The translations under genes were made by a program, and so were the position numbers. A stretch of DNA of 64,000 bases from Brevibacillus massiliensis (lineage in GTDB: Bacteria; Bacillota; Bacilli; Brevibacillales; Brevibacillaceae): the NCBI RefSeq assembly GCF_000311785.1, contig NZ_HE978536.1, positions 497,417 to 561,416 of the forward strand, given 5' to 3'. Below, in pieces: positions 1 to 64,000 of this stretch (positions are counted from its first letter, which is position 1; each line of letters starts with the position of its first letter). Below the pieces are notes generated by a model. That model was not told the DNA's origin. It searched no databases and saw nothing but the letters and a program-made list of their open reading frames with translations.

Positions 1-951
1 CAAACTTTTGAACTCTTTTGTCAACAGGGGCACAACCTCAAACAAATCGCCGACGATTCCGTAATCGGCTACCTGGAAAATCGGCGCCTCCGGGTCTTTG
101 TTGATGGCCACGATGACCTTGGAATTGGACATACCGGCGAGATGCTGGATCGCTCCGGAAATGCCGCAGGCGATGTACAGGTCCGGCGTCACCACCTTGC
201 CGGTCTGCCCGATCTGCAGTCCGTAGTCGCAGTAGCCCGCATCACACGCTCCGCGGGATGCACCGACGGCCGCCCCGAGCACCGCTGCCAGCTCCTCCAG
301 CGGTTGGAAACCTTCGGCGCTTTTTACCCCACGCCCGCCGGAAATGATAATTTTTGCCTCCGACAAGTCTACCTTTCCCGACGTTTTCCGTACGACTTCC
401 TTGACGATGGTGCGGAGGTCTTTGAGCTCGACCTGCAGCGGGATCACTTCGGCGGTCCGTGCCGGATCAGGCTCGCTGATCGCGATGTTGTTGGGACGGA
501 TCGTTACGAAGATTTTCCCGTCTGCAAACGCGCGTTTTTGGAACGCCTTGCCGGCGTAGATCGGGCGAACGAAGACTGGTCCAGCCTCTACTGCGGTCAC
601 ATCGGAAACCAATCCATACCCGAGCCGGGCCGCAACGCGGGGGGCCAGGTCCCGCCCCATCGCTGTGTGCCCGGCGATGATCGCATCGGGAGAAGCTTCC
701 CGGATGACATGTGTGAACGCCTGGCTGTAACCGTCCGGCGTATACTTGGCAAGCTGACCGTCTGCAACCGTGTATACTTTATCGGCGCCGTACTTGGCCA
801 GTTCATCGGCGTATCCGTCTGCAGCGGATCCGATCACGACCGCCGACACTTCGCCGCCTTCAGCAAGCGTCTTCGCCGCCGCCAGGGCTTCAAATGAGAC
901 ATTGCGCAATTGGCCGTCGCGAACTTCTGCCAGAACAAGTACCTTATTCAT
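1..951 (-). CDS. etfA: Electron transfer flavoprotein subunit alpha (3' end cut by window)
   Basis: The reading frame starts at an ATG (CAT at 949-951) behind GGGGAGAGG and runs off the window edge after 317 codons, so only a few C-terminal residues are missing from a family usually about 325 aa long. EtfA with EtfB forms the soluble FAD heterodimer that takes electrons from acyl-CoA dehydrogenases and passes them to the quinone pool. The N-terminus reads [15 protein letters not shown]. The C-terminal FAD-binding half contains [43 protein letters not shown] and the [13 protein letters not shown] segment typical of the family. It is the last gene of the lcfA-fadR-fadB-etfB-etfA series, 16 bp after etfB, as in B. 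subtilis. Confidence 0.95.
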
Positions 952-967
952 CCTAATCCCTCTCCCC

Positions 968-1735
968 TTAGATCACTTTTGCTTCATTGCGGAGCAGCTG
1001 CACCAATTCGGCTGCCTGTGCCTGAATGTCGCCCGAGAGAATGCGTCCCGCCTGTTTTTTCGGCGGCAAATACTGATCCACCACTCTCGTTTTGGCCTGC
1101 ACATCTGCGCCAGATAGCCCCAGATCATCCGCCGACCAGCGCTCCAAAGGCTTTTTCTTGGCTTTCATTATCCCCGGCAGCGACGGATAACGGGGCTCGT
1201 TCAAGCCCTGCTGGGCCGTCACCAATACCGGCAGGGAGGTTTCGACGATCTCCAAATCGCCTTCCACATCGCGCTCTACGCGGACGGACGTTCCGTCCAC
1301 TTCCAGCTTTACTGCTGTCGACACGTGGTTGATGCCCAGTTCTTCCGCCAGGCGCGGACCGCCTTGACCGGCTCCGGAATCGACGGCCATCTGCCCGCCG
1401 AGGATGATGTCAAAGCCCAGTTTCTTGGCTGCAGCCGCCAGCACCTTTGCCGTCGTAAACTCGTCGCCGAACAAGGTCTCGTCATCCACCAGAACCGCTT
1501 TGTCTGCCCCCATCGCCAAAGCCGTGCGCAAAGCGCTTTCTGCGCGATCAGGACCGAGCGACAGCACAGTCACTTCGCCGCCGTGCGCTTCCTTTAGCTT
1601 GATCGCTTCTTCCACAGCGTACTCGTCGTAGGGATTGATAATAAATTCTACGCCGTCTTCGCTGATTTCGCCGTTGTTGATCACGATTTTCTCTTCCGTA
1701 TCAAACGTCTGTTTCAGAACAACCAGAATGTTCAT
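968..1735 (-). CDS. etfB: Electron transfer flavoprotein subunit beta
   Basis: This 255-aa protein begins MNILVVLKQTFDTEEK and carries the ETF beta nucleotide-binding core, including ALAMGADKAVLVDD, DIILGGQMAVDSGAGQGGP and the recognition-loop region PRYPSLPGIMKAKKKP. The beta subunit binds AMP and, with EtfA, carries electrons from fatty acyl-CoA dehydrogenation to the respiratory chain. The ATG start is preceded by GGGGAGG at good spacing. It lies 14 bp downstream of the enoyl-CoA hydratase gene and 16 bp upstream of etfA, which indicates cotranscription. Length matches the family. Confidence 0.96.
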   Translation of the reverse strand: MNILVVLKQTFDTEEKIVINNGEISEDGVEFIINPYDEYAVEEAIKLKEAHGGEVTVLSLGPDRAESALRTALAMGADKAVLVDDETLFGDEFTTAKVLAAAAKKLGFDIILGGQMAVDSGAGQGGPRLAEELGINHVSTAVKLEVDGTSVRVERDVEGDLEIVETSLPVLVTAQQGLNEPRYPSLPGIMKAKKKPLERWSADDLGLSGADVQAKTRVVDQYLPPKKQAGRILSGDIQAQAAELVQLLRNEAKVI

Positions 1736-1749
1736 CCCGTTTTCCTCCC

Positions 1750-2526
1750 CTATCGATCTGAAAATTGCGGCTTGCGCTTCTCGAGAAAAGCGGCAACTCC
1801 TTCTTTCATGTCCTCCGTTTCAAACGCTTCGCCAAACAGGGCAGCTTCCTTGGCAAGTCCCTGCCCAAAGCCCTCGGCAAAGCCGGTGTGAATCGCCGAA
1901 AGAGCAAGCCGAATGGCCACTTTGCCCTTTTCGGCAATCTTTTGCGCCAGCTCTCTCGCCTGGCTGAGCAGCTCTTCTTGCGGATAGACTTCATCCACCA
2001 AACCGATTCTCTTGGCCTCTTCTCCGGTGACCATTCGGGATGTGAGGATCAGCTCGGTCGCTCTGCCTCGGCCAACCAATCGGGGCAGACGCTGCGTTCC
2101 TCCATATCCGGGGATGATTCCTAAGTTCAGCTCGGGAAGTCCCAGCTTTGCGTCCGTTGCTGCCAAGCGGATGTGACAAGCCATCGCCAGCTCCAGGCCG
2201 CCTCCCAGGCAAGCCCCGTTTACTGCCGCTATGACCGGTTTGGGAAAGGCTTCGATCCGGTTGAACAATCCCTGACCCGCTGCTGCCATGGCAGCAGCTT
2301 CGGCTCCGCTGATCCCGGCGAACTCCTTGATATCCGCTCCGGCGACAAAAAAGCGGCCCTCGCCGGTCAGGATGACAACCTTTACATCGTCATTTTGCTC
2401 CAGAGCTGTCAGTGCCGCATTCAGCTCTTCCAGGACAGTACGATTCAGCGCATTGGCTGGCGGATGGTCGATCGACAGCGTCGCTATGCGGGTTTCCACT
2501 GCTACCTTCAGATTGGTAAACGACAT
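1750..2526 (-). CDS. fadB: Enoyl-CoA hydratase (crotonase family)
   Basis: This 258-aa crotonase-fold protein should hydrate trans-2-enoyl-CoA to 3-hydroxyacyl-CoA in beta-oxidation. The oxyanion-hole segments are visible as AGADIKEFAG near residue 63 and ACLGGGLELAMACHIR near residue 105. The catalytic-glutamate region LGLPELNLGIIPGYGGTQRLPRLVG and the KRIGLVDEVYP segment follow. The ATG start has an AAGGAGATGG ribosome-binding site. It sits between fadR and etfB in the same order as B. subtilis fadB. This is a short monofunctional hydratase, not the large bifunctional FadB of enterics. A near-perfect palindrome just upstream (2554-2571) may be an operator. Confidence 0.9.
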   Translation of the reverse strand: MSFTNLKVAVETRIATLSIDHPPANALNRTVLEELNAALTALEQNDDVKVVILTGEGRFFVAGADIKEFAGISGAEAAAMAAAGQGLFNRIEAFPKPVIAAVNGACLGGGLELAMACHIRLAATDAKLGLPELNLGIIPGYGGTQRLPRLVGRGRATELILTSRMVTGEEAKRIGLVDEVYPQEELLSQARELAQKIAEKGKVAIRLALSAIHTGFAEGFGQGLAKEAALFGEAFETEDMKEGVAAFLEKRKPQFSDR

Positions 2527-2553
2527 GCTACTACCATCTCCTTTGTATTCAAT

Positions 2554-2571
2554 ACCGAGCGGACGCTCAGT
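2554..2571. promoter_or_regulatory. Candidate operator palindrome upstream of enoyl-CoA hydratase
   Basis: The 18-bp inverted repeat ACCGAGCGGACGCTCAGT has 8-bp arms with one mismatch and a 2-bp centre. It lies 28-45 bp upstream of the hydratase start. Its symmetry is typical of TetR-family operators, but the sequence does not resemble the FadR box at 3277-3294. A second regulator, or no regulator, is therefore possible. Confidence 0.4.
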
Positions 2572-2643
2572 TCAATCGTTACCAGAATATTGACAAGTTT
2601 ATTGTAACAGACACCCACTTCCGGAAAAAGCGTTTTCTTTGAT

Positions 2644-3237
2644 TCACTCCGCGCGGCGCTTCAATCCATGCAGGATGGCGTCATGGATCGGGCCTGCCTG
2701 TGCGGTCAGATCGTATTTGCACTTTTTCATCACCCATGCCGTAGCCGCCTGATCCAGCGTGCCGAAGATGACCTGCCGGGCGATCCTGACGTCTGTCCAC
2801 GGGTGAAACACTCCCTGCTCGATGCCCTGGGAGACAATCTCGTCGATCAGGTGAAAGTAACTTTTCAAGACCTCGCCGATGCCCTGGCTTACCACAGGGT
2901 TGGACTGGCGCAGCTCAATCTGTGTCACGACCGCCATCTCCGGATCCCGCGCCAACTGGCCCAGATGAGCCTGGAGCAGCACGTACAATTTTTCCTCGAC
3001 GGCGGCGGTCTGGTGAATCTGGCGTCGGCAGCTTTCAATAAACTGTCCCATCTTTTCGTTGAAAACAGAGATGAGAATATCGTCTTTGTTCGTGAAGTAA
3101 AGGTAAATCGTCCCGTCCGCTACGTTGGCTTCCCTGGCGATCAGCGAAACCCGGGCGTTGTGGTACCCGTAACGGGAGATGACCCGAACGGCGGCATCGA
3201 TAATCGCTTGATACTTTTCCCCTGTTTTTTTGGCCAT
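2644..3237 (-). CDS. fadR: TetR-family fatty-acid degradation repressor FadR (YsiA-type)
   Basis: The preferred start is the ATG at 3237 (MAKKTGEKYQAII), six bases after GGAGGT, giving 197 aa; an upstream in-frame start would add eight residues without a good ribosome-binding site. The N-terminal helix-turn-helix is clear (IIDAAVRVISRYGYHNARVS followed by IAREANVADGTIYLYFTNKDD). The C-terminal domain would bind long-chain acyl-CoA and release DNA. Bacillus FadR represses beta-oxidation genes. Its operator consensus occurs perfectly at 3277-3294, immediately upstream of this gene, which points to autoregulation. The gene lies between lcfA and the hydratase gene, as in B. subtilis. Confidence 0.93.
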   Translation of the reverse strand: MAKKTGEKYQAIIDAAVRVISRYGYHNARVSLIAREANVADGTIYLYFTNKDDILISVFNEKMGQFIESCRRQIHQTAAVEEKLYVLLQAHLGQLARDPEMAVVTQIELRQSNPVVSQGIGEVLKSYFHLIDEIVSQGIEQGVFHPWTDVRIARQVIFGTLDQAATAWVMKKCKYDLTAQAGPIHDAILHGLKRRAE

Positions 3238-3276
3238 GGAAACCTCCGCACAAAAATTCAACGGATTATTCTAAAC

Positions 3277-3294
3277 TGAATGATTATTCATTCA
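3277..3294. promoter_or_regulatory. FadR box
   Basis: TGAATGATTATTCATTCA matches the Bacillus FadR operator consensus TGAATGANTANTCATTCA at every defined position. It lies about 40 bp upstream of the fadR ATG, between lcfA and fadR. It should mediate repression of fadR and the downstream fadB-etfBA genes, relieved by long-chain acyl-CoA. Confidence 0.9.
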
Positions 3295-3352
3295 CATTCC
3301 AGTCTATTACACGAACCGCCCGACTGTCAATGTTGTCTGCGTCCGGATGGCG

Positions 3353-5056
3353 TCACAGATTCGACTGGGTGTGCGGTTGATCGGACTGGCGCATTTGCGC
3401 CTCCTCCTGAAGCTGCCTGCGGAGAACCTTGCCGACAAACGTCTTTGGCAGTTCACGGCGAAATTCATACACATGGGGCACCTTGAAAGCGGCCAATCGC
3501 TTGCGGCAAAATCCGTCCAGCTCATCTGCGGTGACCTGTTCCCCCTGTTTTAACACGATGTAGGCTTTGACCGTTTCCCCCCGGTATGGATCGGGCACGC
3601 CAATGACTGCCGCTTCCATGACGGCAGGGTGCTCAAACAGGACCTCCTCCACCTCGCGTGGGTAAATATTGAAGCCTCCGGCAATAATCAGATCTTTTTT
3701 CCGGTCGACTACGTAAAAGAAGCCTTCTTGATCCATGTAACCCATATCGCCTGTCAGCAGCCAGCCGCTGCGCAAAACGGCGGCGGTGTCATCCGGTCGC
3801 TTCCAGTAACCGCGCATAACCTGCGGGCCCCGAACGGCCAACTCGCCAATCTCGCCGTAAGGCAGCTCTTCACCTGTCACTGGATCGACAATCCGGCAGT
3901 CCGTATCCGGCCAGGGAACTCCGATGCTGCCGGATTTACGCCGCCCCCAGATGTGATTGGAGTGGGTTACCGGCGAGGTTTCCGTCATTCCGTAGCCTTC
4001 CACCAGCCTGCCGCCAGTCAACAGCTCAAACTGCTGCTGGACGTCGCGCGGCAGAGCGGCGGAACCGCTCACGCACGCTTCAATCGAGGACAGGTCGTAT
4101 TTATGCAGCTCGGGATGGTTGATCAGGGCGATGTACATCGTCGGCGCTCCCGGAAAAAGGCTTGGTTTTTCCCGGTGAATCAGTTCCAGGATCTGCTTTG
4201 CTTCAAAGCGGGGAACGAGCAGAATTTCCGCCGCCAGTTTCACCCCGAGGTTCATGACTGCCGTCATCCCGTAGACGTGAAACAACGGAAGGGCTCCGAC
4301 GATCTTTTCCTGTCCGGGATGCATTTTGTACATCACTTTTTCCGATTGGACGGCATTGACGATCAGGTTTTTGTGGGTCAGCATGACTCCCTTTGGCACG
4401 CCGGTCGTTCCGCCCGTGTACTGCAGAAGAGCCAGGTCCTCATCCGGGTCGATCTCAACGTGAACGGGCGAGGCCGAACTTTCCGCCAAGAGATGCGTAA
4501 ACCGTTCCACCTCATGCGTAAAGCTGATTCTCTGGCGCTCTCCCTTGCTTCGCTGGACAAGCGGATAAAGCATCTTCTTGAACATCGGCAAAAAATCGCC
4601 AATACTCGTCAGGATCACATGTTTTAACTGAGTCTGCGGCTGTACCTGCCGGATTCTGTGATACAGCGTGTCGAGCGCTACAATGACAGTGGCACCCGAA
4701 TCGCTCAGGTGGTAGCCGAGTTCGCGCTCCGTGTACAGCGGATTGGTCTGCACTACGACGGCTCCGGCAAACAGCACAGCGTAATAGGCGATCACCGTCT
4801 GCGGGCAGTTGGGCAGCATGATGGCGACGCGGTCCCCTTTTTTGACTCCACGCTTGATCAAGGCATGGGCAAACTGATAGCAGTAATGCAGCAGTTCGGA
4901 ATAAGTGATGCGTTTCCCCATAAAAAACAGGGCGTAATTCGCGGGGTACTTTACCGCCGACTGCTCCAGGAAGTGCGTCAAAGGAACGCGCGGGTATGCA
5001 ATTGACGCAGGAACCTCCGGCGGATAACTGGCAATCCAAGGCTTGGCATTTGACAT
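3353..5056 (-). CDS. lcfA: Long-chain fatty-acid--CoA ligase
   Basis: This AMP-forming ligase activates free fatty acids to acyl-CoA, the entry step of beta-oxidation. The ATG at 5056 (MSNAKPWIASYPP) is preferred because GGAGGA lies seven bases upstream; an in-frame start ten codons earlier lacks one. The 567-aa product has the AMP-binding P-loop LLQYTGGTTGVPKGVMLTH near residue 205, the VEGYGMTETSPV motif, the TGDMGYMDQEGFFYVVDRKK adenylation segment and the hinge IIAGGFNIYPREVEEVL, followed by a C-terminal lid with PKTFVGKVLRRQL. It is the first gene of the fatty-acid operon and precedes fadR by about 115 bp. The 146 bp between its start and the LCP gene show nothing else recognisable. Confidence 0.95.
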   Translation of the reverse strand: MSNAKPWIASYPPEVPASIAYPRVPLTHFLEQSAVKYPANYALFFMGKRITYSELLHYCYQFAHALIKRGVKKGDRVAIMLPNCPQTVIAYYAVLFAGAVVVQTNPLYTERELGYHLSDSGATVIVALDTLYHRIRQVQPQTQLKHVILTSIGDFLPMFKKMLYPLVQRSKGERQRISFTHEVERFTHLLAESSASPVHVEIDPDEDLALLQYTGGTTGVPKGVMLTHKNLIVNAVQSEKVMYKMHPGQEKIVGALPLFHVYGMTAVMNLGVKLAAEILLVPRFEAKQILELIHREKPSLFPGAPTMYIALINHPELHKYDLSSIEACVSGSAALPRDVQQQFELLTGGRLVEGYGMTETSPVTHSNHIWGRRKSGSIGVPWPDTDCRIVDPVTGEELPYGEIGELAVRGPQVMRGYWKRPDDTAAVLRSGWLLTGDMGYMDQEGFFYVVDRKKDLIIAGGFNIYPREVEEVLFEHPAVMEAAVIGVPDPYRGETVKAYIVLKQGEQVTADELDGFCRKRLAAFKVPHVYEFRRELPKTFVGKVLRRQLQEEAQMRQSDQPHTQSNL

Positions 5057-5202
5057 GGGCAAATCCTCCAATCCTTTGAATGTCACTCCGCTCCATCCTA
5101 ACTCTCCTGCCTACATTGTATGCCAACACAACCGACTTTTCAAATAATACGGTAAAGTCTGAAGATTGACCTCAAGCGGACAAAAAAGCGGTGGGGGCGC
5201 AT

Positions 5203-6225
5203 TCAGCGGGCCAGTTCCTCGGCGAAACGGCTGCGAATCCGCTCCCGCTCCTTTTTCGATATAAAGTAATACCAGCCTAATGTCCCGTGACGCCAGATGC
5301 GCCCGTCCGTTCCCTTCAACGTCTCCATCTCCAGCTCGTTCTGTCGGGAATCGTAATACGTAAACAAAAGGGAGGCCAATTCTGCCTCGGTCAGATCTGT
5401 TTTTACATGCTTGCCGAGAATATCCATCAGTTTAAAAGACTTGAAAAACGCTTGTGCCGTATTCCCTTTTTGGGCGAGAGCCCGAATCAGCTCTTGCTGC
5501 CGCAAGATCCGTTCGAAGTCGCCGTCATCCGGACCGATGTCGCTCCTGCGGTACCTTGCGTAGTCAAGTGCCTGTTTCCCATTGAGCGTTTGGATACCGG
5601 GAGAGAAGTTGATGTACGTGTCGTCGGTCGGGTCGGTGTACTTCATACGCTTTTTTACGTTCACTTGTACGCCGCCGAGTTCATCGATCAACTTCCTGAA
5701 TCCTTCAAAGTCAATGGCCATGTAGCGGTCAATCTTCAAGTCAAAAAAGTTTTCCAACGACTTTTTTACCAAAGCCGTTCCGCCAAAAGCCATCGCGTGA
5801 TTAACCTTGTCATACCCTTTGTCGGGCAGATTCATAAAGCTGTCCCGGGGAATGGAGAGCAGGTAGGCACGCTGCTTTTTGGGATGGACAGCGGCGAGGA
5901 TCATCGTGTCAGAGCGGGCCCGCTCTCCATCCCGGCTGTCTGTGCCGATCAGCAGTAGGGTGAATGGCTTAAGCGGCCCCGGCTTGGCGATCGGGGCAGC
6001 CGGGACAGCCGGAGCGGCGATATTGGGCTGAATCGGCTGATCTGTCGGCAGCACGGCCTCGATCTTCTGCGGAGACTGGTCCTTGACCGGCAGCGGTTGA
6101 TACCACTCTCTGGTCATTTTACGCAGGTGATAACCGGAATAGATCGCAAATCCGACCCCAACCAACAAGAAAAATAGCACGACTAAGCCAAGAAGGCGTT
6201 TACCACGAATAGAAGATGACGGCAT
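5203..6225 (-). CDS. LytR-CpsA-Psr (LCP) family cell-wall glycopolymer ligase
   Basis: This 340-aa membrane protein has a short cytoplasmic N-terminus, one transmembrane segment at about residues 11-33, a proline-rich linker and an extracellular LCP domain. Hallmarks are LLIGTDSRDGERARSDTMIL, the arginine-rich SIPRDSFMNLPD segment and the DYARYRRSDIGPDDGDFERILRQQ region. LCP proteins transfer lipid-linked glycopolymers to peptidoglycan. Its position beside csaB and a glycosyltransferase cluster fits attachment of the secondary wall polymer made here. The ATG start has GGAGAA upstream. It is transcribed divergently from the small gene at 6352. Confidence 0.93.
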   Translation of the reverse strand: MPSSSIRGKRLLGLVVLFFLLVGVGFAIYSGYHLRKMTREWYQPLPVKDQSPQKIEAVLPTDQPIQPNIAAPAVPAAPIAKPGPLKPFTLLLIGTDSRDGERARSDTMILAAVHPKKQRAYLLSIPRDSFMNLPDKGYDKVNHAMAFGGTALVKKSLENFFDLKIDRYMAIDFEGFRKLIDELGGVQVNVKKRMKYTDPTDDTYINFSPGIQTLNGKQALDYARYRRSDIGPDDGDFERILRQQELIRALAQKGNTAQAFFKSFKLMDILGKHVKTDLTEAELASLLFTYYDSRQNELEMETLKGTDGRIWRHGTLGWYYFISKKERERIRSRFAEELAR

Positions 6226-6283
6226 TCAACTTGTTCTCCTCCATGTTTCGCCAGGATGGGGGCAGTTCATGTATATCTTTGCC

Positions 6284-6313
6284 TTGTTATGGGGAGGGTA
6301 TTCGTTTTAAAAT
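6284..6313 (+). promoter_or_regulatory. Candidate sigma-A promoter for the small gene and csaB
   Basis: TTGTTA at 6284-6289 and TAAAAT at 6308-6313 are separated by 18 bp, upstream of the gene at 6352. The match is moderate and based on inspection only. Confidence 0.4.
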
Positions 6314-6351
6314 GAGGGGATGGGAGTTACAGAAATGGAGGGCGCGCTCTG

Positions 6352-6468
6352 ATGTTTGACGAATTTTTCTACCGTCGCCGTAAAAATAAGGGGATGTTTT
6401 ATCTGGCGGTCGGCTTTATTGCCGCAGCGGCCATACTCGTCACTGTCGGGATTGTGTATCTTTGGTAG
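6352..6468 (+). CDS. Small single-pass membrane protein, 38 aa
   Basis: A short frame begins MFDEFFYRRRKNKGMFYL and then has a hydrophobic stretch of about 20 residues (LAVGFIAAAAILVTVGIVYL), ending in LW. A GGAGG lies ten bases before the ATG. It has a charged, basic N-terminus and one transmembrane helix, so it should insert with the N-terminus inside. It sits 89 bp upstream of csaB on the same strand. I recognise no family; a role in envelope assembly is only suggested by location. Confidence 0.6.
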   Translation: MFDEFFYRRRKNKGMFYLAVGFIAAAAILVTVGIVYLW

Positions 6469-6557
6469 ATTGCTTTACTTCCCCGTCTTTTTTCTATTAT
6501 ACTTTAGGATGTGTGTGCCTGCCTCTGGTTACGTTTGGATAGAAAGAAGGTTCTCTC

Positions 6558-7661
6558 ATGCCGCGAATTCTCATCTCCGGCTATTACGGGTTTAATAATG
6601 CCGGGGACGATGTTGTACTATACGGGATTATCAGCTCGCTTAGACGGGAACAACCGAATATTTCGCTGTCCGTTCTGTCTAACCAGCCGGCGCGTACGAC
6701 GTCTTTATTTGGGATTCCGGCCTACAATCGCTGGCGGCTCTCTACTATTGTACGTCAGTTAAAGCAAAGCGACCTTCTCGTCATGGGCGGGGGCACCTTG
6801 ATGCAGGACGTCACCAGCCCGCGAAGCGTCCTTTACTATCTCGGAATCGTCAGCATCGCCAAAATGCTGGGCAAGCCGGTCGTCTTTTACGCCCAGGGAT
6901 TTGGGCCCATTCTCAAATCGTTCAGCCGTTTTATGATCAAACAGGTCGTCAATCACGTCAACGTCATTACCGTCCGGGATTATGAATCGGGTGAAGACTT
7001 TAAGGCCTGCGGCGTGACAAAAGCACCGATTTACGTGACAGCGGACCCGGCTTTGATGATTCAACCGGAGGACATCTCGACCCAGCGCGGACAAGAGCTC
7101 CTTGGCCGGCTGTTTTCTGATCTGCGGCGGCCCCTGGTCGCATTTTCGGTCCGCAACTGGAAGCAGGAAGAGCGGTTCAAGCAGGTGATTGCCAAGGCAG
7201 CCGACTTTTTCGCCTCCCGGGGCTGGAACGTGCTGTTCTTGCCGATGCACTATCCGAGCGATCTGGCTCCATCTCATGAGATCATCAGTTTCATGAAAGA
7301 ACCCGGCGCCAAGCTGTTGGAGATGCCGGTGCCGTTTCACGATATTATGAGTGTCTTAAAGCATTGTGACTACGTAGTCGGCATGCGCCTGCACTCGCTG
7401 ATTCTCGCTTGTGTCTTTCAGGTGCCGTTTACGGGCATATCCTACGATCCCAAGATCGACCGCTTTGTCGAGCGGGCGGGCATGCCGTCTGCCGGCCATA
7501 TTCGCGAGCTGAAGGCCGATTCGCTGCTGGCCTTGCTGCAAGAGCGGACAGGCCGTTTGGAAGAAGAGCGGCAAATCGTTGCGGAGCGTTCCAGGATGCT
7601 GGCCCGTGAAGCGATGAAGAGCAGCGAGCTCGTGCTGCAGGCACTGGCGGGTCGCAAATAG
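6558..7661 (+). CDS. csaB: Polysaccharide pyruvyl transferase CsaB
   Basis: The 367-aa protein opens with MPRILISGYYGFNNAGDD, the CsaB family signature, and continues with DLLVMGGGTLMQDVTSPRS and the central AQGFGPI segment. The C-terminal VVGMRLHSLILA motif is also conserved. CsaB transfers pyruvate from phosphoenolpyruvate to N-acetylmannosamine of the secondary cell-wall polymer, creating the ligand bound by S-layer homology (SLH) domains. Its presence strongly suggests an SLH-anchored S-layer, as in Brevibacillus, Paenibacillus or B. anthracis. The start is behind GAAAGAAGG. A methyltransferase gene follows by 32 bp, probably cotranscribed. Confidence 0.95.
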   Translation: MPRILISGYYGFNNAGDDVVLYGIISSLRREQPNISLSVLSNQPARTTSLFGIPAYNRWRLSTIVRQLKQSDLLVMGGGTLMQDVTSPRSVLYYLGIVSIAKMLGKPVVFYAQGFGPILKSFSRFMIKQVVNHVNVITVRDYESGEDFKACGVTKAPIYVTADPALMIQPEDISTQRGQELLGRLFSDLRRPLVAFSVRNWKQEERFKQVIAKAADFFASRGWNVLFLPMHYPSDLAPSHEIISFMKEPGAKLLEMPVPFHDIMSVLKHCDYVVGMRLHSLILACVFQVPFTGISYDPKIDRFVERAGMPSAGHIRELKADSLLALLQERTGRLEEERQIVAERSRMLAREAMKSSELVLQALAGRK

Positions 7662-7693
7662 CGTGACTACTGCATTATGGAGGAGGAACAATT

Positions 7694-8554
7694 GTGTCTT
7701 TTGCTTCCAACCTGCTGATTCGTCTCAATCGGCTGTTTCCGCTGCCTGTCCATCCGTTCAACCTTGCCAATGACGGAAAGATGAGTTATACGGAGTGGCA
7801 GTTTGTCAAAGGCGGGCAAACGATTCAGTTCTTTCTCCCCTTTCATACGCAGGAACAGATGTTTCAGGGTAAAACCGTCCTTGATATCGGCTGCGGCGGC
7901 GGCGGAAAGACGTGCTACTACGCCACTTTCCGGCCGAATAAGATCATCGGCATCGACATCGTCGAGCACTATGCCGAAGAGGGAAATGCGTTTGCCCGGC
8001 AAAAAAATCTGGCTGACATCGCCTCTTTCATGACGGCTGATGCTTCTGCCATGCCGTTTGCCGACGAGACATTTGACACCATCATCATGAATGACGCGAT
8101 GGAACACGTCGATCAACCGGAAAAGACTCTCGCCGAGTGCTTCCGCGTCCTGAAGCCCGGCGGACATCTCTACATCAACTTTCCTCCCTACTACCACCCG
8201 TATGGCGCCCACCTCTCCGACGCGATTGGAATTCCCTGGGTTCATTCGCTCTTCTCCGAACGAACCTTGATCGATTCTTATAAGCGGTTGGTAGCAGACC
8301 TGCCTGACGGCCAGGACCGGGTGCGTTTTCGCATCAGCAAAAACGACCGCGGGGAAGAGTACTTTTCCTATATCAACCGCATGACCATCGCCCGGTTCCG
8401 GCGAATCCAGCAGGGTGTACCCCATCCTGCGGTCTATCAAAAGGAGATTCCGCTGCGCCAGGTGGTATCCGGGCTGGCCAAACTGCCCGGGCTGCGCGAG
8501 TACTTCGTCAAAATGGTCGTCTGCGTCTACCAAAAGGACGGGAGACAGGGATAG
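7694..8554 (+). CDS. Class I SAM-dependent methyltransferase
   Basis: The gene uses a GTG start with a strong GGAGGAGG ribosome-binding site. The 286-aa product has SAM-binding motif I VLDIGCGGGGKTCYY near residue 60, an acidic motif II (IIGIDIVEHY) and motif III in AMPFADETFDTIIMNDAMEHV, then LKPGGHLYINFPPYYHP. The substrate cannot be read from sequence. Location directly after csaB suggests modification of a wall polysaccharide or its lipid carrier, which is an inference. A clear terminator follows at 8579-8624. Confidence 0.85.
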   Translation: MSFASNLLIRLNRLFPLPVHPFNLANDGKMSYTEWQFVKGGQTIQFFLPFHTQEQMFQGKTVLDIGCGGGGKTCYYATFRPNKIIGIDIVEHYAEEGNAFARQKNLADIASFMTADASAMPFADETFDTIIMNDAMEHVDQPEKTLAECFRVLKPGGHLYINFPPYYHPYGAHLSDAIGIPWVHSLFSERTLIDSYKRLVADLPDGQDRVRFRISKNDRGEEYFSYINRMTIARFRRIQQGVPHPAVYQKEIPLRQVVSGLAKLPGLREYFVKMVVCVYQKDGRQG

Positions 8555-8578
8555 GGAAAACCGAATCAGCCTTGCATA

Positions 8579-8624
8579 GAAACAAGCTGGCCCGATACAC
8601 CCATCGGCGCCAGCTTGTTTTCTG
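8579..8624 (+). terminator. Rho-independent terminator after csaB-methyltransferase
   Basis: AACAAGCTGGC pairs with GCCAGCTTGTT across a 17-base loop and is followed by TTTTC. It lies 25 bp after the methyltransferase stop. Confidence 0.75.
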
Positions 8625-8693
8625 CGCTTTTATTTGTAGTAGGCAGTGCTGAGCGAAGCGACAAAACCGCCGCCGGTAACGATGCCGATAAAC

Positions 8694-8726
8694 TCAAAAG
8701 ACCCGAGCTTTTCAGTGCTCGGGTCT
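8694..8726 (-). terminator. Terminator of the polysaccharide operon (after murJ)
   Basis: On the minus strand GACCCGAGC, an 8-base loop and GCTCGGGTC are followed by TTTTGAGTTT. It lies just after the murJ-like stop at 8736. Confidence 0.75.
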
Positions 8727-8735
8727 CGCCGGCTT

Positions 8736-10279
8736 TTATTTTTGCTGCCCTCTCAGCCTCTTCGGCAAACGGGCCAGCACCCTGCCCAGCAGTTCTGCGA
8801 GCAGCGGCTCTTTTACCAGGTACAAAACGGCCGCATATACAACGGCACCGACCGCCGTGAAGAAGGTAAACGAAACGAGGGCGTGCGAGAAGTGGACAAC
8901 CTGCTCCAGCTTGGACAGGACCACTGCCATCACGGCCACGCCGATCAGCGTCTTCCCCGCTGTCTGGTACAGATCCCTGCCGACAAACCCGCCGATCTTC
9001 CGGCGCAGCGCCACCCCCAGCAGGATGACATTGACAAACGCGGAGAGCGACATCGCCAGGGCAATCCCTCCGTGGTCAAGATAAGGCACCAGCAAGAGGC
9101 CGAGACAGATGTAGATGGCTACGTTAATCCCGGCGTATGCCACCGGGGTTTTGGTGTTCTCCAATGCGTAAAACGTGCGGGTGAACAAGTCCCGCGCCGC
9201 CGTCGCAAACAGCCCGACCCCGTAGAAGATTAAAGCCCAGTACGTTAACTGCGTGTCATCCGGACCGAACTGATTTTTTTGGTACAGCAGCTCGATCAGC
9301 GGCTTTCCCACCAGAAACAGGCCGACCGTAACCGGCACCATCAGGACGGCGAGATACCTGAGCCCGAGGCTCAGAATCCGCTTCAGCTCCGGCAGGTTAT
9401 GCCGCTTCACGTGTTCCGACAAGAGCGGGAACAGCGGCACCGTCACCGCTCCGACCACCATCATCGGCAGTTGGATAATCGTCATGGCGTAAGCGAGTGC
9501 GGAGATTTTCTCGTTGCCGAGGCCGGAGGCGATGATTTTTTCAAAGAAAACCGTCACCTGCCCCAGGATGATCGCGATAAAAATGGGAAACAGCCGCTCC
9601 CCCATGCTGCGCAGAGCAGGATCGCCCCGCCAGTGAAAATTCCATCGGAACGAATAGTTCAACCTACGAAGCGGCGGCAGCACAGTGGCTGCCGCAAGGA
9701 TAAATCCGATCGTCGTACTGATGGCAAGACCGGTAGGGCCGAGCCACGGCACCAAGACGACAAAACCGAGAATGGTCGCAGCGGAATTGACCACCGTGCT
9801 CAGCGTCGAGGCAAAAAAACGGTCATGGGCGTTTAACATCGTCGACCAGAGGCTGAGCAGGGCGATAAAAAAACGGACGGCCACATCCAGGCAAGCTGGG
9901 TTGAGACGATCCCCTTCGCCTCCGCATCCCAGCCGGGAACCAGCAGGCTGGTGACGGCGTCGGTTCCGAGCCAGCCCAACAGACTGATGGCTCCGCCAAC
10001 GATCACGGTCAAAGTCAGCATTTTGCTGTACAGTTCCCGGCCCCGCCCCTCGTTGTTCGACGCCATAATCCCCTTCATCGTCGGGATAAACAGGGAGTTG
10101 ATGACGGTCGGAAAGACGATAAACAGCGTCATGGGAATGGCTGCAGCGGTGTAGTAAGCCCCCGCCTCTGTGCTTGTGCCGTACGCCGAGGAGACGAACA
10201 TATTGCGGACAAACCCTAGTGCCCGCCCGATCAGCGTAACCACAAACACCATCGCGACAATTCGCTGAAAACGGCTCAT
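8736..10279 (-). pseudogene. murJ: MurJ/MVIN-type lipid flippase, split by a -1 frameshift at an A7 tract
   Basis: The N-terminal part (10279 to about 9870) reads MSRFQRIVAMVFVVTLIGRA and ends in frame as LAWMWPSVFLSPCSASG. The remaining two thirds, from RFFIALLSLWSTMLNAHDRF to the end at 8736, is in another frame. The break falls on seven T residues (coding strand, 9867-9873). Adding one T restores WMWPSVFFIALLSLWSTML and gives about 514 aa, the normal MurJ length, with the expected 14-helix hydrophobic pattern. MurJ flips lipid II or related undecaprenyl-linked precursors. The intact rest of the gene suggests a recent lesion, phase variation, slippage or a sequencing error. In this cluster a Wzx-like polysaccharide flippase role is also possible. 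It overlaps the upstream glycosyltransferase gene by 4 bp. Confidence 0.85.
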
Positions 10280-11337
10280 GGCTGGGTCCCCACAAGCCGG
10301 TACTGGTCAATGATCTGGCCGGCATAATCAGGCAGCGGATGTTCCTCCAGCGAAACGGCGATATCCCCGGAAAGGACGCCTGTCACTTTCTCCAGCAGGT
10401 CGTCCAGGTCCCGCTTTTTGTAGACGACCACCTGGGGCGGCCACTTGGCGGCGTTGCTGGCGACCACCGGAACGCCTGCCTGCAGCGCCTCAAAAACAGA
10501 TATCCCGAAGCTCTCACTGTTCGTCCCGCGAATGAACAGGTCCGATTTGCGCAGGATCGTCTGGTACTCGCGCGGCGACTCCAGGAACAAGAAGTGTCTT
10601 TCCAACCCCTTTTCCGCCAGCTCCCGTTTCAGTTTGGCGTAGTAACCCTGATCCACGACATGGGTGACGCAGTAGACGATCCGTACCCCGGGATCGGATG
10701 CCGCCATTTTTTCACAAAGAGAAATCAGCAAGTCCGTACCGTACAGGTCTTCTCCCTGATAGAAGTTGCCGATGGCGCCATTTGACAGAATCAGGCGATT
10801 GTGGTCATCGCCGAGAAAGCGCCTGACCACCTCGGGCAGCTCGGAGACGGCAGAAGCGGTTTTCGCGGGAATAAACGGCGGAATATAATGGATTTTCTTA
10901 GGGTTGATTCCATAAGACGCCAACTGTTCCACAAACTCTCTATTGACGACGATAAATCCGCTTGCCAAGAGTCCGGTCAATTTGACCATCAGCCGCTTCA
11001 GGCCGGATGGCGGTCCCCCCTCCTCCCGCATGTTGTGCACGGTAAACAAGACCCGTTTTCCGCGCAGGCGCAAGAGCGAGAGCAGAAAGCGAACCTGCCA
11101 GCGCAGAAAATGTACGTGAACGACTTTCTCCTTGCACGTAAACAGGTACTTCAGCGCCCATGTCTCAAGCTTGCCCGTGTGGACGACTTCACGGTTTTTC
11201 TCACCCTGGGTATTGTCGTAGAGGGTAAAAGCGATTCCCCGCTCGTCCAGTGCGTCACACAGCCGTTCGATATGCACGGAGATCCCCCCGACCGGCGGGG
11301 GGTAGACCCCTATGATCGCTAATTTAGACTGTTCCAT
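10276..11337 (-). CDS. GT4-family glycosyltransferase
   Basis: The 353-aa protein has a GT-B fold layout. The N-terminal acceptor domain starts with KLAIIGVYPPPVGGISVHIE. The C-terminal donor domain has the FIRGTNSESFGISVFEALQAGVPVV motif (E-x7-E type) that binds the nucleotide sugar. It should add a sugar to a lipid-linked glycan on the cytoplasmic face. It is embedded in a tight operon: its start overlaps the ligase-like gene by 14 bp and its stop overlaps the murJ-like start by 4 bp. The ATG has GGGGAG upstream. The sugar and acceptor cannot be inferred. Confidence 0.88.
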   Translation of the reverse strand: MEQSKLAIIGVYPPPVGGISVHIERLCDALDERGIAFTLYDNTQGEKNREVVHTGKLETWALKYLFTCKEKVVHVHFLRWQVRFLLSLLRLRGKRVLFTVHNMREEGGPPSGLKRLMVKLTGLLASGFIVVNREFVEQLASYGINPKKIHYIPPFIPAKTASAVSELPEVVRRFLGDDHNRLILSNGAIGNFYQGEDLYGTDLLISLCEKMAASDPGVRIVYCVTHVVDQGYYAKLKRELAEKGLERHFLFLESPREYQTILRKSDLFIRGTNSESFGISVFEALQAGVPVVASNAAKWPPQVVVYKKRDLDDLLEKVTGVLSGDIAVSLEEHPLPDYAGQIIDQYRLVGTQP

Positions 11338-12661
11338 CCTTGTTTCTCCCCAGTCGAAGCATCATCTCAATGCTGCCAATCAGCGCAGTGACGATCCAAA
11401 ACGCCATCATCACCCGGTAGTCATGCCAGATATCCTCATTCAGCCCGGCGACGCCGATCCCGGTTATGCTGGCAAACAATGCGATCCCCAAGGTTGCCTG
11501 GCGTCCGCCAAGCCGATTGGCCGAGATCGTGTAGCTTTCCTTCAGCAGGCGGTAGAACAGGTACAGCAGGGCCGCGATGCCGAGAATCCCGCCGTTGACA
11601 AACGCCTGAATCCAGATATTGTGCAAGTGAAAAATGTTTACTCCGGGAATCTCGTAATCGGCATAGACCCTAAAGAGCGTGCTTGGATCGCTTCCGATCC
11701 CTGTCAGCCAGTAATCGCGGATGATCGCGAACGCTGCCGTCCACATCTTGAAGCGGTAATCGCCCGAGGTGTCTTCCGTCGGGTTGACGATCGTCGCCAG
11801 CCGGTCCATGATGACCTGCGGGATCAGGTTGAAAGCCGCTGCGACCAGCACCAGGATCAAGCCGTACAAGATCAGCTTGCGATCGGTCTTCAACAAGAGC
11901 AGCAGCATCGCGAACGCGAACGCCACCCAGGCCCCGCGCGAATAGGTGAGCACGAGGGCAAGCGCCGTTACCGCGAACAGGCCGCAGAGCAAAATCTTGT
12001 GCTTGAACGCCTTGACGTAGTAAATCAGGGCGAAGCACAGCGGCAAAACCAGCACCAGGTACTCGGCAAACACGTTGGGGTTGCCGAAGACAGCGTATAT
12101 CCGCGTACCCAAAAGCGGATTGGTCTTCACGTCTACCCACTTCGGCGGCGTGTGTCCGATCAACAGGTACTGCGCCAGACCGTACAGGGCGAGCACCGCC
12201 CCGGACACGACAAAGCAGAGCAGGAAGCGGTACAGTACCGTGCGCGAATCGATGAACATCATCAGCACGGCCAAGAGCACCAGGCTGGGCAGATAGTACA
12301 GCACGTAGTCCTGCATGCTCTCCCGCAAATTGACCGAAGTGACAGCCGTAATCCCCACAGCGAGCACAAAGAAGGCAGCCGCCAGGAAGACTTTGCTCTT
12401 TACTACGTTCATCAGCCGTTCCTTGTCGATCCCCTCCATCAGCAGCAGGAAGATCAGCACCAACAGGAAAAAGATGATCGGCCGAAAAGTCAAAAATGGA
12501 TAACTCAGCGCGAAGAGGTAGAGTGCGTATTCTTTTTTGTACAGTCCGGCCAAGTAGAACCCCGCGTACAGGGTTAACTCGATAGCCATTTGGCTGAACC
12601 CCTGGGCGACGCCAAAGGCCAGCAAGACGGCCGCCGGCAATAGTGTTTTCCAGTTAAGCAT
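11324..12661 (-). CDS. O-antigen ligase/Wzy-like polymerase membrane protein
   Basis: I place the start at the ATG at 12661 (MLNWKTLLPAAVLL), preceded by GAGGAG inside the last codons of the upstream gene, giving 445 aa. It is a polytopic protein with about ten to twelve hydrophobic segments. The large extracellular loop carries LTGIGSDPSTLFRVYADYE and HLHNIWIQAFVNGGILGI, typical of the Wzy_C/WaaL family (pfam04932). Such proteins polymerise or ligate undecaprenyl-linked glycans outside the membrane. With neighbouring glycosyltransferases, a flippase and an LCP protein it completes a Wzy-type polysaccharide pathway. Confidence 0.88.
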   Translation of the reverse strand: MLNWKTLLPAAVLLAFGVAQGFSQMAIELTLYAGFYLAGLYKKEYALYLFALSYPFLTFRPIIFFLLVLIFLLLMEGIDKERLMNVVKSKVFLAAAFFVLAVGITAVTSVNLRESMQDYVLYYLPSLVLLAVLMMFIDSRTVLYRFLLCFVVSGAVLALYGLAQYLLIGHTPPKWVDVKTNPLLGTRIYAVFGNPNVFAEYLVLVLPLCFALIYYVKAFKHKILLCGLFAVTALALVLTYSRGAWVAFAFAMLLLLLKTDRKLILYGLILVLVAAAFNLIPQVIMDRLATIVNPTEDTSGDYRFKMWTAAFAIIRDYWLTGIGSDPSTLFRVYADYEIPGVNIFHLHNIWIQAFVNGGILGIAALLYLFYRLLKESYTISANRLGGRQATLGIALFASITGIGVAGLNEDIWHDYRVMMAFWIVTALIGSIEMMLRLGRNKDGTV

Positions 12662-12665
12662 CGGT

Positions 12666-12971
12666 TTACTCCTCGTCTTCATCGTGTTTCCACAAGTCAA
12701 TACAGGTGCGAATCGGCCAGCTGCCGGTCAGCCATTCCTCTTTGCCGTAAATGCGCACTGCGAACAGAAAGACTGCGATCACGGCTGAAGCGAACGCGAA
12801 GAACAGGGAAAAGTAGAATGAGTTAATAAACAGCCGGGCGATCAGATGAATCAGTCCCGCGAGAAAAAAGACGAGCGCTGCATACACCAAAAACGGACAG
12901 GCAAGCAGCTTGTCCTGCAACCGCTTCTGCCACGAAGCCTGTATCATCCGCTGAAGGAAGTCAAACATCAA
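12666..12971 (-). CDS. Small two-helix membrane protein
   Basis: A 101-aa protein (MMFDFLQRMIQASWQKRLQ start) with two hydrophobic segments at about residues 27-48 and 50-73 and an acidic tail ending DEDEE. Its ATG overlaps the stop of the upstream DUF4330-like gene by 4 bp, so translation is probably coupled. I do not recognise a family. Its conserved placement between the DUF4330-like genes and the ligase suggests an accessory subunit of the polysaccharide machinery. Confidence 0.7.
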   Translation of the reverse strand: MMFDFLQRMIQASWQKRLQDKLLACPFLVYAALVFFLAGLIHLIARLFINSFYFSLFFAFASAVIAVFLFAVRIYGKEEWLTGSWPIRTCIDLWKHDEDEE

Positions 12972-13459
12972 CTCGTCCCCCCCTGTTTGTCCTGGATTCC
13001 CAGCACTCTGGTCTTGAACGATCCGTGATTCGTGTAGATGGGGAAGTACTGGTTCAGCTCAACCAAACCGTTGTTTACAAGGGTGTTGCCGTATGGAGAC
13101 TTGGACGCCGTCGCTTCAATCGTAAAGTAGACGTCGTACATGGAAGGCACCTCGGCGTTTTTGGCCTCGCCCGTATTGCGGTCAAACACAGTCGCCATGG
13201 CGGGTCTTACCTCGACCTCCACGATCTTGCCGAATATCTGGGTCAGCTCTCCCTTTTTGTACACGTTATCTCCTTTTATGATTGCAGCAGCCTCAAAGTC
13301 GCGCACGCCCTCCGCCCTGACGCTGACAAGCGTCTGTCTGGGACCCTCGCCGAGCTTGGAGCGAATCGCGAACTTTTCTGCCGTCAGCCAGACGACGGCG
13401 AGCGCCAGCAGTACAAGAAACACCGACCGCCACAGGCTGGTCCGTTTAGCCGTTTTCAT
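12968..13459 (-). CDS. DUF4330-like membrane-anchored protein
   Basis: From the ATG at 13459 (MKTAKRTSLWRSVFL; AAGGGG nine bases upstream) the product is 163 aa; a TTG at 13483 is a weaker alternative. One transmembrane helix lies near residues 11-29, followed by an extracytoplasmic domain rich in beta-strand-like segments such as RQTLVSVRAEGVRDFEAAAI and MYDVYFTIEATASKSPYGNT. Sequence and layout parallel the next gene upstream, suggesting related DUF4330-type proteins arising by duplication. Function is unknown; the family occurs with polysaccharide clusters. Confidence 0.65.
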   Translation of the reverse strand: MKTAKRTSLWRSVFLVLLALAVVWLTAEKFAIRSKLGEGPRQTLVSVRAEGVRDFEAAAIIKGDNVYKKGELTQIFGKIVEVEVRPAMATVFDRNTGEAKNAEVPSMYDVYFTIEATASKSPYGNTLVNNGLVELNQYFPIYTNHGSFKTRVLGIQDKQGGTS

Positions 13460-13472
13460 TCCTCGTCGCCCC

Positions 13473-13967
13473 TTATTGTTCAACCACTTTCGAGATGACG
13501 CTGTTCATGGTAAAACTGCTGCTTTTGATCTTGAATTCGTTTCCGACCAGCAGCGGCGTATTGCCGGCCATCAAAATCCCGTTTGTCAGCTTGGCCGTGC
13601 CTTCCACTTCGATATAGACGCTGTACTTATCGGGAATCTTGCTGATCACTGTCCGGCCGTCCGCTGTCGCTACGAGGTTGATCGCATCGTTTTTCTTGAT
13701 GCTCACAATCGTGCCGATCACATCATTGCCGTCGAGGGTCCGGACAAAGTCGCCTTCCTTCATGTTTTCTACCTGGAACGGGTAAAGCGCGTTTCCGTAA
13801 AACTCCACCGTCACCTTTTTGGATTCGGCGGGCAGGATTGCCAGCTCCCCGCCCTTGTTAAGCTTGTACACGCCAAATGCAATCGCCGCCAAAACAACTA
13901 GAATTAGTAAAAAATCAATTAGATTGATTTTTCCGAAGAGACGTCCCCGATTATCGATGAGACTCAT
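13473..13967 (-). CDS. DUF4330 family membrane protein
   Basis: The ATG at 13967 is chosen because GGAGGA lies just upstream, giving 164 aa. The N-terminus LIDNRGRLFGKINLIDFLLI followed by a transmembrane helix is the DUF4330 signature. The remainder is an extracytoplasmic domain containing VTVEFYGNALYPFQVENMK and IKKNDAINLVATADGRTVI. It lies 13 bp upstream of the related gene at 12968-13459, and both head the operon running through the ligase, glycosyltransferase and murJ-like genes. No biochemical role is known to me. Confidence 0.75.
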   Translation of the reverse strand: MSLIDNRGRLFGKINLIDFLLILVVLAAIAFGVYKLNKGGELAILPAESKKVTVEFYGNALYPFQVENMKEGDFVRTLDGNDVIGTIVSIKKNDAINLVATADGRTVISKIPDKYSVYIEVEGTAKLTNGILMAGNTPLLVGNEFKIKSSSFTMNSVISKVVEQ

Positions 13968-14056
13968 CGAATTTTCCTCCTTTAAACCTGCTATCTCCAA
14001 GTTTTCATAGAAACTCACCTGTATACCATACCATATTTAACGTGCAAAGAAAATTG

Positions 14057-15430
14057 CTAGGATCGACCGGTCAGCTCGTCCATCAACGCCGCCAACTGCC
14101 GGGCCTGTTCCCGCCGTTCGTACGGTCTGACCCGCTCGGCAAAATCGGCCTGGCGCTGCTCGCCGCCCGCTTTCGCATCGCCCGTCCGCCCCGCCTTCCA
14201 CTCTTCATAGAGCTTCAGATAGGCTTCTTTGACTGCCGCTTTATCTGTCGGATCGGCTATTTGGCCCAGCTGGAATTGCTGGATGATGCCGGTCGCCTCC
14301 CCCTCCATGTTGAGGGCGAGAATCGGCTTTCCGACGCCCATGTATTCAAACAGCTTGCCGGGGATGTACGCGCCGGCATCCGCTGAGACATCGCCGATCA
14401 GCAGCAGGACATCGGCTCCTTTCATCATTCCCAGGGCCTCTTGATGCGGCAGATTGCCCAGCACCCGAACGACATCCTGCAGGCCCAATTCCGCCACACA
14501 ATCGGCGTTTTCCGAATAGCCGGGATAGTCGAATACGCCGGCAAAGGAGAGCTGAATCTCATCCTGCCTTACCCGCCCTTCATCGATCAGTTCTCTGATC
14601 GCCTGAAGCAGCAGGCGCGGGTTGCGCTTCTGATAGAAGATCCCGGCATAGACGGCGTGAAATTTGCCGGGAGCCACCCGCTGCGGCTGCAATCCGGCGA
14701 AGTCAGCCCGGTCAAAGCCGTTGTAGATCAGCTCCAGGCGGCGAATCACACGGCCGTACTTGCTGCGGAAATTTTGGGCAAACGCGGCAGTTACCGTCGT
14801 CACTGCATCTGCCCTCGACAGCACCTTCGCTTCCATGCGCTCCTCCAGCCGGTCTCGCCAGCCAATGCCGGAACGGTGCATGTTTTGCGTCCACGGGTCG
14901 CGGAAATCGACTACCCACTTGCAGCCGAACTCCTTGACCAGCGTCTGGGCGACGAGGTGATCCGTCACCGGACCTGAGGTCGAAAAAATCACGTCAATTT
15001 TTTCTTGTTTCATGATCTGCCGCCCCAGTTTTACCGCAGCCGGATACCACAAAATGTTGTCGTCCGGGATAAGCAGGTAGGGCTTGGCCCGTTTTAACAG
15101 CGAAATTACCCGCCGTTTCAGCCGCGATGCGAGCGAAGGGCGCCGGGGTGTCTGGCCGCCCGCCGCATTGCCGCCGCTCCCTGCCGGCACCGGCCGGGGA
15201 AGCAAGGGAATTTCCTTCGCGCGATGAACGCTGACTTCGCTTGGCACCTCGTCCAAAAGGGATGTGTCCAGAGTTGCGTGGTAAATCGGATCGACGGTTA
15301 GCACGTGCACCTTCCAGCCAAAGTCGCCAAGGTATTTGGCCATTTTTAAGGGCCGGGGAACGCCGCCTCCGCCGATGGGAGGAAAGCCGTAACATATCAT
15401 GAGCACTGATTTTTGGTCTGATTTTGTCAT
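14057..15430 (-). CDS. GT4-family glycosyltransferase
   Basis: The 457-aa protein opens SVLMICYGFPPIGGGGVPRP, the acceptor-domain loop of WbuB-like GT4 enzymes. It contains a donor-side segment YAGIFYQKRNPRLLLQAIRE and ends with the sugar-nucleotide binding region AYIPGKLFEYMGVGKPILAL. A basic, proline- and glycine-rich insert at about residues 75-105 separates the domains. It is probably the first gene of the minus-strand surface-polysaccharide series, about 90 bp upstream of the DUF4330 gene. Start ATG has AGAGG upstream. Confidence 0.88.
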   Translation of the reverse strand: MTKSDQKSVLMICYGFPPIGGGGVPRPLKMAKYLGDFGWKVHVLTVDPIYHATLDTSLLDEVPSEVSVHRAKEIPLLPRPVPAGSGGNAAGGQTPRRPSLASRLKRRVISLLKRAKPYLLIPDDNILWYPAAVKLGRQIMKQEKIDVIFSTSGPVTDHLVAQTLVKEFGCKWVVDFRDPWTQNMHRSGIGWRDRLEERMEAKVLSRADAVTTVTAAFAQNFRSKYGRVIRRLELIYNGFDRADFAGLQPQRVAPGKFHAVYAGIFYQKRNPRLLLQAIRELIDEGRVRQDEIQLSFAGVFDYPGYSENADCVAELGLQDVVRVLGNLPHQEALGMMKGADVLLLIGDVSADAGAYIPGKLFEYMGVGKPILALNMEGEATGIIQQFQLGQIADPTDKAAVKEAYLKLYEEWKAGRTGDAKAGGEQRQADFAERVRPYERREQARQLAALMDELTGRS

Positions 15431-15489
15431 TTTCGAATAACCTCTTAGGAAAAAATCTCACAGATAACCTTACCACAGTTCACGTTTTA

Positions 15490-15518
15490 TTGCGAATACA
15501 TCAGTCATCTGATATAGT
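15490..15518 (+). promoter_or_regulatory. Candidate sigma-A promoter of the glycosyltransferase-epimerase pair
   Basis: TTGCGA (15490-15495) and TATAGT (15513-15518) are separated by exactly 17 bp, 36 bp upstream of the start at 15555, in the divergent intergenic region. Confidence 0.55.
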
Positions 15519-15554
15519 GAAAATGGTTTGTTTGGAAAGGTTCGGGTGGATTTG

Positions 15555-16718
15555 ATGAAGAACAGGGTGCGCGTCCTCCACGTGATCGGCGGAGGAGAAT
15601 TTGGCGGAGCAGAACAGCATATCCTCAACCTCCTTACGTCTTTGCCGAAAGATGAGGTAGAAGCGACTGTCGTCTGTTTTTACGAGTCCACCTTTGCGGC
15701 CAAGCTGCGGGAGGCAGGCATTCCCGTAGTCGTATTGGACCAGTACGGCCGCTTTGACTTTCGGCTGCTCGGCGGGTTAAAACGGACGATCGAACGATTT
15801 CAACCGGACATCGTCCACACGCACGGGGTCAAAGCCAATTTTTTTACGCGGTTGGCTGCCGGCAAAAGCAGGGCTCTCCTGATTACCACAGTCCACAGCT
15901 ACCTGCGTTATGACTATACCAATCCGCTTGCCTATCTGCTCGTTTCTCTGATGGAGCGCGGCACGCGCGCTCGCAACGACCATTTTATCGCGGTCAGTCA
16001 GGCGATTCGCCAGATCCTGCAAAAAGAGGGAGTCGCTGCGGACAAGATCAGCCTGATCTACAACGGGATTCACATTGCCCGCTTTCGCCGCACGGAGCAG
16101 CGCCAGTCCGACAGGGAGCGGCTGTTCGCCGAATGGCAGCTGCCGCCGGAGGCATTTGTCTTCGGAACGGTGGCCCGCTTCGTCCCGGTAAAAGGGCTGC
16201 CGCTGATGATCGAAGCGTTTGCCAAGCTCTGTTCGCGCGATCCGGCAAGACCCTACCGCCTGGTGCTGATCGGAGACGGCCCGGAGCGGTCCGCACTGGA
16301 GCAGACGGCGGAGCGTTATGGCGTGGCCAAGCTGGTGCGATTCACTGGATTTCGTCAGGATATCCCCGCATGTTTGCATGCGTTTGACGCCTTTGTCATG
16401 TCGTCGATCCACGAAGGCTTGCCGTACACCATTCTGGAAGCTGTCGCCTCGGAAATTCCTGTCGCCGCAACGGCTGTAGGCGGGATCAAAGAATTCATCC
16501 AGAGCGGCGAGACGGGACTGTTGGTCCCTTCCGGCTCCGAGCGGGAATTGGCGGAAGCGATGTACAGCCTGGCGAACGATTCCGCTTTGCGCGCAAAACT
16601 GGTCAACGCATCATTGGCGCAGCTTGAGCAGACATTTACAATAGAGAAGATGGCTGCGAAGACGTACTCCTTGTACCAATCGCTGCTGCACAACCTGAGG
16701 GAAACAACGGGAGAGTGA
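15555..16718 (+). CDS. GT4-family glycosyltransferase
   Basis: The ATG at 15555 (MKNRVRVLHVIGGGEFGGAE) with GGTGG upstream is preferred over an in-frame TTG nine codons earlier, giving 387 aa. It has the N-terminal glycine-rich loop, the VHTHGVKANFFTRLAA acceptor-domain segment, FGTVARFVPVKGLPLMIEAF at the donor-domain entry and the E-x7-E motif in SIHEGLPYTILEAVASEIPV. It should transfer a hexose or similar sugar to a polysaccharide intermediate. The epimerase gene follows immediately, so its donor may be made by that enzyme. Confidence 0.88.
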   Translation: MKNRVRVLHVIGGGEFGGAEQHILNLLTSLPKDEVEATVVCFYESTFAAKLREAGIPVVVLDQYGRFDFRLLGGLKRTIERFQPDIVHTHGVKANFFTRLAAGKSRALLITTVHSYLRYDYTNPLAYLLVSLMERGTRARNDHFIAVSQAIRQILQKEGVAADKISLIYNGIHIARFRRTEQRQSDRERLFAEWQLPPEAFVFGTVARFVPVKGLPLMIEAFAKLCSRDPARPYRLVLIGDGPERSALEQTAERYGVAKLVRFTGFRQDIPACLHAFDAFVMSSIHEGLPYTILEAVASEIPVAATAVGGIKEFIQSGETGLLVPSGSERELAEAMYSLANDSALRAKLVNASLAQLEQTFTIEKMAAKTYSLYQSLLHNLRETTGE

Positions 16719-16723
16719 ACTCC

Positions 16724-17635
16724 ATGCAAATATTGATTACCGGCGGGGCGGGGTTTATCGGTACCCATCTGGTCGACAGGCTGCTTTTAAACGGACATGC
16801 CGTTACCGTTATCGACAATGAGAGCACAGGCATTCGCAGCAACGTAGCAGAGGATGCCATTTATTACCAAATGGACGTGCGCGACCAAAAGATCGATGAC
16901 GTATTCGCCCAGGTCAAGCCGGAGGTCGTCGTCCACCTCGCTGCCCAAAGCGTCGTTCCCGTCTCCATACGGGAACCGCAGCTGGATGCCGAGATCAATC
17001 TGATCGGCCTCTTGAACGTCCTGGAAGCCGCCCGCCGTCACGGCACCCGAAAAATCATCTACTCCTCTTCTGCCGCTGTGTACGGCGAACCGGCCAGCTT
17101 CCCCATTCGCGAAGAACAGGCAGGACAACTGCTCTCGCCTTATGCCGTCAGCAAGTTCGCCGGCGAGAAGTACCTGGCCGCTTATCAGCATCTGTACGGC
17201 CTGGCCTTTACGGTGTTTCGCTTTGCCAATGTGTACGGTCCCCGGCAATTGCCCAAGTCTGACGGCGGCGTCATCGCCATCTTTGCCGACGCCATTCAAA
17301 AGGGCCTGCCGCTGACGATCAACGGAGACGGGGAGCAAACCCGCGACTTCATTTACGTAGCAGATGTGGCAGAAGCCATTGAGGTTGCGTTTACCAAGGC
17401 GGACAACACCGTATTGAATTTGAGCACAGGCCTCCCCACCTCGATTAACGAGCTGATCGACGAGTTGGTCCGGCTGTCCGGCCGCCCCGTTGAACGGCAT
17501 CACGCCCCCAATCGTCCCGGGGATATTCGCTTCAGCTATTTATGCAATGAGAAGATGGCAGAACAGTTGGAATGGACTCCGCGCTTTTCGCTGCGAGCGG
17601 GGCTGGAATTGACCTGGAATGCCATAAAGGGATGA
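16724..17635 (+). CDS. NAD-dependent nucleotide-sugar epimerase/dehydratase (GalE-like SDR)
   Basis: The product is about 303 aa from the ATG at 16724 (MQILITGGAGFIGTHLVDRL), with GGGAGA upstream; a GTG at 16715 overlapping the previous stop is an alternative. It has the extended-SDR NAD loop GGAGFIG, the conserved IYSSSAAVYGEP serine region, catalytic Tyr-x3-Lys in SPYAVSKFAGEKY, and the substrate-binding NVYGPRQ segment. It resembles UDP-glucose 4-epimerase-type enzymes. It probably supplies a sugar donor for the glycosyltransferase encoded directly upstream. A strong terminator follows. Confidence 0.88.
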   Translation: MQILITGGAGFIGTHLVDRLLLNGHAVTVIDNESTGIRSNVAEDAIYYQMDVRDQKIDDVFAQVKPEVVVHLAAQSVVPVSIREPQLDAEINLIGLLNVLEAARRHGTRKIIYSSSAAVYGEPASFPIREEQAGQLLSPYAVSKFAGEKYLAAYQHLYGLAFTVFRFANVYGPRQLPKSDGGVIAIFADAIQKGLPLTINGDGEQTRDFIYVADVAEAIEVAFTKADNTVLNLSTGLPTSINELIDELVRLSGRPVERHHAPNRPGDIRFSYLCNEKMAEQLEWTPRFSLRAGLELTWNAIKG

Positions 17636-17638
17636 AGG

Positions 17639-17681
17639 AAGGCAGCCCAAGACGTGAACTTCACGTTTTAGGCTGCCTTTT
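17639..17681. terminator. Bidirectional terminator between epimerase and rlmA-like gene
   Basis: AAGGCAGCC and GGCTGCCTT form the outer stem, with ACGTGAA and TTCACGT as an inner stem, flanked by A-rich and T-rich sides. It serves two convergent genes. Confidence 0.85.
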
Positions 17682-17691
17682 GCTTGACCGA

Positions 17692-18597
17692 TCACGATTG
17701 TTTTTTGCCGTACAAGACGATCAGGTGCACCGTCACCTCCATCGCGTTCATCTCCATGACTTTTTGCAGCCGCTCTTCATCTGCCTGCCAGGAGAGCGGC
17801 GTCATCCTCACCAGATGCAGGGTGGCCGGGCGATCCAGCGTAACGATGCAGCGCACGCTCTCCCGATCGACGAGAGCAAAGTGTTCGCGAAAACGAGCTT
17901 CCGTATCTGCGCTGGCATCTCCCTGCCGACCCGTCTGACCGTAAAGCGCACTCCTCAATTCCTGCAGGTACCCGCTGCCGGGAATCACCTTGATGAGCAT
18001 TCCGTCATCGGCAAGGATTCGCCGAAATTCCGCGTAGTTGGACGGCGACAACATGTTGAGCAGCAGCGGGAATTGTCTATCGGCAAACGGCGACCTAGCG
18101 ATGTCCGCGACACACCAGATCGCCTGCGGATGTTCTCTGGCTGCGAGCAGAATCCCCTCTTTGGAAATATCCGCACCAACACCCAAAACCGGCGCTGACA
18201 TCTTGCGGATGAGCTTCTCCCGAATCCTCGCGAGGTGAGATCCTTCCCCGCACCCGGCATCCGCTATTTTTATCAACTCGCTGCCAAAGCTGCCCTCTTG
18301 CGCGATCCGCTCGCTTATCCCTTCATGCAGCAGCTCAAAAAAGCCGCTGCTGCAGATCCGCTTACGGGATTCAAACAACTGTTTGTCATATTTGGCCTTG
18401 GCAGGATGGGACAAAAAGTTTAGATATCCCCGTCTGGACAGATCAAAACTGTGGCGGCGGGAACATTGCAGACTTTGCCCATCTGCCAGCTTCATCCCGC
18501 TCTGACAGATCGGGCAGCGAAACATCTCCTCATGCGCTGCTATCAGGCCTGCACTTCTCATCTTTTTGCTGTTTTTGGACACAAAAAAGCACCCCAT
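17692..18597 (-). CDS. rlmA: 23S rRNA (guanine-N1)-methyltransferase, RlmA type
   Basis: The 301-aa protein has an N-terminal zinc-binding motif FRCPICQSGM...LQCSRRHSFDLSR followed by GYLNFL, characteristic of RlmA enzymes that methylate 23S rRNA near position 745/748. The SAM-binding motif is IKIADAGCGEGSHLARI, followed by VGADISKEGILLAA. The N-terminal start is uncertain: no strong ribosome-binding site precedes the ATG at 18597, and a later in-frame start at 18561 (MRSAGLIAA) is possible. It appears monocistronic, with a shared terminator downstream. Confidence 0.8.
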   Translation of the reverse strand: MGCFFVSKNSKKMRSAGLIAAHEEMFRCPICQSGMKLADGQSLQCSRRHSFDLSRRGYLNFLSHPAKAKYDKQLFESRKRICSSGFFELLHEGISERIAQEGSFGSELIKIADAGCGEGSHLARIREKLIRKMSAPVLGVGADISKEGILLAAREHPQAIWCVADIARSPFADRQFPLLLNMLSPSNYAEFRRILADDGMLIKVIPGSGYLQELRSALYGQTGRQGDASADTEARFREHFALVDRESVRCIVTLDRPATLHLVRMTPLSWQADEERLQKVMEMNAMEVTVHLIVLYGKKQS

Positions 18598-18752
18598 TCA
18601 TTCGTGGTCGGTGAATGAAAAAAGGCACAGTCAAATAACCCGATGCCAATTGAACGAAAAAATTGACCGGGTTTAGATGAACTGCACCTCTCATTACCGG
18701 AAACGAATGAATTGGATGATCATCTCAGCATACCCCTCACTGATCGCAAATG

Positions 18753-18779
18753 AAAAACAAGGGACATCTGCCCCTTGTT
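18753..18779 (-). terminator. Terminator of the MFS-cyclodeaminase-glyoxalase operon
   Basis: On the minus strand ACAAGGG, an 8-base loop and CCCTTGT are followed by TTTTTC. It lies about 55 bp after the glyoxalase-like gene. The rest of 18598-18832 shows no gene. Confidence 0.75.
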
Positions 18780-18832
18780 AGTATACAGCTTCCCTGCCGG
18801 AATGTGAATACGCTGCCCTGGCATGGGATGTA

Positions 18833-19636
18833 TTACAGTTGATAGAAGCTGCCCAAGACAAAGTGCCTGGCTGAGCTGCATGCCTTCCCCGAAAACCGGA
18901 CCAGAAACGGTCTTTCTCCGCGTTCGTCCAACGTTCGGGCGACAACACCTTCCCCCAGGGGACTGCACAGCAAAACATCTCCACCGTCACATGCGAGCGC
19001 CTGACAAACCGCTTGAAGCTCGCTGTCCGTATAAGGCTCCCCCGGCACAAGGCCAAACCACTCCTGCCAGCGGGCGGCCGTCTCCTCCAACTTCTGTACG
19101 GCGCAGGCCACGTACTCAATCCGCAGGCTGCCGGCGGGGTGTTGCGCTATGATCCGGCGTTCGGTCAAGTCCCGGCGCCGCTCATCATCCCCCTCGCCCC
19201 ACTGGATAAAGAAGGGCAGCGGCAGGCCGCCCCGTTCACTTTCCACAAACAGCATCTGCCAGTGAATGATGCTGCCATCTGCACGGGTACGGCTTCCCAG
19301 GACCGGTCCCGTCACAGTTAGTCCCTTGCTCTGCATCTGCGAAGCCAAGCCCGCCATGTCGCTGGTCCGAAGCGCAATGCGCGACAGGCCTTCATTGTCC
19401 GGCAGATCAGCCGCAATCTGGCGGATCAGCCCGTTGCCTTGGACCTTTGCTGCCCTCTGCCGGTCTTCGATCGCCAGGAACTCCAGGTAGGTGAGATCAA
19501 AGTAACAAAGGCTGTTGTGCGTGCCCCAGTTTTCGTGCCTCCCGCCTGCGACGGCGCGAAGGCCCAGCCGCTCTATCGCTTGTACGGCTGTTTCCGGATG
19601 ACTGTTGATAAAATGGACGAGATGATCAAGCGACAG
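18833..19636 (-). CDS. Glyoxalase-like (VOC superfamily) protein, probable CTG start
   Basis: The conserved frame begins SLDHLVHFINSHPETAVQAI, well upstream of the first ATG at 19357. It includes GGRHENWGTHNSLCYFDLTY and LEFLAIEDRQRA, which belong to Glyoxalase_3-type proteins, so starting at 19357 would drop 93 conserved residues. No ATG, GTG or TTG fits; a CTG at 19636 lies nine bases after GGAGGGG, and an ATT at 19645 is the alternative. The product would be about 267 aa with two VOC repeats. Substrate is unknown. It lies 22 bp after the cyclodeaminase gene, in one operon with it and the transporter. Confidence 0.75.
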   Translation of the reverse strand: MSLDHLVHFINSHPETAVQAIERLGLRAVAGGRHENWGTHNSLCYFDLTYLEFLAIEDRQRAAKVQGNGLIRQIAADLPDNEGLSRIALRTSDMAGLASQMQSKGLTVTGPVLGSRTRADGSIIHWQMLFVESERGGLPLPFFIQWGEGDDERRRDLTERRIIAQHPAGSLRIEYVACAVQKLEETAARWQEWFGLVPGEPYTDSELQAVCQALACDGGDVLLCSPLGEGVVARTLDERGERPFLVRFSGKACSSARHFVLGSFYQL

Positions 19637-19658
19637 CGAGGCAATCCCCTCCCTTTTT

Positions 19659-20648
19659 TCAGATCGTTACTTCCGTGCCGAGCTGAAGCGCCTTCGCCCG
19701 TTCGTAGACGGCTTGCGCGACTACGGTATCCAAACAGGCGATGCCGACTGATTTGTACAAGGTAATCTCGTCATTGGTTTCGCGTCCGGGCTTTTGACCC
19801 GCAACGATTTCACCCAGCTCCGCGTGCAGCAGCTCAAAGCTCCACTCCCCACTGGCTTCGGGGATCAGCAGATCACCCGCTTCGTGCTGTGCTCCTTCGA
19901 GCGTATCTACCACGATCTTCCGGCATTTTTGCAGTGTGACAAGATCCACTTCCCGCATGTGCGGCTGGTAGGCCCCGATCGCGTTGACATGCGTCCCGTT
20001 TTTCAGCAGATGGCCGTCAAATAGCGGTTCTGTAGACTTGGTGCTGCAGATCACCACATCTGCGGACTCCACCGCCTGGTTGGCATCTGCTGCAACTTCA
20101 ATCTGCCCGTTCCAGTCGGGCTACAGCTCGCGGACCGTCTGTTTGAGCTGTTCCGCCTTTTCCCGCGTCCGATTGAACAGCGACAGCTTCCGCAGCTTCC
20201 GGACCTCCATCACCGCCTGAATCTGCCCGATCGCCTGAGCGCCGCAGCCGAGCACGGCGCATACCTCGGCATCCTCTCTCGCCAGGTACTTGGTGGCTAC
20301 ACCGCTGCTGGCGCCGGTACGCAGCACGGTCAAGTATGTGGCATCCATCAGCGCCACGTGCCGTCCTGTTCTGGCTTCAGTCAGCAGAATCACGCCTTGC
20401 AGCGCCGGCAGCCCTTTAGCCGGGTTGTCCGGAAAAATGCTGACCACCTTTGCCGCCACATAGTCCACAGGCTCAATGTAAGAAGGCATGTAGAGGGTGG
20501 TCGCTCCAAATTTTTTGTGCTCCACCCCTGTGCGTACCGGTGTCACCGTCTTTCCTTCGATCAGGTACGAAAACGCCTGCTCCACATCCCGCAGGCAGTC
20601 TTTCATCGCGTACATCCCGCGAATATCTTCTCGAGCCAAGATGAGCAC
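19659..20648 (-). pseudogene. Ornithine cyclodeaminase/mu-crystallin family protein with in-frame amber codon
   Basis: The frame starts with GTG at 20648 (GAGGTGG upstream; VLILAREDIRGMYAMKDCL) and continues through the NAD-binding motif CAVLGCGAQAIGQIQAV. A single TAG at 20121-20123 interrupts it after QTVREL. The same frame then reads PDWNGQIEVAADANQAVESA and on to the normal C-terminus at 19659, about 329 codons in all, the usual family length. A CAG to TAG change is the simplest cause. Relatives act as ornithine cyclodeaminase, alanine dehydrogenase or imine reductase; the substrate here is unclear. It lies between an MHS transporter and a glyoxalase-like gene. Sequencing error remains possible. 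Confidence 0.85.
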
Positions 20649-20673
20649 GGCCCCCACCTCTTTTCTTTTTCGT

Positions 20674-21972
20674 TCAACTGTTTTCCAATTCCACGTCTTT
20701 CGTTTCCCCGATGCGGGCAACGGATACCAAGGAGATGATCCCGGTCAAAATCATGTAAAGCGCAATCGGAATCCAAGTATGAAATCTGTCAAGCAGGGCA
20801 GCAGCAATGAGCGGCGCCGTTCCCCCAGCCAGAGCGGCCCCCAGTTGATAGCCTAAAGAAACCCCGGTGTAGCGAACATTTGTGTTGAAAATTTCAGAAA
20901 ACATCGTGCCCAGTACTGCGGTCACCGGAGCCCACAGAATGCCCAGGCCGATCACTGTCGCCAGAATCAGCCAGACGGCAGACTTCAGCGAGAGCAGGTA
21001 AAAGTACGGGAATGCAAATAGGATAATGGCAATCGTCCCGCCGATGTACAAGGGCTTCCTGCCGATTTTGTCGGAAAGCCTGCCCATCAAGGGAATCATG
21101 ATCGTGGTAATCAGTGTGGCGATGGTCACCGCGTTTAGGGCGGTAACTTGTTCAAAGCCCTGGTACTTCGTCGCGTAGGCGATGACAAAGGTAGCAAAAA
21201 TATAAAAAGGGCCGGTTTCCACCACTTTCGCCCCGACTGCGATCAGAACGGATTTCCAGTGGTAGCGCAGAGTTTGGACGATCGGTACCTTGACGATATC
21301 GCCGCTTCCTTTCGCTGCCTGAAACGCGGGGGTCTCATCGATTCCTTTGCGAATCCACAGACCGAAGAAGACGAGCAGGATGCTGAGAATAAACGGCAGT
21401 CGCCATCCCCATGAGATAAATTGCTCTTCCGGAAGCAGGCTCACGACCGAGACAGCCAGCGTTCCCAGCAGCATGCCGATGGTAACCCCCATTTGCGGAA
21501 TGCTGCCGAAAAATCCGCGTTTTTCCTTGCCCGAATACTCCACCGCCAACAGCAGGGCTCCGCCCCACTCGCCTCCGATACCAAGCCCTTGAATCAGGCG
21601 CATGGCAACCAACAAGATGGGAGCCCATACTCCGATGGAATCGTAAGCAGGCAATAAGCCAATGAAAACCGTAGCGCCGCCCATCAAGGACAAGGTCAAC
21701 ACCAGTGTCTTTTTCCGTCCGATCTTATCGCCGATATGACTAAAAATAATCCCGCCCAGCGGACGAATGAAAAAAGGCAGCGCAAATGACAGGTACGACA
21801 GCAGCAGGCCGACAATCGGGTCAAAGTTGGGAAAGAACAGTTTGTTAAATACCAGCGAAGCCATCGTACCGTACAAAAAATAGTCAAACCACTCAATCGA
21901 ACTCCCTACCAAGCTCGCCACCAATGCTTTGGCGGTTGTCCTTTTGGAAATCTCCAGCTGAATTTGAGCCAT
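20674..21972 (-). CDS. MFS transporter, metabolite:H+ symporter (MHS) family
   Basis: The 432-aa protein has twelve hydrophobic segments and MHS hallmarks: SLVGSSIEWFDYFLYGTMA at the N-terminus, SHIGDKIGRKKTLVLTL between helices 2 and 3, and RLIQGLGIGGEWGGALLLAV. The family includes ShiA, ProP and citrate or dicarboxylate symporters. The substrate cannot be assigned, but cotranscription with an ornithine cyclodeaminase-like gene suggests an amino or imino acid. It is the first gene of a three-gene operon, 25 bp upstream of the cyclodeaminase start. Confidence 0.9.
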   Translation of the reverse strand: MAQIQLEISKRTTAKALVASLVGSSIEWFDYFLYGTMASLVFNKLFFPNFDPIVGLLLSYLSFALPFFIRPLGGIIFSHIGDKIGRKKTLVLTLSLMGGATVFIGLLPAYDSIGVWAPILLVAMRLIQGLGIGGEWGGALLLAVEYSGKEKRGFFGSIPQMGVTIGMLLGTLAVSVVSLLPEEQFISWGWRLPFILSILLVFFGLWIRKGIDETPAFQAAKGSGDIVKVPIVQTLRYHWKSVLIAVGAKVVETGPFYIFATFVIAYATKYQGFEQVTALNAVTIATLITTIMIPLMGRLSDKIGRKPLYIGGTIAIILFAFPYFYLLSLKSAVWLILATVIGLGILWAPVTAVLGTMFSEIFNTNVRYTGVSLGYQLGAALAGGTAPLIAAALLDRFHTWIPIALYMILTGIISLVSVARIGETKDVELENS

Positions 21973-22236
21973 TTCTGCCCTCCTTATCCTATTGTCCTGA
22001 AAATTCTAAATTAACTTGCAGACATTCGTCAAGCTTGATTTGCCATATTTGTAGTAAAATACAGGAAAAGACAATGGATTCGAATGAGGAGTATCTGTAG
22101 CGGCAATAAAGCTGCTCGATTTAAAGGGAATATTCTGCTTTTTCTCCCGGCTTGGCCTATGCTAAGATAGTAATGTGGTTCCAGAATAAGGAATATCATT
22201 GGAAAATTCAAACTTGAATGAGACTAGGTGAGACTT

Positions 22237-23154
22237 TTGAGTAAATCAATGGCTTGGCTGTTTTTGATTCTGGCAAACGTTTTTTGGGCCGGCAACTACA
22301 TCTTTGGCAAATTCGTAACCGCAGAGGTTTCGCCGCTCGGCATTACCTTTGCCCGCTGGCTGCTCGCCCTGTTTTTGCTCTTTCCCCTTGCCTTGTGGAT
22401 CGAAAAACCGGATTGGCGGCAGGTGAAAAAAGCGTGGCTGCCGCTCGCCGTTCTGGGTTTGACCGGGGCCATCGGCTACAACATCACCCTTTACGCCGCG
22501 CTGAAATTCACGACGGCGACCAACGCCGCGCTCGTCAATGCTCTCAATCCCGCACTGATCGTGTTATGTTCTGCATTCCTGCTTCGCGAGCGCATGGCCA
22601 AAGCGCAGATTGGCGGCTTCCTGCTGTCGCTGATCGGCGTGCTCTTCATCCTGACGCAGGGCAGCCTGTCACGGCTTTTATCGACGGATTACAACAAAGG
22701 GGATCTGTTGATGCTGGCCGCGATTTCATCCTGGACGTTATACTCTCTGCTGATAAAAAAGCTGACGAACATTCCGCCGATTACAGCGACAGCCGTCTCT
22801 TCCCTGATCGCCGTGTTCATGATGCTGCCCTTTGTCGCCAGCAGTCCTGTTTTTATCCAGCCGATCGGAACCCGGTCTGTGATCGGTATCGTGTATATGG
22901 CCGTGTTTCCCTCCGTCGGTTCCTATTTGCTGTGGAACTTTTCGCTGCGCACTGTCTCAGCCAGCCAGGCGGGCATAACGCTCAACCTGATACCCGTCTT
23001 TACCGCGCTGATCGGCATCACCATCGGAGAGCAAGTGACCGTCGCACAAATCCTCGGCGGCTTGCTCGTCTTCGCCGGCGTTACCCTGACATCTGTCTCC
23101 CCTGGCCGTTGGCGGCTGAGCCGCGGGAAACGGAGCGAGTCGCTGTTGCGATAA
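22237..23154 (+). CDS. EamA/DMT-family transporter
   Basis: A ten-helix drug/metabolite transporter with two EamA repeats. The first repeat begins WLFLILANVFWAGNYIFGKF and contains YNITLYAALKFTTATNAALV; the second begins GDLLMLAAISSWTLYSLLIK and contains LRTVSASQAGITLNLIPVFT. I prefer the TTG at 22237 because AGGTGA lies five bases upstream, giving 305 aa; a GTG three codons earlier is possible. Substrate is unknown. It is transcribed divergently from the MHS transporter; the intergenic region 21973-22236 shows no other gene. Confidence 0.88.
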   Translation: MSKSMAWLFLILANVFWAGNYIFGKFVTAEVSPLGITFARWLLALFLLFPLALWIEKPDWRQVKKAWLPLAVLGLTGAIGYNITLYAALKFTTATNAALVNALNPALIVLCSAFLLRERMAKAQIGGFLLSLIGVLFILTQGSLSRLLSTDYNKGDLLMLAAISSWTLYSLLIKKLTNIPPITATAVSSLIAVFMMLPFVASSPVFIQPIGTRSVIGIVYMAVFPSVGSYLLWNFSLRTVSASQAGITLNLIPVFTALIGITIGEQVTVAQILGGLLVFAGVTLTSVSPGRWRLSRGKRSESLLR

Positions 23155-23234
23155 CCGCTAACCGCTGGGAACGAACAATATTGGATTACTTTCTGTGAAA
23201 AGTCGGTGCGATTTTGCAGCAGGAGGAATGAAGG

Positions 23235-23978
23235 ATGGCGGATGTTCGATATCGCCCGGGAAATTACGGCATCGACGCACCCAACGTCGTACGCAGCCTG
23301 ATCCTCCTCGGAATTGGCTGCCTTGTTCTTGGCGTTGCGTCGTTTTACGTTTTTCCGGAAAGATTGCATTGGCTCGGCGCCGCAATCGGCACGGTTTTGT
23401 CGCTTTCGTTCCTGATCCTGCTCGCCGAATCGCTGTACATGGTATGGAGCAGCAAGGTTGGGAAATACCGCATGCGGGAGACATTGCTCCATTTCATCAA
23501 TCTGCGCGGAGACGAGTTGCTGCTCGACGCCGGATGCGGCCGAGGCCTGGTCTTGAACGCAGCCGCACGCAGATTGACGACGGGGAAAGCGTACGGCATC
23601 GACATTTGGAACAAGCAGGACCAATCGGGCAACGAACCGGAAGTGACCAAGGAGAACGCCCGGTTGGAAGGGGTAGCCGAGCGCGTAGAAGTGTTGAACG
23701 GAGACATGCGAGCCATTCCGTTTCCCGACGGTCATTTCGATGCGGTCATCTCCAGTCTCGCCGTCCACAACATTTCCAATCGCGAGGAGCGGCGCAGGGC
23801 GCTGGGAGAAATGATGCGGGTATTGAAACCGGGCGGCCGATTGGCCATTCTTGACTTTCAGAATGTGCGGGAATACGCTGATGCGCTCCGCGAGCTGGAA
23901 GCACTCGACGTCCAAATCTTCGGGCCGTATTGGTCGATGTTCCCCCCAGTGCGGATCGTCGCCGGACGCAAAAAATAA
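23235..23978 (+). CDS. Membrane-anchored class I SAM methyltransferase
   Basis: The 247-aa protein has two N-terminal transmembrane helices (residues about 20-40 and 48-70), then a methyltransferase domain. Motif I is LLDAGCGRGLVLNAA near residue 98, followed by AYGIDIW and VLNGDMRAIPFPDGHFDAVI, then MRVLKPGGRLAILDF. The ATG follows GGAGGAATGAAGG. Substrate is unknown; the membrane anchor suggests a lipid or quinone-like substrate. A hairpin terminator follows, so it is probably monocistronic or ends a short operon with the DMT gene. Confidence 0.85.
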   Translation: MADVRYRPGNYGIDAPNVVRSLILLGIGCLVLGVASFYVFPERLHWLGAAIGTVLSLSFLILLAESLYMVWSSKVGKYRMRETLLHFINLRGDELLLDAGCGRGLVLNAAARRLTTGKAYGIDIWNKQDQSGNEPEVTKENARLEGVAERVEVLNGDMRAIPFPDGHFDAVISSLAVHNISNREERRRALGEMMRVLKPGGRLAILDFQNVREYADALRELEALDVQIFGPYWSMFPPVRIVAGRKK

Positions 23979-23985
23979 TGCGGCA

Positions 23986-24024
23986 AAAAAGGGCTGCAGC
24001 TGTAAAATGGAACAGGCCCTTTTG
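23986..24024 (+). terminator. Probable terminator after the methyltransferase
   Basis: AAAAGGGCTG pairs with CAGGCCCTTTT with one bulged base, ending in a short T run. Confidence 0.55.
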
Positions 24025-24103
24025 AACGGCGCTAGACCAATTCATGCCGCAGGTGCGATAATAGAAAAGTAAAAAACAGGCGAACAGGAAGGTTGTGCAT
24101 AGC

Positions 24104-24931
24104 ATGAAGCTTTTCATTTCTGCAGATATGGAAGGGATTTCCGGAATCGTCGACCCGACTTACATAGATCCGAAGTACGGAGTCAACTACGAACGGGGAC
24201 GCCGATTGATGACCGACGATGTCAATGCAGTCGTTGAAGCTGCCGTGGAATCCGGAGCGACAGAAATCATCGTCACGGACAGCCATTCGAGAATGAACAA
24301 CATCCTGATCGAACACCTCCATCCGAAGGCCAGACTGCTCTCCGGCTCGCCGCGCGACCATTCGATGATGCAGGGACTCGATTCCTCGTTTGATGCTGCC
24401 TTCTTCATCGGCTACCACACCAGACACGGTGTACCGGGTGTGCTTAGCCATACAATGGGACGCCCGATCAGAAATCTTTACATCAACGGCCGGGTCATGG
24501 GTGAATTCGGCTTTAACGCTGTCTGCGCCGGATTGTACGGCGTGCCGGTCTGCCTCGTCTCCGGCGACAACCTGGTCGCAGAGGAGGCCAAGGAGCTCAT
24601 TCCCGGCATTGCGACCGCAGTCGTCAAATACGCCCACTCCCGTACCTCGGCGCTCTGTCTGGCGTTGGAGGAAAGCCGGCAGGAACTCAAGCAGAAGACA
24701 AAAGAAGCTCTCGCAAAAAGGGCACAGCTCTCACCCGTCAACGTGCAGGTGCCGCTCACCTGCAAAATCGAATTTTCCCACGCCGGGGAAGCCGAGATGG
24801 CGGCGATCGTGCCCGGTTCCATGTATGAGACCGGCTCGTCTGAGGTCACCTTTGTCGCGCAGAATCAATCGGAGCTGTACCGCACGATGCGGGCGATGCT
24901 GAATCTGGCCGATACGGTTCAATTTACCTAA
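24104..24931 (+). CDS. dppA: D-aminopeptidase DppA-like, peptidase family M55
   Basis: From the ATG at 24104 (MKLFISADMEGISGIVDPTY) the product is 275 aa, matching M55 peptidases. Zinc-ligand motifs are visible: DMEG near residues 8-11, IVTDSHSRMNN near residue 60, FFIGYHTRHG near residue 104 and GEFGFNA near residue 133. B. subtilis DppA forms a decameric zinc D-aminopeptidase acting on D-Ala peptides under starvation. No dpp transporter genes are adjacent here, so it may serve cell-wall peptide turnover alone. An in-frame GTG three codons upstream is too close to GGAAGG. Confidence 0.92.
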   Translation: MKLFISADMEGISGIVDPTYIDPKYGVNYERGRRLMTDDVNAVVEAAVESGATEIIVTDSHSRMNNILIEHLHPKARLLSGSPRDHSMMQGLDSSFDAAFFIGYHTRHGVPGVLSHTMGRPIRNLYINGRVMGEFGFNAVCAGLYGVPVCLVSGDNLVAEEAKELIPGIATAVVKYAHSRTSALCLALEESRQELKQKTKEALAKRAQLSPVNVQVPLTCKIEFSHAGEAEMAAIVPGSMYETGSSEVTFVAQNQSELYRTMRAMLNLADTVQFT

Positions 24932-24941
24932 ACATAGGAAA

Positions 24942-24971
24942 GGACGCGGAGAAAAGTCCCGCGTCCTTTTT
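24942..24971 (+). terminator. Terminator after dppA
   Basis: GGACGCGG, an 8-base loop and CCGCGTCC are followed by TTTTT. Confidence 0.9.
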
Positions 24972-25065
24972 GCTTTGGCGAACATGGGTCATGGAAACCG
25001 GGAAAAATGGGCTCGCTTCGTTCGTGGCACGCCGACAGGGAAGCGGCACTGTCCGTCTGCACTCC

Positions 25066-25143
25066 AAAAAACGGCACGTCGCCCAAAAATGACTGGTAGT
25101 GTTTCAACGTAGAATTTGGTCGACAAGCGTGTGCCGTTTTTTT
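25066..25143. terminator. Long-loop hairpin downstream of vanZ
   Basis: AAAAAACGGCAC and GTGCCGTTTTTT form a 12-bp perfect stem separated by about 53 bases. Both sides end in T runs on the relevant strand, so it may act in both directions. The remainder of the 287-bp gap 24932-25218 has no recognisable gene. Confidence 0.45.
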
Positions 25144-25181
25144 CCGTTCCGACTGGGTAGGCGTGCCAAGGCCTGCGCTCG
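25129..25181. repeat. Dispersed intergenic repeat, copy A
   Basis: This 53-bp stretch closely matches 59704-59757. Shared blocks include GTGTGCCG, TTTTTTCCGTT and TGCCAAGGCCTGCG, with one single-base indel and a handful of substitutions. It overlaps a terminator arm and lies downstream of vanZ. Confidence 0.65.
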
Positions 25182-25218
25182 CTCCATTTTTCTCGGTTTC
25201 TCGGCTGCTTCAGATGAA

Positions 25219-25701
25219 TCAAACCCTTTTTCTTGCCAGAAACAGGTAAATCAACAAGAGAGAAACCATCACACCCGCGGTATCGAGGACCACGTCGACA
25301 ATCATCCCGGTACGGCCGGGGGTAAACGTCTGGTGCCACTCGTCGAGCACGGCCGCAACTACCGCGAAGAGGCCGCTCCACGGCAGGGCTGCATGTGCCG
25401 GGCAAACATGTCGGAGCAGTCGGAAGGCAAAAAACGTAAGCAGGGCAAAGAAGGTGAAGTGGGTCCCTTTCCTGACAAAAAACTCGAGAAACCCGGCCAC
25501 CCCGACATTCTCGACACTGATCTCCTTCGCTCCGTAGCGAAAAGAAATGTCACCCAGCTGTTGTATCGCCTGCTCATTATCGACAAACTTATCAATCGTC
25601 TGGCGCAAGTCCTGTTTTTCGTACGGCATCTCAGACGAGACAAACAGCCCGACGACCAGCAGGAGCAGCAGCAAAGCATCCCGGAACTGGCGTCTTGTCA
25701 A
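25219..25701 (-). CDS. VanZ-like family membrane protein
   Basis: The 160-aa protein has about four hydrophobic segments and the VanZ-family core AAVLDEWHQTFTPGRTGMI followed by VDVVLDTAGV. VanZ relatives influence teicoplanin resistance, but most family members have no known function. Its ATG overlaps the stop of the nucleotide-sugar dehydrogenase gene by 4 bp, so the two are translationally coupled. That pairing suggests an envelope-polysaccharide role. Confidence 0.85.
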   Translation of the reverse strand: MTRRQFRDALLLLLLVVGLFVSSEMPYEKQDLRQTIDKFVDNEQAIQQLGDISFRYGAKEISVENVGVAGFLEFFVRKGTHFTFFALLTFFAFRLLRHVCPAHAALPWSGLFAVVAAVLDEWHQTFTPGRTGMIVDVVLDTAGVMVSLLLIYLFLARKRV

Positions 25702-26999
25702 ATCCGCACCACTTTGACCTGTTCATCGACGTGGCGGGGAATGCGGTTTTTCGTATCCATCAGGACTGGGTCTTGGCCCATTTGCTCGGCGACTTTTGCC
25801 CAGTCCAACTCAAGAAATTCCTGCTGCACCGCAGTCAACAGCAAGGCATCGGCTCTGTTTACAGTTTCTTCCAACGAATCCTTTTTGTGCGGGTAGCGGG
25901 TAGGAACCGCAGGATCGTAAGAACGAACCTCTGCTCCGCAGGATTGCAGCAATTGGATCAAATCGTGGACAGGGCTGACGCGGTCGTCGTTGGACATGTC
26001 TTTCATGGCTAGTCCCAGTACGGCGACCCGGCTGCCTGCCAGTTTTTTTCCCGCCTCGGCTAAAGCCTGCTCCAGCATCCGGGTCAGGACACGGGGAACT
26101 CCGTCGTTGATCTGCCTTGCCGTCTGCAGCAAGTGAAGGTCCAAACCCAATTCTTTTGCTTTGGGCTGCAGGTAGTAGAGCGCGTTGGGCAAGCAAAATC
26201 CGCCCACCCCGGGTCCCGGCGTCAGCAGATTTACCCGGGTGTGTGTATTGGCCACTTTGATCATCTCAAATGTGTCGATGCCAAACGCTTCGGCAAAACG
26301 GGCAAACTCTTGGACCATGGCGATGTTTACGTCGCGCTGGATATTTTCAATGACTTTGGCCGTCTCCACGACGCGGATACTGGAAATTGTTACCTCTGTC
26401 TCGCTGATAAACGAAAGGAGTTCCTTCCCTTTTTGCGCACTCTCTTCGTTCAGGCCGCCAAGCACCAGCGGCATATGGATAAACTCTTCGAACGCACGCC
26501 CTTCCGCGATGCGCTCCGAACAGTACGTCAAATAAAAATCAACTCCTGCCGTAAGTCGGCTGGTCTCCTCCAGGATCGGCAGGATCATCTCCTCCGTAGT
26601 CCCCGGCACTACCGTGCTGCGTATCATCACTGTGTCTCCCCGTTTTAACACGTTCCCCAATGATTGGGCACAGCTTTGCAGGGGGCGCAGATCCGGGTCG
26701 CCGCTGCGGACAGGCAATCCGACGGTGACGATGTAGTGGTCTACCGTCCGGGCCGCTTCTTCATAAGACGTCGTAGCGCGAAAGCGGCCGGCCGCCAGCT
26801 GTTCCCGCAGGATTTCCGGCAGTGTCTTTCCCTGGTACGCTTCCAGGTGGTGAGAGCGGCCCGCGTTGATCTCTTCGACCACGCTCGGCAGAACATCCAC
26901 TCCGATCACCTGCGCTCCTTTCATGGCGTAAGTGAGAGCCAAGGGCAAACCGACAAAGCCAAGGCCCACAACAGCAACACGTACGGGCTGGGTCTTCAT
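25698..26999 (-). CDS. Nucleotide-sugar (UDP-ManNAc/UDP-glucose type) 6-dehydrogenase
   Basis: The 433-aa protein has the N-terminal NAD loop VAVVGLGFVGLPLA (residues 8-21), the central domain helix with ETAKVIENIQRDVNIA, and the catalytic cysteine in PGPGVGGFCLPNA (Cys269). The C-terminal domain holds VLGLAMKDMSNDDRVSPVHD. These enzymes oxidise UDP-sugars to uronates in two NAD-dependent steps. The sequence looks nearer to WecC-type UDP-ManNAc dehydrogenases than to UDP-glucose dehydrogenase, but I cannot settle this by eye. It would supply an acidic sugar for a wall polymer. Confidence 0.88.
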   Translation of the reverse strand: MKTQPVRVAVVGLGFVGLPLALTYAMKGAQVIGVDVLPSVVEEINAGRSHHLEAYQGKTLPEILREQLAAGRFRATTSYEEAARTVDHYIVTVGLPVRSGDPDLRPLQSCAQSLGNVLKRGDTVMIRSTVVPGTTEEMILPILEETSRLTAGVDFYLTYCSERIAEGRAFEEFIHMPLVLGGLNEESAQKGKELLSFISETEVTISSIRVVETAKVIENIQRDVNIAMVQEFARFAEAFGIDTFEMIKVANTHTRVNLLTPGPGVGGFCLPNALYYLQPKAKELGLDLHLLQTARQINDGVPRVLTRMLEQALAEAGKKLAGSRVAVLGLAMKDMSNDDRVSPVHDLIQLLQSCGAEVRSYDPAVPTRYPHKKDSLEETVNRADALLLTAVQQEFLELDWAKVAEQMGQDPVLMDTKNRIPRHVDEQVKVVRI

Positions 27000-27033
27000 T
27001 GCATATCTCCTCTTTTCCCTGATAATCGCTCGT

Positions 27034-27186
27034 TTAGCTTTGTGTCAAGACCGCTGTGCTGCTCATCGATTGCGGCACAGGAGCAGGGGTAGATGGTACT
27101 TTGGGTAAATAGTAGAATACGTAGATGGCTCCCGCCGCAAAAAACAGCAGACAGAAGACGAACAACACCTTGTACAGGACCTGCAA
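27034..27186 (-). CDS. Small single-pass membrane protein, 50 aa
   Basis: A TTG start (27186) lies eight bases after GGGGAGG. The product begins MQVLYKVLFVFCLLFFAAGA, has one transmembrane helix followed by AIYVFYYLPKVPSTPAPVPQ, and ends in a serine/threonine-rich tail. It lies 34 bp upstream of the nucleotide-sugar dehydrogenase gene on the same strand and is probably cotranscribed. No family is recognised; the strong ribosome-binding site is the main support. Confidence 0.5.
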   Translation of the reverse strand: MQVLYKVLFVFCLLFFAAGAIYVFYYLPKVPSTPAPVPQSMSSTAVLTQS

Positions 27187-27295
27187 GGTGATTTCCTCCC
27201 CTCATTGGTCGTCAGGCAGGTGCCCGGCAGCGCGAATCCCTGCCGCCAACTGTTAATTATACTGGTGTTTTGCGAAAAAAGGTAGAGAACCCGAC

Positions 27296-27595
27296 TTATT
27301 TCGACAAACAGACAGTAAGCGGCCCCTGCACGTAAAGCTGGCAGGCCAGCCGATACCCTTGGCTGAGGGCATCTGCGCCCAGGCGGTAAGCCTCTGTCTC
27401 GCTGATGGGTTCGGCTGAACCGTCGGGAACGCTCATCACGAGACGGCAGGTGGTGCATTTTCCCGTCGTGCAAAAAAACTCTACAGGCAGATTCGCTTTG
27501 ACCATTGCCAACAGCAAGTTATCCCCTGGTTTGACGAGCAACTCTGTCCGCTTGTCATCCTCCATTACGGTAACGACGATATCCGCTTCCGCCAT
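27296..27595 (-). CDS. Plant-type [2Fe-2S] ferredoxin
   Basis: The 99-aa protein has the C-x4-C-x2-C cluster motif FFCTTGKCTTCRLVM (near residues 42-50) and a fourth cysteine in YRLACQLYV, about 35 residues later. It has a beta-grasp ferredoxin layout and should carry one electron at low potential. The ATG follows AAAAGGAGGAGG. It is 30 bp downstream of the DUF350 gene, in a series with mutS2. Its redox partner is not evident. Confidence 0.9.
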   Translation of the reverse strand: MAEADIVVTVMEDDKRTELLVKPGDNLLLAMVKANLPVEFFCTTGKCTTCRLVMSVPDGSAEPISETEAYRLGADALSQGYRLACQLYVQGPLTVCLSK

Positions 27596-27625
27596 GTGTC
27601 CCTCCTCCTTTTATCCGGTATCGCT

Positions 27626-28036
27626 CTACAGTTTGAGGCTGGCACCGACAATGTAGGAGAATCCGATGGACAGAACCATGGAGAGAAAGCCGACAGCACG
27701 GTTGTCCCGCTCAATTTCGGCATCCACATGAAAACTGGGCGTCATAAATTCGAAGACGAAGTAGCTGACCAAGAGCAGCAAAAAACCGAATGACCCCCAT
27801 ATCAGCGCCTGTCCGATGCTGTCGTGATGCTCGATGGAAAAGCGGAAAATGTTTGCGATGCCAAATACCTTTCCGCCTGTAGCCATCGCCACGGCGATAT
27901 TGCCTTTTTTGATCTCTTTCCATACCCTGTATTTTGTGACCAGTTCAAAGATGGTCAAAAAGAGGATCATCGCCAGACCTGTAACCGCAAAATAGGCGGC
28001 GGTCGCAAAATACGGATTAGCCAACAACATTTTCAC
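27626..28036 (-). CDS. DUF350 family membrane protein (YshE-like)
   Basis: The 136-aa protein starts at a GTG behind GGGAGG and has four hydrophobic segments. It carries two DUF350 repeats, seen in YRVWKEIKKGNIAVAMATGG and DAEIERDNRAVGFLSMVLSI. The function is unknown. In B. subtilis the DUF350 gene yshE also follows mutS2, so this is part of the conserved block. A ferredoxin gene follows here. Confidence 0.85.
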   Translation of the reverse strand: MKMLLANPYFATAAYFAVTGLAMILFLTIFELVTKYRVWKEIKKGNIAVAMATGGKVFGIANIFRFSIEHHDSIGQALIWGSFGFLLLLVSYFVFEFMTPSFHVDAEIERDNRAVGFLSMVLSIGFSYIVGASLKL

Positions 28037-28078
28037 GCGCTTTCCTCCCTTGCCCCGAATGCCCCATTTTTCGGCGGC

Positions 28079-30430
28079 TTACTTCAGCTCAACAATCGTC
28101 GCGCCGACTCCGCCTTCTCCCTGGCCGCCCAACCGAAACGACTTGACGCTTCGGTGGCTGCGGAGAAACTCGTGTACGGCTTTTCGCAGTACACCGGTAC
28201 CGTGACCGTGGATGATCGATACGGAGTGAAGGCCAGCCAGCAAGGCTTCGTCCAGGTACTGATCGATCTCAAGCAAGCCGTCCTCTACGTTGTAGCCTCG
28301 CAGATCCAGTTCCATTTTGACGTTGTTCCGCCGCGATTTTACAGCGGTGTACTGTAGCTGCGGCTCGGCTTTGACCGATTGCAGCAGGTTCATATCCTCC
28401 CGCTTCACCTTCATCTTCATAATGCCGATCTGAACCAGGTACTCCTTGTCTGACACCTTTTCCAGGATCGTTCCCTTTTGTCCGAAGCTGGTCACCATCA
28501 CTTCGTCACCTGGTTTCAGCTGTACAGCGCGGACAGCCTTGGCCGGTTTGGCGACTTTTTCTCTTTCCAGCGGAAGTACGGCATTGCCCAGCCGCTTCTT
28601 GGCTTCAATCAAGCGATGTTCTTTCACCTCGATGCCATCTGCCAGCATCCCGCGCAGTTCGCGGATGATGCTGTTCGCCTCTTCCTTGGCCAACTGAACG
28701 GCGAGCCGCGCTTCCTCCTCCGCTTTTTCCAGCAGGGCATTTTTTTCTTCGGCGAAACGCTCCCGTTCCTCCTGCACAAGCTTGCGGAGCTCTTCCGCCT
28801 CCCGCCTGAGCTGCTCGGCTTCCCTGCGCTCCCGCTCAGCCTTTTTGGTATTTCGCTCCAGGGAAGCGATCATCGATTCCACCTGGTTTTCTTCCTCGCT
28901 GATCGAGCTGCGGGCGGCTTCGATGATCTCCTCCGGCAAACCGAGCCGTTTGGCGATGGCAAAAGCATTGGAGCGGCCGGGAACCCCGATCAGCAGGCGG
29001 TAGGTCGGACGGAGGGTCTGCACGTCGAACTCGACGCTTGCGTTGATCACGCCGTCGCGGTTATAGGCGTACGCTTTCAGCTCACTGTAGTGCGTGGTCG
29101 CCACCAACCGGGCGCCCCGCTGCACCACGTGGTCGAGAATGGCCATAGCCAGTGCGGCCCCTTCGGTCGGATCAGTCCCCGCGCCCAGCTCGTCAAACAG
29201 CACCAGGCTGCGTTCATCTATCTGGGACAGAATGCGGATAATATTGGTCAAATGGCTGGAAAAGGTAGACAGGCTTTGCTCGATCGACTGCTCATCACCG
29301 ATGTCGGCGTACACAGAGGAAAAGACGGCTACCTCGCTCTCTTCCTCAGCCGGGATGTGCAAGCCGCTCATCGCCATCAGCGACAAGAGGCCGATTGTCT
29401 TGATCGAGACGGTTTTCCCCCCTGTATTCGGACCGGTGATGACAATCGCCGTATAGCTGCCGCCCAGCTCCACGTCAATCGGGACGACGATGTCTTGGGC
29501 GATCAGCGGATGGCGCGCTTTTCTCAGCCGGATGAAGCCCTGATCGTTCAAGCGGGGGCTGGTCGCTTTCATCGCGACCGAAAGCAGCGCACGGGCGAAG
29601 ATAAAATCAAGTTCGGCCAGCGCTTCGATGTTTCCTTGCAGCGGCTCCATCACCTCGGCTACCCTGTTGGTCAAAGCCAGCAGGATGCGCTCTATCTCCC
29701 GCTCCTCCTTAAGCCGCGACTCACGCAGCTTGTTGTTCATGGAAACAATTGCCTCCGGCTCGATGAACAGGGTCGCTCCCGAAGCAGACTGATCGTGCAC
29801 AATCCCGCCGAAAACGTGCCGGTACTCTTGTTTTACGGGGATCACGTACCTGTCGCCGCGAATTGTAATGATGTTTTCCATCAGCATCTTTTGGTAAGAA
29901 CTGGAACGAATCATCTGTTCGAGGCGTTCCCTGACCCGTGCCTCCAACCCGCGGATTTCCTGGCGGATGCTGCGCAGCTCCGGGCTGGCGCTGTCTACGA
30001 TCTCGCCGTTTTCGTCGATGCAGCGTCGAATCTCCGTTTCGATCTCGCGCAGCCCTTCGATATTTTCCGCCAGCGCCTGCAGCAGCGGAAGCGGTTCTGT
30101 CTGGCTCACATCCAGCAGGAACTGCTTGAGGCGCCGTCCGGAGAAGATGGTACTGGCTACATCGAGGAGCTCGGAGGGCGACAAAATCGAGCCGAGCCTG
30201 GCGCGCTGGATCGGCCCACGTATATCGCGGATGCCCCCGAGCGGGACGCTGCCTTTTACGCGCAGCACCGTGCTCGCTTCATCGGTTGCCTGCAGGGCCA
30301 GCCGCACTTCCTCTATATTTGTAAACGGCCTGGCATTCCCAGCCCGTTCCTTCCCCAAGAGAGAGGATGCCTTATCCACCAGTAAGGCGATTACCTTGTC
30401 GTATTCCAATGTCTTCAACACGCGCTCCAC
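28079..30430 (-). CDS. mutS2: Endonuclease MutS2 / ribosome collision factor RqcU
   Basis: I use the GTG at 30430 (VERVLKTLEYDKVIALL), nine bases after GGAGG, giving 783 aa, the normal size. The order is an N-terminal core domain, clamp, ABC-type ATPase with Walker A VITGPNTGGKTVSIKT and signature region SLSTFSSHLTNI, a long charged coiled coil (residues about 510-620), a KOW-like segment and a C-terminal Smr domain (MELDLRGYNVEDGLLEIDQY and VSIIHGHGTGVLRKAV). It lacks the mismatch-binding domain of MutS1. MutS2 splits stalled or collided ribosomes and has been linked to recombination control. It precedes the DUF350 gene as in B. subtilis. Confidence 0.96.
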   Translation of the reverse strand: MERVLKTLEYDKVIALLVDKASSLLGKERAGNARPFTNIEEVRLALQATDEASTVLRVKGSVPLGGIRDIRGPIQRARLGSILSPSELLDVASTIFSGRRLKQFLLDVSQTEPLPLLQALAENIEGLREIETEIRRCIDENGEIVDSASPELRSIRQEIRGLEARVRERLEQMIRSSSYQKMLMENIITIRGDRYVIPVKQEYRHVFGGIVHDQSASGATLFIEPEAIVSMNNKLRESRLKEEREIERILLALTNRVAEVMEPLQGNIEALAELDFIFARALLSVAMKATSPRLNDQGFIRLRKARHPLIAQDIVVPIDVELGGSYTAIVITGPNTGGKTVSIKTIGLLSLMAMSGLHIPAEEESEVAVFSSVYADIGDEQSIEQSLSTFSSHLTNIIRILSQIDERSLVLFDELGAGTDPTEGAALAMAILDHVVQRGARLVATTHYSELKAYAYNRDGVINASVEFDVQTLRPTYRLLIGVPGRSNAFAIAKRLGLPEEIIEAARSSISEEENQVESMIASLERNTKKAERERREAEQLRREAEELRKLVQEERERFAEEKNALLEKAEEEARLAVQLAKEEANSIIRELRGMLADGIEVKEHRLIEAKKRLGNAVLPLEREKVAKPAKAVRAVQLKPGDEVMVTSFGQKGTILEKVSDKEYLVQIGIMKMKVKREDMNLLQSVKAEPQLQYTAVKSRRNNVKMELDLRGYNVEDGLLEIDQYLDEALLAGLHSVSIIHGHGTGVLRKAVHEFLRSHRSVKSFRLGGQGEGGVGATIVELK

Positions 30431-30463
30431 AAAAAGAAGCCTCCTTCGGCGATTCATTCCCCC

Positions 30464-30492
30464 ATTATAACACTTGCCGCTTTATCTGACCA
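30464..30492 (-). promoter_or_regulatory. Candidate sigma-A promoter of mutS2
   Basis: On the minus strand TGGTCA (30487-30492) is 17 bp from TATAAT (30464-30469), 34 bp upstream of the GTG start. The -10 box is perfect and the -35 box matches at four of six positions. Confidence 0.6.
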
Positions 30493-30615
30493 TGAAGCGG
30501 CCAGAGGCGAAGGAGATGGCCGATTTCCTGAATTTACTAGTTCTCCCCTTACATACTAACAGAGAAAACAAGCCACAATGAACTTGAAGACCTAGCCCAT
30601 TAAGGAGGAGTAACG

Positions 30616-30990
30616 ATGACTATCCTACGCCACGTAATCCGCTTTATTGTAGCGGCCATCGTGTTAATGTTCGTCGGCTTCCTGGTCCCTGGATTTTCCA
30701 TCACCAGCTTTTGGACAGCAATCTTGGCGGCAATCGTGATCGCATTGATCGGTTGGGCGATTGAAGCCATGTTTGGCGAGCGGGTATCTCCCTTCCACCG
30801 CGGGATTGTCGGTTTTTTGGTAAGTGCCGTAGTCATCTACCTCACACAGTTTATCGTCCCTGGCTTCCATGTAACCATTCTCGGTGCGCTGCTCGCATCC
30901 TTGGTCATCGGTATTATCGACTTGTTTATCCCGATCAAGACGCACATGGATTTTCGGGGCGGGGACGCGGGCAACCGCCAGAATACCTAA
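30616..30990 (+). CDS. Phage-holin-like four-helix membrane protein (YvlD family)
   Basis: The 124-aa protein has four hydrophobic helices in two similar halves: VAAIVLMFVGFLVPGFSI and AVVIYLTQFIVPGFHVTILG. The VPGF motif in each half is typical of pfam04020. Despite the family name these are chromosomal envelope proteins, not phage lysis genes; B. subtilis YvlD is induced by envelope stress. The ATG follows AAGGAGGAG. It is monocistronic, ending at a strong terminator. Confidence 0.85.
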   Translation: MTILRHVIRFIVAAIVLMFVGFLVPGFSITSFWTAILAAIVIALIGWAIEAMFGERVSPFHRGIVGFLVSAVVIYLTQFIVPGFHVTILGALLASLVIGIIDLFIPIKTHMDFRGGDAGNRQNT

Positions 30991-31018
30991 TCTGACCAAG
31001 GTACCGCAGGATGCCATG

Positions 31019-31056
31019 TGAAAGGCCCGGGCTTCAGACAGCCCCGGGCCTTTTCA
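31019..31056. terminator. Bidirectional terminator between yvlD-like and larB
   Basis: AAAAGGCCCGGG and CCCGGGCCTTTT flank a short loop between convergent genes. Confidence 0.9.
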
Positions 31057-31061
31057 CAGCT

Positions 31062-31823
31062 CTAATCGGAATGTGCCGCACGAGCGGACTGCCGGTGGAT
31101 CATTCCGGCCATGTAACCGGCGCCGAACCCGTTGTCAATATTGACGACCGCCACTCCGGTCGCGCATGCGTTCAACATGCTGAGCAGCGCCGCCAAACCG
31201 TGGAAGTTGGCACCGTAACCTACGCTTGTCGGCACGGCGATCACCGGGACGTCGACCAGTCCGGCGACCACACTGGCCAACGCTCCTTCCATCCCTGCCA
31301 CACAAACAATCGCAGTCGATCCGCGGATTTCATCCAGCCGCTGAAACAGTCTGTGGATTCCCGCCACACCGACATCGGCAATCACGCGCGCTTCCGCCCC
31401 CAGACAGCGAATCGTCCAGGCCGCTTCCTGGGCAACAGCCCAATCGGATGTTCCGGCGGCGACTACCGAGACGTACCCGGGCGAAACCGATTCGAGCGGA
31501 CGATCGCTCCAGATGGCCATCCGGGCGTCCGCGTGATACTCCACCATCGGCAAGCGCTGCGTGAGCACCTCTGCTTGCTCTGGCGAGACGCGTGTCGCCA
31601 GGACAATCGATTGATGCTCCATCAGCCGCTCAAAAATGGCGACAAGCTGCTGCTCTGACTTCCCTGCCGCGAAGATCACTTCCGGAAATCCGGTCCGCTT
31701 TTCCCGGTCAAGATCGAGATTGGCAAAACCGAGGTTGCTTACAGCCCACACCTGCTCCTCCGCCTGTTCAACACTTAGCGAGCCGCTGCGCACCCGTTCT
31801 AAAATATCTTTCAGCTCAGCCAT
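31062..31823 (-). CDS. larB: Nickel-pincer cofactor biosynthesis protein LarB
   Basis: The 253-aa protein has the C-terminal PurE-like fold seen in DWAVAQEAAWTIRCLGAEAR, VCVAGMEGALASVVAGLVDV and PTSVGYGANFHGLAALLSML. LarB carboxylates and hydrolyses nicotinic acid adenine dinucleotide, giving pyridine-3,5-dicarboxylate mononucleotide, the first step in making the nickel-pincer nucleotide of lactate racemase and related enzymes. Its start overlaps the larE stop by 8 bp. Neither larC nor larA is present in the window. Confidence 0.92.
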   Translation of the reverse strand: MAELKDILERVRSGSLSVEQAEEQVWAVSNLGFANLDLDREKRTGFPEVIFAAGKSEQQLVAIFERLMEHQSIVLATRVSPEQAEVLTQRLPMVEYHADARMAIWSDRPLESVSPGYVSVVAAGTSDWAVAQEAAWTIRCLGAEARVIADVGVAGIHRLFQRLDEIRGSTAIVCVAGMEGALASVVAGLVDVPVIAVPTSVGYGANFHGLAALLSMLNACATGVAVVNIDNGFGAGYMAGMIHRQSARAAHSD

Positions 31824-32691
31824 GGTTTTCTTTAACTTCCTTCTCCAAGATGGTATTCATGCTGCCGGTCTGATAGCCAAACAAGTCCAGCGTGACATAG
31901 CTAAAACCGATTTCCCGCAGCGTCTGGTCGATGTTCTTGTACTGTTCCAACACCTTTGGAAAGTCGCTTGGCATCACTTCGATGCGGGCAATTTTATCGT
32001 GGTGGCGCACCCGTACCTGGTGGAAGCCGAGACTCAGCAGGTAGCCTTCCGCTCTGTCAATCTGGTCAATTTTTTCCAATGTGATTTCTGAACCGTAGGG
32101 AATCCTCGACGACAGACAGGCGAATGATGGTTTGTTCCACGTCGGCAGCCCCAGTTCCAGAGAAAGCTGGCGAATTTCTTCTTTGTACAGCCCCGCCTCC
32201 TGCAGCAGGCTCCGCACCCCGCGCCCGGCCGCAGCTACTCTTCCCGGACGGTAGTCGCCGAGATCATCCATGTTGGCCCCGTCGCATATGACAGCGTTCC
32301 ATTCATTTTCCAGCGCCATCTGGCCAAGGTGTTCATAAAGTCCATCCTTACAATAAAAGCAGCGGTTTATCGGATTGGAGACGAAATTCGGGTTTTCCAT
32401 CTCTCGGATTTGAGTCGTCACCAGCCGGGCGTTCAGGCGCTTTGCCAACTGCTTGGCAGCTTCAAACTCCCGCGTCGGAAAGGTTTCCGAAGCGGCCGTT
32501 ACGGCGATCGCTTCGTCGCCAAGCTCCTGAACGGCCCGGGCCAGCAGAAACGTACTGTCGACCCCGCCGGAAAAAGCGATTACCACTCTCTTCAGCTCTC
32601 TTAAAATCGCGCCCAGCTTGGCATCCTTTTCCTGAATGGTCAAACGACTGGCCGCTTCGATCAACTGCTCTTTGGTCGGCATGGCGGTCAT
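31816..32691 (-). CDS. larE: ATP-dependent sacrificial sulfur transferase LarE
   Basis: From the ATG at 32691 (MTAMPTKEQLIEAASRL; GGGGGAG upstream) the product is 291 aa. The PP-loop ATPase motif is IAFSGGVDSTFLL (residues 38-50). The conserved NPINRCFYCKDGLYEHL region carries the cysteine that donates sulfur in some LarE proteins, here as Cys-x2-Cys. LarE sulfurates the dicarboxylated pyridine nucleotide made by LarB. The operon order larE-larB is compact. LarC, which inserts nickel, must be elsewhere if the pathway is complete. Confidence 0.92.
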   Translation of the reverse strand: MTAMPTKEQLIEAASRLTIQEKDAKLGAILRELKRVVIAFSGGVDSTFLLARAVQELGDEAIAVTAASETFPTREFEAAKQLAKRLNARLVTTQIREMENPNFVSNPINRCFYCKDGLYEHLGQMALENEWNAVICDGANMDDLGDYRPGRVAAAGRGVRSLLQEAGLYKEEIRQLSLELGLPTWNKPSFACLSSRIPYGSEITLEKIDQIDRAEGYLLSLGFHQVRVRHHDKIARIEVMPSDFPKVLEQYKNIDQTLREIGFSYVTLDLFGYQTGSMNTILEKEVKENHG

Positions 32692-32817
32692 CGCGGCAAC
32701 TCCCCCTTCTTCGCCAGTTCTGTAGTCTGTATCATGTTTCAATATCCCTTATTATACTTTGTCGGGTCGTCATGCGCACGTGTTTAAGTGCGAAGCGGCT
32801 CATCCGGGGTCAAACGC

Positions 32818-33957
32818 CTATCTCCCGGCAATACGCCGATAGATCCGCAGCAAGCCGCTGACCGTTCGATCCCAACTGAATTTCGTCAGTACGCGGTATC
32901 TGCCGCCCGATGCCAATTTTCTATATACTGCGGGAGACGAGAGGATGCGGTCGATCGCCCAGGCGTATGCAGCAGGATTGGCATAGGCTTTGACCAACAG
33001 ACCGCTCCTGCCGTGTGCGACCGCTTCGCGATTGCCGCCGCGACTCGAGGCCACGATCGGAACGCCGGAGGACATCGCTTCCAGGCTGACGAGCGGCAGC
33101 CCTTCGCGAAGGAGCGACGGACAGACCACGACATCCCCCAAGTGGTAGGCATCTGCCATCTTGTCTGGCGGCAGGTAGCCGGTAAAGCGGATCGGCACGT
33201 TCAGTTGTTTGGACAAGGAGCCGACTTTGCGCATGTACGCCGTCTGCCGCTGCACCCCGGGCCAGGAGGAGCCGACCGCGACCAGTCTCACTTTCGGATA
33301 GCGCCGTTTCAACTGTGCGACTGCCCGCACCAGCGTGTGCAGCCCCTTGCCGTGCACGATCCGGCCAACGAATAGGATGTTGCAGGAACCCGGCACGCCC
33401 CGCTTCAGCCGGAGCTTTTGCTTCATGCTGGCAGGCTGCGGACGAAACGCATCGGTATCGACACCGTTTCTGTTCGTGAAAAACTTCCTCCGGTATTTCG
33501 GAAAACGCCGCTTCATCGTTTGCGTGACGAACGAAGAGACCGATACCACTGCCCTGACCCGGCTTAAGATCGAGTCGGCCTGCTCCCGCGACAGAAGCGA
33601 CATGTAGGTAAGCGAATGCAGCGACAAGACGATCGGCGTCTGCGGAAACGCCCTTGCCACATGGGTGACAAAGCTTGGGCGGTTTTCAATTTGGATAAGG
33701 TCGAAGTGTTTGCCTCGAATTTTGCGAAGAGCAGCCATCAGATAAGAAGAACGTCCCGCCTGATTGATCCGGACAATCTTGCCGGCTCCTCCCGCCAGCG
33801 TGCTTTCGCGCGGCAGCCGCCGATGTGCCCGGCAGAGAATCGTTACCTGGGCCTTGCCAGCCATTCTGCGAAAGATATTGTAAATACAAGTTTCCACGGA
33901 CCCTCCCTTGATCGGGGGGACAGGAAGCTGCTCGGGCGCAATCACCAGAATCCGCAC
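32818..33957 (-). CDS. GT4-family glycosyltransferase, CotSA-like
   Basis: The 379-aa protein begins at GTG (MRILVIAPEQLPVPPIKGGS) behind GAGGAGGGG. It has the GT4 donor-domain entry NILFVGRIVHGKGLHTLVRA and the E-x7-E motif in CPSLLREGLPLVSLEAMSSG. The PVPPIKGGSVE loop resembles spore-coat protein CotSA of B. subtilis, so a role in spore-surface polysaccharide is plausible but not shown. A very basic composition (many Arg and Lys) is noticeable. It is not tightly linked to its neighbours. Confidence 0.8.
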   Translation of the reverse strand: MRILVIAPEQLPVPPIKGGSVETCIYNIFRRMAGKAQVTILCRAHRRLPRESTLAGGAGKIVRINQAGRSSYLMAALRKIRGKHFDLIQIENRPSFVTHVARAFPQTPIVLSLHSLTYMSLLSREQADSILSRVRAVVSVSSFVTQTMKRRFPKYRRKFFTNRNGVDTDAFRPQPASMKQKLRLKRGVPGSCNILFVGRIVHGKGLHTLVRAVAQLKRRYPKVRLVAVGSSWPGVQRQTAYMRKVGSLSKQLNVPIRFTGYLPPDKMADAYHLGDVVVCPSLLREGLPLVSLEAMSSGVPIVASSRGGNREAVAHGRSGLLVKAYANPAAYAWAIDRILSSPAVYRKLASGGRYRVLTKFSWDRTVSGLLRIYRRIAGR

Positions 33958-34033
33958 AGTGACCCCTCCTCTTTCAAGTTGCCATATTATATGAAGAGAA
34001 GGATAGATGCCACGAGGGCATCCGCCACGTCAT

Positions 34034-34058
34034 GAAAAAGAGAGGCGTTTGCCTCTCC
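34034..34058 (-). terminator. Terminator after zapA
   Basis: On the minus strand GAGAGGC, AAAC loop and GCCTCTC are followed by TTTTTC, 12 bp past the zapA stop. Confidence 0.85.
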
Positions 34059-34069
34059 TTTCGTAACGG

Positions 34070-34345
34070 TTATGTTTTGTCGTTATCCGCTGCATCCTCT
34101 TTCAGGATCTTCAACAGGTCCTCGTACTCGCGACGGAGTCGAAAGTATTCATCAGCAATGTTTACGGCAGTCAACACGGCAATTTTAGTCGTATCCAAGC
34201 GGGAATTTCCGTGACCGATCTCGTTCATTTTGTCGTCGACGTAGCCCGCCACCATGCGCATATGGTTGATGCTAGCCTTTCCGCTGAGGCGATATTGCTG
34301 GCCAAAAATGTCTACCGTAACACGGTTTTTTTCGTCATTTTGCAC
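34070..34345 (-). CDS. zapA: Cell division protein ZapA
   Basis: The GTG at 34345 (VQNDEKNRVTVDIFGQQYRL) has GGGAGG five bases upstream and gives 91 aa; an upstream TTG falls inside that ribosome-binding site. The ZapA motifs VTVDIFGQQYRLSG and LDTTKIAVLTAVNIADEYF are clear, followed by a short coiled coil. ZapA bundles FtsZ filaments at midcell. It lies directly downstream of pheT as in B. subtilis, where rnhC lies between; rnhC is absent here. Confidence 0.93.
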   Translation of the reverse strand: MQNDEKNRVTVDIFGQQYRLSGKASINHMRMVAGYVDDKMNEIGHGNSRLDTTKIAVLTAVNIADEYFRLRREYEDLLKILKEDAADNDKT

Positions 34346-34424
34346 GATGGCCTCCCCTCCCAACGACGACCGTTGCTTTCCCCTCTAAGGTTACTGAAAA
34401 TGACAGTACTCGTCAAGATTATCC

Positions 34425-36848
34425 TCAACTGCGCAGCTCTGCACCTGTTTTCTCGGCCAGTACCGACACGACGTGATCTGTTGCCTGTTGGACTTCTTCA
34501 TCCTGGAGTGTCCGGTCCGGATGGCGGTACGTCAATGAAAAGGCCAGGCTCTTCTTCTCCGGCGCAATCCGCTCGCCGGTGTAGACGTCAAACAGCAAAA
34601 CGGACTCCAAATACTCTCCCGCCTCTTCCCGTATCAGCTGGGTCAGCGCTGCTGCCGGTACCCGGCGGTCAACGACAAAGGCCAGATCGCGTCCGATCGC
34701 CGGGAATTTGGGAAGCGGCCTGTACTCATTGAAGCTCTTGGCATATGTCCCCAGTTTGGCCACGTCAAGCTGGAATACGTAGGTTTCGTCCAGGTCGTAC
34801 GCTTTTTCTGTCGCAGGGTGGATCTGGCCGACGAAGCCGATCAGCACTCCTTGAACGAGTACGTCTGCGGTCCGCCCGGGGTGCATCCCGCTGCGTCCTT
34901 CTGACGGCTGATAGTCAACATCTGTAATCCCCAGATGGGTCAACAGGGAGTCGACCAGCCCTTTTGCCAGGTAGAAATCGACCGGCTGTTTTAGGCCCAG
35001 CCAGTTTTGCCGCACCCAGCAGCCGCTGAGCAGGCCGCCGAGGTATAATCTCTCTTCCGGCAGTCTGGACAGCTTCTCCTCTTCGCTGAGGAAGACGCTG
35101 CCGAGTTCAAACAGCGCCAGATCGTGGTTCTGCCGGTTTTTGTTGTAAGCAGCGGTCTGCAGCAAGCTTGGCAGGAGGCTGGTGCGGAGGACGCCGTGTT
35201 CCTCGCTCATCGGCATCGCCAGCGGAATCGGCTTGTACGACTGCTCGTGCAGGCCGGAGACGTTTTCGCTCTGTTCCGGATGGACCAGTACGTACGTGAT
35301 CGTCTCCGACATCCCGGCACCGATCAGATGGTGGCGAATTGTCCTGCGGATTTTTTGCTCCCGCGTCAGCGTCCCCTGCGTATTCTCACCGCTTGGCAGG
35401 CTGGTCGGGATGTGGTCGTAGCCGTACAGACGGGCCACTTCTTCGATCAAATCCTCGGGCAGGGTAATGTCGCCGCGCCGGGTTGGAACCGTCACCGTCC
35501 AGATGTCATCGGCCGTTTCAAATGGAAACTGCAGGCGGGTGAAGATGTCGCTTACTTCTGCCGCCGTCAGATTCGTGCCGAGGTGACTGTTGATTTTGTC
35601 CAGAGATACCGATACCACGGCAGGTTTTTTCCGGACCACGGTACCGCCGGCTACCCCTTTCGAGACCGTCGCCCCGGCCAGCTGCTGGATCAACAGCGCT
35701 GCCCTGTCGCAAGCGGGCGATACGCGCTGCGGGTCGACGCCTTTTTCCCAGCGGACACACCCTTCCGTGCGCATCCCCAGCATGCGGGCGGAACGGCGGA
35801 TCGACTGTGGCGTGAAGTAAGCCGCTTCCAGGATGATTTCCGTCGTATCGGAGGTAATTTCCGAGTTGGCTCCGCCCATAATCCCGGCAATCGCCAGGCC
35901 CTTTTCCCGGTCGGCGATCACCAGGGTCTCTTCATCCAACTGCCGCTCTTGATCGTCCAGCGTCGTCAGCTTCTCCCCTGCCTTGGCGAGACGGACGACA
36001 ATGCTGCGGTCATGGACACAGGCAGCGTCGAATGCGTGCAGCGGCTGGCCGTACTCCAGCATGACGTAGTTGGTGATGTCGACCACGTTGTTAATCGGCC
36101 GGACGCCTGCTGCCATCAGCCTGTTTTTCAGCCACTGCGGCGAGGAGGCGATTTTTACATTGGTAAAGTGGCGGCCGGAGTATTGATAGCAATGGTCGGC
36201 TGCCTCGATTTCGACGGTCACGGGATTGGCTTCGCCGTCTTCTGTCACATCGTTTTGGGGCAGGATGACCTCTTTGCCGAGGATCGCCGCTACTTCGTAA
36301 GCGACGCCCAGCATGCTCAGGCAGTCGGAGCGGTTGGGGGTCAGGCCCAGTTCCAGCACCGTATCGTCCATCCCCAGATAAGAGACCGCATCCATCCCTA
36401 CTTCCGCGTCAGGAGGAAGCACCATGATCCCTTCCTGCTGATCTTTGGCCAGCAATTTGTCATTTAATCCCAGTTCTTTTGCCGAGCAGATCATCCCCTG
36501 CGACTCTACCCCGCGCAGTTTGGAGCGCTTGATGTGGACGCCGCCGGGCAGTTTTGCTCCCACGAGCGCCACTGGCACCTTCTGTCCCTTGGCTACATTG
36601 GGCGCGCCGCAGACGATCTGCAGATCTTCTCCCTGGCCGGCATCGACGATACAGACGTTTAGGCGGTCCGCGTCAGGGTGTTTGCCGCACTCTTTGACAT
36701 AGCCGACGACCACATTGGAGACGCCGCCGTTGCGGGATTCCACCGCCTCCACTTCCACGCCGCTGCGGGTCAGCAGTTCCGCAAGCTGCTCCGGGCTGAT
36801 TCCGGACAGGTCAACGTATTCTTTCAGCCAATTGTACGATACTTTCAT
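34425..36848 (-). CDS. pheT: Phenylalanyl-tRNA synthetase beta subunit
   Basis: The 807-aa protein contains an N-terminal tRNA-binding OB domain (residues about 40-150, VVVGYVKECGKHPDADRLNVC), the B3/B4 editing region, a B5 domain, the catalytic-like core and a C-terminal anticodon-binding FDX-ACB domain (EYRPLPKFPAIGRDLAFVVD). It pairs with PheS to charge tRNA-Phe and edits mischarged Tyr. The ATG follows AAAGGAGAAG, 15 bp after pheS. It is expressed from the T-box-controlled pheST transcript. Confidence 0.97.
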   Translation of the reverse strand: MKVSYNWLKEYVDLSGISPEQLAELLTRSGVEVEAVESRNGGVSNVVVGYVKECGKHPDADRLNVCIVDAGQGEDLQIVCGAPNVAKGQKVPVALVGAKLPGGVHIKRSKLRGVESQGMICSAKELGLNDKLLAKDQQEGIMVLPPDAEVGMDAVSYLGMDDTVLELGLTPNRSDCLSMLGVAYEVAAILGKEVILPQNDVTEDGEANPVTVEIEAADHCYQYSGRHFTNVKIASSPQWLKNRLMAAGVRPINNVVDITNYVMLEYGQPLHAFDAACVHDRSIVVRLAKAGEKLTTLDDQERQLDEETLVIADREKGLAIAGIMGGANSEITSDTTEIILEAAYFTPQSIRRSARMLGMRTEGCVRWEKGVDPQRVSPACDRAALLIQQLAGATVSKGVAGGTVVRKKPAVVSVSLDKINSHLGTNLTAAEVSDIFTRLQFPFETADDIWTVTVPTRRGDITLPEDLIEEVARLYGYDHIPTSLPSGENTQGTLTREQKIRRTIRHHLIGAGMSETITYVLVHPEQSENVSGLHEQSYKPIPLAMPMSEEHGVLRTSLLPSLLQTAAYNKNRQNHDLALFELGSVFLSEEEKLSRLPEERLYLGGLLSGCWVRQNWLGLKQPVDFYLAKGLVDSLLTHLGITDVDYQPSEGRSGMHPGRTADVLVQGVLIGFVGQIHPATEKAYDLDETYVFQLDVAKLGTYAKSFNEYRPLPKFPAIGRDLAFVVDRRVPAAALTQLIREEAGEYLESVLLFDVYTGERIAPEKKSLAFSLTYRHPDRTLQDEEVQQATDHVVSVLAEKTGAELRS

Positions 36849-36863
36849 CTCTTCTTCTCCTTT

Positions 36864-37898
36864 CTAAAACCGGTTGAACTGACGCAGGAAACGAACGTCA
36901 TTGGTGTAAAAGTGGCGAATGTCCTCAATGCCGTACCTCAGCATGGCGATCCGCTCTACGCCCATGCCGAAGGCGAAGCCGCTGACTTCTCGCGGGTCGT
37001 ATCCGCCCATCTCCAGTACGCGGGGGTGAACCATGCCGGCGCCGAGTATCTCGATCCATCCCGTATGCTTGCACATCCGGCAGCCTTCTCCGCCGCAGAT
37101 GACGCACTGGATATCCACCTCGACGCTCGGTTCCGTAAACGGGAAAAAGCTGGGCCGCAAGCGAATCTGCTGATGGGCGCCAAACATTTGACGGGCAAAC
37201 GTAAGCAGTGTCCCTTTCAGGTCGCTCATGCTGATCCCCCGGTCAATCACCAGTCCTTCAATCTGGGTGAATTGATGGGAATGGGTCGCATCGTCGTCAT
37301 CGCGCCGGTATACTTTTCCCGGGCAGATGATTTTCACCGGCGTCTTGCCTGCTTTGCTGAGCATCGTCCGGGCCTGTACGGGAGAGGTTTGCGTCCGCAG
37401 CAGAATTTCATCCGTAATGTAGAAGGAGTCCTGCATATCCCGGGCCGGATGGTCTTTGGGCAGGTTGAGCATTTCAAAGTTGAAGTGATCCAGCTCCACT
37501 TCCGGCCCTTCGGCGACTTCGTAACCAAGGCCGATAAAGATGTTTTCCGCTTCCTCGATAATCCTGGACAGCGGATGCATCGTTCCCGTGGCAATCGGTC
37601 TGCCTGGCAGGGTCACGTCGATTCTCTCCGATGCCAGCTTGGCGTTCAGCACAGCCGCTTCCAGTGCTTGCTGCTTATCGGCAAACGCTGTCTCCAGCAC
37701 TCCGCGAACCTGGTTCACCAGTTGGCCGACTTTCGGGCGCTCTTCTGCCGAAAGGCTGCCCATCCCGCGCAGAATCTCGGTTAATTCTCCTTTTTTTCCC
37801 AAATACTTGACGCGCAGCTCCTGCAGCTGTTGTGCGTCCGTCACTTGTGCCAGTTGGGCAAGCGCTGCTTGCTTCATGTTTTCCAAGCGTGTTTGCAC
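36864..37898 (-). CDS. pheS: Phenylalanyl-tRNA synthetase alpha subunit
   Basis: The GTG at 37898 ([19 protein letters not shown]) lies nine bases after AGGAG and yields 344 aa, the typical size. The longer upstream frame runs into the T-box terminator and is not real. The N-terminal coiled coil is followed by the class II catalytic core: motif 2 in [19 protein letters not shown] and motif 3 near [18 protein letters not shown]. PheS makes Phe-AMP and charges tRNA-Phe. Transcription is controlled by the T-box upstream. Confidence 0.97.
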
Positions 37899-37924
37899 GT
37901 TTGATCGCTCCTTTTCTGAAAGAA

Positions 37925-38200
37925 ATAAAAAAACCCGCCCCAAAAAAGGGACGAGTCGGCTCGCGGTACCACCCTGCTTAGACAAAACACTGTTTGTCTC
38001 ACTTGCTCATCGATAACGGAATGATCCGGTACCCTCCTACTTGCCGCCCGAAGGCTTTTCAGAGGTCAGCTCCGGAGGGAATTCCACAGGCCAGGCACGT
38101 AAAAACGCTCTCAATCTCCGGCGCTTTCTCCCTGTAAGGCCGTCTTTCCTGTGTACTGGTCTCCATCAACGCAGTCTGCTTTTCCATTTGTTCGTACTTT
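37925..38200 (-). promoter_or_regulatory. T-box riboswitch of the pheST operon
   Basis: The minus strand carries the T-box sequence AGGGTGGTACCGCG at 37962-37975, whose GGT would pair with the uncharged tRNA acceptor end. It is followed by CGTCCC, a T-rich loop, GGGGCGGG and TTTTTTT (about 37928-37955), the intrinsic terminator. About 230 bp of structured leader lie between promoter and T-box. A TTC triplet in TGGAATTCCC near 38085 is a candidate phenylalanine specifier; I have not folded the RNA, so its loop position is unproven. Confidence 0.93.
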
Positions 38201-38207
38201 TTGGCAC

Positions 38208-38236
38208 ATTATATCGCATGCGGCCGCACTTGTAAA
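38208..38236 (-). promoter_or_regulatory. Sigma-A promoter of pheST
   Basis: On the minus strand TTTACA (38231-38236) is 17 bp from a perfect TATAAT (38208-38213), just before the T-box leader. Confidence 0.85.
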
Positions 38237-38265
38237 GGCCACCTGATTGTCTCCCGGCTGCCGGG

Positions 38266-39072
38266 TCAGGCAAGGCGCTGCCGCCTTGCTTCGTAGAGGA
38301 TGACGCCAGCCGCAACCGCGGCATTGAGCGATTCCGCCTGGCCGCTCAAGGGGATGTGCACCTTGTGCGTCGCTTCGGCCAGCATGCCGTCCGAGACGCC
38401 GCGGGCTTCACTGCCGATCACGATCGCTGTTTTGCCGCGGTACAGAGGCTCATCATAGGACCGGCTCGAAGGGTCCAATGCCGTAACCAGCAGGCTTGCT
38501 CCGGCCGCTTTCAGCAATCCCGTCAGCTGGTGCAGCTCACGGGCAAACACCGGCAGGCGGAAGATCGACCCCATCGTCGCGCGGACAACCTTGCCGTTGT
38601 ACAAATCGACGCTGCCGCTGCCGATCACGACAGCGTCGACGCCGGCCGCTTCCGCCGTGCGGATGATCGTCCCGAGATTCCCCGGATCCTGCACGCCGTC
38701 GAGCAGCAGCAGCAAAAAATCGCGATCCGCCTGCGTATCCCACCAGCGATCCCAGTCGGCCGAATCCAGCATCACCTCTGCGACGATGCCCTGGGGTGTC
38801 CGGGTTTCACTCAGCTTGGCCATCACGGCAGCGGACGCGGCGATTTGCCGTACGTTCCGCCCGGCCAACGCTTTGGCTACGACAGGGTCAATCCCTCGTT
38901 CGCTGTCGTAGATAACCGCTGTCACCGCCTTGCCGGAGCGAAGCGCCTCTTCGACCAGGTGAACCCCTTCCACAAGGAAGCTGCCCTGCTCTTCCCGCCC
39001 TTTGCGGCTGTGCAGCTGGCACCAGCGCTTTACTTGCGGATTCTGCACAGAGGTTATCGTCACCCCAGCCAT
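38266..39072 (-). CDS. TrmH/SpoU-family RNA 2'-O-methyltransferase (YsgA-like)
   Basis: The 268-aa protein has an N-terminal substrate-binding domain (KGREEQGSFLVEGVHLVEEA) and a C-terminal SPOUT domain with LLDGVQDPGNLGTIIRTAEA, AIVIGSEARGVSD and the knot motif HIPLSGQAESLNAAVAAGVI. It should methylate ribose in rRNA or tRNA. Its ATG overlaps the ktrA stop by one base (TAATG), so translation is coupled. The sspI gene lies just beyond ktrA, as B. subtilis ysgA is next to sspI. Confidence 0.92.
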   Translation of the reverse strand: MAGVTITSVQNPQVKRWCQLHSRKGREEQGSFLVEGVHLVEEALRSGKAVTAVIYDSERGIDPVVAKALAGRNVRQIAASAAVMAKLSETRTPQGIVAEVMLDSADWDRWWDTQADRDFLLLLLDGVQDPGNLGTIIRTAEAAGVDAVVIGSGSVDLYNGKVVRATMGSIFRLPVFARELHQLTGLLKAAGASLLVTALDPSSRSYDEPLYRGKTAIVIGSEARGVSDGMLAEATHKVHIPLSGQAESLNAAVAAGVILYEARRQRLA

Positions 39073-39728
39073 TACGCCTTCTCCTCAAATTCTTTCAGAT
39101 CCTTGTTGTGGCCGATGACGACAAGGATGTCGTTCGCCTGGATCAGATCGTCCGGCGCGGGGGAGATATTGAAGCTCTCGCCGCTTTTGATCGCGATGAC
39201 GTTCACCCCGTAGCGGGCGCGGACGTCCAGTTGGCGGAGGGTCTTCCCGACCATTTTGGCAGAAGCGACACTCTCGATGACACTGTATTCTTCGGCCAAT
39301 TCGATAAAGTCGAGGACATTGGCGGAAATGAGGTTGTGTGCGAGCCGCATGCCCATGTCCCGCTCGGGAAAGACGACGCGGTCCGCCCCTACTTTGTACA
39401 GCACTTGCCCGTGACGTTCGTTCTGCGCTTTGGCCACGATCTTCTTGACTCCCATCTCCTTCAAGATGAGCGTCGTCAAGATGCTCGCCTGGATATCGTT
39501 TCCAATCGCCACGACGACTACGTCAAAATTGCGAATGCCGATTTCCTTCAAAGCGTTCTCGTCGGTCGAATCGGCCGCAACGGCATGCGTAACGTATTGG
39601 ATATTCTCGTTGATCCGCTCTTCGTCTTCGTCAATCCCCATCACTTCGTAATCCATCTCATACAAGGTACGGGCCACACTGGAACCGAAGCGTCCCATCC
39701 CGATGATGGCAAACTGTTTGGTCGACAT
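39072..39728 (-). CDS. ktrA: K+ uptake regulatory subunit KtrA/TrkA
   Basis: From the ATG at 39728 (MSTKQFAIIGMGRFGSSVAR; GGAGTGG upstream) the product is 218 aa. It has an N-terminal RCK domain with the nucleotide-binding GMGRFGSSVA loop and DEDEERINE, then a TrkA-C domain (VGKTLRQLDVRARYGVNVIA). KtrA forms a cytosolic octameric ring that gates a KtrB membrane dimer using ATP/ADP or c-di-AMP. Its likely membrane partner is encoded at 58329-59678, 18 kb away. Confidence 0.92.
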   Translation of the reverse strand: MSTKQFAIIGMGRFGSSVARTLYEMDYEVMGIDEDEERINENIQYVTHAVAADSTDENALKEIGIRNFDVVVVAIGNDIQASILTTLILKEMGVKKIVAKAQNERHGQVLYKVGADRVVFPERDMGMRLAHNLISANVLDFIELAEEYSVIESVASAKMVGKTLRQLDVRARYGVNVIAIKSGESFNISPAPDDLIQANDILVVIGHNKDLKEFEEKA

Positions 39729-39802
39729 CGATCTTTCCACTCCTTATATCCCGACAATTGCGTCGCAAGCATTATACCATATCCTTTTTCCGCCACAAAA
39801 GG

Positions 39803-39833
39803 CGAATCGCAGCCGGCAATGTAATCCATACTA
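39803..39833 (+). promoter_or_regulatory. Sigma-G-type promoter of sspI
   Basis: CGAATC (39803-39808), 18 bp spacer and CATACTA (39827-39833). The -10 fits the sigma-G consensus CATWMTA exactly, 40 bp upstream of sspI, as expected for forespore expression. Confidence 0.65.
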
Positions 39834-39873
39834 TACAAAGCAGACTGACCTTTTATGAGAGGAGCAAAACACG

Positions 39874-40116
39874 ATGAATATCAACCAGCTCGACCTCCGC
39901 CAGGCCATCATGTACAAGATGCAGGGTTCCACAGCCAGCGATGTGATGGATACGATCAACGATGCGGTAACCACCGGCCAGGAAAAAATCTTGCCCGGAC
40001 TGGGCGTGCTGTTCGAATTGCTCTGGCAGCACAGCGATTCCGCGGAAAAGCAGCAGATGGCAGGTACGATTTCCCAGTACATCCCAGCCCACACCAGTTC
40101 GCCTGTAGGAACGTAA
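39874..40116 (+). CDS. sspI: Small acid-soluble spore protein SspI
   Basis: The 80-aa protein reads MNINQLDLRQAIMYKMQGST and contains EKILPGLGVLFELLWQHSDS, the SspI family core. SspI is a minor forespore protein. The ATG is behind GAGAGGAG and a sigma-G-like promoter. This directly marks the organism as an endospore former. It is monocistronic with a strong terminator. Confidence 0.93.
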   Translation: MNINQLDLRQAIMYKMQGSTASDVMDTINDAVTTGQEKILPGLGVLFELLWQHSDSAEKQQMAGTISQYIPAHTSSPVGT

Positions 40117-40128
40117 AACGAAACAAAG

Positions 40129-40160
40129 AAAAACCCGTCTTGCGCAAAAGACGGGTTTTT
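40129..40160. terminator. Bidirectional terminator between sspI and M42 peptidase
   Basis: AAAAACCCGTCTT and AAGACGGGTTTTT form a 13-bp perfect stem with a small loop. Confidence 0.92.
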
Positions 40161-40211
40161 GCTTGGGCAAGGCCAGCAGGTTCACGCCAGACGGAGCTGC
40201 AAGCCTGCCGA

Positions 40212-41294
40212 TTATTCGTACGTCCGCAGGGCCTTTACCTGCTCTGCATCCAGCCGCTTGACGAGCGCGACCAGGATGCTGACGAGGTATTCAAAATCAT
40301 CGTAGTGAAGGATCGACGCGTGACTGTGGATGTAGCGGGTGGCGACAGACAGAGAGACGGCCGGTACACCGCTGCCGACGAGGTGCATCGGGCCGGCATC
40401 AGTCCCCCCGCCCGGAACGATGGCAAACTGATACGGGATCTTCTCCGCTTCCGCTGTGCTGATGATCAGGTCCCGCAGCCCGGAGTGGCCGATCGTCCGG
40501 GCATCGTAGAGGGTAAGTTCAAAACCCGCTCCGATCTTGGACGCCGACTGGTTGGGACTGATGCCCGGCGTGTCGCCGGCGATTCCCACATCGACGGCGA
40601 TCGCAATGTCAGGCTGCAGAGTCTGGCCGACGGTCTGGGCTCCGCGGGTGCCCACTTCCTCCATGACGGTTCCGACGCCAAACACCGTGTTGGGGTGATC
40701 CACGCCTTTCAGGCGCTTCAGCACTTCGATTGCCACGGCGCAGCCCAGCCGGTTATCCCAGGCTTTCGCCATCATCAGCTTTGGATTTTTCAAAACGGTA
40801 AACGGGCAGACGGGAATGATAGCATCGCCGGGCCGAACGCCGAACTCTTCCGCTTCTTTTTTGCTGGAGGCGCCGATGTCGATAAACATGTCCTTGATCT
40901 CGACGACTTTTTTTCTCGCTTCCGGAGTCATCAAGTGGGGAGGAACCGATCCGACCACACCGTCCACCATGCCCTGCCGCGTCTGCACCTGGACGCGCTG
41001 GGCCAGCATCACCTGTCCCCACCAGCCGCCTAAGGTTTGAAATTTGATAAAGCCGTCATCGGTGATCTGGGTTACCATAAAGGCCACTTCGTCAAGATGG
41101 CCGGCGATGACGATGCGCGGGCCGTCAGGGTTTCCGGTTTTTTTGGCAATCAGGCTGCCGAGTCCGTCATAACTGATCTCATCGGCATAAGGCGTTATGT
41201 ACTTGCGCATCACATCGCGCACGGATGATTCCATACCGGGTGCTCCGGGGGCCTCCGTCAGTTCGCGAAACATCTCAAGCGTTTCATTTCCCAT
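40212..41294 (-). CDS. M42-family aminopeptidase (YsdC-like)
   Basis: The 360-aa protein has the M42 metal-site motifs: [11 protein letters not shown] (His66, Asp68), [10 protein letters not shown] (Asp about 180), [12 protein letters not shown] (catalytic and ligand Glu about 212-213), AVDVGIAGD (Asp about 235) and YIHSHASI (His near 323). These enzymes form large tetrahedral dodecamers cleaving N-terminal residues from short peptides. ATG start follows AAAGGATGG. It lies next to the DUF1294 gene as in the ysdC-ysdA region of B. subtilis. Confidence 0.94.
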
Positions 41295-41321
41295 TTTATA
41301 CCATCCTTTCCATTTATTAAC

Positions 41322-41672
41322 TTACCAAAGATACCAAATCCCTGCGGCCTGAAGCAAAAAAAACAACGGAATACATGTAAGAAAGGAAGCGTGCCTGCTT
41401 TTGTGATGCACCAAGACCATCCCTAAGCCAATGCCCGCAGCGCCGCCCAACAGCCCGGTCAAGAGCAGGCTCTTTTCCGGCAGGCGAAACTGCCTGCGCC
41501 TGGCTGCCCGCTTGTCGATCGCCATCAGCGCAAAAGCGTAGCCGTTGATCGCGAGAAGCCCGCAAAACAAAGGCAGATGTCCACCGATTGATACGCTCCA
41601 CAAAATCAACAGCCATCCAAGCAGCAGGACGGCCGTGCGCGTCCGGACGTGTGCCCGCAGCTTTTCCCCCAT
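41322..41672 (-). CDS. DUF1294 membrane protein (YsdA-like)
   Basis: The 116-aa protein has three to four hydrophobic segments and the DUF1294 core INGYAFALMAIDKRAARRRQ, RLPEKSLLLTGLLGGAAGIG and a histidine-lysine motif HHKSRHASF. Function is unknown. ATG is behind GGAGTC. It lies between the DedA and M42 genes. Confidence 0.85.
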   Translation of the reverse strand: MGEKLRAHVRTRTAVLLLGWLLILWSVSIGGHLPLFCGLLAINGYAFALMAIDKRAARRRQFRLPEKSLLLTGLLGGAAGIGLGMVLVHHKSRHASFLTCIPLFFLLQAAGIWYLW

Positions 41673-41708
41673 TTGCCCTGACTCCTTTTTTGACGACCCT
41701 GCAGCCGT

Positions 41709-42308
41709 TTAGTTGGCGATGCGCCTCCGTCTGACCAGCAGCATCACGACCAGCAAAGCGACGAGAACGGCGAGCGCATAAAAGCCGTAACGCCTTGTCA
41801 CTTCTACGATCTGCCACATGTTCTTGCCAAACAAAAAGCCCACTTCATAGAAGCAAAAGGTCCAGACGAGACCAGTGGTATAGGAAAACATCGCGTAGCG
41901 GCGGTACTTCATCCCGCCGGTCGCAACGATATAGGGGACAACGTGTCTGACTACCGGCAGCAAGTAGCTGAGGCACAGCGAAAACGCCCCGTATTTGTGA
42001 ATTAACGCAACGGAACGTTCGATATGCCGCTCCATTTTTTTCTTGCGCGACAACCACTTCAGAATCGGCTTGCCAAACAACCGCCCGAGCAAATAACCGA
42101 TTGACAACCCCGAGACGACCCCAAGGTAGTCAACCAGAAAGGTGTACACCGGGTCGAGATACCCCTGTGAAGCGACAAAGCCTCCCGTCGCCACCACCAA
42201 TTCGTCAGGAATCGGCAAGCCGACAATCCCCAACCACAGTAGAAAAAACAGAGCAAAATAGCCGTACTGTTCGATCAGCGAGATCAGCAGATCGAGATTT
42301 ATCTCCAT
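41709..42308 (-). CDS. DedA/SNARE-associated (VTT) family membrane protein
   Basis: The 199-aa protein has the DedA signature VGLPIPDELVVATGGFVASQ, a glycine-rich re-entrant loop (VSGLSIGYLLGRLFGKPI) and the second conserved region YLLPVVRHVVPYIVATGGMK. DedA proteins include undecaprenyl-phosphate and phosphatidylethanolamine flippases. A second, more distant DedA gene is at 57713. The start follows GGGGACA. Nothing is recognised in the 180 bp upstream (42309-42488). Confidence 0.9.
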   Translation of the reverse strand: MEINLDLLISLIEQYGYFALFFLLWLGIVGLPIPDELVVATGGFVASQGYLDPVYTFLVDYLGVVSGLSIGYLLGRLFGKPILKWLSRKKKMERHIERSVALIHKYGAFSLCLSYLLPVVRHVVPYIVATGGMKYRRYAMFSYTTGLVWTFCFYEVGFLFGKNMWQIVEVTRRYGFYALAVLVALLVVMLLVRRRRIAN

Positions 42309-42488
42309 AACATGTGTCCCCTATCCGTTTCATCCATGAGCCGAAAATGTTTTGTACAGTGGCAGAAATAACGAATCATATGCTCCCCGGGCGTCATACA
42401 TTCCTTTTATGCCCAAAATTGATGGGACGATTCTATTCTTGATACGCAGAAACCGGGCAAAAAGTTACAAGGGAGTGCGGACGTTCCT

Positions 42489-44267
42489 TTATCCCGCGAT
42501 CGAAACGGGCCGGTCCACGACCACAAACGTATTATCCCTGCTATCTGTATAAGGATAGTAGACAACCAGCGTATAGTCGCCCTCTGCCATTTCGCCGTTT
42601 TTCAGCCAGCGTTCGACATCAAACGAGACCGGCGTGACAACTGTTCGTTTAAAGTACTCTTTTTCATTTGCTGCGTGGTCGGCAAAGTCCTCCCGCAGCC
42701 GCTCACGCTGGGCCTGCACCTGTTGGAAGGCCGCCTTGAGTTCCGCCTTCCCCGTGTCCTCATCCCACCAGACTTTGCGCGGCCGGTACTTCTGATGAAT
42801 CAGGTAGTCGTACCTCATCAAGCTTTCTACATGATCCAGCCCGTCTATCTGACGATTCCCCAGGAAATGATGCAGCCGGCTAAACAAGTCCTCTAGTTGA
42901 TGTCCGAACCGGCTCCAGCCCTGCTGCTCCCAGTAATCGCCAAACTCCTGAAAGAAGTCGAAAGCGGAAGCAAAGTGGCGGGAAATCACCCATTCCAAGG
43001 TGTTGTCCATCCGGTGGGCATTCCAGTATTTCTCCAACACATCTTCGACCCGCTTGATTCGCATCATATCCTCAAAGCTCAAACAGTTGTTGCCGAGGAT
43101 TTCGTAAGGCGCTTCGTCCATGTAGACGTAGTCGTACTGGGCCGCCCGCGCACGCATGCCGGTTCCCCGCAGCATCTTCAAAAAGCCGAGTTGAAGCTCC
43201 TCCGGCCGCAGCGCAAACACGTCGTTAAACGTCTTGCGAAAAGACTGGTAGCCCTCCTCGGGCAGGCCGGCAATCAAATCGAGGTGCTGGGCGATTTTCC
43301 CCGATGCCTTGATTTTTCTCACCGTATTGCTGAGCCGTTCGAAGTTTTGGATGCGCTGGACGAGCCGGTTCGTCTCGTCATTGGTCGACTGAACGCCAAT
43401 CTCGAAGCGGAAAATGCCCGGCGGCGCGTTTTCCGTCAGAAAGTCAACGACGTCGGGACGGAGGATGTCCGCCGTGATCTCAAACTGAAAAACCGTCCCG
43501 TTGTGATTGTCGATCAAAAACTGAAAGATCTCCAGCGCGTACCGCTTGTGGATGTTAAACGTCCGGTCGACGAACTTGATCGTCTTCACCCCGTAGTCGA
43601 TCAGCCGTTTGAGATCCTGCTTGACCCGGTCCAGATCAAAGTAGCGCACGCCGTCTTCGATCGAGGAGAGACAGTACTGGCATTTAAACGGGCAGCCGCG
43701 CGAAGCCTCGAAGTAGACGACACGGTTTTTCAACTCGTCCAAATTCTCCGTGTAGGGGGATGGGATCGAGTTCAGGTCGGCGATTTGTCCGCGCGGCATG
43801 GAGAAGCGAACCCGTTCGCCGTCGCGGTAGGCGATCCCCGCCACCTCTTTCAGCCGGGGGGCCAGGCCGCTTCGCCGTGCCTCGTCATACGCCTGACACA
43901 GCTCTAAAAACGTCTCTTCCCCTTCTCCCATGGCAATGACATCGATAAACGGATACTCTTTCATCCAGAAGTCCGTATCGTAGGATACCTCCGGCCCTCC
44001 GAGCACAACCGGAGTGTCAGGGCACACCTTTTTAAAGTTGCGAATGACATCCAGGGTCTCCCGGATATTCCAGATGTAACAGGAAAATGCGACGATGTCC
44101 GGCCGCCGCTGGAACAAATCCCCGACCATGTTCATGGTGACGTCATTGATCGTGTACTCGACCAGCTCGACATCGGAAAATACCGGCTTCACATAGCTGC
44201 GCAGGTACCGGAGAGCCAGGGATGAATGGATATATTTGGCATTTAGTGTGGCTAATACGATTTTCAA
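42489..44267 (-). CDS. B12-binding-domain radical SAM protein with DUF4080
   Basis: The 592-aa protein starts at TTG behind GAGGTG. The N-terminal cobalamin-binding-like domain (MKIVLATLNAKYIHSSLALR through VVLGGPEVSYD) is followed by a radical SAM core with the cluster motif SRGCPFKCQYCLSS near residue 195 and a C-terminal DUF4080 region. Such enzymes often methylate unactivated carbon, but the substrate of this family is unknown to me. It lies upstream of dedA and downstream of moaB with no obvious coupling. Confidence 0.9.
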   Translation of the reverse strand: MKIVLATLNAKYIHSSLALRYLRSYVKPVFSDVELVEYTINDVTMNMVGDLFQRRPDIVAFSCYIWNIRETLDVIRNFKKVCPDTPVVLGGPEVSYDTDFWMKEYPFIDVIAMGEGEETFLELCQAYDEARRSGLAPRLKEVAGIAYRDGERVRFSMPRGQIADLNSIPSPYTENLDELKNRVVYFEASRGCPFKCQYCLSSIEDGVRYFDLDRVKQDLKRLIDYGVKTIKFVDRTFNIHKRYALEIFQFLIDNHNGTVFQFEITADILRPDVVDFLTENAPPGIFRFEIGVQSTNDETNRLVQRIQNFERLSNTVRKIKASGKIAQHLDLIAGLPEEGYQSFRKTFNDVFALRPEELQLGFLKMLRGTGMRARAAQYDYVYMDEAPYEILGNNCLSFEDMMRIKRVEDVLEKYWNAHRMDNTLEWVISRHFASAFDFFQEFGDYWEQQGWSRFGHQLEDLFSRLHHFLGNRQIDGLDHVESLMRYDYLIHQKYRPRKVWWDEDTGKAELKAAFQQVQAQRERLREDFADHAANEKEYFKRTVVTPVSFDVERWLKNGEMAEGDYTLVVYYPYTDSRDNTFVVVDRPVSIAG

Positions 44268-44333
44268 GCCCGCTCACCTCTTTTTCTAGCATTCGATTAT
44301 AGCAAACAGACGGTGATATGGGCAAATATACGC

Positions 44334-44846
44334 CTATCCCTGTTTTTTCAATTCCCTGACGACATGCCCCAGCTCCGGGACGATCAGCTTCTCCATCGCC
44401 AGCTTTACGGCCCCCGATGACCCAGGCGTGGAAAAAATCGCCCGGCCGCGGTATGTGCCGGCGATCGCCCGGCTGAGAATCGCCGCAGAACCGATGTCTT
44501 CCGTGTAGCTGAGATAGCGGAACAGCTCGCCAAAGCCAGGCAGCTCCTTCTCCAGCAGCTGCTTGACAGCCTCGTACGTGGTATCGCGCGGGGCGATCCC
44601 GGTCCCTCCGTTCAACAGGATGACGTCTACCTGCGGATGTCCTGTCCCTTCGAGGATTGCCTCTGTAATCTCGCTCTGCTCATCCTTGACGATGCGGTAC
44701 AGATGTGTCTCATGCCCCGCGGCCGCCAGCAGGGATTTCATCAATGCGCCGCTTTTGTCCGTCTCTTCGCTGCGGGTGTCAGAGACGGTAATCACCATGC
44801 AGCCGACAGATTTCGGCGCTTCTGCTTTGTGTTCGCTGGTACTCAC
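44334..44846 (-). CDS. moaB: Molybdenum cofactor biosynthesis protein MoaB
   Basis: The 170-aa protein starts at GTG, ten bases after GGGAGG. It has the MoaB/Mog fold: [16 protein letters not shown], the molybdopterin-binding [16 protein letters not shown] and [19 protein letters not shown]. MoaB adenylylates molybdopterin or is a close Mog homologue. No other moa or mod genes lie nearby. It follows the qhp operon but is separated by about 200 bp and a hairpin. Confidence 0.92.
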
Positions 44847-44864
44847 TTGCTGGATTCCTCCCTG

Positions 44865-45059
44865 TCATACGGACTTTTTTGCGTGAATGGTCGTATCTAC
44901 AGATTCTTGGCAGTGCTGTCGTTTCCCTGCTGGCTGCCTCTGGGCAGAGAATAAAGAATACCCGAAGCGAAGCTCCGGGCCTTTTTGCTTTTGGATCCCC
45001 CTGACCAACTGTTTTATTTCTTCATGAATCAAACGGATTTCAGCGCTTTTAGCGATCAT
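44865..45059 (-). CDS. Possible small translationally coupled gene after qhpE
   Basis: A 64-codon frame (MIAKSAEIRLIHEEIKQLVR start) whose ATG overlaps the qhpE stop as ATGA, like other junctions in this operon. Only the first 30 residues look protein-like; the rest is unusual and passes through the hairpin at 44961-44979. No family is recognised. It may be a chance frame. Confidence 0.25.
   Translation of the reverse strand: MIAKSAEIRLIHEEIKQLVRGIQKQKGPELRFGYSLFSAQRQPAGKRQHCQESVDTTIHAKKSV
44958..44983 (-). terminator. Probable terminator of the qhp operon
   Basis: On the minus strand CCCGGAGC, TTC loop and GCTTCGGG (one G-U pair) are followed by TATTCTTTATTC. The T run is imperfect, so efficiency is uncertain. 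Confidence 0.45.
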
Positions 45060-45796
45060 CCGCTTTCTACCGGGACAGGCCCGAACAGCCCGAGCAAACA
45101 GGCTTCCATCTGCTGCTTGGAGCCGACTCCAAACTTTTCTTTTAATTTGGCGAGCAACCCGGTAACATGGGCGGCCGCGAAGCTGTGTCCCTGAAAGTTG
45201 AACTTCTGCATCGGCCCTTCCAGCCGCCGGGGCAGCCCTGAAGCGAGAAAGGAAACCGGCTCGTCGGGATTGTAAAAAAACAGCTCACCCGTGCACTGCC
45301 GTGCGGCTTTGACGCCAAATGCCGAATCGTAGCAGCCGGGCCACAGCAGGCCGTTTTGTTCGTCACAGGCGGCCACAATGATCACTCCCGCCGCCGCAGC
45401 CTGAGCGCAGACCTGCTGAAATTCGCCGATATCCCGGCGAACGCCGAGACTCAGGTTGATGAAATCGATTTTTGCTTCGATGCACCACTCGATCGCGGCG
45501 CAGAGCACCTCGATGTGCGCAGTCAAGGTATCGTGAAAGATTTTGAGCGACCACAGTTCCGCTTCAGGCACCTGCTCATTGAGGACGCCGGCCACCGCAG
45601 TTCCATGTCCCAACTGATCGGTATGATCGCAGGTGAGCAGGATCCTCCCCCCGGCATCTACCTGGAAGGCAGCCCCTCCGGCAATTTTGCCGGTATGGGG
45701 ATGCCACTCATTGATGCCGCTGTCTATTTGGGCGATGCTGATTCCCTTTCCTTTGCCAAAGTCACGCTCAGCCATGTAATAGCGTGACAGAGCCAT
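45056..45796 (-). CDS. qhpE: Subtilisin-like leader peptidase of QHNDH gamma subunit (QhpE)
   Basis: This compact 246-aa S8 protease lacks a signal peptide and propeptide. The catalytic triad is in IAQIDSGIN (Asp25), QLGHGTAVAG (His64) and QGHSFAAAHVTG (Ser205). The usual oxyanion asparagine position (AAGNE in subtilisins) reads AACDE here, with Asp145. In Gram-negative bacteria QhpE is a cytoplasmic protease that removes the QhpC leader after radical-SAM crosslinking. The ATG follows GGAGGGG and overlaps qhpF by 29 bp. Its size, location and lack of secretion signal all fit that role. Confidence 0.88.
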   Translation of the reverse strand: MALSRYYMAERDFGKGKGISIAQIDSGINEWHPHTGKIAGGAAFQVDAGGRILLTCDHTDQLGHGTAVAGVLNEQVPEAELWSLKIFHDTLTAHIEVLCAAIEWCIEAKIDFINLSLGVRRDIGEFQQVCAQAAAAGVIIVAACDEQNGLLWPGCYDSAFGVKAARQCTGELFFYNPDEPVSFLASGLPRRLEGPMQKFNFQGHSFAAAHVTGLLAKLKEKFGVGSKQQMEACLLGLFGPVPVESG

Positions 45797-47453
45797 GCTG
45801 ATCCCCTCCTTGAGCTTGATCGTGCGGCCTGATTTTTCCCTCAGCCACGTGCAGCAAGCGATCCACCCACATGATGTTTTGCAGGCGATGAGTGATGATG
45901 ATAACCGTTTTGTGTTTTAACCGTTCCCTGATCTGAGCAAATAGTCGGCACTCCGATTCCGCGTCCAGATGGCATGTGGCCTCGTCGAGGATCAGCACAT
46001 CCGGGTCCCGCAGCAGCGCATGGGCGAGCAGCAGGCGCTGCTTTTGCCCGGCGGACAGCCGCACTCCCTTTTCTCCCACCTGTGTCTGCAGCCGCTGCGG
46101 CATTTGTTCGATATCCTGCCAGAGGCCGACATCTTCGAGCACGGCCTGCATCTGCCATTCGTCGATTTCCTGTCCGCCCAGTTTGAGGCATTCGGCGATT
46201 GAACCGTACCACACCGGATGGTCGTGGGCGACGAGGCACACCTTGCGGTTCCAGCAGTCCCGCTTGATGGCTTGGATATCGATCCCGTCTATTGTGATCA
46301 CGCCTGCGGTAGGTTGAGTGACTCTGGCGAGGAGATCGGCAAGCGTGCTTTTGCCTGCCCCGCTCTCGCCGGTTATGCCGATCATCTCGCCTTTGGCCAG
46401 GCAGAAATCGAGCTGCTGAAAAATCGGCTTCGTCGCCTCATGCCAAAACGAGACCTGCTCGAAGCGAATGAGCAAACCCGGCGACGACAGCTTCCTCGAC
46501 CCGTCGCGCTCCAGGGGAAGCCCGAGAAACTCTCTGACGCGCCGCACCGCCACTCTGCCTTTTTGCAGGCGGATGTACAGCTGCGCAAAGCCCTGGACAG
46601 AGGCGTACAAACTTGCTTGATAAGCGGTAAAGGCAAGCAGTGTCCCCAGGCTCATCCCTCCTCCGAGAACCTTGAACCCGAGTAGCCAGATGATGCCGAT
46701 GGTGGAAACGAGCACAACCACTTGCGGAACGCCCTGGGCACACGCTCCGATCAGAGTGACCTTCAAGCTCTGTTCATTCAGCTTTGTCAACTCATCCCTG
46801 TATCTGGCTTCCAGCCAGGGCTGCAGATTCGATGCGCGGATAAAGCGGACTGAGGCCAGCGTGTCGTAGAGAAAGCTCTGGTTGCCGGCGGCCAGCTCGC
46901 GCAGGGCCATGTTGCTGGCAAACAGGGTGTCGCGAAATTTTTGCGTTCCCCAGATCAAAAGCGGCAGCAGCAGAAAACAAACGAGCGTCATTTTCCAGTC
47001 CAGCAGCAGGAGAAAGCCGACATTCAGCAGAAACGCAAGGCTGATGCTGACACACTGCAGCAAGCTGTCCGTGTACAGGCGCTGGGTCTCGGCCAAATCC
47101 TCGTTGACGCGGGAAATCACATCCCCAACCCGCTTGCCTGCGTAAAAGGAGTACGGAAGCCGAAGCACATGCCGGTAAAAAGCGGTCCGCAAATCCAGCA
47201 TCATCCGCAAGCTCATTTTGACGTAGCAAAATTTGGTCAGCAGCGATATGCCCAAGGCGCAGGCCATCAGCAGGACAGCCAGGCCCATCGCCTGCGAAAA
47301 GGGAAACGTACGCCGCAGAAATACTTCATCGATCACAAACCTGCCGAACAGCGGCTGGACCGTCGCAAGCGCCAGCGAGCAGATGTTCAGCAGCAATACG
47401 AGCACAAGCGGACCCATGTACGGCCTCTGAAACGGCAGCAGCTTCTTTTCCAT
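45768..47453 (-). CDS. qhpF: ABC exporter of the QHNDH gamma subunit (QhpF)
   Basis: From the ATG at 47453 (MEKKLLPFQRPYMGP) the product is 561 aa: six transmembrane helices (residues about 15-290) fused to a nucleotide-binding domain. Walker A is GITGESGAGKST, Walker B is DVLILDEATCHLD and the H-loop is IIITHR. The signature motif is LSAGQ rather than LSGGQ. QhpF exports the crosslinked, leader-processed gamma subunit to the outside of the membrane in known systems. No C39 peptidase domain is present, consistent with the separate protease QhpE. It starts 5 bp after the UbiU-like gene. Confidence 0.88.
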   Translation of the reverse strand: MEKKLLPFQRPYMGPLVLVLLLNICSLALATVQPLFGRFVIDEVFLRRTFPFSQAMGLAVLLMACALGISLLTKFCYVKMSLRMMLDLRTAFYRHVLRLPYSFYAGKRVGDVISRVNEDLAETQRLYTDSLLQCVSISLAFLLNVGFLLLLDWKMTLVCFLLLPLLIWGTQKFRDTLFASNMALRELAAGNQSFLYDTLASVRFIRASNLQPWLEARYRDELTKLNEQSLKVTLIGACAQGVPQVVVLVSTIGIIWLLGFKVLGGGMSLGTLLAFTAYQASLYASVQGFAQLYIRLQKGRVAVRRVREFLGLPLERDGSRKLSSPGLLIRFEQVSFWHEATKPIFQQLDFCLAKGEMIGITGESGAGKSTLADLLARVTQPTAGVITIDGIDIQAIKRDCWNRKVCLVAHDHPVWYGSIAECLKLGGQEIDEWQMQAVLEDVGLWQDIEQMPQRLQTQVGEKGVRLSAGQKQRLLLAHALLRDPDVLILDEATCHLDAESECRLFAQIRERLKHKTVIIITHRLQNIMWVDRLLHVAEGKIRPHDQAQGGDQHGSVTLLHG

Positions 47454-47458
47454 CTGAC

Positions 47459-48454
47459 TCACCGGTAGTAGCACATGAGTCCGGCGTCGCAAAACTGCGG
47501 TTGATTTCTCAGCTTTTTGGCTGTCTTGATGACCGCAGCCTCGCTCGCCTCGGCTTTCACCTGGTCAACAACCGTCCGCACCAGTTGAAGGCTGGCCAGT
47601 TTCCGGTAGGGGGCGCCTTCCCGACCGACGATTTTCAGCGAATCCACCCCGAGCTGATACAGCTTGGGGATCGCACACAGCCCGCACGGACCGAGCGGCA
47701 GTCCGTCTTGGGCCACCTGACAGCCGCAGTCGTTGACAAACCAGACAAACTCGCGGTAATCCTGCACCTGCTGGGCCAACTTCGCCTGTTCCGCAGCACT
47801 CAGCCGCTGATCGCCGTCCGCCGGGAAATACTCGTAGTCCCACTGCGCCTGAGAGCAAAACGCTCCCGCCGAATGCGTCGTCAGGCAGAAGCTCTCCTCG
47901 TACACGCAGCCGTCGTTTAGGACGAACACCTCCAGTTCGATGCCGTCTCCCGCAGCCGCCCGCAAAGCCGGGATCTCGCTTGGCTGTACGCTGCGGGGCA
48001 GGACGATTCGTTCCGCCTGCAGCTGTTTGTACAGGGCAATGCTACCCGGATTGATCGGCGCGGCGACGCTGCTGACGTGAATCGTCGCCTGCGGACAGCG
48101 CTCCTTCATCGCCACCATCAAGCCGATATCGCTGACGATAAACGCGCCGACGCCAATCTCATCCGTACAATGCGAAATCAGCTCGAGGAGCATCGGATAC
48201 TGCCCTTCCACATAAGCGGGAGCATTCAAGGTCAGGAATACGGGTATGCCATAGCGGCCCGCCAAATCGACGGCGCGCTTCAGTTCCTTCAAAGAGGGCA
48301 GTCCGGCAAAAGGGTTTCTGCGGTTGATCCACACGCCCGGCGAGTACTTGTGAATCCATTCCATCGGCGTAATTCCGCAGTAAAGCTCTTCAGCGCCGTT
48401 CTCCGCCAGCATTTCCACTTCGTCTGCCGAACCCAAAGGAGCTAATATTTTCAT
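47459..48454 (-). CDS. Peptidase U32 family protein, UbiU-like
   Basis: From the ATG at 48454 (MKILAPLGSADEVEMLAENG) the product is 331 aa. It has the U32 TIM-barrel segments AEELYCGITPMEWIHKYSP and FIVSDIGLMVAMKERCPQ. Its cysteine cluster begins Cys183-x6-Cys190, the same spacing as UbiU's first pair, followed by Cys200, Cys243, Cys245, Cys257 and Cys260. UbiU binds [4Fe-4S] and with UbiV performs oxygen-independent hydroxylation; other U32 proteins (RlhA, TrhP) hydroxylate RNA. Being inside the qhp operon, next to a UbiV-like partner, it may hydroxylate the gamma-subunit tryptophan. It should be cytoplasmic. The protease label of the family is historical. Confidence 0.82.
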   Translation of the reverse strand: MKILAPLGSADEVEMLAENGAEELYCGITPMEWIHKYSPGVWINRRNPFAGLPSLKELKRAVDLAGRYGIPVFLTLNAPAYVEGQYPMLLELISHCTDEIGVGAFIVSDIGLMVAMKERCPQATIHVSSVAAPINPGSIALYKQLQAERIVLPRSVQPSEIPALRAAAGDGIELEVFVLNDGCVYEESFCLTTHSAGAFCSQAQWDYEYFPADGDQRLSAAEQAKLAQQVQDYREFVWFVNDCGCQVAQDGLPLGPCGLCAIPKLYQLGVDSLKIVGREGAPYRKLASLQLVRTVVDQVKAEASEAAVIKTAKKLRNQPQFCDAGLMCYYR

Positions 48455-48488
48455 CGCTGCATCGCACCTGCCTCCCCTGATCAAATCG

Positions 48489-49433
48489 TTACACCGGAAT
48501 CCTCGGGCTGTACACAACCCTTGGCCGCTCAACCGCCTGCACGCCGCGCAATCCGCTTCTGACCAACTCCCGCGTATGCGCGTAAAAAGCAGTCGTCCCT
48601 TTTTGCACGATCCGGGTTTGCATGTCGCTGTGCTGCCGGTTTTTCAGCTCGTACACGTAGCGCTGGCACTCCTGTTTGCACTTCGGATCGCCGCGGAACT
48701 TACCCGCTTTCGCCGTTTCCATAAACCCGACCATGCAGGCGCTCCCGCTGGCCACGCAGCCGAAGGGAAAGTGGAAGGAGGTTAGCAGCGGCGCTTCCCA
48801 CTCTTTCATGGAAGGCACCTCGTTGCCCTGGATCAATTCGTCAAAATCGAGTCCGACCACGTTCCCCCGCTGCAAAAACGTTTGAAACCACGCGGACAAA
48901 AGGCCGGTTCGCTGGAAAAACTTCCGCCCTTCCTCCGGGGCCTTGTCGTTAGCGTAGTAGTGGGCGACGCGCGGGTCGCGGATCGTCTTGTTCAACAGCC
49001 TGCCGATTACGACATCGAGGCGGGGCAAGTGCGTCTGGATGTGATGGTAGACGCCCCAATCGTTGACGACCACCTCCACCCGCTCTCCCGTACTCGCGGC
49101 CGCCCCGTCCAAGTATGCCAAGATACTGACGAGCTGGGTAAATTTTTCACGGTGCGCATACGGAGTGGCAAAGGTGAAGGCGAATCCGCTCTCCCGGCAG
49201 TACGCCAGCGCCTTTTTCACCAGAGAAAGCGGAGGCAGCCGGTACTGGCAAAATTCGGAACCGAAGTAAATCCTCTCGGGCCTCTTCGGCTTGGCAAATG
49301 CCGCTGCCCATTCCTGAAAAAAGACTTCCTGCAATTCCGCTTCCATCGGGTTCTGCCGCGAAAACGGCAGCCACGGCTCTTCCGCCAGGCAAAGGTCGCG
49401 AAACGACTGAACGGAAACGGCAAACTCGACCAT
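48489..49433 (-). CDS. Peptidase U32 family protein, UbiV-like
   Basis: The 314-aa protein begins MVEFAVSVQSFRDLCLAEEP. It has the UbiV-type motif RIYFGSEFCQYR with Cys62, then HFPFGCVASGSACMVGFME with Cys226 and Cys233, and a Cys252-x3-Cys256 pair. E. coli UbiV uses one early cysteine plus three later ones ending in Cys-x3-Cys for its [4Fe-4S] cluster, so Cys62, Cys226 or Cys233, Cys252 and Cys256 are likely ligands. It lies 34 bp upstream of the UbiU-like gene and 27 bp downstream of qhpB. UbiU and UbiV act as a heterodimer, which suggests the same here. Target inferred from context: QhpC tryptophan. Confidence 0.8.
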   Translation of the reverse strand: MVEFAVSVQSFRDLCLAEEPWLPFSRQNPMEAELQEVFFQEWAAAFAKPKRPERIYFGSEFCQYRLPPLSLVKKALAYCRESGFAFTFATPYAHREKFTQLVSILAYLDGAAASTGERVEVVVNDWGVYHHIQTHLPRLDVVIGRLLNKTIRDPRVAHYYANDKAPEEGRKFFQRTGLLSAWFQTFLQRGNVVGLDFDELIQGNEVPSMKEWEAPLLTSFHFPFGCVASGSACMVGFMETAKAGKFRGDPKCKQECQRYVYELKNRQHSDMQTRIVQKGTTAFYAHTRELVRSGLRGVQAVERPRVVYSPRIPV

Positions 49434-49460
49434 CGGATAGGCACCTCCGTTTTCTCCTGC

Positions 49461-50549
49461 CTACTGCTGCTTATCAATCTTGACGACCTGCAAGTCCCAC
49501 CCGTCTGTAGGCAGCGTGATGATTTTCTCTACCTGCAGCTCGGTGTTTGCGACGATGAATTCATTTCCTCCGCCAGCCAGGTACAATTTTGTTTCATCGG
49601 CGCTCAAGTCGATGGCATAGGTGCTCCCGTGCGGCGGATGCGAATCCTTCAGCACCTTGCCCGTCTTCATGTCTACCTTGTACAAGTGGTTGAGCACGAC
49701 ATAGCCGTACTGCTGGTTCCGGTCTACTGCGGCGGAAAACATCCCGACCGGATCTTTGTCGAACTCCAGCGTCTTCAGCTCTTCCGTTTTTAAATTGAAC
49801 CAGAGCAGCCCTTCCGTCACCCGGCCGTCCGGATACGACTTGACGAGTGGAAACGAATTGAACCCGGTGTGACTGCGGGGCCAAATCAGGAGGTAGTTTC
49901 CGATGCCATCCTCGGGTTTTTGCGGATGCTTGATTCCATGCAGCAGGGACAGTTTCATCTCTTTTACATCCAGCGTGTACAGATCATAGCCCCAGACAAA
50001 TACCGTGTTCGAATCGTCCGGCTTCCACTGCAGCACGTGGATCCCGTACGGGGCTTCGACGCTTCTGACGACTTCTTTCGTGCCGAGATCAATCTCGAGG
50101 ATTTTGCTCGGCAGTACCTTGAAGATGTTCGTTCGCTTTTCCCCCTGGGTGACAAAGGCGTACGCTTTGCTGCCGTCCGGTGAAATGGCGCTGCCCCAGA
50201 CGCGGCGGTCAAGCAAGCCGTTGTCCGTCCTGCCGGTCAGCTTGATCTCATCGATCACCTTGTTTCCCAGCGTGTCGATGACGTACAGCGAGGTTCTGCC
50301 GTTGGCAAGTGCCAACGCCTTCTTTCCGTCCTTGGTAAAGCTCAGATCGCGAACCGGCCCGTTGACTTTGATACTGGCAACCACTTCCGGCTTGGCCGGA
50401 TCGACGACCGTTACCTCACCGTAGCCAGACACGAAGACTCTCTCCATATATCCCGAATTGGCTCCACTGACCGGATGTCCCTCCCCGAAGCTTAAGAAAA
50501 AGCAGATGGCGACGATGAGATACGTTCCTATCAACGCTTTTTTGATCAT
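49461..50549 (-). CDS. qhpB: Quinohemoprotein amine dehydrogenase beta subunit
   Basis: The ATG at 50549 overlaps the qhpD stop as TGATG, giving 362 aa. An N-terminal hydrophobic stretch (ALIGTYLIVAICFFLSFGEG) is a signal peptide or anchor. The rest is a seven-bladed beta-propeller of WD/YVTN type, with repeats such as VFVSGYGEVTVVDPAKPEVV and TLGNKVIDEIKL. In QHNDH the beta propeller packs against the gamma subunit and helps form the amine-binding site. It lies between the radical-SAM gene and the UbiV-like gene. Confidence 0.88.
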   Translation of the reverse strand: MIKKALIGTYLIVAICFFLSFGEGHPVSGANSGYMERVFVSGYGEVTVVDPAKPEVVASIKVNGPVRDLSFTKDGKKALALANGRTSLYVIDTLGNKVIDEIKLTGRTDNGLLDRRVWGSAISPDGSKAYAFVTQGEKRTNIFKVLPSKILEIDLGTKEVVRSVEAPYGIHVLQWKPDDSNTVFVWGYDLYTLDVKEMKLSLLHGIKHPQKPEDGIGNYLLIWPRSHTGFNSFPLVKSYPDGRVTEGLLWFNLKTEELKTLEFDKDPVGMFSAAVDRNQQYGYVVLNHLYKVDMKTGKVLKDSHPPHGSTYAIDLSADETKLYLAGGGNEFIVANTELQVEKIITLPTDGWDLQVVKIDKQQ

Positions 50550-52012
50550 CAGTTGCTCATACACCCCTCTTTGCCGATGCCGCTGATCCGGTCGAGAAAC
50601 GCCGGGTTTTTTTCGAGAATTTTAACGTATGTCTGCAGACCGAGCGTGATCCAATCATGCATCCAGCTGCAGTAGTGGGCATTGGGGCGGCGGTAATCGC
50701 CCTGCCTTTCCATCGCTTCGTAGTAGCAGCCGCCTGAGCAAATATGCTTGAGCGCACAGAATGTACACGATTCCTTCCGGTCGACGTGCAGCTCAGCCAG
50801 CACTTCCTGCTGTCTGCGGCGATGTAAGCCAAAGTAAATATCACCTAGTTTAAACTGTTCATTTTCGTTAAAACGGTGGCAGAGGTACAACCCGCCATCC
50901 GGACTGACCGCAAAAAAACCCAGACCGGCGCCGCAGCCATACGCTTTATTCGTTCCTGTATGCAGTTCCTTCAGCAGATTGGTCAGATTGGAAAAGCCCA
51001 GATACTCATTGTTTACAGCCGCTTCGACATACAGCTCGGCCAGCTGGCGAAACTGCCGCAGCAGCTCGGCCAAATCGTCGTCGCCCAGGGCAAGCTCCAT
51101 GTTCGATTCGGTGACGGGCGCGAAGCCCACCTCGTAAAACCCTTTGGCGAGCAGATGCTCAAGCGACGTCTCCAGCTTTTCAAACCCTTTGGCCACGGTC
51201 ACCCGCGTGCCGATGGGCGCCGTTGTATGCGTTTCGAGCAGCTTGGCGACGTTTTGGCTGGTGCGGTCGTACGAGCCCTGCCCGCCTGCCATCGGCCGGT
51301 TCCTGTCATGCGCTGCCTTGGTGCCGTCCATGCTCACGGAGGTGCCGATTTTGTACTTGTGCAGAAAGACCATCTGCTCTTCCGTCATCAGCGTTCCGTT
51401 GGTGGTGAGGGAAAACGTGACCGTTTTTCCCCACCTCTTCGCCTCTTCCACAGCGTGCTCGACGATGTGCTTCAGCACTTTCCAGTTGAGAAACGGTTCG
51501 CCGCCAAACAGCACGATCGTCACCGACTTTTCGTCGAAGCTGTTTTCCAGCAAAAAGCGAATCGCCCGCTCGGCGGTTTCGATCGACATGTACTTCTGCG
51601 GCGCACCGTACTCTCCATCCCCGGCATAGCAATACGTACACCGCAGGTTGCAGGCATTGGCCAAATGAAACACCAGCGTTTTGACCGGCAGCCCCTCCGT
51701 GCTTGCCGGCACCGGCGGAGTAGCGGTAAAACGCTTCAGCTCCGTCTCTGCCAGGTCCAGAATTTCCAGTCGGGACAACTCCGCCAACATCTGCCTGTGC
51801 CGAGGGGCTGCATCTGCTCCTACTTGAGCGAGGTACTCATCGACGTCCAGCTCCACAGTATCTCCGCTTCTCGTGCCGTTCTGTTCGGCATACCGGACAA
51901 ATTCCCTGGAAAGGTGATCCAGCTGGACGATATTTCCGCTCAAACCGTGAAACAAATACTCACTGCCGCTTACTTCAAATGGAATGTAGTTTCGCAGCTG
52001 CGCAGTTCCCAA
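50549..52012 (-). CDS. qhpD: Radical SAM/SPASM thioether-forming maturase QhpD
   Basis: The 487-aa protein starts at TTG, ten bases after AAGGGAG. An N-terminal peptide-recognition-like region is followed by the radical SAM motif HLANACNLRCTYCYAGDGEY (Cys121, Cys125, Cys128), LFGGEPFLNW, and a SPASM domain with YGCGAGLGFFAVSPDGGLYL, SCTFCALKHICSGGCYYEA and a late HYCSW cysteine. QhpD builds three Cys-to-Asp/Glu thioether bonds within QhpC using auxiliary iron-sulfur clusters. All cluster cysteines appear present. It lies between qhpA and qhpB. Confidence 0.92.
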   Translation of the reverse strand: MGTAQLRNYIPFEVSGSEYLFHGLSGNIVQLDHLSREFVRYAEQNGTRSGDTVELDVDEYLAQVGADAAPRHRQMLAELSRLEILDLAETELKRFTATPPVPASTEGLPVKTLVFHLANACNLRCTYCYAGDGEYGAPQKYMSIETAERAIRFLLENSFDEKSVTIVLFGGEPFLNWKVLKHIVEHAVEEAKRWGKTVTFSLTTNGTLMTEEQMVFLHKYKIGTSVSMDGTKAAHDRNRPMAGGQGSYDRTSQNVAKLLETHTTAPIGTRVTVAKGFEKLETSLEHLLAKGFYEVGFAPVTESNMELALGDDDLAELLRQFRQLAELYVEAAVNNEYLGFSNLTNLLKELHTGTNKAYGCGAGLGFFAVSPDGGLYLCHRFNENEQFKLGDIYFGLHRRRQQEVLAELHVDRKESCTFCALKHICSGGCYYEAMERQGDYRRPNAHYCSWMHDWITLGLQTYVKILEKNPAFLDRISGIGKEGCMSN

Positions 52013-52030
52013 ATCGGAACATCTCCCTTC

Positions 52031-53659
52031 CTAGTGAACGATGTTGTTGTAGTCCGGAACGGTGGACACAAGATGGGCTTGAGCAGAAAACACCTTGCCG
52101 TCAACTGCCGCTTTGGCTACGACTGTTGCGCTTCCGACGTTTTCCTGGGTGTATTCCCTTGCCGGATTGATCCCTTCCGCCTTGGGCGTGTACAGGCCGT
52201 CTTGCTCAAGCGTCCCCAAATACTGCAGGTATTGGCTGTTTGCTCCTTCGGGATAGGCGGCCAATGACCACTCGGCGTCGACAGCGTCCAAGGTCAGGTC
52301 GTCGTCAGTGCCCTGCTTGCCGTCTTTTCCCTTGCTCATCCCGTAGGCGACAAACTGGGTGCTGACTTTATTCATCGGGCCTTCGCCGCCCATTCGCGCT
52401 ACCCCGTACGCCGGGGCAATCTTGATATAGTCGACTTTGTCGTACACGACGAGTTCCTTGTGAACGACCGCTCGATCGGTCCCGATGGCAAACGAACCGA
52501 TGTCGGCGCTGTCCGCCGCTGTCAAGCGAAGCTGCGCCTGTTCGTCAGCGACCACGTCGATCTCCTCTGCCGTTACGCCTGTGGGCAGATGCAAATCGGA
52601 CGCCTTCAGCTTGCCGAGGTTCATCCCGTAGAGAGTGACCTGGTTCGTCGCTCCTTTTTTCAATGCCCTTGGTTCAAAATGGATAATTTCCGGCTTTTCC
52701 GTTTGCAGCTTGTAATACGTTTCTTCCCCGGCAAGGCCCGAATCGCTCTTCTCTGACCAGTCGCCTTCAATCACATTCCCCTGCCCTTGCACATTGTAGG
52801 TTCCCTTCAACTCTCTTCCTGCCGCCTTGTAGTCCGCGCGTACCATAAATCCGCCGTAGAGCTTAATCTCGCCCTCCAGCTGAACGGACGCCTTGCTTTT
52901 CAGAAACTGAATCTGCTTCTGTTCCTTGTAACCGCTTTCCGTTTTCTTGAACTGGCTCTCTCCCAGGTAGAATCCTTTTGTTCCCTGAAATCCGGCTACT
53001 TTCCATTTCCCTTGCAGATCGTTCTCGCGGCCTTTCCACTTGTCCCACTCCGGCGTCTGGAGCGGATACATTTGCGCCAGATACTCCAGTGCGGCTTCCG
53101 CTTCAGCCGGCCAGTCCATATGGCGGTGGTTCAGATAGATCGAGGGAAACATCACCAGGTGGAAGTCCTTCAGGTTTTTCCATTCCTCTTCCGAGCGGCG
53201 CTGCGCTTCAAACCGCCCGGCTGCGTGGCACGTAATGCAGCTGCTCTGCACGTTCGGATTTTGCGGCAACGGCTCGGCATAGGAAGGTTTGTCTGCCAGC
53301 CAATACTGCACCTTCTCCGCTTCTTCCGGAGCCAAGCCGCGCTCCCGGCTCAAGTCGGCCACCAATTGCTCGCGTTCCGCTGCCGACAATTGAACGCCGT
53401 GAATGCGTTCCATTCGGGCAATCGTCTGTGACCAGCCTTCAGGGCTTTTTCGCACGTATTCGATGCGGGCCAGTTTGCCGTTCTGGTCGACAGCGTGACA
53501 GCTCATACACGATTTTTCCACCTGCTTGCTGACATGCACAACCTCTTTTGGCGGATCATCATGCCGGTCGCTCGTCTCCTGCGAGCCAGACAATTGCGAG
53601 ATGATGATCGCAACTACGACGACTGCGCACAGCACGGCCAAGATTCTCGTTTTTGTCAT
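52031..53659 (-). CDS. qhpA: Quinohemoprotein amine dehydrogenase alpha subunit (diheme)
   Basis: The 542-aa protein has an N-terminal membrane segment (residues about 5-22, RILAVLCAVVVVAIIISQL) with no obvious cleavage site, so it may remain anchored. Two c-type heme sites follow: CMSCH at 51-55 and CITCH at 141-145. The C-terminal two thirds form the beta-barrel and Ig-like domains of the family (FQGTKGFYLGESQFKKTESG and IHFEPRALKKGATNQVTLYG). The hemes carry electrons from CTQ to an external acceptor. The ATG follows GAGGAG. It starts 14 bp after qhpC. Confidence 0.93.
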   Translation of the reverse strand: MTKTRILAVLCAVVVVAIIISQLSGSQETSDRHDDPPKEVVHVSKQVEKSCMSCHAVDQNGKLARIEYVRKSPEGWSQTIARMERIHGVQLSAAEREQLVADLSRERGLAPEEAEKVQYWLADKPSYAEPLPQNPNVQSSCITCHAAGRFEAQRRSEEEWKNLKDFHLVMFPSIYLNHRHMDWPAEAEAALEYLAQMYPLQTPEWDKWKGRENDLQGKWKVAGFQGTKGFYLGESQFKKTESGYKEQKQIQFLKSKASVQLEGEIKLYGGFMVRADYKAAGRELKGTYNVQGQGNVIEGDWSEKSDSGLAGEETYYKLQTEKPEIIHFEPRALKKGATNQVTLYGMNLGKLKASDLHLPTGVTAEEIDVVADEQAQLRLTAADSADIGSFAIGTDRAVVHKELVVYDKVDYIKIAPAYGVARMGGEGPMNKVSTQFVAYGMSKGKDGKQGTDDDLTLDAVDAEWSLAAYPEGANSQYLQYLGTLEQDGLYTPKAEGINPAREYTQENVGSATVVAKAAVDGKVFSAQAHLVSTVPDYNNIVH

Positions 53660-53672
53660 CGCGGCACTCCTC

Positions 53673-53993
53673 TTACGGCTTCACGTATTTTAATTTGCGC
53701 CAATCATTGGCTGCCACCGGGCATTCATCCGCCCAGCTTCCGTAGTTCGTCAGCCCGTCAGGCACCTGGGCCGCCCACCAACAGTCGCCGTAACAGCCGT
53801 AGATGTCGCGGTAATGCGGCTGGCATAAGCCGTCGAGCCCCATGGCGGAAAAGTCCGTCTCCCATCCGGGATCAAACAGATTGGCACATCCCATCGGCAG
53901 CAGTGAAAGGCCCTCCACCTCCGGCGGTTTTTCCGTGTTGACAACCCGTTCGATCATTTTCCCTTTCCAATTTAATGAATGGACATGCTTCAT
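53673..53993 (-). CDS. qhpC: Quinohemoprotein amine dehydrogenase gamma subunit precursor (CTQ-bearing)
   Basis: The 106-aa precursor has no signal peptide. Its first 30 or so residues (MKHVHSLNWKGKMIERVV...) are a leader. The core keeps the spacing of Pseudomonas gamma: Cys36/Glu45, Cys57/Asp63 and Cys71/Asp79 for the three thioether bonds, and Cys67/Trp73 for the cysteine tryptophylquinone. The segment DIYGCYGDCWWAAQVPD holds the CTQ pair. Cys91 is extra. QhpD crosslinks the peptide, QhpE cuts the leader and QhpF exports it. It is the first gene of the operon, with AAAGGGG upstream. Confidence 0.95.
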   Translation of the reverse strand: MKHVHSLNWKGKMIERVVNTEKPPEVEGLSLLPMGCANLFDPGWETDFSAMGLDGLCQPHYRDIYGCYGDCWWAAQVPDGLTNYGSWADECPVAANDWRKLKYVKP

Positions 53994-54026
53994 AGCCCAA
54001 CCCCTTTCTTTCTTTGTACATCTGGC

Positions 54027-54056
54027 CTATAATCAATCGTAAGATTATTCAGTCAA
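54027..54056 (-). promoter_or_regulatory. Candidate promoter of the qhp operon
   Basis: On the minus strand TTGACT (54051-54056) is 18 bp from TTATAG (54027-54032), 34 bp upstream of qhpC. Confidence 0.5.
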
Positions 54057-54101
54057 ATCAACGTCAAACCCTGATCAAGTTTCGCTGATTTTTTTGTCAA
54101 T
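54052..54101. promoter_or_regulatory. GTCAAA direct repeats, possible response-regulator sites
   Basis: GTCAAA occurs at 54052-54057 and 54063-54068, an exact 11-bp period, with GATCAA at 54073 and GTCAAT at 54096, three periods further. OmpR-family regulators often bind such phased direct repeats. The first overlaps the proposed qhp -35 box. Confidence 0.4.
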
Positions 54102-54178
54102 TTTCAGACATATGATGACACCTTCGTATCCCCGGCGGCAGACCGGCGAGGGGAACAACAAGACTGGAGGGATCTGAT

Positions 54179-54880
54179 GTGGATGAAATCCTGATCGTAG
54201 AAGACGACAAAGACATACAAAAGCTCCTGTCGCTCTGTTTTGAACAGGAAGCCCTCCCCTATTCCGTAGCCTCTACCGGCAAAGAAGCGATTGAACAGGT
54301 GAAAAAAAGGGCGCCTTCGTTGATCCTGCTCGACATGATGCTGCCCGATATCGACGGCATTTTGGTCTGTCAACAGCTGCGCATGCTGACCACGTCTCCG
54401 ATCCTTTTTGTCACCTGCAAAAACGGAGACAACGACAAGATTCTCGGCCTCAGTATCGGGGCAGACGACTATATCGAAAAGCCGTTTAACATCAGCGTGC
54501 TGCTGGCTCGTGTCCGGGCCCACCTGCGACGAAACCGGATGCTGAAAAAACAGCAGGCCAAACAAGACCAAAGCATTCACTTTGACCACATGATCATTAA
54601 CGCCAGCGCCCGTGAAGTCTTGCGTGACGGAAAAAAGATCCACCTGACCGCCAAAGAATTCGATCTTTTGCACTTTTTGACGCAGCACCCCAACCAGGTG
54701 TTCTCGCCTGAACAACTGCTGGACAAAATCTGGGGCATCGATTCATTCGGCGAAAAAAGAACCGTGATCGTGCACATGTCGAGCTTGCGCAAGAAAATTG
54801 AGGAAGATCCGTTGAATCCCCGTTACATTGTGACTGTGAGAGGGGTTGGATACAAATTTGTGGAGGCTGCAAACCATTAA
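54179..54880 (+). CDS. OmpR/PhoB-family response regulator
   Basis: The 233-aa protein starts at GTG (MDEILIVEDDKDIQKLLSLC) seven bases after GGAGGG. The receiver domain has acidic residues 8-10, the phosphoacceptor Asp52 in LILLDMMLPDIDG and the conserved YIEKPFN lysine. The C-terminal winged helix contains LTAKEFDLLHFLTQHPNQVF and the KRTVIVHMSSLRKKIEEDP recognition helix region. It is divergent from qhpC and overlaps the kinase gene. In other bacteria QHNDH is controlled by AraC-type QhpR; here this regulator is the likely substitute, by inference. Confidence 0.92.
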   Translation: MDEILIVEDDKDIQKLLSLCFEQEALPYSVASTGKEAIEQVKKRAPSLILLDMMLPDIDGILVCQQLRMLTTSPILFVTCKNGDNDKILGLSIGADDYIEKPFNISVLLARVRAHLRRNRMLKKQQAKQDQSIHFDHMIINASAREVLRDGKKIHLTAKEFDLLHFLTQHPNQVFSPEQLLDKIWGIDSFGEKRTVIVHMSSLRKKIEEDPLNPRYIVTVRGVGYKFVEAANH

Positions 54881-57035
54881 GACATCGTTTTTTCGCAAAA
54901 TTCTCTCTTTTACCGCCCTGCTATCGTCTGTCCCATTCATTGTCCTCGGTGTTTACAGTCTGTTTCAGGTCAATGACTTGTCGGCCAGAATGACGGAAAA
55001 TCAAATCAAAACCACGATGGATGACGCCTTGGAGCAAAAGTTCGCCCTGCTGGAAAAAGAGGCGGAGCTGATCAACATGGAATTTCTCAAAGTGGAGGAG
55101 AACTTGAAACTGCTGCAAAAGCAGGCCGAATACTTGTTTGCCAAAAGCGGCAAGCATCCCGATGCGCTTCCCGACATTCAGCTGATGCAGCGTCCCCAGG
55201 GGTACCGCTGGGAACCGTTCGCCAATCCGTACGAGCAAGCCAATATTTTCGTCAGTGCCAGCGCTTCGCCCAAGCTGACGACGGGCGAGCTCGGCACTGC
55301 CAAAGAACTTGAGCCCTTGATGATGCAGACGAACCGGAACAACTCCATGCTCAAGGCGGTGTTTTTTTGCTTTGCCGAATCCGGCTGGATCATCTACCCG
55401 GCGATGAATGTCGACTACGAGGTTGCCATCAACAAACTGCCGCCCGATATTAAGGTCCAGGATTACGAATTCTACTATCTGGCGGATGAGCGGCATAACC
55501 CGCAGAAAACGATTACATGGACCAATCCGTACAACGACGTCACCCACTGGGAAACGGTGACGACCGCATTGATTCCCGTTTACCTCCCGTCGGGCAAACT
55601 GCGCGGTGTGCTGGGGGCCGATTTTCCCGTCGCCTACATAGACGACCGGATCCTCCACTTAAAATTTAAGGAGCCCCACGCGTTTGCCTTCATTCGGGAC
55701 AAGCAGGGGCATTTCATCGCCGGGCAGAAGAACAGCCTGCCGTCCGCGCTTTTTTCACAGGGGTCGCTCGCATCGTTTCCACCGTCAGCCAGCGATGACA
55801 GCAGCACCGCGAGAAGCGAAAACGCGGCCAAAGGCATTCGGAAAATGTCCACTCCGGAGGGAAATTTTTATGTCATGTTTGCGCCGATTTCGAGCAACGG
55901 CTGGGTGCTTCACTTCGTCATCCCCGAGTCGGATATCATCGATCCGGTTATCAAAAATGCCAATGAGCAAACGGCCATTCAGATGGAGGCGTTTGCCCGG
56001 CGTCTGTTATTCTTTCTGTTCTTAGGCTCGGTGACCGTCATCCTCTTCTCCTACCATTTCTCCCGGACTGTGACGGAGCCGGTCAAGCAATTGACGAAAG
56101 CGACCCAGGAAATCGCCAAAGGCCATTACAGGATCGCCATTCCTGTCACCGTACATGACGAAATCGGCCATCTGACGGAAACCTTTAACTCGATGAATGT
56201 GACGATTGACAAGCTGATCCGCGAATTGACCGAGCGGGCCAACGAATTGGAGGAACGGGTGGATGAACGCACCAGAGCGCTGCAGGAAGCAAACGCCCAG
56301 CTGACAGAGACCTTTGACCGTCTGAAAAAATCGGAACTGGCCCGAACCGAGTTAATCGTCCAAATCTCACACGATTTAAAGACGCCGCTCACGTCCATCA
56401 AGGGCTACGCCCAGCTGATCAGCGAGTACAGCTTTTCGCCCGAGCAGCAAAAGGAGTACATGCAGCTGATTCTGTTCCGGATCAACCACATGATCCAGCT
56501 GATTGAAGATTTGTTCGAGATTTCCCGCCTGGATGTCAACGAAACGTACGACAAGGAGTGTCTGCCGATTGGCTTTATCCTCGAACACGCTCTGGAGATT
56601 GTCACCGGCAAGGCGGAGAGCACAAGCATTCAGATCCAATGCGACTGCCCCGACGATCTGCCGCTCGTCCATGTCGACCCGAAAAAGCTGAATCGCGCGC
56701 TGGTCAACATTTTGCAGAATGCGATCAAATACTCCCGCGATAAAGGGGAGACGATCCTTCAGATCAACGCTTTTCAGCAGGATGCCCGCTTGCTGATCGC
56801 GATCACAGACAACGGCGCGGGCATCGCTGCGGAAAATCTCGAAAAAATTTTCACGCCCTTTTACCGCGAGCCGCAGCACCACGGCGTGCAGATAGCGGGA
56901 AGCGGCTTGGGGTTGACGATTGCCAAAAAGATTATCGAGGGCCATCAGGGAGACATCTCCATCCGCAGCAGCGTCGGGGTGGGGACGACAGTGACGATCG
57001 CCCTGCCTGTGTCGGAGCAGGAGTGGGCCATTTGA
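54846..57035 (+). CDS. Membrane sensor histidine kinase with extracytoplasmic Cache-like domain
   Basis: The frame opens at TTG 54846, but GGAGG at 54862-54866 points to a start at ATT 54876 (overlapping the regulator's stop), so the N-terminus is uncertain. TM1 is near residues 20-40, a 340-residue extracytoplasmic dCACHE-like domain follows, TM2 is near 385-403, then HAMP (404-456), a coiled coil, HisKA with ISHDLKTPLTSIKGYAQ (His509) and HATPase with NILQNAIKYS, DNGAGI and GSGLGLTIAKKII. Cache domains bind small amines, amino acids or carboxylates. It is the natural partner of the upstream regulator and may sense amines. Confidence 0.9.
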   Translation: MDTNLWRLQTIKTSFFRKILSFTALLSSVPFIVLGVYSLFQVNDLSARMTENQIKTTMDDALEQKFALLEKEAELINMEFLKVEENLKLLQKQAEYLFAKSGKHPDALPDIQLMQRPQGYRWEPFANPYEQANIFVSASASPKLTTGELGTAKELEPLMMQTNRNNSMLKAVFFCFAESGWIIYPAMNVDYEVAINKLPPDIKVQDYEFYYLADERHNPQKTITWTNPYNDVTHWETVTTALIPVYLPSGKLRGVLGADFPVAYIDDRILHLKFKEPHAFAFIRDKQGHFIAGQKNSLPSALFSQGSLASFPPSASDDSSTARSENAAKGIRKMSTPEGNFYVMFAPISSNGWVLHFVIPESDIIDPVIKNANEQTAIQMEAFARRLLFFLFLGSVTVILFSYHFSRTVTEPVKQLTKATQEIAKGHYRIAIPVTVHDEIGHLTETFNSMNVTIDKLIRELTERANELEERVDERTRALQEANAQLTETFDRLKKSELARTELIVQISHDLKTPLTSIKGYAQLISEYSFSPEQQKEYMQLILFRINHMIQLIEDLFEISRLDVNETYDKECLPIGFILEHALEIVTGKAESTSIQIQCDCPDDLPLVHVDPKKLNRALVNILQNAIKYSRDKGETILQINAFQQDARLLIAITDNGAGIAAENLEKIFTPFYREPQHHGVQIAGSGLGLTIAKKIIEGHQGDISIRSSVGVGTTVTIALPVSEQEWAI

Positions 57036-57273
57036 AATCGGCCAGGGCCAGGACCTGCCGTCTGTCCATCAGGTCGGCGATATAGCCGGTTGCTTCGATG
57101 CCTTCTGCCCCAAGTTCCTCGGCCCGCTGGTAGATCTGCTCCGTCGTGGCAGCTATCGCCAGCCTTCCGCCCAACCGGCCGATGATGGCTGCCGCCGCGA
57201 ACCCGATCCCCGATTGGCTCCCCGAGCCGGTGACGAGACAGACTTTGCCATCCAAGCGCATAAGTGTTTGCAA
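57036..57273 (-). pseudogene. Truncated short-chain dehydrogenase remnant
   Basis: A TTG at 57273 lies nine bases after AAAGGAG. The frame reads MRLDGKVCLVTGSGSQSGIG, the SDR NAD-binding motif, and continues to DRRQVLALADF. It then enters antisense kinase sequence and loses all similarity. Only about 75 of about 250 residues remain; the catalytic Tyr-x3-Lys is gone. A deletion or recombination event at the kinase 3' end is the likely cause. Confidence 0.75.
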
Positions 57274-57460
57274 GGATTTATGCTCCTTTCGGTTGTTCCG
57301 TTCCAACTCATCATTCCCCCAGTCAATCGTATTCGTTATAACTTATTACTAACATATCGTCAGAAAATTTTGTAATTAGAGATTTGGCATAACGCCACTC
57401 AAACCCGGAAATGGTTACCTAATTTGTGGTAAAATATTCCCGTGGGTGAGGTGAATTCGG

Positions 57461-57646
57461 ATGTCCTTTGGAGCTATTGTCATTGAGTGGAACAACCTGA
57501 TACTGCAGGCAGCAATCATGCTTATTTTGATCGTTATGGCTATCGGAATCGCGGTCCTGTTCTCAAAAAAACTGGGAGGAAGGCAGGGGAAGGCACAAGA
57601 GCTGGAAGCGGGCTCGGAGACGATCGAACAAGAACACAGAAAGTGA
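57461..57646 (+). CDS. Small single-pass membrane protein, 61 aa
   Basis: MSFGAIVIEWNNLILQAAIM begins a protein with one transmembrane helix (AAIMLILIVMAIGIAVLF) and a charged, glutamate-rich tail. GAGGTG lies nine bases before the ATG. It lies upstream of the DedA-like and ktrB genes on the same strand. No family is recognised. The stretch 57274-57460 has no other gene. Confidence 0.6.
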   Translation: MSFGAIVIEWNNLILQAAIMLILIVMAIGIAVLFSKKLGGRQGKAQELEAGSETIEQEHRK

Positions 57647-57712
57647 GTACGCTCAAATAATTCGGTGTTATTTTCCCGCTTTGTCCGATATACTAGCATG
57701 AGGTGATATTGC

Positions 57713-58315
57713 TTGATTGCGAGTGTATGGGATGCTGTCGTCGCTCTGGTGCAAAAGCTGGGTTACCCAGGCATTTTTCTCGCGCTCGTCGCTGAAGGGA
57801 TGGGACTTCCTTTTCCGGGAGACGCAGCTTTGGCGTTCTTCGGCTTTCTCTCCAGTGCGAAGCAATTCGATTTGGGATATGTCGTCCTGATCGCTTCACT
57901 TGGCAGCGGTACGGGTTCGTTAATCGCCTTTGCCCTTGGCAAGGTATACGGACTGCCGCTCTTGACCCGATACGGAAAGTACTTGCTGATTTCTGATCAC
58001 TCCATTCAACTGACTACCCAGTTCACAAAAAAATACGGCCCGCTGGTGCTGCTCTTGGGCCGCTTGCTGCCCGGCGTACGGACGCTCTCCTCGTATGTCG
58101 CCGGCGTCGGAAACATGAGTTGGCTGGCTTTCACTGTCTACAGTTTTGCCGGCTTTTTTCTGTTCTGCACGTTCTGGATCGGCGCAGGGTATTTGCTCGG
58201 GGAAAATTGGAGACTGGTCGTTTTGATGTTAAAAGACTACTTGGTAGGAGCCGCAATCGCGGTTATACTACTAGGTGGAAGTATCTACATCTGGAGAAAG
58301 CTACGCTTAAGATAG
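57713..58315 (+). CDS. DedA/SNARE-associated (VTT) family membrane protein
   Basis: The 200-aa protein starts at TTG behind GAGGTG. It has the DedA signature GMGLPFPGDAALAFFGFLSS and the second region LLGRLLPGVRTLSSYVAGVG, with four to five hydrophobic segments. DedA proteins act as lipid-carrier or phospholipid scramblases or flippases. It precedes ktrB by 13 bp, so the two are cotranscribed. Confidence 0.88.
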   Translation: MIASVWDAVVALVQKLGYPGIFLALVAEGMGLPFPGDAALAFFGFLSSAKQFDLGYVVLIASLGSGTGSLIAFALGKVYGLPLLTRYGKYLLISDHSIQLTTQFTKKYGPLVLLLGRLLPGVRTLSSYVAGVGNMSWLAFTVYSFAGFFLFCTFWIGAGYLLGENWRLVVLMLKDYLVGAAIAVILLGGSIYIWRKLRLR

Positions 58316-58328
58316 AGGAAGCGATACC

Positions 58329-59678
58329 ATGTTCTCAAAAGTCATCAATAACCTCAGGCACGACCCGCCCAAAATACTGGTACTCGGTTTTGCCGTCATC
58401 ATTGTCATCGGCGCCTTTTTGCTCACCTTGCCGGCAGCTACCGTCAGCGGTACAGGACTGCCCTGGATTGACGCGCTGTTTACCGCTACTTCTGCCACTT
58501 GTGTCACCGGTTTGGTCGTCGTCGATACTGGAACCACGTTCACCCTGTTCGGCCAGTTGGTGATCCTCAGTCTGATACAGGTGGGCGGCTTGGGTTTTAT
58601 GACCTTCGCCACCTTCTTCGCCCTGTTGATTCGGCGAAAAATCTCGCTAAAAGAGCGGCTGCTGCTGCGCGAATCACTCAATCAGATCTCGATCGAAGGA
58701 ATTGTCCGTCTGGCCCGGATGGTTCTCATCTTCACCGCGATCATCGAGCTTGCCGGGGCTCTCTTGTTGGCTGCCCGCTTTGCTTTTGAGATGCCTCTTG
58801 GCCAGGCGCTTTACTTCGGATTGTTCCACTCGATCTCCAATTTTAACAACGCCGGCTTCGACATATTGGGGCATTTTAACAGCTTAACCTCATACGTGGA
58901 AGACCCGATCGTCAATTTGGTCATCCCTCTGCTGGTGATCCTCGGCGGGATTGGCTTCATCGTCTTGTCGGAGCTGTATGAGTACCGCCGCCATAAGCGG
59001 CGCCTCTCCCTGCATACAAAAGTCGTGTTGACGACGACCGCCTGGCTGATCGTAGCGGGAACCGTCGCCATTTTTGCGCTGGAGTACAACAATCCAAAAA
59101 CGCTGCAGCCGCTTTCCATGCTGGGAAAATTCTTCGGCTCCTTCTACCAGTCGGTAGCGGCCCGGACTGATGGCTCCAATACGATCAGCATCGGGGATAT
59201 GCGTCATTCATCGCTGTTTTTCATCATCATCCTAATGTTTATCGGGGCATCCCCCGGTTCCACGGGCGGCGGGATCAAAACGACCACTTTCGCTACCCTG
59301 TTGGGGGCGGTATGGGCGCAGGTAAAAGGCAAGGAAGACGTGATTTTCTTCCGCCAGCGGATCCTGCCCCATATGATCTACAAATCGCTTACCGTCACAG
59401 TGAGCGGCTTGTTCATTGTCATAGCCGCATCGATGATCCTTTCGATTACCGAGCAAAACGTCGACTTCTTGATGATCCTGTTCGAATCGACCTCAGCATT
59501 CGGCACGGTGGGTCTCTCGATGGGACTCACCCCTCACTTGACCGATATCGGCCGGATTGTTATCACGCTCACCATGTTCGCCGGCCGGGTGGGACCGCTG
59601 ACGATCGCCTTCGCCCTGGCACAGCGCAAACAGAAGGAGTATTATCGCTTCCCGAAAGGAAAGATCATGATCGGGTAA
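58329..59678 (+). CDS. ktrB: K+ transporter membrane subunit KtrB/TrkH
   Basis: The 449-aa protein has four M1-P-M2 repeats. The selectivity-filter glycines appear in TSATCVTGLVVV, SISNFNNAGFDILG, RTDGSNTI and FGTVGLSMG. The intramembrane gating loop is ASPGSTGGGIKTTTFATLL. It forms a dimer controlled by a cytosolic KtrA ring; the ktrA gene is at 39072-39728. Length and motif spacing match B. subtilis KtrB/KtrD. A strong terminator follows. Confidence 0.94.
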   Translation: MFSKVINNLRHDPPKILVLGFAVIIVIGAFLLTLPAATVSGTGLPWIDALFTATSATCVTGLVVVDTGTTFTLFGQLVILSLIQVGGLGFMTFATFFALLIRRKISLKERLLLRESLNQISIEGIVRLARMVLIFTAIIELAGALLLAARFAFEMPLGQALYFGLFHSISNFNNAGFDILGHFNSLTSYVEDPIVNLVIPLLVILGGIGFIVLSELYEYRRHKRRLSLHTKVVLTTTAWLIVAGTVAIFALEYNNPKTLQPLSMLGKFFGSFYQSVAARTDGSNTISIGDMRHSSLFFIIILMFIGASPGSTGGGIKTTTFATLLGAVWAQVKGKEDVIFFRQRILPHMIYKSLTVTVSGLFIVIAASMILSITEQNVDFLMILFESTSAFGTVGLSMGLTPHLTDIGRIVITLTMFAGRVGPLTIAFALAQRKQKEYYRFPKGKIMIG

Positions 59679-59682
59679 AAAA

Positions 59683-59718
59683 AACCGGCACACGCTTGCG
59701 CTTGTGTGCCGGTTTTTT
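59683..59718. terminator. Terminator between ktrB and the subtilase gene
   Basis: AACCGGCACAC and GTGTGCCGGTT flank a 10-base loop, with A and T runs on both sides, so it can work for both convergent genes. Confidence 0.92.
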
Positions 59719-59757
59719 CCGTTTCGACCAGGCAGGCGCTGCCAAGGCCTGCGTTCG
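59704..59757. repeat. Dispersed intergenic repeat, copy B
   Basis: This 54-bp stretch matches 25129-25181. It contains an internal inverted repeat (GCAGGC and GCCTGC) after the terminator's T run. Confidence 0.65.
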
Positions 59758-59759
59758 GG

Positions 59760-61544
59760 TCAGGCCCCTGCGGCTCTCAGCTGTTCGTTTGCGCCGTCTC
59801 GCGCATCCCCTGCGGCTGCAGAAATCGCCGAATCCCAATCAGCCTGCCAGACTCCCGCGATCTGCTCCACCACTTGCAAGGAGTCCGTCAAGACAGCATG
59901 CTCTCGCGAGGTATATAGGTCGCGATGCCGCCAGTCCCCGCTGCCCAGCAGCACCTTGGTCTGATCAAAAAGGGCAAAGGCGGTGTACAGCGGTCCGCCT
60001 TGCCCGGGAACGATGTGAAAACGGCGGATTTCCGCTCCCTTTTCGGCAAGGAAGTGAATCGTCTCCACGTTTTCCGGATGTCCTGCGTCAAGCAGGATCC
60101 GCACATGCACGCCCCGGCGGGCTGCGTTTGCCAATGCCGTCACAATCGTCAAATCGGTGATGCGCGGGACTTCGACCGCAATCTCCGACGCCGCTGCGGC
60201 AATCTCCCGTTCGATGATACCTGCGATCTCAGGCGTAAAGGCAACCGAAATATGCGTCTCCTCCCCACTAACAGAAACAGCGGGAGTCTCCGGCGCTTCG
60301 AGGGCATCCAGTGCGCCTGCCGCTTGCACATATCCCTTGCCCGCAGTATTGGGGTTGTGAAACAGGTCCTTTGCTCCCGCCAAGAGAGCTGTTTTGATCT
60401 CGTCCGGGGAAGCTTCCGGCTTCGCTTCATACAGCAGCGCCGCGGCACCTGCACAGATGGGCGTTGCCATCGATGTTCCGGAAAGGGCGACGTACTGTTC
60501 CCCTACGCGCCGTTCGGGATAGGTCTTGTCGAGCGTTGAGCCCGGGGAACGAAGCGATATGATATTTACCCCCGGGGCGACGATATCCGGCTTGGTCAAG
60601 CCGTCGATCGTCGGGCCGCGGCTGGAAAAAGGCGCCGGCTTATCGTCCTCCAGCGGAACGGAACGCTTGTCATCTACCGCCCCTACCGTAAGCAGCAGTG
60701 GGTGAATTCCCGGAGAACTGATCGTCCCCGCTCCCGGCCCTTCATTGCCAGCGGCTACACAGACGAACAATCCGGACCGCCACGCTTTCTCCAATGCCTG
60801 GCAAAGCGGGTCATCGCGATACGATTCACTCGCCGGACCGCCAAGCGAAAGGGATAAAATGCTAATGCCCCATTGGTCTTTATGCTGAACACACCACTGT
60901 ACGCCGTCGATGATATCTGAGATCGAACCTTGTCCGCTGCCGTCGAGCACCTTGACCCCGACGAGCGAAGCTTCCGGGGCGGGGCCTTTATACCTGCCCC
61001 CGCTCGCTCCACCGTTTCCGGCAGCACAACCGGCGACATGGGTGCCGTGGCCGTTATCGTCATAAGGCTTGGTTTTTCCCTGAATCACATCGTAAAAAGC
61101 GACGATGCGATTCTGCGGCACGGTCAGATCGGGGTGGGCGTAAATGCCCGTATCAAGGATCGCGATCGCAACGTTCTTTCCGGTCAATCGGCTGCTGCTC
61201 TCCGGCGTAACCCCGATGGCCGGTGTGGCAACGTCGAGCAGGGCATGCATCGTCCGGTCGAGATGCACCCGATGGACGTGGTGGCTGCTGGCAACCTGCC
61301 CCAAAATTCTTACCGGCAGGCGGATGACAACGGCGCCGATAATCGGCAGTTCCTTGATAATCCTGCATCCGCAATCTTGTACAAACTTGTTGAGGACGTC
61401 GCATGTGCTCTGGCCATCATCGATTTTACGTTGAATCAATACGGTGATTTCTTCGTCCAGGCCCATGGCCTGAGCCAAACGCTTTTGCAACTGGGCATCA
61501 CACTTGTGCAAATGATCACGTAAAACGCTGTCCATTTGATACAC
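59760..61544 (-). CDS. Subtilase (S8) fused to a degenerate phospholipase-D-like domain
   Basis: The 594-aa protein starts at GTG nine bases after GGAGG. It lacks a signal peptide. An N-terminal prodomain-like region (1-115) precedes an AprX-like protease domain with VAIAILDTGIYAHPD (Asp131), DDNGHGTHVAGCAAG (His166), VAAGNEGP (Asn267) and ALSGTSMATPICAG (Ser358). Residues about 437-572 match a PLDc_2 domain (LTIVTALANAARRGVHVRIL, LLGSGDW). The HKD histidine and lysine are replaced (T521-A-F523), so it is probably noncatalytic. It should be cytoplasmic or leave by an unusual route. Confidence 0.88.
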   Translation of the reverse strand: MYQMDSVLRDHLHKCDAQLQKRLAQAMGLDEEITVLIQRKIDDGQSTCDVLNKFVQDCGCRIIKELPIIGAVVIRLPVRILGQVASSHHVHRVHLDRTMHALLDVATPAIGVTPESSSRLTGKNVAIAILDTGIYAHPDLTVPQNRIVAFYDVIQGKTKPYDDNGHGTHVAGCAAGNGGASGGRYKGPAPEASLVGVKVLDGSGQGSISDIIDGVQWCVQHKDQWGISILSLSLGGPASESYRDDPLCQALEKAWRSGLFVCVAAGNEGPGAGTISSPGIHPLLLTVGAVDDKRSVPLEDDKPAPFSSRGPTIDGLTKPDIVAPGVNIISLRSPGSTLDKTYPERRVGEQYVALSGTSMATPICAGAAALLYEAKPEASPDEIKTALLAGAKDLFHNPNTAGKGYVQAAGALDALEAPETPAVSVSGEETHISVAFTPEIAGIIEREIAAAASEIAVEVPRITDLTIVTALANAARRGVHVRILLDAGHPENVETIHFLAEKGAEIRRFHIVPGQGGPLYTAFALFDQTKVLLGSGDWRHRDLYTSREHAVLTDSLQVVEQIAGVWQADWDSAISAAAGDARDGANEQLRAAGA

Positions 61545-61572
61545 CTGAAACTACCTCCTTAGCTTCACCGGT

Positions 61573-61600
61573 ATTATCATAGGTACCCCGCTACTTTCAA
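61573..61600 (-). promoter_or_regulatory. Candidate sigma-A promoter of the subtilase-PLD gene
   Basis: On the minus strand TTGAAA (61595-61600), 16 bp, GATAAT (61573-61578), 28 bp upstream of the start. Confidence 0.55.
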
Positions 61601-61676
61601 CATACCATTTTTTTGGCATCAATTCACTATGACTATCGAATCAATTCCGAATTATCAGATTTTTATTTTCACAAAC

Positions 61677-61716
61677 AACCCCTCCATCCCGCTGGTTCAC
61701 AGCAGATGGAGGGGTT
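61677..61716. terminator. Hairpin after dctM, probable terminator
   Basis: AACCCCTCCAT and ATGGAGGGGTT form an 11-bp stem with an inner GCTG/CAGC stem. The T run is weak on both strands. Confidence 0.55.
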
Positions 61717-61733
61717 ATCTGACGACATCTGAT

Positions 61734-63008
61734 TTACTTCACATTGTCTATCAGGAACGTTGCCAGTCCCGGCGCAATCGATAACAGTACGATAAACAGG
61801 AGCATGATTACGACGTAAGGCAGGGATCCTTTGACAATGGTCGAAATCGACGAGCTCGGATCCACACCCTTGAGAACAAACAAATTGAGTCCGACCGGTG
61901 GAGTGATCAAGGCCAATTCCATATTTACGACCATGACGATCGCAAACCAGATCGGATCGAACCCAAGCGCAGTGATGATCGGATACAGGATCGGCAGGGT
62001 AATGACCAGGATCGAGACTGTTTCCAGGAAGCAGCCCAAAATGAGCAGCACGATGTTGATCAGCACAAAGATAACCCACTTGGAAACCGGCAAAGCCGTC
62101 GCCAGCTCCGTCAATTTTTGCGGTATTTGCAGATAGGTCAGAATAAACCCGAACAGCATGGCACCGACAATAATGAACAAGATCATCGCATTCGTCTTCA
62201 CCGTGGAAAGAATAATCTTTTTCATATTTTCCAGCGACAAACTGCGATACACCAAGCCTGCGATCAAAAAGCTGACCACAACACCGACGGCAGCCGCTTC
62301 CGTAGGAGTGAAGATACCTGAATAAATACCGCCGATGATAATGACGGGCATCAGCAATCCCCAGATTGCCTTGCGGGTGGCCTGGAAGCGTTCAGTCCAG
62401 GTCGCCGGCGCCTCTTTGATATGCCTCGTCTTCCACGACGCGTACACCATAAACAGCAGAAGCAGCAGCAGCCCGGGGATGACACCGGCGATAAACAGCT
62501 TGCCGACCGACTCGCCGGTGACCGATCCGTAAATGATCATCGGCACGCTTGGCGGAATCAGGATGCCAAGCGTGCCGCCCGCTGCCATCAAGCCGAGTAC
62601 GCTTTTTTTATCGTAGCCCCGCGCGGTCATTTCCGGAATCGCGACCATTCCGATCGTGACAGCCGTCGCTACACTTGAACCGGAGATCGCGGAAAAAATC
62701 GCACAGCACGTCAGCGTCGCGATCGCCAAACCGCCGGGCAGATGGCGAAACCACTTGCTGGCCATCTCGTACAGTTCTTTGCCCACGCCGCTGTACAGGA
62801 GAACCTGGCTCATCAGCACGTACATCGGCAATGCGCTCATGGTAAAATCGTCCAGGGATTTGTACGCAATAATCGGGATTTGCGACAAGCCCAGCGCCCC
62901 GCCGTTGAACAGATACAGCCCGATGGCGGCGACAAAACTGAGCGCGAATGCCACAGGGAGCCCAATCAACAGCAAGACGGCAAAACCGCCTGAAAAAAAT
63001 GAAATCAT
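61734..63008 (-). CDS. dctM: TRAP transporter large permease subunit DctM
   Basis: The 424-aa protein has about twelve hydrophobic segments and DctM motifs such as FTMSALPMYVLMSQVLLYSG, AISGSSVATAVTIGMVAIPE and GTLGILIPPSVPMIIYGSVT. It carries solute across the membrane with sodium, fed by the DctP binding protein. Its ATG overlaps the dctQ stop by 4 bp. Substrate is not predictable; carboxylates are common. Confidence 0.94.
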   Translation of the reverse strand: MISFFSGGFAVLLLIGLPVAFALSFVAAIGLYLFNGGALGLSQIPIIAYKSLDDFTMSALPMYVLMSQVLLYSGVGKELYEMASKWFRHLPGGLAIATLTCCAIFSAISGSSVATAVTIGMVAIPEMTARGYDKKSVLGLMAAGGTLGILIPPSVPMIIYGSVTGESVGKLFIAGVIPGLLLLLLFMVYASWKTRHIKEAPATWTERFQATRKAIWGLLMPVIIIGGIYSGIFTPTEAAAVGVVVSFLIAGLVYRSLSLENMKKIILSTVKTNAMILFIIVGAMLFGFILTYLQIPQKLTELATALPVSKWVIFVLINIVLLILGCFLETVSILVITLPILYPIITALGFDPIWFAIVMVVNMELALITPPVGLNLFVLKGVDPSSSISTIVKGSLPYVVIMLLFIVLLSIAPGLATFLIDNVK

Positions 63009-63511
63009 TCTGACTCCTCTCCTTTTCCGTTCATCGTGTCAACAAATTGGAGCAGAAAGGAGAAGCAAAGCAAAATTCCGCCCAACGGGAGGAGCATTTC
63101 AGGAATGTACATTGGGATCCTCAGCAGGGAGGCAGATGTAAAACCCAATTCCTTGCTGCTGCTGACGTGTTCCCACCCGTATACAGTAAAGACTGTGCTG
63201 AACAAAAACCCGATTACGCAGGAAACCATCAGCATGCCTTTCCGAATAGGAGCGAAAACATTGTGGAGCAACAGGTCCACTTTGATATGCCCGTTCCGCC
63301 TAAGTGTGTATGCCGCTCCAAAGAAACAGCTTCCGATTATGGCGTAAATCGAGAGTTCCGTCGACCATATCGTCGGAGCGTTAAACAGGAAGCGGGAAAT
63401 GACCTCGTAAAAAATCATTCCCGTCGCGCAAAAGATAAAGATACCAGCCATAAGTCCGCCCAGCGTGATTAAGCGGTCAAGACCTGCGTATACCGACTTT
63501 AAAATCTTCAT
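63005..63511 (-). CDS. dctQ: TRAP transporter small permease subunit DctQ
   Basis: The 168-aa protein has four transmembrane segments and the DctQ-type region WSTELSIYAIIGSCFFGAAY followed by TLRRNGHIKVDLL. It associates with DctM in the membrane complex. The ATG follows GGAGGGGG and lies about 23 bp after dctP. Confidence 0.93.
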   Translation of the reverse strand: MKILKSVYAGLDRLITLGGLMAGIFIFCATGMIFYEVISRFLFNAPTIWSTELSIYAIIGSCFFGAAYTLRRNGHIKVDLLLHNVFAPIRKGMLMVSCVIGFLFSTVFTVYGWEHVSSSKELGFTSASLLRIPMYIPEMLLPLGGILLCFSFLLQFVDTMNGKGEESE

Positions 63512-63534
63512 GATCCCCCTCCCAAGGTGTTACG

Positions 63535-64000
63535 TTACTGTAAGTTCTCTACCAGCTGGATCAATTCTTTACCGGTATCTCCGCTGTTTTTCAGATATTC
63601 GTCAACAGCAGGTTTTGCGGCTTCTTTCCACGCCGGATAATCGCTTTCGGGCACGACGTAAACTTCCATTCCCTTTTCTCTCAACTGCTCTGCCGTCTTC
63701 TTATCCTCCTGCTCCGCCTGCTGGCGAATCCAATCTTCCGTCTCTTTGGCGGTCGCGGTGAGCAGCTCTTGTGTTTTTGGCGGCAGCCCGTCCCAGAACT
63801 TCTTGTTTACCGCGAGCAAAAATTCCAGGTATGCGTAGTTGGCAATCGTCAAATACTTGGATACTTCGTCGTACTTGCGCTGTACCATCGCGGTCGTTCC
63901 GGAGGTAGCGCCGTCAATCGTATTGCGCTGGAGCGCCATGTAAACCTCGCCCGCTCCCATAAAGACCGGTGCCGCCCCGTATGCTTGCAGCATGGCAGAG
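63535..64000 (-). CDS. dctP: TRAP transporter solute-binding protein DctP (5' end beyond window)
   Basis: Only the C-terminal 154 or so residues are present. They include APVFMGAGEVYMALQRNTID, DEVSKYLTIANYAYLEFLLA and a charged C-terminal helix, matching the DctP family. The real start and signal peptide lie past position 64000. The periplasmic-type binding protein, lipid-anchored in Gram-positives, delivers substrate to DctQM. Confidence 0.92.
   Translation of the reverse strand, partial: SAMLQAYGAAPVFMGAGEVYMALQRNTIDGATSGTTAMVQRKYDEVSKYLTIANYAYLEFLLAVNKKFWDGLPPKTQELLTATAKETEDWIRQQAEQEDKKTAEQLREKGMEVYVVPESDYPAWKEAAKPAVDEYLKNSGDTGKELIQLVENLQ

Follow-up and report, generated by a model that had tools for sequence, protein, structure and literature searches.

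In the Bacillota operons for the amine-degrading enzyme QHNDH (qhp) the flavoprotein monooxygenase QhpG is missing and two genes of the U32 type, here called U and V, are always present, so that these bacteria probably build the same cofactor, CTQ, by a different and possibly oxygen-free chemistry. We consider it likely that U and V together constitute a two-subunit iron-sulfur hydroxylase, which takes over the task of QhpG in CTQ maturation. The preliminary description of this DNA had placed a U32 pair where QhpG would otherwise act, and replacement of QhpG by the U/V pair in Bacillota is strongly supported, at the level of sequence, by an exact co-occurrence with QhpC, by the absence of QhpG and by the residues which QhpC has kept.

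The qhp Operon of Brevibacillus massiliensis

The window, i.e., the whole stretch of DNA that was analyzed, comprises 64,000 nt of Brevibacillus massiliensis (GCF_000311785.1, contig NZ_HE978536.1, positions 497,417–561,416, forward strand), taken from a genome of the class Bacilli that is 5.06 Mb in size and 99% complete. It contains a compact qhp operon on the minus strand (53993–45056) with the gene order C-A-D-B-V-U-F-E, in which the two U32-type genes are included. The first gene encodes the gamma-subunit precursor QhpC of 106 aa (53673–53993), which reaches 142.6 bits against the cut-off of 50 in the NCBIfam model QH_gamma, and it is followed by the alpha subunit QhpA of 542 aa (52031–53659; TIGR03908, 394 bits, cut-off 274), a protein with two c-type heme sites and a hydrophobic N-terminal segment. 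Next in order are the radical SAM/SPASM crosslinking enzyme QhpD (50549–52012; TIGR03906, 428 bits, cut-off 453) and the beta-propeller beta subunit QhpB (49461–50564; TIGR03907, E = 2.9e-34, 119 bits, cut-off 223). At the distal end of the operon are the ABC exporter QhpF (45768–47453), recognized by the Pfam domains ABC_membrane and ABC_tran and starting at ATG 47453 within an open reading frame that opens at 47492, and the subtilisin-like leader protease QhpE (45056–45796; NCBIfam NF049966, 154.9 bits, cut-off 165). The alpha, beta, and gamma subunits, QhpD, QhpE, and QhpF, which define a QHNDH operon when they are encoded together, are thus all found in the window, and because QhpB, QhpD, and QhpE stay under their curated cut-offs we regard the operon as a divergent branch.

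V (314 aa, 48489–49433) and U (331 aa, 47459–48454) lie head to tail on the same minus strand, flanked by qhpB and qhpF. The start of U is best read as ATG 48454, its open reading frame opening at 48532. Junctions within the operon are short or overlapping, and clear ribosome-binding sites precede several of the genes (e.g., GGAGG upstream of V and GGGGAGG upstream of U). Divergent from qhp, the plus strand (54179–57035) encodes a response regulator together with a sensor kinase, which recur beside qhp in 6–7 of 12 Bacillota loci; the pair may be an amine sensor in the place of the AraC-type regulator QhpR.

Proteins U and V as Members of the U32 Superfamily

The presence of two U32-family genes between qhpB and qhpF, as first read from the sequence, is confirmed by different means for each of them. 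U belongs to the family Peptidase_U32 by the curated cut-off of PF01136 (E = 8.9e-32, 110.7 bits versus 22.4), and its profile matches those of known U32 proteins, with TrhP2 as the best (5e-32), followed by UbiU (E = 1.2e-28) and also RlhA. The NCBIfam model for TrhP gives U 63.8 bits, which does not reach the cut-off of 534. In a phylogenetic tree U forms its own clade with support of 100/99, outside UbiU, TrhP, and RlhA; it joins no known U32 group, and with a branch length of 3.1 its exact sister is uncertain. Cysteines 183, 190, 200, and 243 of U align with C169, C176, C193, and C232 of UbiU, which are proven cluster ligands (Cys residues in PMC6747719), and they are found in 13/13 sequences with the spacing C-x6-C-x9-C-x42-C. 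Four further cysteines, arranged as C257-x2-C260 and C322-x5-C328, are invariant in the same 13 sequences and absent from UbiU, and C26 is likewise invariant. The extra cysteines may form a second iron-sulfur cluster or a metal site that UbiU does not possess. The structure model of U is of low confidence around the cysteine loops, and the U32 structure 5D88 is among its best structural matches.

V is assigned as a remote U32-type TIM-barrel protein through profile comparison and fold. In single-sequence scans V of the window has no match in Pfam, where its best homologue reaches 13.5 bits and stays under the PF01136 cut-off, and no match to the NCBIfam UbiV model. When its profile is compared with a merged U32 profile, however, the probability is 95% (pairwise E = 2.9e-8 over 221 columns) with the CX6C segments in register, as against at most 0.6% for five non-U32 decoy profiles. 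The structure model of V is a TIM barrel (pLDDT 78), and the sole PDB match with E < 0.001 in a fold comparison is 5D88 (E = 4.9e-5), the uncharacterized archaeal U32 protein MK0906. In further structural comparisons, CutC and other barrels score near 5D88, and for V 5D88 is tied with the CutC barrels (Z 12.8 versus 12.4), so the fold by itself is no proof that V is a U32 protein. Sequence searches of the solved structures, whether started from U, from V alone, or from the V profile, gave no useful match, and 5D88, the only U32 structure solved, was reached through its fold and not by sequence. From profile and model together, V appears to be a remote and weakly detectable member of the U32 superfamily in the wide sense. 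Its cysteines C62, C233, C252, and C256, corresponding to the UbiV set, are kept in 12/12 sequences, and C226, which forms a C-x6-C with C233, in 11/12. The UbiV-type motif C-xn-C-x12-C-x3-C is found in V with x18 in place of x12 (C233-x18-C252-x3-C256). The cysteines first cited from the sequence (Cys183-x6-Cys190 in U; Cys62 and Cys252-x3-Cys256 in V) are therefore correct.

How closely the pair resembles UbiU and UbiV is another matter. The two systems share adjacent genes, sizes (approximately 330 and 300 aa), and all four cluster cysteines of each subunit, and UbiU-UbiV likewise replaces O2-dependent flavin monooxygenases whose target is an aromatic ring. The label UbiU/UbiV-like given to the pair in the preliminary description thus stands for architecture and cluster cysteines, whereas it does not stand for orthology: U scores 76–95 bits with the NCBIfam UbiU model, whose cut-off is 440, and has its separate clade, V has no UbiV match, there is no adjacent UbiT (SCP2) gene, the proposed substrate is a peptide, and U has the additional invariant C257, C260, C322, and C328. 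Judged by these comparisons U and V are not UbiU and UbiV. The tRNA-hydroxylating TrhP1-TrhP2 (YrrN-YrrO) also have the U32 fold and paired genes in Bacillota, but their cluster motif is C-x6-C-x15-C-x3-C, TrhP1 lacks the four-cysteine set, and clade and gene context differ; cysteine spacing, clade, and context rule them out as source or identity of the U/V pair. Only two U32-family matches are found in the window's genome, namely U of the qhp operon and a cysteine-poor protein encoded among sugar-acid/alcohol dehydrogenase genes. The latter is unrelated to the U/V pair, and the genome seems, from its sequence, to be without TrhP1-TrhP2.

Conservation and Co-occurrence in Bacillota

The eight-gene order C-A-D-B-V-U-F-E is found in 12 complete Bacillota loci, that is, in the window and in 11 others from Bacillus badius, B. 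aerolatus, three more Bacillus/Bacillaceae strains, Neobacillus mesonae, two Aneurinibacillus species, and three more genomes. In a thirteenth genome, which belongs to a different class of the phylum, QhpC-QhpA-QhpD and U-QhpF-QhpE lie on two separate contigs; both contigs end at the locus, the second one within U, and V and QhpB therefore fall in the gap. U is present in 13/13 of the Bacillota qhp genomes and V in 12/12 of those with a complete locus, and gene order and cysteines are kept across the 12 complete loci.

The co-occurrence of QhpC with the U32 pair and with qhpG, which the preliminary description had suggested to compare, was scored for the pair in 399 evenly drawn genomes of Bacilli. 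The QhpC model finds 6/399 genomes; the U profile finds the same six with at least 638 bits, and elsewhere at most 89 bits among the matches listed, in proteins of TrhP2-like length; and the V profile finds the same six with no others at E ≤ 1e-10. The nominal probability of this identity is approximately 2e-13, which, as the six carriers come from three genera only, is to be read as strong linkage rather than as many independent events.

When the open reading frames that flank the 12 loci were clustered, none of the families extended over more than seven loci. Those that recur are a sensor kinase, a response regulator, a sigma-54-type activator, an aldehyde dehydrogenase, an alcohol dehydrogenase, and housekeeping genes, and no oxygenase-like family, judged from sequence, is among the recurrent flank genes of the 12 loci. 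With no other conserved candidate in the flanks, U and V are by elimination the sole genes of the conserved set without an assigned role. In six Bacillus-type loci the aldehyde dehydrogenase gene lies close to qhp, mostly together with a zinc alcohol dehydrogenase gene, which fits a clearance of the amine-derived aldehyde.

Distribution of QhpG

The QhpG references were taken from the qhp loci of Pseudomonas, Cupriavidus, Paracoccus, and Leisingera; that of Pseudomonas matches the structure 7CTQ (E = 1.8e-153), and the other three align with it. A profile built on QhpG scores 639–695 bits in these four proteobacterial loci. The same profile finds no QhpG in ten Bacillota qhp genomes including that of the window, where the best partial match does not exceed 33 bits and the partial matches cover mostly the N-terminal dinucleotide-binding segment. 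A QhpG homologue at another place in the genome, which the preliminary description had named as evidence against the replacement, is thus found neither in the window's genome nor in the nine other Bacillota genomes.

Outside Bacillota, the mutual exclusion of the two systems is read on plasmid records of five genera. QhpC was found in 26 proteobacterial plasmid records, of which 25 also have a clear QhpG. The remaining record, from Novosphingobium, has between qhpB and qhpF a very divergent QhpG-like open reading frame (38 bits; 11394–12683 of locus L023) that occupies the same slot as V-U in Bacillota, and, at a different site of the plasmid, another QhpG-like match that is stronger (149 bits). 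We considered Novosphingobium as a second case of QhpG loss and rejected it because of the divergent frame in the qhpB-qhpF slot. No U-like gene above the level of UbiU or TrhP was found on the plasmids; the U searches returned UbiU, TrhP, or RlhA-type proteins only, with at most 28% identity among the matches listed. On plasmids of Bradyrhizobium barranii and Mesorhizobium, genes for QhpD-like radical SAM proteins adjoin or overlap others that are annotated as tryptophan 7-halogenase or FAD monooxygenase, and no QhpC was found on these two records. Further pairs of a peptide-modifying radical SAM enzyme and a flavoprotein may therefore exist.

Conservation of the QhpC Substrate

An alignment of 13/13 Bacillota QhpC sequences shows that they keep the equivalents of Cys7, Glu16, Cys27, Asp33, Cys41, Asp49, Cys37, and Trp43, the first six of which we take to be paired as the three crosslinks Cys7-Glu16, Cys27-Asp33, and Cys41-Asp49 of QHNDH structures. 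In the QhpC of the window the CTQ tryptophan sits in a CWW motif. Since the crosslink residues and this tryptophan are kept, the product should still be CTQ, for which two oxygens are needed. The roles of these residues have been described for the known enzyme (PMC7876137). In a Paracoccus qhpG mutant QhpC was crosslinked but without quinone (PMC7876137), so that the oxygenation step is not spontaneous in that organism. The QhpC of Bacillota has an additional conserved C-terminal cysteine (ECP), which is shared by Novosphingobium and missing from Paracoccus, Pseudomonas, Cupriavidus, and Leisingera.

A Proposed Role for U and V in CTQ Maturation

U and V would by inference take the same place in the pathway as QhpG (7CTQ), which is also qhp-encoded, that is, the step at which the CTQ tryptophan in QhpC receives its oxygens. 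The two kinds of enzyme have no sequence relation: QhpG is a monooxygenase that works with FAD and O2, whereas U and V belong to the TIM-barrel proteins of the U32 type and carry cluster cysteines. In the heterodimer of UbiU and UbiV each subunit holds one [4Fe-4S] cluster; the pair apparently acts on neighboring positions of an aromatic ring (PMC6747719), and its oxygen donor is not O2 even when air is present (PMC10470549). In anaerobic ubiquinone synthesis the donor is prephenate (PMC11574389, citing PNAS 2024). The exchange of QhpG for U-V has the same form as UbiU-UbiV standing in for flavin monooxygenases, and by this analogy each subunit of U-V would probably carry a [4Fe-4S] cluster and prephenate would probably be the oxygen source. 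A chorismate mutase gene is present in the host, and prephenate can thus be made.

The order of events can be modeled on the known proteobacterial pathway. QhpD would first crosslink QhpC, and the U-V pair, presumably a heterodimer, would then hydroxylate the indole of the CTQ tryptophan at C6 and C7. QhpE would subsequently take off the leader and QhpF would export the subunit, and final oxidation and Cys-Trp bonding would give CTQ. The full scheme is somewhat favored in our assessment: a heterodimer of U32 iron-sulfur proteins would place both hydroxyl groups on a peptidyl tryptophan independently of O2, taking the oxygen from prephenate, and so help to build a protein-derived quinone cofactor. 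The host has three heme-copper oxidase subunit I genes and the hosts appear to be aerobes, so independence from O2 would not be explained by anaerobic life. It could instead be a chemical choice, related to a less aerobic cytoplasm or to the radical SAM partner.

The same oxidases mean that O2 is available, and one may ask whether U and V are only accessory factors, serving in electron delivery or as a scaffold or chaperone of the QhpC-QhpD complex, while the tryptophan is oxygenated by the QhpA hemes, in the manner of TTQ biogenesis, or by a non-homologous enzyme from another part of the genome. Other monooxygenases are to be expected in a 5 Mb genome, and QhpG itself assists the crosslinking by QhpD in a ternary complex (PMC7876137). 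Such a reading has to make a two-gene module strictly tied to QhpC coincide with the loss of QhpG, the flanks of all loci share no other family, and the family to which the conserved clusters point consists, where functions have been assigned, of hydroxylating proteins; we hold it to be unlikely. Less probable still is that U and V are hydroxylases which modify QhpC a single time, or at a different residue, and that the second oxygen comes autocatalytically or via hemes, as in MADH, LodA, and GoxA. QhpA does carry two hemes, and in TTQ and LodA/GoxA the first and second oxygens differ in their source (PMC7876137), but UbiUV appears to act on two positions of a ring (PMC6747719), and in the same motif of QhpC both oxygens are provided by QhpG. 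That U and V are peptidases processing or proof-reading QhpC, as the Pfam name Peptidase_U32 of PF01136 would have it, is very improbable, as the operon already encodes the leader protease QhpE, both proteins keep four-cysteine clusters, and hydroxylation is the function of UbiU, UbiV, TrhP, and RlhA (PMC6747719, PMC11574389).

Implications for U32 Enzymes and for QHNDH in Gram-Positive Bacteria

In the open-access literature, to which the search was confined, we found no report that brings QHNDH and U32 proteins together, and among the open-access papers found on QhpD, QHNDH, and U32 no Gram-positive variant came up; an earlier description elsewhere is possible. If hydroxylation by the U/V pair is true, the U32 hydroxylases would, besides small molecules and RNA, also act on a residue of a protein, their first protein substrate, and an O2-dependent hydroxylase would have been exchanged for U32 proteins a third time, after ubiquinone and tRNA. 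It would also provide a soluble and genetically tractable U32 protein substrate with a clear mass readout of +32 Da, which U32 chemistry has so far been without because the precursors of ubiquinone are very hydrophobic. The O2-dependent flavoprotein step of cofactor biogenesis would then have a non-homologous and possibly O2-independent counterpart, and this would explain how Gram-positive bacteria produce QHNDH without QhpG.

Follow-up and report, generated by a model that had tools for sequence, protein, structure and literature searches.

How is the qhp operon switched on in a Gram-positive bacterium without a recognisable QhpR? In Paracoccus, the local regulator of the operon is QhpR, which we take to be of AraC type (it is also annotated as such in the Paracoccus locus, L081). 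It is a one-component protein without a kinase. Expression of qhp is reported to be induced by amines in PMC7876137. The question arises in Brevibacillus massiliensis (assembly GCF_000311785.1, genome of 5.06 Mb), from which a stretch of 64,000 nt was analysed (contig NZ_HE978536.1, positions 497,417–561,416 of the forward strand; the window). Our preferred reading, to which we assign a probability of roughly 0.7, is that a two-component pair next to qhpC is the local regulator of qhp, with an amine-sensing kinase and a response regulator that would activate qhp at direct repeats, and that it does the job of QhpR. In the open-licence literature, judged by titles and the opening lines of abstracts, we found no description of such a two-component system beside qhp or beside copper amine oxidase.

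The operon, the divergent pair and the phased repeats

The qhp operon of the window is of the Gram-positive type and lies on the minus strand in the order qhpC-A-D-B-orf7-U32-F-E. The γ subunit gene qhpC (53673–53993; NCBIfam QH_gamma, 142.6 bits with a cut-off of 50) is proposed to be the first gene of the target operon. It is followed by qhpA, encoding the diheme α subunit (52031–53659), a qhpD-like radical SAM maturase gene (50549–52012; 428.3 bits, slightly below the NCBIfam cut-off of 453), a qhpB-like β subunit gene (49461–50564; 118.7 bits, under the cut-off of 223.2), orf7 (48489–49433), the gene of a U32-family protein (47459–48532), a qhpF-like ABC transporter gene (45768–47492) and a qhpE-like subtilisin-type protease gene (45056–45796; 154.9 bits with a cut-off of 165).

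Across an intergenic region of 185 bp (53994–54178), two plus-strand genes are divergent from qhpC, and both the coordinates and the Pfam/NCBIfam domains agree with the initial annotation of a Cache-domain kinase and an OmpR-type regulator. The OmpR/PhoB-type regulator (54179–54880, GTG start) consists of a receiver (Response_reg, 94.2 bits) and a winged-helix domain (Trans_reg_C, 103.7 bits), both far above the Pfam cut-offs; its best NCBIfam relatives, MtrA, YycF and PhoB, are all below cut-off. D9, D52 and K101 of the receiver are kept in all 14 aligned regulators. The longest reading frame of the sensor histidine kinase (54846–57035, 729 amino acids) has a TTG start and overlaps the regulator by 35 nt; its exact start is uncertain. 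Hydropathy peaks at amino acids 18–42 and 382–406 mark two membrane spans around a tandem Cache domain, followed by HAMP, HisKA (phospho-acceptor H509 in HDLKTP) and HATPase_c, the layout of a dCache sensor kinase. The extracytoplasmic sensor domain (54972–55988, approximately amino acids 43–381) was assigned by Pfam (dCache_1, 45.4 bits with a cut-off of 45), an AlphaFold2 model and VIA-align.

No AraC-type QhpR accompanies the operon, as had been stated at the outset. The genome has nine HTH_18 matches, none of them on the contig of the window, and a genome-wide search with Paracoccus QhpR gave two weak local matches to the helix–turn–helix only and no orthologue. With the Paracoccus locus as reference, no QhpR orthologue was found in any other fetched qhp locus either.

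The initial annotation had described GTCAAA repeats at 11-bp spacing that overlap the −35 box of a candidate qhp promoter. The two copies (54052–54057 and 54063–54068, plus strand) are correct in position and spacing, and the arrangement GTCAAA-N5-GTCAAA occurs once in the 64 kb and in none of 100 shuffles. They belong to a longer array of three 11-bp direct-repeat units (AACTTGATCAG, GGTTTGACGTT and GATTTGACTGA; 54049–54081, minus strand), the proposed binding site of the regulator. On the qhpC strand, the array reads TTGAT-TTGAC-TTGAC at exact 11-bp steps (starts 54078, 54067 and 54056), and an additional TTGAC (54096–54100, minus strand) is located in phase 22 bp upstream. The triple is present in one copy in the whole genome (reversed control, 0); as the pattern was derived from the window site itself, its uniqueness alone is informative. 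The last unit coincides with the hexamer TTGACT (54056–54051), the −35 element of the candidate promoter (54029–54056, minus strand), which is separated by a 16-bp spacer from the −10 element GATTAT (54034–54029). The promoter scan returned this one candidate (9 of 12 matches), but shuffled sequences contain 0.8 such sites on average. The −35/−10 call by itself is no better than chance, and the σ70 promoter scan was dropped as evidence.

Linkage and conservation of the site across Bacillota

QhpC was searched in the genomes of 99 relatives (3 hits), 39 members of the family (2), 398 of the class (6) and 398 of the phylum (3); these sets overlap and each count includes the genome of the window. 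A further search in named genomes gave 23 loci, 14 of them from Bacillota. After removal of same-contig loci, 17 distinct Bacillota qhp loci were obtained. In 11 of them (the window, L019 and L028–L036), genes for a regulator and a kinase lie next to qhpC in divergent orientation, some of the kinases being only 24–30% identical to that of the window. No comparable pair adjoins qhpC in the nine non-Bacillota loci among the named genomes. Two of these (L040 and L041) have just a distant kinase further along, and L042 is a short contig.

The remaining six Bacillota loci (L018 and L023–L027) lack the pair and have an upstream protein of about 620 amino acids. In L023 and L027, the two tested with Pfam, this is a σ54 activator with GAF, AAA and Fis-type helix–turn–helix domains, and the upstream proteins of the other four resemble this type in the ORF listing. 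The −24/−12 element TGGCA-N6-TTGCA is present in all six loci without the pair versus none of the 11 with it. The σ54 activator, which accompanies qhp in Bacillus badius and its relatives, is likewise a local regulator of orthologous qhp operons; it differs from the pair in its GAF/AAA/Fis-type architecture and its −24/−12 promoter. In the QhpD tree, the σ54 group and the window are sisters (97/97) inside the clade of pair-bearing loci, and the regulator around qhp was therefore probably swapped between the pair and the σ54 system. The idea that the pair replaces QhpR is thus right as to function, there being no orthologue, but the pair is not the only solution in Bacillota, as six loci use the σ54 activator.

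The period of the repeats was evaluated in the DNA 20–150 nt upstream of qhpC. At period 11, the mid-p values are 0.005 for the window, 0.003 for L028, <0.001 for L031, 0.014 for L032, 0.023 for L033, 0.002 for both L034 and L035, 0.030 for L036 and 0.025 for L019. They are modest for L029 (0.045) and L030 (0.063). In an earlier test, whose unit width differed slightly, single loci scored less well, with 0.116 and 0.146 for these two as examples. Combined over the nine nonredundant pair-bearing loci, which are not fully independent, period 11 has a Stouffer z of 7.24 (6.77 for eight loci with the window omitted); the maximum for the other periods from 7 to 16 is 1.89 (nine loci) or 2.02 (eight loci). 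In a calibration on 492 tiles of the window, p < 0.05 was reached in 3.3% and p < 0.01 in 1.2%. The six σ54-type promoter regions give a z of 0.78 at period 11 (L027 alone, p 0.025); this value comes from a repeat with proper regions, as the first control regions were not promoters in four loci.

The clade of the window has TTGAT/TTGAC as its repeat unit; TTTAC is the unit of the other clade and of the copper amine oxidase loci. With leave-one-out matrices built from other species, the site is the top match in 10 of 10 loci (L019, L033 and L036 were omitted as near-duplicates and L032 was unscanned). At the window it scores 23.7 versus 13.1 for the best unrelated site in 64 kb. Because the register of the units was picked by eye from earlier output, the matrices do not depend on the tested locus but do depend on the register. 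Based on mechanical ORF starts, the array begins 88–105 nt before qhpC and 41–313 nt before the regulator (eight loci, seven and L019). Since the distance to qhpC is near-fixed and that to the regulator is variable, the array follows the qhp promoter. From the linkage, the conservation of the site and the mutually exclusive σ54 arrangement, control of qhp by the pair is well supported.

A direct-repeat target at a spacing of about one turn is a trait of OmpR/PhoB-type regulators; the array matches it, with enrichment at period 11 and at no other, and binding is predicted. Direct repeats of 11 bp of the PHO-box type are described in PMC9019756. The pair of the window has the regulator family and this repeat layout in common with PhoB/PhoP; its sensor, repeat sequence (TTGAY or TTTAC) and target are different. 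From this geometry, we infer that the regulator acts as an activator at a PHO-box-like array.

Sensor domain, likely signal and rival readings

A profile of the sensor was searched against the 398 class genomes. Strong matches were found in seven (428–480 bits; the next match has 149 bits), of which four are beside qhp, two beside aldehyde dehydrogenase and copper amine oxidase, and one beside neither. In G177 and G072, the pair is divergent from the aldehyde dehydrogenase and copper amine oxidase genes, both enzymes being confirmed by Pfam, and similar repeats are present (period 11, p 0.045 and 0.004). Copper amine oxidase is unrelated to the qhp enzyme, though it also oxidises amines. In the tree of kinases, that of L031, which is linked to qhp, clusters with the two from copper-oxidase loci (99/98), indicating a change of partner enzyme with the sensor retained. 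These relatives seem to control an operon of aldehyde dehydrogenase and copper amine oxidase genes, which suggests that the common signal is the substrate, an amine. In family-level sets of 4 and 1 genomes, queries with the kinase fragments of L057 and L058, which are largely kinase core, gave no more copper-oxidase-linked pairs. More distant dCache proteins are found in G127, G087, G073 and G373 (115–149 bits).

The seventh strong match, in G197, is 50% (kinase) and 66% (regulator) identical to the pair of the window and adjoins a TRAP transporter and a GH88-like gene. QhpC was not found in this genome in the class-wide search. As the locus lacks an amine enzyme and retains the repeats, the family is not necessarily tied to such enzymes. 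The G197 locus also drew suspicion to a TRAP transporter near the pair in the window (61734–63993). It was rejected as a member of the regulon, its DctM protein being only 35% identical to that of G197 and the repeat triple being unique.

Structure prediction of the sensor pocket, suggested as a check in the initial annotation, gave a dCache domain for amino acids 36–400 of the kinase (AlphaFold2, mean pLDDT 83.5). In VIA-align, the model has Z-scores of 17–20 to dCache structures, with amino-acid and amine receptors alike (PctA 18.9, PctD 17.7, TlpQ 17.3). The prediction thus supplies the fold, but, as modelled, the fold does not separate amine from amino-acid sensors.

Pocket residues were aligned via PctA and 7k5n, and the positions of the amine motif in PctD and the roles of its residues were taken from PMC10104139; numbering was matched through spacing (29 residues from the tyrosine to the aspartate) and not by superposition of structures. 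F209, Y210, Y229 and D259 align with W128, Y129, Y144 and D173 of PctA, and F209-Y210, position 238 (V in the window), T/S240 (T in the window) and D259 align with F188-Y189, M215, S217 and D235 of PctD. The aromatic pair is F209-Y210 and the hydrophobic position 238 is V or M in 14 of 14 kinases. At the position of S217, the 13 kinases linked to amine enzymes have T (11) or S (2); D259 is present in 13 of 14 kinases and replaced by H in that of G197 (L056). All 13 kinases linked to an amine enzyme have Y229, T233, T/S240 and D259. In the G197 kinase, which is not linked to such an enzyme, these residues are F, S, A and H; as a single natural variant, it is only suggestive. The profile alignments do not reach the part of the amine motif with W155 and R103/D133, which are therefore unplaced. 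R126 of PctA, the arginine of amino-acid (dCache_1AA) sensors, corresponds to Y207 in the window and to an unconserved position in the others.

The kinase therefore has the dCache fold (Z 17–18) in common with the dCache_1AM sensors PctD, McpX and Methanosarcina mmHK1S, together with the aromatic pair, the hydrophobic position, the aspartate and perhaps the T/S position; T stands in place of S in most members, and W155 and R103/D133 are unplaced. In PMC10104139, the Methanosarcina mazei kinase R1 is an amine-sensing dCache kinase that adjoins a dimethylamine methyltransferase gene. It is archaeal and has another enzyme and another output. The two unrelated amine-oxidising partners and the pocket residues make an amine the likely signal, and the amine-sensing role that had been called plausible gains from both, with the ligand predicted.

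We propose that a small amine outside the cell would bind the dCache domain, whereupon the kinase would autophosphorylate on H509 and transfer the phosphate to D52 of the regulator, as the conserved residues suggest. The phosphorylated regulator would bind the phased TTGAY repeats, one per helical turn and ending at −35, and would recruit RNA polymerase much as happens at a PHO box, turning on the operon from qhpC to qhpE. The pair would so fill the role of the AraC-type QhpR of Paracoccus.

The pair could also act on qhp through the repeats and respond to a different signal, such as an amino acid, the aldehyde that the enzyme produces, or the envelope or redox state that accompanies extracytoplasmic oxidation. 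The sensor fold is equally near to amino-acid receptors, the amine motif is only partly covered by the alignments, the G197 homologue indicates that members of the family can control other genes, and the two enzymes share a type of product as well as a type of substrate, which linkage alone does not separate. However, amino-acid sensors bind the carboxylate through an arginine whose position is unconserved here, and the conserved aspartate and aromatics are those common to amine receptors; we consider a non-amine signal rather unlikely.

The sign and the target of control could also differ. The last repeat overlies the candidate −35 hexamer, and a regulator covering it could repress qhp until released by the signal. 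The array, however, runs upstream from −35 and leaves −10 uncovered, and PHO-box-type repeats at −35 usually accompany activation, so that repression is improbable. Divergent regulators frequently autoregulate, and the repeats sit in the shared gap; they might serve the pair itself or a distant regulon, with qhp a chance neighbour. This we hold to be very improbable, as the spacing to the regulator varies several-fold at a near-constant spacing to qhpC, 11 of 17 loci retain the linkage and the genome has a single such triple.

Activation of qhp by an amine-responsive pair is hence the reading we prefer. We lean slightly towards a broader one, in which the pair represents an undescribed amine-responsive two-component family of Bacillota that drives unrelated enzymes of equivalent chemistry, the qhp enzyme quinohemoprotein amine dehydrogenase and copper amine oxidase, via co-evolving 11-bp arrays, is exchanged at qhp operons with AraC-type and σ54 regulators by lineage, and in one branch has lost the amine pocket and been re-used beside a transporter. 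If true, this would provide a regulator for Gram-positive qhp operons. The kinases would become ready candidates for amine sensors, with one naturally altered pocket to serve as the control, and the loci would clearly exemplify how the regulator of a conserved enzyme can be replaced. With the DNA site and the pocket residues defined, the inducer of the amine dehydrogenase in Bacillota becomes a directly testable question.

U32-like proteins in the qhp operon

In Paracoccus and Pseudomonas, the flavoprotein QhpG hydroxylates the cofactor tryptophan with O2, as described in PMC7876137. QhpG has no match in the fetched qhp loci except that of Paracoccus, and the genome of the window gave two short local matches only. 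The U32-family protein has UbiU and TrhP as its best NCBIfam relatives, below cut-off. The orf7 product has no match in Pfam or NCBIfam, and a sequence-profile search of solved structures gave no significant match. Its model (pLDDT 83.7) is predicted to have a U32-like fold, with the U32 protein Mk0906 as the best structural match (Z 13.3; next, 11.2), and four cysteines are invariant across 18 aligned sequences. Profile comparison of orf7 with the U32 protein gave a probability of 67%, which is merely suggestive. U32 oxidases carry out O2-independent hydroxylation according to PMC11574389. As QhpG is unmatched, the U32 protein and orf7 are present, and hydroxylation by U32 oxidases is independent of O2, we hypothesise that a UbiU/UbiV-like pair formed by the two proteins may replace QhpG. 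The presence of these two proteins in operons without QhpG could prove no less important than the regulator.

Homologous regulator–kinase pairs in other loci

In two of the comparison loci, a homologous pair of regulator and sensor kinase is divergent from genes for aldehyde dehydrogenase and copper amine oxidase (L057, 8424–15209; L058, 8608–15267). In genome G197 (L056, 7153–11436), the divergent neighbours of a close homologue of the pair are a GH88-like gene and a TRAP transporter; the 11-bp repeats are retained there, and the kinase pocket residues are altered. The 3′ end of the window regulator overlaps the kinase ORF, which has a putative TTG start, by 35 nt (54846–54880). The ORFs also overlap in relatives, an indication that regulator and kinase are translationally coupled; the start given for the window kinase is a candidate.

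Operon gene content and annotation

By gene content, the qhp operons of the window and of loci L023–L031, L033–L041, and L043–L045 have no QhpG flavoprotein, and all contain a U32-family protein and orf7 (47459–49433 in the window). The predicted fold of orf7 is nearest to a U32 protein (Z 13.3, structure comparison of the model), and sequence alignment shows four invariant cysteines (C62, C233, C252, and C256). The U32 protein and orf7 may form a UbiU/UbiV-like, O2-independent hydroxylase pair for tryptophylquinone formation in these QhpG-less operons. The QhpD-like (50549–52012) and QhpB-like (49461–50564) proteins score under the NCBIfam cut-offs despite the clear operon; Bacillota qhp operons may therefore be overlooked by automatic annotation.

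Sigma-54 type qhp loci

In Bacillus badius and relatives (L018, L023–L027), a sigma-54 activator (Pfam-confirmed in L023 and L027, otherwise by ORF listing) and a −24/−12 promoter are located upstream of qhp, as is the inverted repeat AAACAAACTGTTCAA ... TTGAACAGTTTGTTTA. The first gene downstream of these elements is qhpC, or the order is ADH-ALDH-qhpC.
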